This document shows positions 1 through 26,463 of a stretch of 26,463 nucleotides of DNA, piece after piece. Origin of the DNA: a virus; the IMG/VR virus record IMGVR_UViG_3300042885_000572, positions 1-26,463 of that record; one strand, written 5' to 3'. Position 1 is the stretch's first letter. Every line of letters begins with the position of its first letter. The translations under genes and the position numbers were made by a program. The notes beneath the pieces were generated by a model, which ran no database searches, was not told the DNA's origin, and worked only from the letters and a program-made list of their open reading frames with translations.

Positions 1-122
1 TGAGCGTCGGCGCCAGAGACGTCGGGCTCCTGAATCGACTGCTCCAGCAGGAACGACCCCGGGCAAACCGTGTAGCGGTGTGCCGATGAGGCAGACGGAA
101 GCCTTTCGCGTTCGTCACTCAT
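1..122 (-). CDS. Probable PD-(D/E)XK phage nuclease (DUF2800-like), N-terminal 40 codons only
   Basis: The gene runs off the left edge, so only the first 40 codons are visible. They contain a short serine-rich stretch (LPSASSAHRY) followed by CPGSFLLEQ. This 'SaSsa-R-y-x-CPGS' signature opens the DUF2800/PD-(D/E)XK nuclease family of phages, whose members act like RecE or lambda Exo and are normally paired with a single-strand annealing protein. The ATG at 120-122 overlaps the end of the upstream gene and has a perfect GGAGG ribosome binding site five bases upstream, which fixes the start. A probable annealing protein is encoded three genes upstream, which supports a recombination role. The catalytic residues lie outside the window, so the family call rests on the N-terminal signature and context. 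Confidence 0.72.
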   Translation of the reverse strand, partial: MSDERERLPSASSAHRYTVCPGSFLLEQSIQEPDVSGADA

Positions 123-525
123 TGGAACCTCCAGCCTTGAGCGTTACGTTTGCGGTCACCTTGGCCCCGGCTTTCCTAAGCGTCTGAGCAATGCCTCGGA
201 CCGCGGTCGACACTGGATCTCCGTCTTCCTCGGCAACCATGAACGGGAGGTTTTCCTGATTGTGGTCCGGCATTGCCACCGTCCGGCTGAATTTTCGTTT
301 TACGGTTACAGGCATTGAGACCTCGACCGTGTTGGTGTCGAGGTTCCATGTCGCGGTGATAGCCAACCTGAGCTTTGCCGGAGCGTCGGATTCGGCTTCC
401 TGCGCTTCCTCCAAGGCAACGGTGATGGATTCGTTGATTGCGTCGGTTGCTTCACCAATCAAGCGCGGGATTTCGGCTTGGATGAGTACGGCAAGCTCCG
501 CAATGCGGTTGATTTCGTCACTCAT
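115..525 (-). CDS. Conserved-looking phage hypothetical protein (136 aa)
   Basis: I do not recognise the family. The first third is predicted helical and acidic (an AELAVLIQAEI stretch, then an E/A-rich segment). The second half alternates hydrophobic residues like a beta domain (TWNLDTNTVEVSMPVTVKRKF). The chosen ATG at 523-525 overlaps the upstream stop as ATGA. A longer reading from 582 would add 19 proline/arginine-rich residues that overlap the upstream gene out of frame. The gene sits between the coiled-coil protein and the nuclease and is probably co-translated with them, so a part in the recombination block is the best contextual guess. No catalytic motif is visible. Confidence 0.7.
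   Translation of the reverse strand: MSDEINRIAELAVLIQAEIPRLIGEATDAINESITVALEEAQEAESDAPAKLRLAITATWNLDTNTVEVSMPVTVKRKFSRTVAMPDHNQENLPFMVAEEDGDPVSTAVRGIAQTLRKAGAKVTANVTLKAGGSNE
128..132 (-). promoter_or_regulatory. Ribosome binding site of the nuclease gene
   Basis: GGAGG on the minus strand, five bases (TTCCA) before the ATG at 120-122. It lies inside the last codons of the upstream gene and decides the start of the truncated nuclease gene. Confidence 0.8.
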
Positions 526-1289
526 ACGCGGACCCCCACCTTGGTCTCGGAATAAATCCGGGCGTGGGCAAGTTGCCGGCACCCACCTCGAATCAGTTTT
601 AACACGTCGGCCCGTCGGACAGTGATCTCGACAAGGTTTGGATGGGCTAGGGCGAATGCGATTACATCGTCAACCTCAAACGTCCATTCCTCGCGGATGA
701 CTGTCCCGGCGATCTTCGGCTGTTCGACGACCACGGGAAGATTGGCCTGTCTTTCGACTGCTGCGGCTTTTTGGACCGCGGCGGCTTGTTCTGCTGCAAT
801 ACGGCTGGCTTCAGCGGCAGCACGTTCGGCCTCCGTGTTGGCGAGCGTTTCGGCCCGAGCGGCGGCTTCCTGCTGTCGGCGGATCTCTGCCATCCGTGCG
901 GCCTCCTCGGCCTGTTTGCGTCGTTCCTCCTCTTGGCGTTGGCGTTCTGCCTCGGCGGCAAGGCGGCGTTGTTCGATCTCCCATTGGGTCATGAGCCCGG
1001 TGAGGCGGGTGATCTCAACGTCAACCTCGGCAAGGAACGTTTTTGCGGTCTGGTCAATTTTTTTCCCGATCTCCAGCACCGGGCTTTTGATTTCTACCCT
1101 TGATGCCTCAACCGATTTTGCCATGACCCGGAGGCGTTTGAGTGCCTCCACTGCGGAGGAAAAATGCGATTGAGTTGTGACCTTCGAGATCCACCCGGCC
1201 GAAGCCACTATTTCGTCGCGAATGGCGATTGCCGCAGGGCTGATTGCAATTTCCACCGACCCCACGTTTCGGAGTTCGAGGGCGTTCAC
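522..1289 (-). CDS. Coiled-coil phage protein of the recombination block (255 aa)
   Basis: Residues about 1-100 are a helical domain that includes IKSPVLEIGKKID. Residues about 103-182 are an uninterrupted heptad-like, E/A/R/Q-rich coiled coil. Residues about 190-255 form a small globular tail with a WTFEVDDVIAF motif. This layout is common in phage proteins encoded next to annealing proteins and exonucleases; their biochemical role is not established as far as I know. The start is GTG at 1287-1289, overlapping the upstream TGA as GTGA, with an AGGGG ribosome binding site about seven bases upstream. Translational coupling to the probable annealing protein is therefore likely. The coiled coil may mediate oligomerisation (inference). 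Confidence 0.78.
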   Translation of the reverse strand: MNALELRNVGSVEIAISPAAIAIRDEIVASAGWISKVTTQSHFSSAVEALKRLRVMAKSVEASRVEIKSPVLEIGKKIDQTAKTFLAEVDVEITRLTGLMTQWEIEQRRLAAEAERQRQEEERRKQAEEAARMAEIRRQQEAAARAETLANTEAERAAAEASRIAAEQAAAVQKAAAVERQANLPVVVEQPKIAGTVIREEWTFEVDDVIAFALAHPNLVEITVRRADVLKLIRGGCRQLAHARIYSETKVGVRV

Positions 1290-2344
1290 TTGGCCACCCC
1301 TTTCAGTTGGGAGATCAGACCCGTCGGGCTGCGGAGGATCCGGTTTGCGACTTGGTCGGTCACCTCAGACCATGCGGTGATTGCGACCGTGTGGAATCCG
1401 ATGGCAATGCACCATTCGGAAAACCGCTGAATCGTGAACCCTGCGTCGGTCACAATGGCAGCAAGACGCTCCTGCGGGGTTCCTGCGGGGTCTCCTGCTG
1501 GGTTGGTAGGCTCCGGCGTGGTGGGCGCGGCGGCGGGCTGTTCTGGGGCGGCGGGTGCCGGCTTCGGTTCATCCTTAAAGATTGGCTTGCCCTCCTCCTT
1601 CGGTGATGCCCCCGGGAAAGCGGTTTCCAGCGTGATCTCACCGTCCTTGATGGCGGTCCCAAGGCCGATCAGGACTTCGAGCTTGGCAAGGTCAATGTCT
1701 TCGGTTTTTTCGGCCCCAACGGCGGCTAGGATCGCAACGTCCTTTGCGCCCATTTGTTTGAGCCGGGCGATGATTTGCGCTCGCTTGGTGGTCAAGCTCT
1801 TGACGTCCCCAACGGCGACCCGCTTGGCGGCTTCGTAGACCGGCGTAATAAGTGCCCGGGGCACTACGCGAAACACGGCGTTTCGCAGGGCGATGGAACA
1901 GGCAGCGTTTCCGGTGACGGCGATCATGTCGTCGGAGTATCGCGCCCCGCTTTTGCTGGTCACCCGGCGGCGAACCTCGATGGAGACCGAGACGTTGTTC
2001 TCCAGATCGTGGACCACGGCCTGAGCCACGATAAACTTGCCGTCGTCGGCGATGATTCGCGACCCGGCTTTGACGTGCTGGTAGCTGGCCAGCGCAATCT
2101 CAGCCATTCGGACGCTTGGCCCCTGAATCGGCTTATCGTCCCCACCTCGGCGGGCTGGGAGCGTATAGAAACAAGACGATGCCGTTTCCTCGTCGAGCGT
2201 GGCAAAGGAAAGCATCCTTTCCTTCACCTTAGACAAGGTCCGCGGATACCGGCGGGCGGTGGAGATTTGAACGTCGATCTGAGCGCGTTCGATTGAACCA
2301 ATGGCGTCATTTGCCATGATTTCTAGGTCATTGTTCTCGGTCAT
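1286..2344 (-). CDS. Probable single-strand annealing/recombination protein (352 aa)
   Basis: The protein has a compact N-terminal domain (about residues 15-185) with PIQGPSVRMAEIALASY and a later SIEVRRR...DDMIAVTGNAACSIALRNAVF segment. This pattern is shared by many phage proteins lying next to nuclease genes. A P/A/E-rich linker (about 245-290) and a helical C-terminal domain (about 290-345, with FSEWCIAIGF) follow. The domain-linker-domain layout resembles annealing proteins such as Erf or Rad52-like proteins, whose tails bind partners. The start at 2344 is chosen because GAGGAAG precedes it at good spacing; the longer frame to 2455 has no such site and overlaps a separate small gene. The annealing assignment is inference from context (nuclease downstream) and fold-like features, not from a diagnostic motif. 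Confidence 0.62.
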   Translation of the reverse strand: MTENNDLEIMANDAIGSIERAQIDVQISTARRYPRTLSKVKERMLSFATLDEETASSCFYTLPARRGGDDKPIQGPSVRMAEIALASYQHVKAGSRIIADDGKFIVAQAVVHDLENNVSVSIEVRRRVTSKSGARYSDDMIAVTGNAACSIALRNAVFRVVPRALITPVYEAAKRVAVGDVKSLTTKRAQIIARLKQMGAKDVAILAAVGAEKTEDIDLAKLEVLIGLGTAIKDGEITLETAFPGASPKEEGKPIFKDEPKPAPAAPEQPAAAPTTPEPTNPAGDPAGTPQERLAAIVTDAGFTIQRFSEWCIAIGFHTVAITAWSEVTDQVANRILRSPTGLISQLKGVAK

Positions 2345-2483
2345 TTTTCTTCCTCGGCCGGCCACCTTTTTTGCCATTGAGGCGGGCAGCAGCGGCCTTT
2401 TTTGTCGACGTGCTGCGCCCCATCTCCACCGCGATCTCGCGGAGGCTTGCAGCAAATATTGAATTGCAGATCGGGCACTTCAT
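2328..2483 (-). CDS. Small DNA-binding-like protein (51 aa)
   Basis: The reading frame starts at ATG 2481-2483 and ends at TGA 2328-2330, overlapping the next gene by 17 bases. The product begins MKCPICNSIF (one CxxC pair). It continues with a helix REIAVEMGRS and ends in a very basic tail with RLNGKKGGRPRKKN. The 'RLNGKKGGRP+K' ending is a recurrent feature of small phage/plasmid HTH or AT-hook-like proteins. The tail is probably nucleic-acid binding; the CxxC could be half of a zinc site that dimerises. No clear ribosome binding site is visible. Because it lies at the junction of the late tail genes and the recombination genes, it may be a regulator (inference). Confidence 0.6.
   Translation of the reverse strand: MKCPICNSIFAASLREIAVEMGRSTSTKKAAAARLNGKKGGRPRKKNDREQ
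2349..2355 (-). promoter_or_regulatory. Ribosome binding site deciding the 2344 start
   Basis: GAGGAAG on the minus strand, four bases (AAAA) before the ATG at 2342-2344. It selects this start over in-frame ATGs at 2377 and 2455 and sits inside the 3' end of the small gene 2328-2483. Confidence 0.75.
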
Positions 2484-2532
2484 CGTCGGAAAACCATTAA
2501 CCCAACGATGGGAAAAAGGGAAGAACTATTTT

Positions 2533-5442
2533 TCAAGGCGGCTGAGTGCCAATCGGATAGAACGTATCAACCTCGACGTAGTATTCGTGGTAGAGGAGCA
2601 CCGACACATGGGCTCCACCAACGTCAGCTTTGGCATAGAGCCGCTTGTCGCGCCCGACCACGACCGTCGTGCTTGTGGCTGCAACGTTGGTGAAAGTGCC
2701 GGGAGCAGCGCCAAGATTGACGATTGAATATTTGATCTGAGCTCCAGCGGTCGTGGTGGAAAGAACCACGGAAATCGGGAATTGACCTGACCGAAAACCA
2801 ACGCCTCCGGGAGTAAACGTCGGGGCGGCTGTCTGTGTGTTGTTTTGTTGCACCAAAATAGATACCGAAGTCGATCCTCCTCCGACCGTTAGTTGCTTTC
2901 GGCGAATGCGCCTAGAGACGTCAATGCCAGCCATGAACACTTGCCACGTTCCGTTGGTTGGAATTTGGAACTCTGCAACGATACGTTGCTGACTTGAAGG
3001 CGTGTATTCTGCCGACCATAGCAACAGTTCCAGCGCCCCGTTTTTTGCGTACAAGCGAGCCCCAACAAGGTCGGCGGATGCGTCGGTGATTGTGGCTTCG
3101 ATTGTCCACCGTTCGTCAGTGTGGTGGTGAGTCAAAAAGTCACCGGCAACCATTTCGACTCCATCCGATTTGACCGAAGTAAAGACCGTCGTCGGCGCGT
3201 AGGGATCGGCGAACGTGTAGGAGATATTTGGGCAGAGCGTCGTGTCGGATAAATCAGCCACCGATTCGGCGTTGGCTGATTGAAGGCGGAAAGTTGCGGT
3301 CGATAACCCATCCAGATAGCCAACGAAAGATTCGTGGGTCATCGAGACCAAGTCGGACCGGTAGCCAATCCAGACCTTGTCCCCAACGTCGGCTGTCCTT
3401 GTCGCGGTGCCATACCGGGCGCGGCGGACTTTTAGCCGGTAGAACGAATCGCCAGAGATCACCCGCATGGCTCGCAAGGTGGAAACCTCAAAGACTTTTC
3501 TGTCGGAGGCTTTGAGGATTACGACGTAGACCGCGTTGTCGTTGATTGCGTCCTCGGTCTGAGTGTCCAGCATTTTGGACAGGTCGGCGGCTACTGTTCC
3601 GGCGTCGAGCGTCACCCGGAGGTTTTCTGTGTTGTCCTCGTTGCCCGTGGTCACGGTGCCGCCTGTGTCTGCGGTCGTTGAAACGACGGCCCCTGTGTTC
3701 GGGTAGCTAAACGTCGTCGAGTTGATCACGGTGACGGTGACCTGACCGTCAAAAGTCGGGTCGGCAAACCCAAAGATTGTGACCACGTCCCCACTCGTCA
3801 GGTTGTGCGCTGCCGATGTCGTCACCGTTGCCACGTTGGTCGAGCGGCCTCGGGTTGCAGTCGCCCGGCTGTAATACGGCCAAGACGCTTGAATTGTCCC
3901 GTGGATTGCAAATTGCTCGATGGATCCAATGTTGTAGAACCCCGAAGCATCATCTTTTCGCAGCCACACGTTTGCCCCGATGGTGACCGAAGATGTGCGG
4001 CCAATTAACGGCACCACCGCGGCGTCGTTGTCCGATGAAAACATCGACGGCGGAGGCTGGAAGAACTGTTGGAGCGATAGCGTTTCGTTGTCTGGGTAGG
4101 CACTGCCTTCGTCGGGCGCTCCAGTGGGAGCAAACGGAACCGGCGCGGATGCTCGGTCAGACTCAAACCGGATCGTTGCTCGGCCGGCGGGCGGTTGCGC
4201 GAGATCCTTGCCGATGCACCGGCAAATGATGGAGACCGAGAGCGCGTCGTGGGTCAGCAGAAATAGGTCACCCGGGCGGATGCTTGCAGCCTTTTCAGCG
4301 CGGACAACCAACGACCCTGAGAGTTTTGGCTCACCGACGATTTTCTGAAATTCGGCCGCGTGTTCGGATGCCTGGGTCCGGCGAGTGATCCACGGGCGGT
4401 CAAGTTTTGCGGTCCTCGGCTCTCCGGTGACGACGTAATTGTAGCCCGAGACCACAGACACGGACCCATTTTTGTAGGAGCGTTCGCGGTCGTTGAATTT
4501 GACTTGGGTCTGGTTGTAGGTCGTGGCCCATCCGTCGGCCGTGTAGCTCACCTCGTCGATGAGGTCGTGGTAGTCGATGGTCGTGGCAGCAGTGAATGCG
4601 GGCGGCGCTGCGTTGTGTGGGAACCGCCCGGCTTCGATCTCACCGGCTGAGGAGAAACGAACCCACCCGTCGCAGTAGGCCAACAAGTCGGCCGTGAATT
4701 GCCGGAGGCTCCTAGCCTGAGTCAAAACGGGCGAGATGCCTGTTTCGTCAATGTTGCTCTGGATCGCGGTGGCGGCAGACTGCCATGTCGTCGAATCCGG
4801 GCCTCCGGGCGCGTCAACTGTTAGCGCGGCCCCAAAGACCGAGTCGGTGTAAAGGTCGGCCATCGCGGCCACCGGGTTAGCCTGTCCGTCGGTCAGCGCG
4901 GCCGGGTCTCCGGTGATAATCGTCTGGTTTGGTTTGCGTCGAACGATGACCTCGACGTTGGGAGCCGACGTGCGCTCTCGGCCAAACAGAAACGCCTTGA
5001 GCAGCAGAACGCATTGCCGGCGGTAGTTTGGGTGCCCGTTTGCTGCAAGGATCGCCTCCCCGACTGAATCCAGAGTTTGGTTATCTGTTCCCCAATACAG
5101 ATACGCTGCCCCGTAGCCGTCAATGGTCAGCGGCTGCGGGTTTGAAGCCGATGGTCCAACAGTCCGCACCAACGAATAGCGGACCCAATGGGTGCTTGCC
5201 GGCGGCTTGTTGAGGTTGCTGGTCGTGTGCGACTGGGTGGCCTTGTAGACCACGCCAAGCCATTTCCTAAGATCCCCAACCGATAAAACTTGTCCGGCGT
5301 TCCAAGCTGTCGCGGTCGGCCAAACTGTTCGGCCATCCACGATAATGGAGACCAGTTCGTCCACCGGACCGGCGCAGACCACCCCGGCAATCGTGCCGTA
5401 GTAGTCGTAAATTTTTGTTCCGCTTCCTCCACCTTTTCCCAT
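2533..5442 (-). CDS. Tail tip 'megatron'/host-specificity protein (gpJ/GTA gp15-like, 969 aa)
   Basis: The protein forms the distal tail tip and probably contacts the host surface. It opens with GKGGGSGTKIYDYYGTIAGVV, typical of gpJ/GTA megatron proteins. Residues about 45-90 (WNAGQVLSVGDL...GVVYKATQSH...THWVRY) look like an inserted CBM5/12 chitin-binding-type module. A core of about 110-430 matches the megatron layout. Residues about 530-600 (NVATVTTSAAHNLTSGD... ) form a beta module common in phage tails. Residues about 870-955 (APTFTPGG...AQIKYSI) resemble a chitobiase/hexosaminidase C-terminal domain. The start at 5442 has an AGGA site six bases upstream. It follows the peptidase and Dit-hub genes as in gene transfer agents. 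Usual megatrons are around 1,000-1,300 residues, and here an N-terminal segment is encoded separately (5451-5648). Confidence 0.85.
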   Translation of the reverse strand: MGKGGGSGTKIYDYYGTIAGVVCAGPVDELVSIIVDGRTVWPTATAWNAGQVLSVGDLRKWLGVVYKATQSHTTSNLNKPPASTHWVRYSLVRTVGPSASNPQPLTIDGYGAAYLYWGTDNQTLDSVGEAILAANGHPNYRRQCVLLLKAFLFGRERTSAPNVEVIVRRKPNQTIITGDPAALTDGQANPVAAMADLYTDSVFGAALTVDAPGGPDSTTWQSAATAIQSNIDETGISPVLTQARSLRQFTADLLAYCDGWVRFSSAGEIEAGRFPHNAAPPAFTAATTIDYHDLIDEVSYTADGWATTYNQTQVKFNDRERSYKNGSVSVVSGYNYVVTGEPRTAKLDRPWITRRTQASEHAAEFQKIVGEPKLSGSLVVRAEKAASIRPGDLFLLTHDALSVSIICRCIGKDLAQPPAGRATIRFESDRASAPVPFAPTGAPDEGSAYPDNETLSLQQFFQPPPSMFSSDNDAAVVPLIGRTSSVTIGANVWLRKDDASGFYNIGSIEQFAIHGTIQASWPYYSRATATRGRSTNVATVTTSAAHNLTSGDVVTIFGFADPTFDGQVTVTVINSTTFSYPNTGAVVSTTADTGGTVTTGNEDNTENLRVTLDAGTVAADLSKMLDTQTEDAINDNAVYVVILKASDRKVFEVSTLRAMRVISGDSFYRLKVRRARYGTATRTADVGDKVWIGYRSDLVSMTHESFVGYLDGLSTATFRLQSANAESVADLSDTTLCPNISYTFADPYAPTTVFTSVKSDGVEMVAGDFLTHHHTDERWTIEATITDASADLVGARLYAKNGALELLLWSAEYTPSSQQRIVAEFQIPTNGTWQVFMAGIDVSRRIRRKQLTVGGGSTSVSILVQQNNTQTAAPTFTPGGVGFRSGQFPISVVLSTTTAGAQIKYSIVNLGAAPGTFTNVAATSTTVVVGRDKRLYAKADVGGAHVSVLLYHEYYVEVDTFYPIGTQPP

Positions 5443-5448
5443 GGTAAG

Positions 5449-5452
5449 TCCT
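5449..5452 (-). promoter_or_regulatory. Ribosome binding site of the megatron gene
   Basis: AGGA on the minus strand, overlapping the TAG stop of the upstream 65-aa gene and six bases before the ATG at 5440-5442. It supports this start over the upstream in-frame ATG at 5517, which would overlap the 65-aa gene by 67 bases. Confidence 0.7.
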
Positions 5453-5648
5453 ATTTTTTGCCCGGTCGTTCCTGCGGAGCTTCTTTCGTGAACTGGTTGT
5501 AAATCGGCGATACCCACCGAAGCGCAAGTTTCCGCTCACCACAAAACCAAGGGATCGAAACGGCCTCTTGGTTAGTCGAGAACTCGTCCGCCTCGGTGTT
5601 GGCGTCGTTGAGTTCGGGGTCCGGTTGGTTTTTTGTTTCGCCTTTCAA
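5451..5648 (-). CDS. Small tail-tip protein, probable detached N-terminus of the megatron (65 aa)
   Basis: The first 25 residues are polar and acidic. The remainder (NQEAVSIPWFCGERKLALRWVSP and on to a lysine-rich end) resembles the segment that in many gpJ/megatron proteins precedes the GKGGG motif ('E-a-x-P-v-P-y-x-x-G-x-R+L'). The megatron gene starts only eight bases downstream, with its ribosome binding site inside this gene's stop codon, so the two are likely coupled. The start is TTG at 5646-5648, overlapping the peptidase stop as TTGA and preceded by GGAGG eight bases upstream. It could be an independent accessory factor instead; the similarity is by eye. Confidence 0.65.
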   Translation of the reverse strand: MKGETKNQPDPELNDANTEADEFSTNQEAVSIPWFCGERKLALRWVSPIYNQFTKEAPQERPGKK

Positions 5649-6097
5649 GGTGCCGGCCTCCAGATGGTTGTGAGCCTCGAACGATAGGTTGCGTCCTCGG
5701 TCGTCGAGACCGTTGCCCCTAGGCCTTCGAGCGCGTGAATAAACCGGCCGTTGCGGAGTGCCGTGCCGAGGTGGTGGACGATGCGCCCGATGCGGAACCC
5801 TAGAACGTCCCCGGGCAGGATCTCGGAGTCGTGAGGCAACTGGGTGAATCGTTCCGCCATAGCATTAAAAAACGGATCGGCCAGCGAGTTTTCCCCAAAG
5901 CGACCATGAGAGATTGCCACGTCCGGGATGAGAATGTCGCCCCACCCAACGGCGGCGTAGAGGGCGCCCGCGAGGGTATGGCAGGAGACCCCGAGGCCCT
6001 TGGCCGATGAGTTGGCCGCAAACGGCGTCCCCACCCATGAGGCGGCTTCGACTTCGAGCGCTTCGATGCGCTCCTCGGTGAACCATGTTGGTGTCAT
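5645..6097 (-). CDS. NlpC/P60-like tail peptidase (GTA gp14/lambda gpK-like, 150 aa)
   Basis: A tail-tip cell-wall peptidase thought to open peptidoglycan during DNA entry. The candidate nucleophile is Cys39 in GVSCHTLAGAL, at the start of a helix as in NlpC/P60 enzymes (usually DC; here SC). PGDVLGF at about 95-101 is the conserved 'GD' strand, and His109 in HHLGTA fits the catalytic histidine. RFIHAL (His121) provides the third strand. It uses the compact single-domain size typical of GTA gp14. The ATG at 6095-6097 overlaps the Dit-hub stop as ATGA, and the stop overlaps the next TTG start. The position between hub and megatron genes is the classic order. No separate endolysin was found in the window. 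Confidence 0.85.
   Translation of the reverse strand: MTPTWFTEERIEALEVEAASWVGTPFAANSSAKGLGVSCHTLAGALYAAVGWGDILIPDVAISHGRFGENSLADPFFNAMAERFTQLPHDSEILPGDVLGFRIGRIVHHLGTALRNGRFIHALEGLGATVSTTEDATYRSRLTTIWRPAP
5657..5661 (-). promoter_or_regulatory. Strong ribosome binding site in front of a TTG start
   Basis: GGAGG on the minus strand, eight bases before the TTG at 5646-5648. It compensates for the rare start codon and lies within the final codons of the peptidase gene. Confidence 0.6.
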
Positions 6098-8118
6098 TTT
6101 TTACCACCACCGACATTCTGTGAGATTTTTACCAACGACGGATTAGTGGCCGGCAAGAACGGATGCCCTCCAAAATTAGCGTAGTTGGCAAATTTGTCAG
6201 TGCACGTTGCCTTTGATCCGTCGCAGCCCGGGAACAGTTTGACGGTCGAGAACGGCGGCGGAAACGGGCTTGGATCCCTTGCCAACGTGATCGTCAACGC
6301 CCCTGAGACTGGCGCGGTGTTGTCGATGATTGCCCGACGGCTAAGGTTTGCACCAGATTGAAACTCAACCCATCCACCAGAAAACCAGCCCGCGGTGATC
6401 GTTGGAACGGATCCGATGGTTCGGGCAAGGCTTGTCAGGTCGAATGTAAACGGATAGCCGACCGTGCCAGGGTTGCTGATGGTCGCGGTGAATTGCCATG
6501 CGGCGCTGGATAGCCCGCAGCCGGTCGAGAACAGCGCGTGGTTGCAGCCAATCTGCATTCTGAACCGTGGGTAGATCCGGTCAAACACCGTCCCCGCGGA
6601 CACGGCCTTTGCCGTCAACTTGGAACCGCGGACCGACAGCCCGATGATGTCCCCGGTGAAAAGCACCGTGTCGTTGGATCCGTTCGACCCGGACACGTCC
6701 ACCGACTTGATCGTCAGGCGGACAGGTGCCTCGGCTTGGACCGTGGCAAGTTTGACCAGCGGATCTCCGGCGACAACCTCGGACCGGATCTCGATCTCGT
6801 CGCGGTCAAGAAAAAGCGACTGCTTGACCATGCCGTGGTCCATGCGGCGGGAGGTGTAGGTGTTCCCTCCAGCGGTTAGGTCGGCCTCGTAGCTCGTCAG
6901 CCGGGTGGTCGTCGTTGTGACCCCAATGGTCTGGGCAAGCTCGTAGATGTAGCCCCGAGTGGTGAGGAGCCCGATGGTTGTGCCAAGGGTCTCGTCCCCG
7001 GCCGGTGAATACTCGGGAGGCAACTCGACGACGGAAACGGCCCCTTGGGCAACGCTGCCCATGATGAACTCTAACCCGAGGCGAGGCTTCTCAAACCGGG
7101 CAAGGACCAGCGTTGCAACCACGGTATCGGCTGCGGTGAATGCTCCGGGCGCACTGGCTAGGTTAACCGTGGGGTCACTGATGGTCGTTGTCCGAGTGTA
7201 ATTCACGATCCCGGTCCCCTGCACAAACGCGAGGTAGTCACCGGGCAGGATTCCAACGGCAGACTGCACCGTCAGCACAGTGGACCCGGCTCCGATATCT
7301 GCGGCCATGACTGCCGAGGAATGCCACGTCGGAGTCCAGAATGCTTTGCCGGACCCGTGGTCGCTGAAGAATCGGATGAGCTTCCAGCACTCGGCCGACG
7401 ATTGGGTGATCGTGCGGAACTGGGCTTCACGCACGTTGGTCTGCGGGTAAATCGTCTCGAATGGTGCCCGGCCAAAGCCGAGTTGCTCCCGGATGATTCG
7501 GACAGAAAACGACTCGGGAACCTCACGCCAGTCTAAAGCAGTTGGCCAAAGGCGTAGGTTAATAGCGTAACCGGCAAGATTTGGCCCGGGCTGGAAGGTT
7601 TGACTGCCTGGGACCAGCGCGTAGGTCGTCGATCCGGTCTCGGTGAAATTGACGTCAAACTGGGCAACGGTGGCGTTGATCCAGACCATTTCACGGTCCT
7701 CTAGGCGTCCCCAGAAGGCCGGAGCAACAAGGTCGTCAGCCAGCACCCATCCGGGCTCCACCGTGGTATAAAGTTCCCACGTTGACCAGTCGGCCTTATA
7801 CGCAACTTTGAGCCCCGTCGCTGCAATGTTGGCCCGGTTAGCCCATGTCTCAGCCAGCGGCCAAAACGGAACGATGATTGGCTGCGTTTGGTAGGCCCGT
7901 AGCGCGGTCTTAAACGTAAAGCTGTCTGTCCCTTGGATCGTCAGCCGGAACTTGAGCTTGGCCCGTAGAGTCGCAGCATGGGGCCTTCGGGCTTCGCGAC
8001 CTGTCAGGCCTTCCTCGAACTGCGTCACCAAGTCAAACGTCACCCCGACCGGCGATCCCCAGTCCGGGGCATCGTTTAGGAGGTAGACCGATTGACTGGC
8101 AAAGGTTGTCGAGATCAT
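6094..8118 (-). CDS. Fused distal tail protein (DUF2460-like) and hub protein (DUF2163/BR0599-like), 674 aa
   Basis: The N-terminal half (about 1-265) carries the DUF2460-type distal tail pattern, with REAQFRTITQSSAECWKLIRFF and GKAFWTPTW at about 230-265. The C-terminal half (about 385-674) fits the DUF2163/BR0599 hub family, ending with KFANYANFGGHPFLPATNPS. In gene transfer agents these are two separate genes (g12 and g13). Four cysteines are placed at 525, 534, 632 and 639 (C-x8-C ... C-x6-C). The two local spacings match the iron-sulfur ligands reported for lambda gpL and suit the Fe-S cluster reported in GTA hubs. A beta insert (about 268-340) joins the halves. Start and stop form ATGA overlaps with tape measure and peptidase genes. 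Confidence 0.85.
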   Translation of the reverse strand: MISTTFASQSVYLLNDAPDWGSPVGVTFDLVTQFEEGLTGREARRPHAATLRAKLKFRLTIQGTDSFTFKTALRAYQTQPIIVPFWPLAETWANRANIAATGLKVAYKADWSTWELYTTVEPGWVLADDLVAPAFWGRLEDREMVWINATVAQFDVNFTETGSTTYALVPGSQTFQPGPNLAGYAINLRLWPTALDWREVPESFSVRIIREQLGFGRAPFETIYPQTNVREAQFRTITQSSAECWKLIRFFSDHGSGKAFWTPTWHSSAVMAADIGAGSTVLTVQSAVGILPGDYLAFVQGTGIVNYTRTTTISDPTVNLASAPGAFTAADTVVATLVLARFEKPRLGLEFIMGSVAQGAVSVVELPPEYSPAGDETLGTTIGLLTTRGYIYELAQTIGVTTTTTRLTSYEADLTAGGNTYTSRRMDHGMVKQSLFLDRDEIEIRSEVVAGDPLVKLATVQAEAPVRLTIKSVDVSGSNGSNDTVLFTGDIIGLSVRGSKLTAKAVSAGTVFDRIYPRFRMQIGCNHALFSTGCGLSSAAWQFTATISNPGTVGYPFTFDLTSLARTIGSVPTITAGWFSGGWVEFQSGANLSRRAIIDNTAPVSGALTITLARDPSPFPPPFSTVKLFPGCDGSKATCTDKFANYANFGGHPFLPATNPSLVKISQNVGGGKK

Positions 8119-10577
8119 GCGCGAGAAAATTCGTGGGAGTGTTGGCGCATGATGTCCACCAGCACCGTGCGACCTTCATTCGACCGAGCCCAATCGGCAA
8201 GGCGGGCAGGGTTGTCGAAGACTCCCATGTTGAGCGTGATCGGACCCGGGGCGGCGGCGGATGTAAATGCACCGGCATCAGATACGCCACCGGAGGCCAT
8301 TGCGTTGAGGCTTGCAAGTCCGATGCGATCCACAGCGTCAGCCGGCACCACATACTCGCCGCGATGAACAACACCAGCCACGTCGTTCGGGTTTCCGTTG
8401 CCGGTGTAACCGCCCTCTCGAAAGGCAGCAAGTGATTGAGCCAGAACCATTCCCTGAGCCCCAAGAATAAATCCGGGAGCGGCGGCCGCGGCGGAACCGT
8501 AGGAAGCAATGGTCGCCAGCGTTGCCGGGGTTGCCCAGACCGCGCTTGAAGCAGCAGCAATCGGAACAGTCGCGGCAAGGCTCGCGGCCATGATGGACTT
8601 GCCTACGGTAGCCATCAAGATCTGAGTTGCCACCCACCGAACACCCATCTGGACAATCGACTGGACAATGGTCGTCAAGATCGTGGTGCCGATCATTGCC
8701 AAAGCTTGACCCCAAGACATCGTCCCCATGATAAGGCCTGTGATGCCGTTTGAGATGGACGAGATTGCGGAATTAAAGACGTCGGCAAAGGTCGTCGCCA
8801 TTTGCTGAGCGACTGTTCCAAATTGGTTTTGAAGTTGGACAACTGTAGATTGAAAATTTTGACTGAATGACTCGGGACTTGGTCCCATTCCGGTCATCTG
8901 ATTCTGAACGCCTCCAGCCGTGCCCTGAAGCCCAACCATCCGTTGCTCAATCTGCACCCGCTCGGTTTCGGTGGCTGTCGCCTTTAGCTTTTCGAGTGCG
9001 GCAATCTGTTTAGCGATCAGATCAAGCTCGTTTTGGAGAAGTCGCTTTTTTTCCTGATACTTTTCAATGTTGGTCATTAGCCAACTTGATTCGACCGCCC
9101 CACGTGCCTGATTGATTTGCTGCAACTGACGACTGTATTGTAGTTCCAGCTTTTGAAGCTCCAACTTTACGTTAATGAGCTTTGCCTCGTTCTCGATGAC
9201 AGCCTGAGCCCCTCCGGTGAGATCCTTGCGGGATTTTTCGACTGCCAACACTTGGTCGATGAGAGTCTTCAGCTTTTCACGGGCGGTAACCTGTTTTCCG
9301 CTTTCGTCGGTGATGCTGGACTCGATCCCAATAAACTCGCGGTAAGTCTCCAATAATGCGTCTACGATCTCCTTTTGCTTTGCGGCGTTGGCTTGAGCAA
9401 TCGCGGTTCCACCTGCCAGAGCTTCGTCGAAATTAGGAGTCGTCTGCTGGATGAGCGGAAGATTGACCCGTCCCAACGTAGCGACGGAAACCGAAGCCAG
9501 CACCGCGTTGATTGAAAGGCGGATTGCGGACCCGATTGCTTGGGCAGCGTAGACCCCGACCGAGTTCCAATAGCTTTGAAAAAACGTGTTGAGTTCGATG
9601 AACGCTCTAGCAGTGCCAACTGCCAAAGTTGCCGCCGAGTTGCCGATTGCGTTGGCGACCCTTTCGTCGGTGAAGAACGACAGCACCTTGTCGCGGAGAC
9701 CGGCAAATGCCTCGACCCCATACTCGACTCCGGCCTCGATAGTGAGTCCGATAAGTTCCGCAAATCGGCCGTCGCGCCACGATTGGACCGCCAACCGGGT
9801 AAACGCACCAATGCGGGTTCCGATGTCCTCAACCACCGGAATCAATTCGGTGAGTCCGGCCTTGAGCGCGTCAAATAACGGCTTGCCGATGTCGGCCAGC
9901 GCCATGTTGAACGTGTCCTTGAGAGTTGAAAGCAGACCGCTGAACGTCTGCGACTGGTCAGCCATGGCCCCGCCGAGTCGGCCGAACGTGTCCCGGAGGA
10001 TCGTCATGGCCTGACCGGCACCTTCACCAGACTCGGCTAGTTCGTTGAGCTTGCGGGCGGTCGTCCCGGAAATTAGGCCCATTTCCAACAACCGAAGTGT
10101 GGCCTCGCCAACGGGCGTGCCCGACTGGAGTCCAGCGTACAAGCGGCCGATCCACATAGCGGCCTCCTCCAATGGTCTCCCCGTCGCGGAAGCGGCGTCA
10201 CCGACAAGGCGAAGACCGTCACCGGACGCCAGTGCCCCGTTGGTGAGACTCTGAAGAACCCTTGAGGCTTGAACGATCTCGGGAAGCTCAAACGGCGTTT
10301 GGGCAGCAAACTTTGCCAACTCGGCCATGCGGCGCGAAGCCGCTTCGGCATTGCCTAACAAGGTCTTGAAAGCAACGGCCTGTTGCTCCAATTCGGCGTT
10401 GAACTTGACGGATTGCTGAATTGCAGCGCCGAGGCTGACAACTGCACCCACAGACGCAGCGATGCCCGCCAGCGTTGCCTGGAGTCCTGCCGCGGCGGAT
10501 CCGATGGCTCGAAGGCCCGCATTGACGTCCGCGGAGCCAACCATCCCGATTTTGATCCGTAAGTTCGTGTCAGCCAT
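8115..10577 (-). CDS. Tail tape measure protein (820 aa)
   Basis: Sets tail length and is ejected with DNA. The N-terminal 60 residues are alanine/glycine-rich and hydrophobic. A typical 'AVAFKTLLGNAEAASRRMAELAKFAAQTPFEL' region (in pieces, about 67-100) follows, as in lambda-like tape measures. The middle (about 410-590) is helical and coiled. A hydrophobic, membrane-active stretch lies at about 630-715. The end carries GGYTG (722) and VHRGEYVVPA (about 737-746), a hallmark of tape-measure C-termini. At roughly 0.15 nm per residue the predicted tail is about 120 nm (inference). It follows the tail chaperone ORFs, the invariant position. The ATG at 10575-10577 has an AAGGGGG tract 11 bases upstream. 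Confidence 0.93.
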   Translation of the reverse strand: MADTNLRIKIGMVGSADVNAGLRAIGSAAAGLQATLAGIAASVGAVVSLGAAIQQSVKFNAELEQQAVAFKTLLGNAEAASRRMAELAKFAAQTPFELPEIVQASRVLQSLTNGALASGDGLRLVGDAASATGRPLEEAAMWIGRLYAGLQSGTPVGEATLRLLEMGLISGTTARKLNELAESGEGAGQAMTILRDTFGRLGGAMADQSQTFSGLLSTLKDTFNMALADIGKPLFDALKAGLTELIPVVEDIGTRIGAFTRLAVQSWRDGRFAELIGLTIEAGVEYGVEAFAGLRDKVLSFFTDERVANAIGNSAATLAVGTARAFIELNTFFQSYWNSVGVYAAQAIGSAIRLSINAVLASVSVATLGRVNLPLIQQTTPNFDEALAGGTAIAQANAAKQKEIVDALLETYREFIGIESSITDESGKQVTAREKLKTLIDQVLAVEKSRKDLTGGAQAVIENEAKLINVKLELQKLELQYSRQLQQINQARGAVESSWLMTNIEKYQEKKRLLQNELDLIAKQIAALEKLKATATETERVQIEQRMVGLQGTAGGVQNQMTGMGPSPESFSQNFQSTVVQLQNQFGTVAQQMATTFADVFNSAISSISNGITGLIMGTMSWGQALAMIGTTILTTIVQSIVQMGVRWVATQILMATVGKSIMAASLAATVPIAAASSAVWATPATLATIASYGSAAAAAPGFILGAQGMVLAQSLAAFREGGYTGNGNPNDVAGVVHRGEYVVPADAVDRIGLASLNAMASGGVSDAGAFTSAAAPGPITLNMGVFDNPARLADWARSNEGRTVLVDIMRQHSHEFSRA

Positions 10578-10581
10578 GATG

Positions 10582-10902
10582 TCAAACCCCCTTCGCTTGC
10601 TTCGTCAGTTGCTTCTGGAGGCGTTCCAAAACGGTCCGCCCCTCCTTGGCAACTGTTGCGGCCGTGGCCGCATAGGTCGTGTGCAGATTGAGCAGCCCAG
10701 TCCCCGCGTCAATGCGCGAGGCTGCGGAAGCCAACAGTCTAAGCTGTGCCGGACTATGGTCAGCCGCTTGGGCGAGCGTTAGACCACAGCGGACCGCGCA
10801 TTCCGCGACCCAGTCGGCGAGGCTGACAGCAGTTGCTTGCCCAACTCGCCGCTTGAGCCCGGCACTAGCTGCTCCTGTCGTTGCACTCGACGACGGAGCC
10901 AC
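10582..10902 (-). CDS. Tail assembly chaperone, T-like extension (106 aa from a GTG; probably made by -1 frameshift)
   Basis: This frame overlaps the end of the upstream chaperone ORF by 124 bases, in the -1 frame relative to it, and ends five bases before the tape-measure ATG. That is the lambda G/GT arrangement, where a rare ribosomal slip yields a longer chaperone binding the tape measure. The frame stays open upstream to a TGA near 10938. The GTG at 10900-10902 has no ribosome binding site, so independent initiation is unlikely. The product is alanine-rich and helical (SLADWVAECAVRCG, TAATVAKEGRTVLERLQKQL). If the slip occurs at the T run at 10907-10911, the fusion would have 192 residues: 84 from the first ORF, two junction residues and these 106. 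Confidence 0.75.
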   Translation of the reverse strand: MAPSSSATTGAASAGLKRRVGQATAVSLADWVAECAVRCGLTLAQAADHSPAQLRLLASAASRIDAGTGLLNLHTTYAATAATVAKEGRTVLERLQKQLTKQAKGV

Positions 10903-11159
10903 GCGGAAAAAGAATCTGAGTTGAGACCCTCCCCGGCCTCAAGCAACTCGACGTGCGAGTCAGATGTGATCGTGTCGGCCCACCCTGCTGGTTTGCCGAG
11001 AATCATCTCCAGTCGAGATGCCTCGTCGTCGATGGTGGCGAGGTATTGCGGGAGCAATCGAACGGGCAACTGCTTGAGATCCACGATCTCCTGCGTTCCG
11101 TCGAGGTGGTAGGCGACAAGTTGTTTGCCGCCCATCAATGTGGCCATGCTGTCAGTCAT
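10779..11159 (-). CDS. Tail assembly chaperone, G-like (126 aa)
   Basis: Located directly upstream of the tape measure gene with an overlapping -1-frame partner, the signature position of tail assembly chaperones. The first 80 residues look globular with a beta-rich start (KQLVAYHLDGTQEIVDLKQLP) and a helix-rich middle (QYLATIDDEASRLEMILG). The length is close to the lambda G product (140 aa). Residues after about 84 overlap the T-like frame and look like low-complexity filler (PGSSGELGKQLLSASPTGSRNARS), consistent with the unshifted tail being under weaker constraint. No clear ribosome binding site precedes the ATG at 11157-11159. Assignment is from context and frame architecture, not from a sequence motif. 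Confidence 0.78.
   Translation of the reverse strand: MTDSMATLMGGKQLVAYHLDGTQEIVDLKQLPVRLLPQYLATIDDEASRLEMILGKPAGWADTITSDSHVELLEAGEGLNSDSFSAWLRRRVQRQEQLVPGSSGELGKQLLSASPTGSRNARSAVV
10907..10911 (-). promoter_or_regulatory. Candidate -1 ribosomal slippage site (five-T run)
   Basis: On the minus strand the codons TCT TTT TCC (10913-10905) contain the only long homopolymer within the window where both chaperone frames are open. A one-base backward slip of the TTT codon keeps perfect pairing in the P site, but the next codon would change from TCC to TTC. It is therefore not a canonical X-XXY-YYZ heptamer. The site is just downstream of the last -1 frame stop, as expected for such a signal. Confidence 0.45.
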
Positions 11160-11168
11160 GGGAATATT

Positions 11169-11399
11169 TTAGGGTTTTGTTTCTGGTTGAGGCCCGGGAC
11201 CGGCGAACCAGCCTTCGGGCAAAGTTATTTTCCGGGTCAGCGTCCATTGCCCATCCACGAAAACGTAGACCGGCCCGCGCACTCCCGGCCCGAGGCGGAC
11301 AACGTCAGCCCTGGGATCGATCACCACCGCTCTTGTCCCGCAGCCGGCCGCGAAGCCAAGTGTCCCAACTACGACGAACTTCTGGAGGTGTTTCAGCAT
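11169..11399 (-). CDS. Small lipoprotein, possible outer-membrane spanin-like protein (76 aa)
   Basis: The N-terminus has a short basic stretch (MLKHLQK), a hydrophobic core (FVVVGTLGF) and a lipobox AAGC with the acylated Cys at residue 20. The mature part is about 57 residues, with a beta-like segment (VYVFVDGQWTLTRKITLPEGW) and a proline-rich end. Small phage lipoproteins beside holin-like genes are often outer-membrane spanins that fuse the host membranes in lysis. However, 57-residue Rz1-type proteins are usually more proline-rich. The 5' third of the gene overlaps another small ORF out of frame (11305-11478), an Rz/Rz1-like nesting. A surface-exclusion or tail-associated lipoprotein is the alternative. 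Confidence 0.65.
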   Translation of the reverse strand: MLKHLQKFVVVGTLGFAAGCGTRAVVIDPRADVVRLGPGVRGPVYVFVDGQWTLTRKITLPEGWFAGPGPQPETKP

Positions 11400-11478
11400 T
11401 TCGAGCGGTTGGGTTTTCCTTGGTCAACCCATACAGGAATTTGACCAAGGCAGTGACGATCTGTTCGAGCCAATTCAC
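11305..11478 (-). CDS. Small overlapping ORF, candidate inner-membrane/spanin partner (57 aa)
   Basis: This frame starts at GTG 11476-11478, overlapping the upstream TGA as GTGA, and ends at TGA 11305-11307. It overlaps the lipoprotein gene by 95 bases in a different frame. The product starts with an amphipathic to hydrophobic segment (NWLEQIVTALVKFLYGL) and continues with a charged, helical, tryptophan-containing part (RRSWDTWLRGRLRDKSGG). The start overlap and placement in an otherwise tightly packed cassette, filling what would be a 75-base gap, argue that it is translated. It has no strong ribosome binding site. It is far shorter than known inner-membrane spanins, so the functional guess is weak. 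Confidence 0.5.
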   Translation of the reverse strand: MNWLEQIVTALVKFLYGLTKENPTARNAETPPEVRRSWDTWLRGRLRDKSGGDRSQG

Positions 11479-11696
11479 GCCTTGGGCTCGCTAGGCTCGG
11501 CTGGCTTGTCGGACAACAGCGGCTTCGATTCCTTGGCGTCCTTGGCGGCAATGAGACCGATGCCAGCGGTGACCGCGGCGATGGTCGCACCGATGTCCAC
11601 GTTGGTGGCTGGGTCGTTGTCAAAGATTGCCTTCAGGGCAAACCCAACAGCGGCGAGGATGGAGCCGATACCGGCCAGAGTGGTTTTCATGTTCAT
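11475..11696 (-). CDS. Small membrane protein, holin-like (73 aa)
   Basis: Two hydrophobic segments are visible: about residues 7-25 (LAGIGSILAAVGFALKAIF) and about 35-51 (IGATIAAVTAGIGLIAA). They are separated by an acidic loop (DNDPATNVD) and followed by a charged, proline-containing tail (KDAKESKPLLSDKPAEPSEPKA). This two-span layout with a hydrophilic C-terminus is typical of class II holins, which permeabilise the inner membrane at lysis. The gene begins one base after the stop of another small membrane protein, and its stop overlaps the next start as GTGA. Two adjacent candidates make holin/antiholin possible. A second in-frame ATG at codon 3 could also be used. Confidence 0.6.
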   Translation of the reverse strand: MNMKTTLAGIGSILAAVGFALKAIFDNDPATNVDIGATIAAVTAGIGLIAAKDAKESKPLLSDKPAEPSEPKA

Positions 11697-11697
11697 G

Positions 11698-11874
11698 TCA
11701 GTCTTTCTTTCGTAGCAGCCGGTAGAGCATGACGCAAGCGATCACACAACCAACGATTGACCCAACGGATGATGCAACCTCACCAAGAGGTTTTAGAAGG
11801 CCCATCACTGCGGAAACTAAGCCAGACCCGATACCGATTGACCCATCGCGGATCTCGTCGTGGTTGTTGGTCAT
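11698..11874 (-). CDS. Small membrane protein, holin-like (58 aa)
   Basis: After a polar N-terminus (MTNNHDEIRDG) the protein is hydrophobic. It has a glycine-rich segment (GSGLVSAVMGLLKPL) and a clear transmembrane span (VGSIVGCVIACVMLYRLL) ending in RKKD. The size and positive C-terminus fit a small phage holin or antiholin. The start at ATG 11872-11874 is preferred over a longer frame from 12048, whose extra 58 residues are only the out-of-frame shadow of the preceding gene. An AAGGA sits at the end of that preceding gene, about 13 bases upstream. It is followed after one base by the 73-aa membrane protein. Confidence 0.6.
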   Translation of the reverse strand: MTNNHDEIRDGSIGIGSGLVSAVMGLLKPLGEVASSVGSIVGCVIACVMLYRLLRKKD

Positions 11875-11882
11875 CTGCTCGG

Positions 11883-12080
11883 TTATTCCTTTGAGGCTTC
11901 CTCGCGCTCTTCCTTGGCTTTTAGCGCTGTCTGCATGAGTTCCTCGGCCAAAGGCAGAGCAACCCGGGCATTTTGGAGACCGCCCGCCTTGCAGCAGATG
12001 TCGAAGCATTCCAGAATTTTCTGGGCTTTGTCTTCGGTCAGAATCCAAGTGATCGTGATAGGAGCAGTAACGTTTTCCAT
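11883..12080 (-). CDS. Small hypothetical protein (65 aa)
   Basis: I do not recognise it. It starts with a beta-like segment (APITITWILTEDKAQKILECF), has a CC pair (FDICCKAGG), and ends in a long charged helix (EELMQTALKAKEEREEASKE). It begins 19 bases after the 134-aa gene and ends eight bases before the 58-aa membrane protein, so it belongs to the fibre/lysis cassette. There is no signal peptide or membrane span, so it is probably cytoplasmic or virion-associated. Confidence 0.55.
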   Translation of the reverse strand: MENVTAPITITWILTEDKAQKILECFDICCKAGGLQNARVALPLAEELMQTALKAKEEREEASKE

Positions 12081-12099
12081 GAGTGCGATGAGGTGGTTT

Positions 12100-12504
12100 T
12101 TACTCGCTGACCAGCACTTCGGGCGTTGCCTCGGTCACCGTATCAGCGGAGGGAGCATCGGCAACAACCACAGGCTTGGCAACCACAACCGGCACCCACG
12201 GCAACGGCGGAGCAATCACCGGCGGATTGATCTGGTCGTTGATCTGCTGCGTCACGTTCGCCTCGATGGCCTTCTGATCGACGCCATTGGTGAAGCACCA
12301 ACCAAGCACCTGTTCCTGCGTCAGATCAGGATATGGCGTGAACTCACCAGTAGGCGGAGCGAACGAGCAGGAGCCGTAGCAGGTGCCGCTGTATTGATCC
12401 TGCGAGCCGTTGCAACGCCAATCGGCGGTGATTACGACATCGGTGAGGGAGCCTTCGGTAGGCTTAACGAGAAGGCGTTCGATGATCCAGAGGATGGTAG
12501 GCAT
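12100..12504 (-). CDS. Fibre-associated phage protein (134 aa, DUF7936-like by eye)
   Basis: The order of elements is an N-terminal beta strand (ILWIIERLLVKP), VVITADWRCNG with YSGTCYGSCSF, then FTPYPDLTQEQVLGWCF and a helix ending NPPVIAPPLPW. This order recurs in small proteins encoded beside phage tail-fibre genes. The last 30 residues are a V/P/A/E tail. Four cysteines cluster in residues 31-70. The gene directly follows the S74-domain fibre and may be a fibre cap, chaperone or virion accessory (inference). The family name is recalled by pattern and should be tested by profile search. Confidence 0.6.
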   Translation of the reverse strand: MPTILWIIERLLVKPTEGSLTDVVITADWRCNGSQDQYSGTCYGSCSFAPPTGEFTPYPDLTQEQVLGWCFTNGVDQKAIEANVTQQINDQINPPVIAPPLPWVPVVVAKPVVVADAPSADTVTEATPEVLVSE

Positions 12505-12515
12505 AGTCGTTTAAA

Positions 12516-13700
12516 TTAGGCGAGTTTGGCTTCCAGAGCTTGAACCTTAGCAGCGAGTTCTTTGATGGCCGAAACAAGTCGAGCTTCGGTTTTGTTCCAG
12601 CCGGACACGGTCAGGAATCCTTCCTGCTCACCAACTGCATCGGCGTAAACCTCTTGCATTTCTTGAGCAATGAAACCGATCTGATGACCGTTTCCATCTT
12701 TGTAATCGAACTCGACGGGACGCAGCGACAGGATGTTCGCAAGCTGCGAAGGAAGGTTGACGATGTTTTTCTTCAGTCGAGAATCGGAGTATGTTCCGAA
12801 AGCCGCTTGGTTTGCGCCATTGGCATTGATTTGTCCTGATCCATCATTGTTATCATTTATAACAAACTGAATAAACAACTGAGAAGTTGTGGTGTTGTTG
12901 TCCTTTTTATCAATTACAAGATGAGGAATTGTGGTATCGCCAGTGGTTCCAACTATCTTGACAGGAATATTGGTTCCATTGCCTTTAAGAAGCAACCTAG
13001 ATGTAGTCGGCGTAACCCCCACGCCGACGTTGCCGGAGGAGTCGATCAAAAGACGATCTGTTCCAACGGTCTGGAGAACAAGCTGACCTTGAGCACCCGT
13101 TGAATGTTGAGCATTAAGAATAACCGTGCGGTCATCCGCCAAGCCGTCGCTTCGTGTCGAGATAAGCAAACCACGGCTGGCAGTGCCGGAAAATGTAGCT
13201 TGGCTCGCATTAACCGCACCTCTGACATCGAGTTTTGTCGCCGGACTCGCCACTCCAATCCCCAACCCAGTAGAGTTGAGGGTCATGGCGGTGCCAGCGA
13301 CTCCTCCGACGTTTTCCCAAGTGAAAACGCCGCCGGTTGTAATTCGAAAACGGTCTGAGCTATTAGTTACAAGCAGAACCTCATCAGTCCCATCAATGCG
13401 AATTTGTGTTCCGTTCCATCCGATCTGCGCGTTTACGGTAGAATTGGTTGTTCCTTTGAATCGGATGCCAGAGAAGTTTGCGTTTGAATCATCTCTGTAA
13501 ATGTCAATGCCAGCAATAGTTCCAGCGCGAACAGTCAGTCGAGAATTGAGAAGGGTCGATTGAATACCCACCCGATCATTCGCCGAATCAACCTTCAGCG
13601 TACTCGTATCCACCGTCAGATCGCCGGTGATGGTGGCGGAGCCAGCGACTGTCAGCGGCCCGTTGATGTAGTCCCCGGGAGTTTTAATGTTCCAACTCAT
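12516..13700 (-). CDS. Tail fibre/spike with C-terminal S74 intramolecular chaperone (394 aa)
   Basis: The N-terminus (PGDYINGPLTVAGSATITGDL) is the beta-rich opening common in fibre proteins. The shaft contains repeats of the type 'GIGVASPATKLDV' and 'GVGVTPTTSRLLL'. From about residue 303 the S74 peptidase domain appears: YSDSRLKKN, with Ser305/Ser307 and Lys310/Lys311 candidates for the Ser-Lys dyad, then LRPVEFDYK and IGFIAQEMQEV. Such domains trimerise the fibre, then cleave themselves off at the Ser of the SDSRLK motif. The final helix (AIKELAAKVQALEAKLA) is the usual coiled-coil end. No ribosome binding site is visible; the leader is A/T/C-rich. Confidence 0.9.
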   Translation of the reverse strand: MSWNIKTPGDYINGPLTVAGSATITGDLTVDTSTLKVDSANDRVGIQSTLLNSRLTVRAGTIAGIDIYRDDSNANFSGIRFKGTTNSTVNAQIGWNGTQIRIDGTDEVLLVTNSSDRFRITTGGVFTWENVGGVAGTAMTLNSTGLGIGVASPATKLDVRGAVNASQATFSGTASRGLLISTRSDGLADDRTVILNAQHSTGAQGQLVLQTVGTDRLLIDSSGNVGVGVTPTTSRLLLKGNGTNIPVKIVGTTGDTTIPHLVIDKKDNNTTTSQLFIQFVINDNNDGSGQINANGANQAAFGTYSDSRLKKNIVNLPSQLANILSLRPVEFDYKDGNGHQIGFIAQEMQEVYADAVGEQEGFLTVSGWNKTEARLVSAIKELAAKVQALEAKLA

Positions 13701-13712
13701 GGTAGTAAATTT

Positions 13713-13997
13713 TTAGACTTCGTGAAGGACGAGGTTTTTGGTGCCGGTCCCGCCGTGGATGGCGTAGATCGGAAAGTTGTTGCCGCTGAAACGACCGGAA
13801 ATGTCCGTGGACATGATAGTGTCGTAGGGAGCCAGCCGAATGCCCGGGGTTGCTCCTGAATCGGTGGTCACCGTGGCGGTCCCATCGAACGAGATGAAGA
13901 TCGCTGTGTCGGACTGATTTTGCAGCATCAGCCACTGCCTTTCGGAGGCTGCATCGACGAGGGTGGCGGTCGTCGCCACGGCAATTTTTGTGATCAT
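13713..13997 (-). CDS. Small beta-rich virion-associated protein (94 aa)
   Basis: The segment 'SERQWLMLQNQSDTAIFISFD...IRLAPYDTIM' (in parts) resembles small phage proteins found beside tail fibres, with a beta-sandwich look and a 'WLMLQN' core. The start at ATG 13995-13997 is chosen because it lies seven bases after the stop of the upstream gene; a longer frame from 14045 overlaps that gene. The role is unknown. It could be an adaptor or decoration subunit on the fibre or tail (inference). Confidence 0.6.
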   Translation of the reverse strand: MITKIAVATTATLVDAASERQWLMLQNQSDTAIFISFDGTATVTTDSGATPGIRLAPYDTIMSTDISGRFSGNNFPIYAIHGGTGTKNLVLHEV

Positions 13998-14004
13998 GAT
14001 GGGG

Positions 14005-15183
14005 TCAGAGGATTTTCCACTTGCTTCCGGTGTAGGACAAAACAAGGACCGCGTCGTTGCGGTCGATGGTGTAGGAGGTTTGGCCGGCCGTCTCGATGTC
14101 CCTTGTTCCGGCGTTCACCGTGATTGCATCAGTCGCGGCCTGAGAGGTGACGTCGGCAATCTCGACGCGTTGGGCAAGACTGCCGGGGTCGGGCAGGGTG
14201 ACCGTGACGGGAGCGAGGCGGGCTCCGACTTGGACAAGGTAGTTGGTCCCGGCAACCAGCGTGGCGCTGTGGCTTACGGCGGTGGGGCTGGCGGGCGTTG
14301 TAATGCCAGCAACGGGTGATTGCTCACCTTGAAGCACCAACGCGGCTGCGGCGGTGTTGTTGAACGCGTCGTTGTTGTTTGGGGTCTTGTTGTCCGGTGC
14401 CGTGTTGGTCATGGCACTCGGAGCATCCGACAACGGGGCGCTTGTCGTCTCCGGCAAGGTGTTATCAAACGCGGTCGCGGTCGCCGGAGTCTTTGCGTCG
14501 GGAAGCGTGTTGTCGTAGGGATTGTCCTCGAAGCCGACGTCTAGGCTGGCGACGGTGATTTGAGAGAACACAATCGGAGAACTGCCCACGCTGGTGACGG
14601 TCGAAGTGAGTTGCCACCAAGTGTTGATCGAGGTTCCCCCGGTGACGTTGACCACCAGTTCGACCGGGAACTCATTCGGGGCATCAAACAACGTGAGACG
14701 GACAAGTCCGGCCTCGTTAAGCGTGTCGGTTTGGAACGCAGCGGCCGGCCCCGTAAAGGTCAAAGAACCACCGGATGACGCGGTGATAAATCCGCTGGCG
14801 GTAAGCGTCTCAGTCCCGTTTGTGACCGTGTAGCCGTTGGACTGAATCCAGTAATAAAGCCGACTCGGAGACAGAGTGCTGACGACCTTGGTGCCTCCAC
14901 CAAACGATGCGGTAATGTCCACCGAAACCGAACCGGCCCCGGTGACATAAATGCCGTTCGTGGTCGTGACCGATTGGAGGGTCAGCAAGACCGCACGGTC
15001 CGAAACCGTTGCAAGTGTCCCCTGTAAATTTACCGAGTCAAACGTGCCGGTGAGAGTCGCGCCAATCGTCTGGTTTGACTGCGCCCGAACGGCCGCGGTG
15101 AACCTTGAAGGAACACCGTAGGCCGTCGGGCCTGAAACAGTCCAAGCCGCGGCCAAGCCGGGCGTGATAAAATCGGCTGGCAT
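14005..15183 (-). CDS. Probable tail surface/fibre protein with Asn/Asp-rich linker (392 aa)
   Basis: Residues 1-210 are beta-rich and T/S/G/V-rich, with VSVDITASFGGGTKV and STLSPSRLYYWIQSNG. Residues about 219-278 form a low-complexity linker with repeated 'DNTLP/DNKTP' units. The C-terminal 70 residues (VTVTLPDP...RVEIADVTSQAATDAITVNAG...YTIDRNDAVLVLSY) are a beta domain that recurs in phage fibre, appendage and baseplate proteins. It follows the tail tube gene by 12 bases and precedes the other fibre-like genes. It is probably displayed on the virion. No ribosome binding site is visible in its A/C-rich leader. Confidence 0.68.
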   Translation of the reverse strand: MPADFITPGLAAAWTVSGPTAYGVPSRFTAAVRAQSNQTIGATLTGTFDSVNLQGTLATVSDRAVLLTLQSVTTTNGIYVTGAGSVSVDITASFGGGTKVVSTLSPSRLYYWIQSNGYTVTNGTETLTASGFITASSGGSLTFTGPAAAFQTDTLNEAGLVRLTLFDAPNEFPVELVVNVTGGTSINTWWQLTSTVTSVGSSPIVFSQITVASLDVGFEDNPYDNTLPDAKTPATATAFDNTLPETTSAPLSDAPSAMTNTAPDNKTPNNNDAFNNTAAAALVLQGEQSPVAGITTPASPTAVSHSATLVAGTNYLVQVGARLAPVTVTLPDPGSLAQRVEIADVTSQAATDAITVNAGTRDIETAGQTSYTIDRNDAVLVLSYTGSKWKIL

Positions 15184-15195
15184 GGCGTTTTTTGG

Positions 15196-15729
15196 TTAGG
15201 CCAGAGTGCCGGTGTTCAGCGTGCTGTGCAGAACTCGGGCCTCGAACTGAGCGGTGACGACGTTGTCGCTGAAGCTGATTTCGCCTGAAACCTTGATCTG
15301 AACGTAGACGTCCATGGTATTGACGAGCGCATCGCTCTGGTTGTACTGCTGGAGTTTGAGCCAGCCTTTCTTGGTCGCACCTTCCAGCGGGTTGTACTGG
15401 GTGGAAATGCTGGTCAAGGCGAGCGTCCCGAAGATCAATTCAAACGCCAGCGGGCTGAGTTCCTGAGCGGTCAGGTTAATCGACAACTGGCGCTTGGTCT
15501 CGATGACGTCGTAGAGACGCATCACACCCGGGGTCGGGGCGAAAATGTCGCGCTCTTCGCGTTCGTGCTGAATGGTGGCCTCGGACAGAATGCCAAGGTC
15601 AATCCATCCGGTGTCAGCGGCTCCGGGCTTGGAAGTGCGGGATGCGGTGCCGGCCGAGGGAACGGTGAAACTGCCGCCATCGCGGAAGAAGAAGCCGTGG
15701 TTGCCGAGAATAACTGAAGCGGTGTTCAT
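15196..15729 (-). CDS. Major tail tube protein (177 aa)
   Basis: Forms the polymerised tube through which DNA passes. Length and position (after the tail terminator, before fibre and chaperone genes) fit. Visible features are an opening with HGFFFRDGG, a central loop ERDIFAPTPGVMRLYD and a strand-rich second half (KRQLSINLTAQELSPLAFELIFG, then VYVQIKVSGEISFSDNVVTAQFEARVL). These match the beta-barrel tube folds. The leader before the ATG (TCTAAAACCCC) has no Shine-Dalgarno motif although the product must be abundant. Confidence 0.8.
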   Translation of the reverse strand: MNTASVILGNHGFFFRDGGSFTVPSAGTASRTSKPGAADTGWIDLGILSEATIQHEREERDIFAPTPGVMRLYDVIETKRQLSINLTAQELSPLAFELIFGTLALTSISTQYNPLEGATKKGWLKLQQYNQSDALVNTMDVYVQIKVSGEISFSDNVVTAQFEARVLHSTLNTGTLA

Positions 15730-15742
15730 GGGGTTTTAGAGG

Positions 15743-16195
15743 TCAGTTAAGGGTGGAAAGTTTCGTGAAAAGTAAGTGGTAACCGAGAAGGCCAGTGTCG
15801 TTTACGGCGATCTGGAGGAAGTCCTCGGAGGTCTCAAAACGGCGGTCCCCGACGGTGGCAGGAACCCACGACAGGACGGCCTGAGTCGCTGCAGCCACGG
15901 CCGAGTAAACGTTGCGGTTGGCCCCTCCTGCCGCCGTGTTGACGTGCGGGTTGACCAGCACTCGAACCACGATCTCGGCGTCCAGAAGCAGCTTGCCGCC
16001 ACCAATGTCTCGGCGCATTGCCCGAAGAATCGGAGGAATTACAACCACGCAGCCTTTGGACCGGAGTTGGGTCTCGATGGCAGAGTCCTGGAGCCCGTCG
16101 TCGGAAATGCAGAGCACGCTTGGGGCGCTTGAAAAGAACGCGTTGGCATTGATTGCCGCGGCCACCGTTGACTGCATGGATGCGAGGGAAAGCAT
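15743..16195 (-). CDS. Tail terminator protein (gpU-like, 150 aa)
   Basis: Position between the gp10-like connector and the tail tube gene, and a size near 130-150 aa, fit the tail terminator that caps the tube and contacts the head. The sequence shows an N-terminal helix, then PSVLCISDDGLQDSAIETQL, a strand pair (GCVVVIPPILRAMRRD... KLLLDAEIVVRVLVNP) and a final strand (LGYHLLFTKLSTL). The 'E-I-V-V-R-V-L-V-N' strand is typical of the alpha/beta fold of these proteins. It begins three bases after the stop of the preceding gene. Confidence 0.68.
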   Translation of the reverse strand: MLSLASMQSTVAAAINANAFFSSAPSVLCISDDGLQDSAIETQLRSKGCVVVIPPILRAMRRDIGGGKLLLDAEIVVRVLVNPHVNTAAGGANRNVYSAVAAATQAVLSWVPATVGDRRFETSEDFLQIAVNDTGLLGYHLLFTKLSTLN

Positions 16196-16198
16196 GGG

Positions 16199-16906
16199 TC
16201 AAATAGCCATCGTCCGGGCGGCTTGGGCTTGTTTGCGGATGATGTATTCCATCATGTCGGCCCGGGCTTCGTTGAGCGCGTCGGCGATTGCGGCCTGTTG
16301 GCGCGGCTTCTGGAGTGATGCAGCCAGTTTGCCGGATGACTCGTTGCCGCCCCACTGGAAAGTCAAACTTGCGGAATCAGCGTCCCGCTTGAAACCGACC
16401 TGAGACACAAGCCGGTTGTAGCGGTCTAGGATTTTGCGGCGCTGTTCACCAAAACGGTCAGCGGCCAGTTGCTGAGAAAGTGATTTGTACCGGGCAGACA
16501 ACGCGGAGAACCCTCGGCCACTTTCGCGGGTGTTGAGTTCGGCTCGGACAAGCAAAGCTTGGAGGTTGAGGCGCTTTCCACCGATCAGTTTTGAAGCGGA
16601 TAACCTCTTGCCTCCCATGCGGAGTTTTCGGCCTTCGGCGGTCTGAGACACTCCCAACTTGGAGTAGACCCTTTGACGGATCTTGTCGCGGATTTTTAGT
16701 CCTCCACCTGAAGCGAGGATGGCAAGGCGGCTTTCTCGGACGGAACCTTTGCTTGGGGCAAGCGCCAGCAATTTGCGCGAAAGGCGGAACCCAAAGTCGG
16801 CACCCTTTTTGGCAACGGCCTCGGCCGCTCCTTTGCTCGACAGCGCGGCGTAACGGGTCAACGCAGCGTTGAACTCGGCGAGGTTGGTCTCGAAGGTCAG
16901 AGTCAC
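16199..16906 (-). CDS. HK97 gp10-like/minor tail Z-like connector protein (235 aa)
   Basis: The first strand-helix unit (VTLTFETNLAEFNAALTRYAAL) and the basic 'KKGADFGFRLSRKLLALAPSKGS' segment resemble HK97 gp10-like head-tail or tail-completion proteins. This one is longer and has a basic middle with RLNLQALLVRAELN. The start is GTG at 16904-16906: it overlaps the upstream TGA as GTGA and has GAGGTGA seven bases upstream. The alternative ATG at 16933 would overlap by 31 bases without a site. The product is very basic, and its end (YIIRKQAQAARTMAI) is helical. It probably acts at the head-tail interface (inference). Confidence 0.68.
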   Translation of the reverse strand: MTLTFETNLAEFNAALTRYAALSSKGAAEAVAKKGADFGFRLSRKLLALAPSKGSVRESRLAILASGGGLKIRDKIRQRVYSKLGVSQTAEGRKLRMGGKRLSASKLIGGKRLNLQALLVRAELNTRESGRGFSALSARYKSLSQQLAADRFGEQRRKILDRYNRLVSQVGFKRDADSASLTFQWGGNESSGKLAASLQKPRQQAAIADALNEARADMMEYIIRKQAQAARTMAI

Positions 16907-17211
16907 GTCGTCACCTCGCAATCCATCATCCACGCCAGACCGTTGTACCGCACAGACTGGATGCGGTGGTATTTGGTCCCTTGCGTGATGACCTCCCCGA
17001 CCTTCGGATCTGGAGACACTGCCCCATCGACAAACTCGACTCGGCTGGTTGACTCGCGGTCAAAGTCCGGGTTGTTCGGAAAGGCTTTTTCGTCAAACGG
17101 AACCCAGTTGATCACAGCCGACACGGACGCACCTCGGAAAGTCACCGTGTCCCCTGCCGTTGCCAGCAAGGCGGTGAATCCGTTAGCGAGTGCCGTATCG
17201 GCTGCGTTCAT
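16903..17211 (-). CDS. Head-tail connector/completion protein (102 aa)
   Basis: A small protein in the neck-protein position, between capsid and gp10-like genes. The first helix (ADTALANGFTALLATAGD) leads into strands (TVTFRGASVSAVINWVP). Later KVGEVITQGTKYHRIQSVRYNGLAWMMDCEV is similar in plan to lambda FII-type and HK97 neck adaptors, which are small beta barrels joining portal and tail. Eight bases separate it from the upstream stop. Exact family undetermined. Confidence 0.62.
   Translation of the reverse strand: MNAADTALANGFTALLATAGDTVTFRGASVSAVINWVPFDEKAFPNNPDFDRESTSRVEFVDGAVSPDPKVGEVITQGTKYHRIQSVRYNGLAWMMDCEVTT
16911..16917 (-). promoter_or_regulatory. Ribosome binding site selecting a GTG start
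   Basis: GAGGTGA on the minus strand just upstream of GTG 16904-16906, within the last codons of the upstream gene. It favours the GTG over the ATG at 16933. Confidence 0.65.
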
Positions 17212-17219
17212 TGGCTCGG

Positions 17220-17432
17220 TTACTTTTTGCGCGGCTTGTCTGGCACCGGGGCGGGAATAGATTCCGGGAACTTGTGGCGCTTCTCGCGGCCTCGGTCTTC
17301 AGACCAAAGCTCGATTGTGCCGATTCCGTTGCCCCCAGAATGCACGGTCGCCTTAAACTCCGCTTCGACCTGTGAGGCCAAAGCGGGTCCAGAAACGACC
17401 TTGCCGTCTACGATGAGAATCCCGAGGCGCAT
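17220..17432 (-). CDS. Small hypothetical protein after the capsid gene (70 aa)
   Basis: Starts five bases after the capsid stop; a longer frame to 17498 is rejected because it lies within the capsid gene. The N-terminal 45 residues look beta-rich (LGILIVDGKVVSGPAL, EAEFKATVHSGG, GTIELWSE). The end is basic and proline-rich (KFPESIPAPVPDKPRKK). Position right after the capsid gene suggests a head-completion or decoration role, but nothing diagnostic is seen. Confidence 0.6.
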   Translation of the reverse strand: MRLGILIVDGKVVSGPALASQVEAEFKATVHSGGNGIGTIELWSEDRGREKRHKFPESIPAPVPDKPRKK

Positions 17433-17437
17433 GGGGA

Positions 17438-18328
17438 TTAGGCCGAGATGATCCGCTTGAGCGAATTGGCCTCGCCGAGGGCGTAGCCGTAGAAGCACTC
17501 CAGCACAGCGACCACGTTTCCGGTGTCGTTGTCATAAAATTCGCGGTAGCCGAGCGTAATGCCGGTCTTCTCGTCAGCCACGGGGCGGTACACACCGTCT
17601 TGGCTACGGCCAGCGGGCTGGAGGTAACGCATTGCGGTGATGAGCGCGGAAGGGTAGGCGGCGAAGCCTACGAGGTTCTGGGAGTTGCCCGGGATCAGGC
17701 TCGACCGGTAGGTCATGAAGCCGGACAGGTTCGGGAGGGAACCGGTCTGGTTAGCAGTCGCACCGAGGGCGGCGGCGTCCTTGATGACGGAGTCCTTCAG
17801 CAGGGCGTTGTAGTAGCTGGATCCAAGGATCAACGAGCGGGGCACCTCGGGCATATCTGCGGTGTCGCAAGCGTCCTTGATGTCGACCACGTCCGCGTAA
17901 TCGAAGTTTGCGGCCACACCGGTGTGGGCAGCAGATCCGTAGTTGCTGCTGGTGACCGCGGACAAAATGTCCTGAAACACGGCCTTGGCCAACTGGAAGC
18001 CCTTCTGCATACCGAAGCGCTCCAAAGTCGCGGCGGGCGACTTAGCCATGGACACGTCGGACAGGAACCAAGTGACAAACTTGTGTTTGTTGAGCGTGAT
18101 CGTGCGCTTGTTTAGGGTGGAGTCCTGACGGGTGTAGGTGCCGGAAAAGTCCGCGGCGGCAGAAGCGGCCGGAACATAGGGCACTTGGATGGTGTCAGAC
18201 TTCGAGGCCGGAGCCGGATCGAAGTCAGTGGTGAATGCTTGCATGGGAGCAAAAGCTCCGACAAAAGCGTCTAGGCCCGCCTGGGAGATGAGCGTCCCAT
18301 TCAGGCCGGAATCGAGGTTGTTAGCCAT
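17438..18328 (-). CDS. Major capsid protein (296 aa)
   Basis: Builds the icosahedral head, probably with an HK97-type fold. It lies directly after the protease/scaffold gene. Typical elements are an N-terminal arm, a strand KSDTIQVPYVP, a spine-helix region (MQKGFQLAKAVFQDILSAV), the A-domain-like part with LILGSSYYNALLKD and LVGFAAYPSALITAMRYL, and a strand-rich end (GITLGYREFYDNDTGN, VLECFYGYALGEANSLKRI). Size around 300 aa is normal. The leader before the ATG (ACACCCAAACACACC) has no Shine-Dalgarno motif, notable for the likely most abundant product. Confidence 0.9.
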   Translation of the reverse strand: MANNLDSGLNGTLISQAGLDAFVGAFAPMQAFTTDFDPAPASKSDTIQVPYVPAASAAADFSGTYTRQDSTLNKRTITLNKHKFVTWFLSDVSMAKSPAATLERFGMQKGFQLAKAVFQDILSAVTSSNYGSAAHTGVAANFDYADVVDIKDACDTADMPEVPRSLILGSSYYNALLKDSVIKDAAALGATANQTGSLPNLSGFMTYRSSLIPGNSQNLVGFAAYPSALITAMRYLQPAGRSQDGVYRPVADEKTGITLGYREFYDNDTGNVVAVLECFYGYALGEANSLKRIISA

Positions 18329-18349
18329 GGTGTGTTTGGGTGTGTGAGT

Positions 18350-20026
18350 TTACTGTTGAAGCAACTGGGCCTTGTTGGCGGACCAGAAAGTAGTGCGCTG
18401 TTTCGGATCGGTGATCCGTGCAAATTCAGCGCGAAGATCGGAGGCTTTTTCGCCCGAGGAAACCGGAGCGCCGACTGGGTCGGATCCGGGCTTCATCGTT
18501 TGAATGACAGCCAGTAAATCGGAGGCCTTGGCGTCGGACTTGATCTGGGCAACCCAGGCATCTTTGCCGCTCGCCATGATGCGCCCGTCAGCGATTGCAG
18601 CCTCGACGGTGGCAATAATCTTGGCATTGGCGATCTCGTCCAACGAGGCCTGAGCGTCGGCCTTGGCCTTGGCGAAGTTGGCGAAGTTGGTCTCAAACTC
18701 AGCGACCGCGGCGTCTTCGGCGAGGTCAACGGAGGAGATCAAACCGGCGGCGGTCAGACTCTGGAGCAGTTTTTGCATGGTTTCGGTGTTGTTTTGGTCA
18801 GTCTCGGTTGTTTTGTTTGACTCCGTTTCTGCTTCCAGTTGCGCGTACAGAGCGCGGAACCAGTCACGGCCAGCAGCACCGCCCCAAAGATTGCCAGCAA
18901 CGTCAGCCGGGCTGTCCACCTCGGCTTCAAGGAACCGCTCATTGCGAGCCCACCAACGGTAAGCTTTGCGGATCTTGGCTTCGGTCGGTGCCTCGCCAGC
19001 CTTAAGGCTCCGGGCTTCCTTCACGGTTGCCGGTTCAAGTCCGTCCCCACCTTTGCCGTCCTCGACCTGTTTGACGCCCTTGTCAAATGCGTTGCGAGCG
19101 GCTTGAGGCGCGGTCTTTGAAACGGCTTGGATGTCACCAACCTTAGAGTCCTTGTACTCGGTCTCAACAATCTTGAGGCCTTCGACCTTGGTCAGTTGGG
19201 AGAAATTGAGTCCAACGAGAATGTCCCCCTCGACGAAAGCGTCCGTCCCCGGGATGGGTTGATGCCGCTGAATCAAGGCAGCAGGATCGGCTGCGGAAGC
19301 GGTGACTACGATTCCAGCGTCTGGCAGTTCAAGAGTGCCCTCGCGTTTGATTTCGAGAATTTCCCCGTAAGCGGTGCCGGTTGAATCGTTCCAACTGACA
19401 CAGTCATCAACCATGAGTTCAGACGGCGCTGCGGCCTGAACCAAGGCGGTCGGAGTGCAAGCGAATCGGTCGGCACGGACCGAGGCATAAATGGGTTTGG
19501 CATCGGTCAGGTCGGTCATGAATCCATCAGACAGAGCCATGGTGCCGTCGATCCAAGTTTCCGCGTCCATCATGGCGCGGATAGCTTCTTTGCCCTTCTT
19601 GGTCACCTTCGAGTAGATCCCGGCGAGGGTCTCGCCCAACTTGTCGAGGAGATCGGCTTGTTCGCGGAGGTCATTGGCGTCACCGATGGCCCCAGTCCAC
19701 GGGTTGTGGATCATGAGGTAAGCCGACGCCGGCATGACGCGTTTGGCGCCAGCCATGGCGATGATAGAAGCGATTGAGGCAGCAATGCCGTCCACGGTGA
19801 CGGTCACGTCAGGCCGAGATGACAGATAGTGGTAAATTGCCAGACCGTCGAACACCGACCCGCCGGGCGAGTTGATGCGGACATTGATCGGACCATTGCC
19901 GAGGGCTTTGACGTCGCGCACAAATTGAGCAGCCGTGATGCCCCAGCCGCCGATCTCGTCGTAAATCAGAACCTCAATCGGTTGATCCGATTGGGCCTGT
20001 GCTTTGATCTCGTACCAGTTTTTCAC
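18350..20026 (-). CDS. ClpP-type prohead protease fused to extra domains and a scaffold-like C-terminus (558 aa)
   Basis: Residues 1-190 are a phage ClpP-like maturation protease: RINSPGGSVFDGLAIYHYL, nucleophile Ser84 in GIAASIAS, and His107 in LMIHNP. Residues about 203-290 look like an SH3/Tudor-type beta module (DDCVSWNDSTGTAYGEILEI... DPAALIQRH). Residues about 305-400 hold a helical module ending with NLWGGAAGRDWFRAL. The last about 140 residues (from MQKLLQSL, Met417) are helical and charged, with AAIADGRIMASGKDAW, like Mu-I/P2-O scaffold tails. The protease would trim scaffold and itself during capsid maturation. The start overlaps the portal stop as ATGA. The middle modules make it longer than simple proteases of about 200-350 aa. 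Confidence 0.88.
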   Translation of the reverse strand: MKNWYEIKAQAQSDQPIEVLIYDEIGGWGITAAQFVRDVKALGNGPINVRINSPGGSVFDGLAIYHYLSSRPDVTVTVDGIAASIASIIAMAGAKRVMPASAYLMIHNPWTGAIGDANDLREQADLLDKLGETLAGIYSKVTKKGKEAIRAMMDAETWIDGTMALSDGFMTDLTDAKPIYASVRADRFACTPTALVQAAAPSELMVDDCVSWNDSTGTAYGEILEIKREGTLELPDAGIVVTASAADPAALIQRHQPIPGTDAFVEGDILVGLNFSQLTKVEGLKIVETEYKDSKVGDIQAVSKTAPQAARNAFDKGVKQVEDGKGGDGLEPATVKEARSLKAGEAPTEAKIRKAYRWWARNERFLEAEVDSPADVAGNLWGGAAGRDWFRALYAQLEAETESNKTTETDQNNTETMQKLLQSLTAAGLISSVDLAEDAAVAEFETNFANFAKAKADAQASLDEIANAKIIATVEAAIADGRIMASGKDAWVAQIKSDAKASDLLAVIQTMKPGSDPVGAPVSSGEKASDLRAEFARITDPKQRTTFWSANKAQLLQQ

Positions 20027-21459
20027 GCGTTTGTTGCGGCGGCGTTGTTGCTCGAAAGCTCGTTGGGGTCAAGAGTCATAATCTCGGCCCGGTCCACGTT
20101 GAACTCCTGAGCGAGTTCTTGGGCATAAGCAATTTCAGCCGCCTTTTGCCGCAGTTGCTCGCGCCAGTCCTCACCGGTCTCGGCGTAGATGCTCTGGAGC
20201 GTTCTCATGCCGCATTTGAACTCGTTGACCGCGGCAGATGAATTGCGGCCCACGTCCACATTGATGGACCGCGGAGACCGAAAGGTTGACCGATAGAAAT
20301 CAGCCGGTGCCGGACGCATTGACGAGTCCGTTTTGATCCCGGTTTCGATGACGTACTCGTAGACGCGGCGGAGGTGATCCGCGATCACGAAAGACCGGGA
20401 CCGAAAAAAGGCGTTGGCAATGTCGAGAACCGACCGCATCGAGGTGCCCTGCATCGAGGTAGGCAGCACGATCTCCTTCGGGATTCCAATGCCAGCGCAG
20501 ACCTTGGCGGTGAGGTAATCCCAATATCCCGAGGTTGCCGCGCTCGGGCGCTCGACCTGAAACTGGTTGAACTCGTCACCGTGTTTGAGAACAGCGACCT
20601 CCCCGCCGAAGACGTCCTTGTAATAATCAGCCCGTTCGACCCCATCGCTTCCCAATATGGTGCCGCGGATAATGTCGTCGTCGGTGACCTCGCCTTCTTT
20701 GGTCTTAATGACGTTTTGGACCTTGGAAGCAGCCTTGGCGGCTTGCATCTCAAAGATCTGGAGGTCGTCTAGATCGTGAAGGTCGTTCATGACCGGGTAA
20801 AGCGCCGGGAGTCCGCGATACTGCCCCGGGCGTCCAGGCTCGAAAACATGGACAACGAACTCGGCTTCGACTCGCTGGAAAATGTCCTGCCGTTTGCCGT
20901 CGTCGTTGGTGATGTGGTAGGCTACCGGCCGGCCTCGCTCGTCCACCTCAACGCCGTCAATAATTGTCCGACCCTGCAAAGCGGGCGGGCTTTTGACCCG
21001 GTGGGATTCGACCAACTGGATGCGAGGGTTTCCAGATTCACCTCGGGTGAGGATGATGAAAATTTCACCGTCGACGAAAAGCGCCCGGGCAATGATGCCC
21101 TGAAGGCTTCCAAACGACAGCCGGGAAGATAGATCGGCAAACCGTTGCCAGTCGCGCCAGTAATTGAGCGCGGTCGCATTCCACGCGGTGTCAGACGACG
21201 ACGGAAAGAACGCGAGTCCCTGCCCTACGGTGTACTGCTCAAAAAGGTCAGCGATGCGGTTCACGAAGGCGTTATTGCGCTCGAAATACCGGGACCGACG
21301 CACCAACTCGTAACGGCTGTAGGGGTCAATGTCGAACGAAGCCGACTGAACCGATCCGTGCAGCGTGGATCGCTGGGTTGTTTGGCGGGCTCCCTCGTAC
21401 CGGGCTTTTGGTGAAACCACGAACCGAGTCGCAGCGGCTAGGCGTTCAAGTAATTTCAT
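20023..21459 (-). CDS. Portal protein (lambda gpB family, 478 aa)
   Basis: Forms the dodecameric DNA gate at one capsid vertex and docks the terminase. Lambda-portal features include LVRRSRYFERNNAFVNRIADLFEQYTVG near the N-terminus (in parts), SLQGIIARALFVDGEIFIIL, RIQLVESHRV, the clip/stem region with VHVFEPGRPGQYRGLPALYPVM, and MQAAKAASKVQNVI. Size (about 480-530 aa in the family) fits. The ATG at 21457-21459 overlaps the previous stop as ATGA, and its own stop overlaps the protease start. Confidence 0.93.
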   Translation of the reverse strand: MKLLERLAAATRFVVSPKARYEGARQTTQRSTLHGSVQSASFDIDPYSRYELVRRSRYFERNNAFVNRIADLFEQYTVGQGLAFFPSSSDTAWNATALNYWRDWQRFADLSSRLSFGSLQGIIARALFVDGEIFIILTRGESGNPRIQLVESHRVKSPPALQGRTIIDGVEVDERGRPVAYHITNDDGKRQDIFQRVEAEFVVHVFEPGRPGQYRGLPALYPVMNDLHDLDDLQIFEMQAAKAASKVQNVIKTKEGEVTDDDIIRGTILGSDGVERADYYKDVFGGEVAVLKHGDEFNQFQVERPSAATSGYWDYLTAKVCAGIGIPKEIVLPTSMQGTSMRSVLDIANAFFRSRSFVIADHLRRVYEYVIETGIKTDSSMRPAPADFYRSTFRSPRSINVDVGRNSSAAVNEFKCGMRTLQSIYAETGEDWREQLRQKAAEIAYAQELAQEFNVDRAEIMTLDPNELSSNNAAATNA

Positions 21460-21815
21460 CGCATCAGATTAGAGAAATCGTTGCGGAAGGCACGAACGGG
21501 TTTTAGCCGTCCCATCATGTATCCGAAGCGATTGGCATCAGTCGCATTTCCGGCTGTCACTGCGTCGTCGTAGAGGTCAAGCAAACGGCTGAAGGCCTCG
21601 GCCATGTCTGTGGGAGTCACGCCCTCAGAACCATTGACCTGAAACGTGACCGACCGCCCATTGCCGGTGGTCTGCTGCAAGATCTTGCCCGACTCAAGCG
21701 CGTGGACGGCCTCGTTGTTGAGGCTGTTGAGCTTGTCGAGCAGCGTGGCCCCGTGGGTCACCGTCGAGTAGACGTGACGCAAGAGACCGCGGGCGAATAC
21801 AGAAGAAACTGCCAC
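21456..21815 (-). CDS. Small hypothetical protein upstream of portal (119 aa)
   Basis: A helical protein (LLDKLNSLNNEAVHALESGKILQQ, MAEAFSRLLDLYDDA, NRFGYMMGRLKPVRAF) with a short beta segment (RSVTFQVNG). Its place between terminase and portal is where lambda encodes the head-tail joining protein W, but it is longer and shares no motif I can see. The start is GTG at 21813-21815, with no obvious ribosome binding site; the frame is open a little further upstream, so the start is uncertain. Its stop overlaps the portal ATG as ATGA. Confidence 0.62.
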   Translation of the reverse strand: MAVSSVFARGLLRHVYSTVTHGATLLDKLNSLNNEAVHALESGKILQQTTGNGRSVTFQVNGSEGVTPTDMAEAFSRLLDLYDDAVTAGNATDANRFGYMMGRLKPVRAFRNDFSNLMR

Positions 21816-21873
21816 GATTGAAGGTCCGCAGGAACAGAGCGTTGACGCTACGGGTGGTTTGAACCGTCCTCGC

Positions 21874-22059
21874 TCATTTCCGCCCGTGACGGCGTTCGGC
21901 CCGCGGTTGCGGATGTTTTGTCAGCCACGCCAACGCCTCAGTGAGTCGCGCTCGACCTCCTGGCATTGGGAACCCTCGGGCCTTCATCGCGTAGACGTAG
22001 GACGGAGCCCGCTTGAGCATGGCGGCGATTTCCTTTGTCGTGAGGAGGTCAGTTTGCAT
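21874..22059 (-). CDS. Small HTH DNA-binding protein (61 aa)
   Basis: LLTTKEIAAMLKRAPSYVYAMKARGFPMPGGRARLTEALAWLTKH is a winged-helix/excisionase-like helix-turn-helix of the MerR/AlpA type: 'T-x-E-x-A-x-x-L-x-+-x-x-x-x-V-Y'. It covers nearly the whole protein and leaves a basic tail (RAERRHGRK). It overlaps the end of the terminase gene by 11 bases. A DNA-binding protein here could regulate late genes or assist packaging; excisionases are usually elsewhere, near an integrase. Codon-level evidence is limited, but the HTH is convincing. Confidence 0.65.
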   Translation of the reverse strand: MQTDLLTTKEIAAMLKRAPSYVYAMKARGFPMPGGRARLTEALAWLTKHPQPRAERRHGRK

Positions 22060-23860
22060 CAGAGTTGGTCATGCGAAGGCGGTTGTGGAAAATTGCACCG
22101 GCAACTTGCATGACTTCGCAGTCGGCCAAGTGATTCGGCCATTTTGAGGAACGAGACAACCACGTCCACGTTGTTCGGCCGGTGGCGCTGGAAAGGCGGG
22201 CGACCTTTTGCTCGCAATCAAGGTGCCTCCAGTATTCCGGCGAGGCTACGTTGTCGGCGACCTCCCACCGGGTGGCCGTCTTTCCCTTGCGGAGGCGTTC
22301 TAGGATGTCCTTGGTCACGTCGGTCCCAAACTCCAGCAGCTTAAGTTCAAGACGTCCCTGCCGGCCAGCGTTGTCACCGACCCGAGGGTCAATGCCTCGG
22401 AGGAAGAATGGATCCTCCACCCCGGTCTTTGGGTTGCGCCAGCCTTTCCTTGGCATTCCTTTTGCCGGCATCCATCCGACCCACAGAGGCACCCGGCCGG
22501 TCCTCGGGAAGAATCGTCCCCACCGGAGGCATTCCGAGTAAACGCTTGGCGCATCGTAGCCTGAATCGATGATGACATGGACGTCCTGCACCCCGTGCTG
22601 GCCCTGCTTTTCCCTCACGTCGTGCCAAGTGTCCAGTGGTCCAGCGTCGATGGCTCGGGATGACCCGTCCTCGTTCCATGCACGGCAAACAAACCAGAAG
22701 TGCGGGCTGGAAGCCTGACAGTCTACGGTCAGAAACTTGATCGCTTTTTCAGGAACGCCTTCGGTCCCGGCGACAATCAATTCCTCGCGTTGTCGGGGCG
22801 CGGCTTGGTTTTCCCATGGTTCGCTTAAATTGCCGTTGATGAAGCCCTGAAGCCCGATAAGGGATTCCTGAGCCTCCAAGAACTGCACGGCTAAGTGCCC
22901 CCATGTGCATTTGCGATCCGGGCTGTAAAGGCTCGACAGATGGTAAGATCGGACCCCGGGCAACGAACCTTTGTTTTCGGGAATCCATTGTCCGTGTCGA
23001 AGGCTGGCAACCTTTTGCGAGTCGTTAATGGCCCCTTTGCAGAGTTGGCATTCGTAGCGGGCGGATCCGCGCACCTTGCCGAAGTCCCATTTGCCGTCTT
23101 CCAGTTTGGCGCTCTCGTCCCACTTGACCTGCTTCCACTCCAGCCGGATGAGGGCCTTGCAATTCGGGCAGGGCAGGTAATACCGGCGCTGGTCGCCTCG
23201 AAGGAACCGCTGCCAGATTCGGCCCTCGGTGGTTGTCGGGGTCGAGGTCAAGAACAGTTTGGAGGATGAGAACGCCTTGAGGCGCTGCTCGGCCAAGTCC
23301 AGCGCGTCGGCTTCCCTGTCTGAGGCTTGGGCGAACTTGTCAACCTCATCGGCTACCAACACCCGGACGGGTCGTGAGGCTAGGTTGGCCGGGCTGTTGC
23401 TTCCCACAAAAGTCAGCGTCGAGCGGTCAAAATGCTGTTCTAGGTGGGTCAACTTGTCTTTGTCGCTTGGGAAATGCGCGACCATGGCCGGGCAGTCTTC
23501 GAGCATCGGCATCCATCGAGACTTGGAGAACGACCGGGCAAGGCCTTCGGTAGGCATCAACCAGAGCGCCGGGCTCGGCTCGTTGTCGATGAGCCACGCA
23601 AGGCCAGCCATCAGGGTCGTCGTCTTTGACGTCTGAGATCCCCAGCACAGCGTCATCTCGACGACCCCGGAGTCTTTCCAGCATTCAAGCGGTTCGCGAA
23701 CGTAGGGCCGGACGCTTGTCGAGTACGGTCCCGGATGCTCGGTCTGCCTCGCGGTAAGTTTGAGATTGGCCTCGGCCCATTGGACCACGGTTTGCCGGGG
23801 CGTCGGGCGGTAGAGCCCGCGCCGGAACTCCAGAAGATCCCGCTGGAGGTCGGTCAACAT
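22049..23860 (-). CDS. terL: Terminase large subunit (GpA family, 603 aa)
   Basis: The packaging motor. The ATPase domain has a Walker A-like WGSQTSKTT (73-81, a Ser where many have Gly before Lys79), Walker B VRVLVADEVD (165-174) and the coupling motif LTSTPTT (204-210). A zinc-binding pair CPNC (231-234) and CQLC (271-274) lies between domains, as in GpA proteins. The RNase-H-like nuclease shows Asp380 (FLTVDCQ), Asp432 (IIDSGYD) and Asp580 (LADCEV). The family usually spans 550-650 aa. An AGGA site five bases before ATG 23858-23860 supports the start, which overlaps the Mom stop by seven bases. Confidence 0.95.
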   Translation of the reverse strand: MLTDLQRDLLEFRRGLYRPTPRQTVVQWAEANLKLTARQTEHPGPYSTSVRPYVREPLECWKDSGVVEMTLCWGSQTSKTTTLMAGLAWLIDNEPSPALWLMPTEGLARSFSKSRWMPMLEDCPAMVAHFPSDKDKLTHLEQHFDRSTLTFVGSNSPANLASRPVRVLVADEVDKFAQASDREADALDLAEQRLKAFSSSKLFLTSTPTTTEGRIWQRFLRGDQRRYYLPCPNCKALIRLEWKQVKWDESAKLEDGKWDFGKVRGSARYECQLCKGAINDSQKVASLRHGQWIPENKGSLPGVRSYHLSSLYSPDRKCTWGHLAVQFLEAQESLIGLQGFINGNLSEPWENQAAPRQREELIVAGTEGVPEKAIKFLTVDCQASSPHFWFVCRAWNEDGSSRAIDAGPLDTWHDVREKQGQHGVQDVHVIIDSGYDAPSVYSECLRWGRFFPRTGRVPLWVGWMPAKGMPRKGWRNPKTGVEDPFFLRGIDPRVGDNAGRQGRLELKLLEFGTDVTKDILERLRKGKTATRWEVADNVASPEYWRHLDCEQKVARLSSATGRTTWTWLSRSSKWPNHLADCEVMQVAGAIFHNRLRMTNSDAN

Positions 23861-24618
23861 TCGAGTCCTGACCGTTGAGAGTGGAGCGCCGGGATCGGTT
23901 TCGAGCCGTCCTTTGCGGACTGGGAGTCCGCCGTGTCCTTAGTGTCACTTCCGGCGCATTTTGGTTTTCCGAGGTACATGGAAGCACCTCGACGTTCGAT
24001 TTCTGTAAACGGAATAATTGGGACGGTCAACCTTTTACGGGCTTCTGGGTTGAGAAAGTACAGGTAACGCAGTTGGAAACCTAAAAGTGGGACAGCCCCG
24101 TTTTTCTTCCAATAACCAGCGCTTTCGCCTTTGATGATGTAGTTTGAATTGTTCAGGGTTTTGTCCGCCACAACAGAACCGTCAGGCATCTTGAGGATTG
24201 TTTTGTTTTCCTTGATCCCGGTTAAAACAAAACCGCTGGCCCTGTAAATTGTTCCATCACCGCACTGAGTCGCGTCGGCAAATGAGATAACCCAGTCAAT
24301 GTGAGGATAGTGTTTTCGGATCAATCGCATAGCGACTGAGATTGCCCGGCTCTCGCTATTCCTTGGCAACCATTCCGAAAAAGCCATCCGATTGAGTTCA
24401 AGAAACCCATTCCAATGGGTGTCTTGGACGATGGTCATGGTCTTCCTTTTGTCCATTGATGGGCCAAACTGCATTGCCCCTCCGCATTTTCCGTTTAGGA
24501 AAACACCGAAGTGCAACTGTGAGTTTGGAACCACTTTCCCAGAGTAATGACAGGAGGTAACGACCTTGTCGGCGTCGGCCCTGCTGATTGGCTTAACGAT
24601 GATGTCCTTGGCGCTCAT
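23854..24618 (-). CDS. mom: Mom-family DNA adenine modification protein (254 aa)
   Basis: Related by motif to phage Mu Mom, which converts adenines in phage DNA to a methylcarbamoyl form and thereby blocks many restriction enzymes. The fold is GNAT-like. The visible pattern is CHYSG (23-27), LHFGVFLNGKCGGAMQFGPS (35-54), LNRMAFSEWLPRNSESRAIS (75-94), and IDWVISFADATQCGDGTIYR (107-126) followed by ASGF. The HY pair, Asp115 and Tyr125 are the likeliest active-site residues by analogy with residues implicated in Mu Mom. The C-terminal 50 residues (about 205-254) look poorly structured. ATG overlaps the ParB stop as ATGA; the stop overlaps the terL start. No Com-like activator gene is seen here. 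Confidence 0.88.
   Translation of the reverse strand: MSAKDIIVKPISRADADKVVTSCHYSGKVVPNSQLHFGVFLNGKCGGAMQFGPSMDKRKTMTIVQDTHWNGFLELNRMAFSEWLPRNSESRAISVAMRLIRKHYPHIDWVISFADATQCGDGTIYRASGFVLTGIKENKTILKMPDGSVVADKTLNNSNYIIKGESAGYWKKNGAVPLLGFQLRYLYFLNPEARKRLTVPIIPFTEIERRGASMYLGKPKCAGSDTKDTADSQSAKDGSKPIPALHSQRSGLEC
23866..23869 (-). promoter_or_regulatory. Ribosome binding site of the large terminase gene
   Basis: AGGA on the minus strand, five bases before the ATG at 23858-23860, inside the end of the Mom-family gene. It indicates that terL can be initiated independently as well as by coupling. Confidence 0.6.
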
Positions 24619-25244
24619 GGGTTGGTGCGGTTGTACTCTTGGCAGATTGCTGCCAAGGCGTTGCCGTTCCCGTTTTCATTGATTGGGTGGTTGTCCAATC
24701 CGAGTTCCTTTGCCTTTGAGATGGCTCGGTCTACCTCCTCGGCTTGTTCGTCGTGAAGGGTGAAAGTTTTTTGTTGGATCGGTTGGCGGTCACCGGAATT
24801 AAGGTCTGGCATAGATCCGTCCCCAACCTCGAATTGCCCGAGGATTTTCTCGACCTCGGCATCGGTAAATCCGGTCAAATCCATGTTGAAACCTTCCTCC
24901 TTGAGAATGTCCAACTCGGCCTTGAGCATTGCATCGTCCCAACCCGCATTTAGGGCGAGCTTGTTGTCGGCAATGACGTAGGCGCGAACTTGGGCGGGTG
25001 TCAGATGCCCGAGGCGGATGCACGGGATCGTCTCCATGCCGAGCTTGCGGGCGGCCATGACCCGGCCGTGCCCAGCAACGATGGTTCCGCGGGTGTCGAT
25101 CAGCACTGGATTCGTCCAGCCGAACTCGACCATTGAGGCGGCAATCTGGGCGACTTGCTCGGCCGAATGCGTCCGGCTGTTGGTGGCGTAAGGTATCAGG
25201 TCATCGACCTTGATTTGCTCAATCGTTGGTTGGGATTTCTTCAT
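24615..25244 (-). CDS. ParB/Srx-fold nuclease-like protein (209 aa)
   Basis: The N-terminal ParB domain is clear: KVDDLIPYATNSRTHSAEQV, FGWTNPVLID, and the nucleotide-site motif VAGHGRVMAARKLG (56-69, GHGR where chromosomal ParB has GERR). Then HLTPAQVRAYVIADNKLALNAGW follows. The C-terminal part (TFTLHDEQAEEVDRAIS, NHPINENGNGNALAAICQEY) resembles that of phage ParB proteins that accompany DNA methylases. There is no HTH/ParB centromere-binding domain or ParA partner, so chromosome segregation is unlikely. It is coupled to the terminase small subunit and Mom genes by ATGA overlaps. It could recruit the Mom enzyme to DNA or nick DNA (inference). Confidence 0.85.
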   Translation of the reverse strand: MKKSQPTIEQIKVDDLIPYATNSRTHSAEQVAQIAASMVEFGWTNPVLIDTRGTIVAGHGRVMAARKLGMETIPCIRLGHLTPAQVRAYVIADNKLALNAGWDDAMLKAELDILKEEGFNMDLTGFTDAEVEKILGQFEVGDGSMPDLNSGDRQPIQQKTFTLHDEQAEEVDRAISKAKELGLDNHPINENGNGNALAAICQEYNRTNP

Positions 25245-25855
25245 TTCCAGGGATCGGTTTGTTGCAAGGTGGCAAGGGCTACTTCCTGAACCCAGCGGTC
25301 CAGTTCCTTCTCTGCGTGCTCGGGGTCGTGCGGCGCGATCCGGCCGGCGAGTTGTTTGGGCATTGATCGCAGCAATGTTGCGACCGCTCCGTCGTGTTCC
25401 TGCATGACCTTTCGGACCCAGTCACCGGAGACCAAAGTCCGTTCACGCTCGGCTAACGTTAGCACTTCTTCCCGGGCGGCGGTTAGGTTGCGGGCGGCGC
25501 TGTTGTGGATCTGAACCAGTCGGCCGGCGTCCGGTTGCCCTGCCTTAAGCGCCCGCACTGACAAGGCGTAGGCAGCTTTCTCGATGCCTTTTTGCCGTTC
25601 GTAGGAGCCCTGCGGTGTGTCCGCGGAGATCAACGATGGGTCGGTGGGTGCCTGGGCTTCGGGCGGTCGGTACGGTCCCGGTTCAACGGATGATCCCGAA
25701 GCAGATTTCGGGATGATCCCCGGGCGCTTCTGAGCACCCATTCCCCGCCAAGAGTCCGCGGCCTCGGGCGAGGTCAAAGGCATTCCGGCCTTCACAAGCT
25801 GGGAGACCCGGCCCTTGGTCAGACCGCTGTGGTTGACGTAATCGGTCTGAGTCAT
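25241..25855 (-). CDS. terS: Terminase small subunit, Nu1-like (204 aa)
   Basis: The N-terminus has a winged-helix-type motif (TDYVNHSGLTKGRVSQLVKAG, in parts, about 4-25), as in lambda Nu1. A proline/serine-rich linker (about 45-75) follows, then a long helical region with RQKGIEKAAYALSVRALKAGQ and NLTAAREEVLTLAERE, and a C-terminal segment rich in helices ending DPWK. Nu1-like proteins bind cos/pac DNA and hand it to the large subunit. Size fits (about 180-210 aa). The ATG overlaps the upstream stop as ATGA. Position at the head of the packaging block supports the call. Confidence 0.82.
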   Translation of the reverse strand: MTQTDYVNHSGLTKGRVSQLVKAGMPLTSPEAADSWRGMGAQKRPGIIPKSASGSSVEPGPYRPPEAQAPTDPSLISADTPQGSYERQKGIEKAAYALSVRALKAGQPDAGRLVQIHNSAARNLTAAREEVLTLAERERTLVSGDWVRKVMQEHDGAVATLLRSMPKQLAGRIAPHDPEHAEKELDRWVQEVALATLQQTDPWK

Positions 25856-26070
25856 CGCAGCGTCTCGGGTAGGTTCTCGGGCTTTTCGTTCATGATGTCC
25901 CGGATGCCTACGGCAATGGTCCGAAGCACCGGAGCGTTCGGCTTGGCGTTCGGAGAATGCTGGAGAGCGAATTGTTCCGGTGTCATGGCCTTAGCTCGAA
26001 TGCGGGAAACTGCCCATTTAATGAGGTGGTGACCGATGTTCAGGGCAACATATTTGGCGGCGGTTGTCAT
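25852..26070 (-). CDS. Small hypothetical protein (72 aa)
   Basis: I do not recognise it. It is basic in its first half (LNIGHHLIKWAVSRIRAKAMTPEQFALQHS) and helical at the end (LRTIAVGIRDIMNEKPENLPETL). It is coupled to the terminase small subunit gene by an ATGA overlap. Its start is 39 bases after the stop of the preceding gene. It might be a packaging cofactor or a regulator, with no direct evidence. Confidence 0.55.
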   Translation of the reverse strand: MTTAAKYVALNIGHHLIKWAVSRIRAKAMTPEQFALQHSPNAKPNAPVLRTIAVGIRDIMNEKPENLPETLR

Positions 26071-26109
26071 GGGAGTTTACAGAGTTTAGGAAAGTTTACG
26101 CTCGGCGGC

Positions 26110-26463
26110 TTAACGGTCTGCTTTGGCCCCTGCGTGCAAGGTTTTGGCTGGGAGGGTTCCCATCCGGGGGGAGGTGCCTGCTCTTGGATGCCCCGCCGCG
26201 TGCGCTGCTGCCTCGCTGGCGCGTTTTGATTGCTCTTTGGTGTCCTTACCCTTTCCGGTGGTCACGGCGGCTCCTTGGGCAAGCCACAGCGTCTTACCGT
26301 GGGCAATTATTGCCGGCACCTTGACGATTGAGGATTGGACGGCCCTTGCGATCTCGGCATGGGTCGATCCGTTGTCGCGCATGAGGTAAGCCCTGAGGCA
26401 TGAGTAGCTCTCGATTGGCTTAATGTAATTCGCCCGGGTTGCCTGGAGCTTCGGGATGGGTCG
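26110..26463 (-). CDS. 5'-truncated HTH-like protein
   Basis: The reading frame is open to the right edge, so the start may lie outside the window; an internal ATG at 26380-26382 would give 90 residues. The part before that ATG (NYIKPIESYSCLRAYLM) reads as protein and is continuous with MRDNGSTHAEIARAVQSS. The 'D-N-G-S-T-H-A-E-I-A-R-A-V' segment looks like the first two helices of a helix-turn-helix. After it comes a lysine/alanine/glycine-rich, probably disordered basic tail. A DNA-binding role at the head of the packaging operon is plausible (inference). Confidence 0.6.
   Translation of the reverse strand, partial: RPIPKLQATRANYIKPIESYSCLRAYLMRDNGSTHAEIARAVQSSIVKVPAIIAHGKTLWLAQGAAVTTGKGKDTKEQSKRASEAAAHAAGHPRAGTSPRMGTLPAKTLHAGAKADR

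Follow-up and report, generated by a model that had tools for sequence, protein, structure and literature searches.

The window analysed here, the whole 26,463-nucleotide stretch of IMG/VR record IMGVR_UViG_3300042885_000572, raises the question of how a phage tail is finished when its distal tail protein (Dit) and its hub are made as one polypeptide. The first-pass annotation placed such a fusion at 6094..8118, and Pfam, profile and fold comparisons confirmed that both parts lie in one chain: the gene is a single intact ORF on the minus strand, encoding 674 residues from an ATG start. It also held that GTA-like phages keep the two genes apart, which is borne out by R4C and by our survey of hub loci.

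The neighbouring genes are also on the minus strand. Upstream lies the tape measure protein (8115..10577, 820 aa), and downstream lie an NlpC/P60 cell-wall peptidase of 150 aa (5645..6097; PF00877 at 23.7 bits against a cut-off of 23, with the TIGR02219 score below its cut-off) and a second hub protein of the 'megatron' or gp53-like type (2533..5517, 994 aa; PF13550, PHROG_1101). RcGTA and R4C share this order of tape measure, Dit, hub, NlpC peptidase and megatron, although there Dit and hub are separate genes and the Dit is a single domain present in six copies. The stop codon of the tape measure gene overlaps the start of the fusion gene as ATGA, and the fusion stop overlaps the peptidase start in the same way; the window shares both overlaps with nearly all relatives read. 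The junction of the Dit and hub parts in the window is free of ATG, GTG and TTG, so that a separate hub arising by internal initiation there is unlikely, and this candidate was rejected.

Residues 71-101 of the megatron have a weak match, below the Pfam cut-off, to CBM5/12 carbohydrate-binding modules, and its homologues in two relatives (L027 and L028) seemingly carry two CBM5/12-like repeats.

The two parts of the fusion protein

No Pfam family matched the N-terminal part. Profile–profile comparison, with a small family profile of 9 sequences, aligned residues 6-369 with residues 169-565 of gp49, the Dit of the Casadabanvirus JBD30 (PDB 8RK3), and its relatives (E 1.2e-17, score 136), against scores of 12-18 for eight shuffled profiles and a reversed one. 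Each half also aligns on its own with one half of gp49: domain 1, residues ~1-185 (7564..8118, minus strand), with gp49 169-352 (hhalign, E 4e-10), and domain 2, residues ~186-370 (7009..7563, minus strand), with gp49 409-565 (E 5e-10). PHROG_1082, the family to which gp49 itself belongs (867 bits), matches residues 128-367 at 3e-9 along the same profile stretch as the gp49 alignment. A strand-helix-strand order occurs twice in the first AlphaFold model, once in each domain, with an OB-like decoration inserted in domain 2 at residues ~268-330 (pLDDT ~80-90), and the top Foldseek matches are the Dit of JBD30 (8rk3_D, 4.6e-16) and that of Chi (8vjh_B, 1.3e-13). Profiles and model together identify the N-terminal part as a tandem Dit, equivalent to gp49 minus its N-terminal 170 residues. 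The portion absent from the fusion protein, where the alignment begins only at gp49 residue 169, comprises domains I-II of gp49, whose extra ~170 N-terminal residues form an arm with domain I wrapping the fibres. This arm is likewise missing from gp39 of RcWhiteOak (Casjensviridae), a compact tandem Dit of 394 aa, and is probably not general to the tandem Dit family.

The AlphaFold models, all of a single chain, were of moderate quality overall (pLDDT 56-61, pTM 0.39-0.45). The first run gave a good Dit and a poor hub, and the second, with many hubs in the alignment, a poor Dit and a good hub (pLDDT ~80-90 for most of 390-650), such that one half was used from each. A low-confidence linker of ~16 residues at 369-386 separates the Dit from the hub.

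The C-terminal part (~390-660) is a standard DUF2163/BR0599 hub. Both PF09356 (68.8 bits, cut-off 22.9) and PF09931 (34.3 bits, cut-off 26) matched above their thresholds, and the TIGR02218 equivalog cut-off of 80.5 was missed at 56 bits, placing the protein in the broad hub family and not in the narrower equivalog. A sequence search with this part retrieves the solved hubs of Chi, JBD30, R4C and RcGTA, and Foldseek matched its model to 8rk3_O (1.6e-15), 8vjh_D (1e-13), 6tba_7A (1e-11), 8gtc_P (3e-10) and, remotely, lambda gpL (8iyk_L, 5e-5); the hub part of the model thus matches solved hubs in which the four cysteines converge. Along the minus strand, the hub attachment domain at residues ~386-519 (6562..6963; PF09931 402-536; model pLDDT mostly 80-90) is followed by the first cysteine pair (6517..6546), an oligosaccharide-binding-type insert at residues ~541-629 (6232..6498) and the second cysteine pair (6202..6225). 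The pairs were placed by sequence and alignment, and the insert by PF09356 (577-658), alignment to the corresponding insert of JBD30 gp50, and the hub domain maps of RcGTA and R4C.

The four cysteines

The protein has cysteines at positions 244, 525, 534, 632 and 639 only. The last four were invariant in 53 of 53 aligned hubs; C244 was not conserved. Their arrangement, C525-x8-C534 ... C632-x6-C639, had been likened to lambda gpL, and the local spacings are indeed exactly those of gpL Cys173/182/205/212 (PMC10721106). The same annotation pointed to an enlarged gap between the pairs, but this is no special feature of the phage: the 97 residues found here contrast with 22 in gpL, which has no inserted domain, but are ordinary for the family, with 71-99 residues in 73 of 76 hubs among the matches listed, and the hubs of RcGTA and R4C carry the insert as a recognised oligosaccharide-binding domain. 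Since the survey pattern demanded the second cysteine pair only, the invariance of the first is not a product of selection; its spacing was x8 in 72 of the 76 hubs with enough sequence among the matches listed, x9 in 3 and x7 in 1. A relative lacking one pair, which the annotation had named as evidence against its proposal, was not encountered among these 76. The hubs of L104 and L118 have 174-247 residues between the pairs, showing that far larger domains can be accommodated at the insert site.

C525, C534, C632 and C639 align with Cys147, 156, 238 and 245 of JBD30 gp50, which hold a putative metal ion (PMC11445458). The hubs of RcGTA (PMC7296036) and R4C (PMC10276861) have the same domain plan as the hub part of the fusion protein, with an insert that both reports call an oligosaccharide-binding domain and four conserved cysteines that bind an iron-sulfur cluster. 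For lambda gpL, PMC10721106 relays a [4Fe-4S] cluster and calls its function in lambda uncharacterised. The four-cysteine pattern is therefore a known family trait and not new, and the present site adds one more clade to a widely conserved feature. The proposal of a conserved redox cofactor at the tail tip survives in part: a metal or Fe-S site does appear to be retained despite the fusion, in keeping with the invariance of the cysteines, but a redox role goes beyond the evidence, because the function of the gpL cluster is described as uncharacterised and the JBD30 density only as a putative metal ion. On our analysis, a structural role is the most likely one for the site.

Fused and split forms

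The search for fused and split relatives, also proposed in the first-pass annotation, found the fusion intact in 18 further metagenomic virus contigs at 35-98% identity and the split form in cultured phages. Of the fused relatives, 14 contigs are 84-98% identical to the window protein, with L018 at 58%, L030 at 55%, a longer form in L028, and a divergent protein of 584 aa in L161 at 35-37%. Relatives found by protein similarity were all fused where complete, with the single exception of L160, and the junction is conserved among the fused ones. Among cultured phages, 641 records contain a similar hub, but none of them matches the query over 80% of its length and none showed the fusion; in JBD30, M6, PS6, KL1, Pan1, S0112 and others the Dit and hub genes are separate and adjacent, with overlapping ends in several (among JBD30, M6, KL1, PS6 and Pan1). 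In a survey of at least 80 virus loci that carry the hub motif, a sample that includes several truncated by the end of their contig, one fused case was present among the matches listed, L110; this locus is on the same contig as L027 and belongs to the same clade as the other fusions. Upstream of split hubs are ORFs of ~210 aa, or longer ones, of 370-620 aa with a single one of 1081 aa, which the tandem-Dit profile recognises. The N-terminal extensions of eight hub ORFs (L044, L065, L067, L070, L075, L081, L087 and L089) were discarded as fusion candidates, as their Arg-rich sequence was judged by eye to come from read-through, upstream, of a different frame. A search of 84,980 bacterial and archaeal genomes (GTDB species) with either query gave no relatives, and hence no prophage form and no host.

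The closest parallel among known systems is gp49 and gp50 of JBD30, a two-domain Dit followed by a C-x8-C / C-x6-C hub in the same order and with the same folds, but encoded by two genes; the genes after gp50 also differ, and the stretch read has no gene annotated as an NlpC peptidase. Chi likewise resembles both halves by fold, and the hub by sequence, in its distal tail protein and baseplate hub 1 (PDB 8VJH), which are separate chains. In lambda, too, the Dit (gpM) is separate. A Dit-hub fusion was not found in the literature searched, which is not proof of absence, and it appears to be hitherto undescribed. The fusion is real and conserved; what is new about it is that a tandem Dit and a hub are covalently joined.

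Two variants show what the fused gene can tolerate. In L028 (1943-5482; 1180 aa) and L027 (2-2371), ~500 extra residues are inserted precisely at the boundary of the two Dit domains, following residue ~184; they are repetitive and look typical of beta-helices, and may give the tail ring a tailspike-like module. The L028 insert had no match in the PDB, Pfam or PHROG. In L160, the fused gene ends cleanly inside the hub attachment domain at about residue 477, and the equivalent of residues 484-674, with the cysteine and oligosaccharide-binding part, has its own ATG and stands apart as a gene of 200 codons. These hub halves (G002:C1:12379-13803 and 6464-7039, minus strand) are ~5.3 kb apart, with four genes between them, fibre-like ones included. 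Although this split was seen in one contig, the nearest relative (L182) ending too early for comparison, it indicates that the wider family can do without the full fusion.

A proposed architecture for the tail end

In JBD30, the two-domain Dit chains assemble as a trimer, which converts the sixfold symmetry of the tail to the threefold symmetry of the baseplate (PMC11445458). We consider it likely, with a probability of about 0.8, that the fusion gene represents joined neighbours of the JBD30/YuA/Chi type, a tandem Dit (gp49 lacking the fibre-binding arms at its N-terminus) and the first hub (gp50, the 'upper baseplate protein'), whose product makes a trimeric tail end with a structural Fe-S or metal site. 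From these homologies we infer that three fused chains would form the tail end, their six Dit domains arranged below the last tube disc as a pseudo-hexameric ring, and that each chain would run down into one hub subunit docking on a separate trimer of the megatron. The four cysteines would hold an Fe-S cluster, or another metal, and so clamp both ends of the oligosaccharide-binding insert. With a tandem Dit, Dit and hub would be present in equal copy number and fusion would be stoichiometrically free, which would not be so with a single Dit. We infer that the duplication of the Dit came before the fusion: it would have left Dit and hub at three copies each, after which their adjacent and often overlapping genes could fuse with stoichiometry unchanged. 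As all fused cases may stem from one event, the association of duplication with fusion is not open to statistical testing.

Several other readings of the gene were weighed. The split forms often have overlapping genes, so a small error, such as a lost stop or a frameshift, would join the frames; however, the 18 further contigs, from different metagenome records and as little as 35% identical, keep the frame open through the junction, and these independent contigs rule out an assembly or sequencing artefact. The gene order matches that of RcGTA and R4C, and the first-pass annotation had accordingly taken the Dit to be of the GTA type. A single Dit like RcGTA g12, used in six copies, would need six fused chains or a mixture once joined to a hub. 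Such a protein is very improbable here and largely refuted: two Dit domains of the JBD30 gp49/Chi type are recognised by profile and model, 364 residues suit two domains, profile comparison of the N-terminal part with the single Dit of R4C gave no match, and the GTA-type Dit family (DUF2460, PF09343; one domain of ~210 aa) matched nowhere in the fusion protein.

The chain could also be a polyprotein, made fused and cut into Dit and hub during assembly to give a virion like that of JBD30. The low-confidence linker offers a place for such a cut, and L160 demonstrates that parts of the protein can be encoded as separate chains; yet the junction is conserved in the fused relatives and no protease has an obvious link to the fusion protein, which makes processing unlikely. 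More plausible, though still the less favoured option, is that the cysteines hold zinc or another single metal ion, as the description of JBD30 gp50, the closest solved relative, would allow; the iron-sulfur clusters modelled in the RcGTA and R4C hubs, and that reported for gpL, speak instead for a [4Fe-4S] cluster.

If the trimer of fused chains is correct, it offers a simple evolutionary route past the symmetry mismatch of the tail, in which the ring subunit is duplicated and then joined to the hub. One polypeptide would carry both the sixfold-to-threefold step and the metal-clamped hub, and the same chain would serve as a platform for domain exchange, as in the L027/L028 insert and the L160 split; we hold this reading as a whole to be somewhat probable. 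The fusion marks a place in the tail ring where large surface domains can be inserted, and the idea of a fused hub becomes testable by mass spectrometry or cryo-EM.

Hubs have been joined to other partners: gp40 of RcWhiteOak (L019:7167-10208) and gp45 of RcCWillis (L036:7687-10158), from Rhodobacter phages, combine the hub with a GTA TIM-barrel domain in one protein, unlike the present fusion to a Dit. Elsewhere in the window, a Mom-family DNA-modification protein is encoded next to a ParB-like protein (23854-24618 and 24615-25244), just upstream of the large terminase gene.
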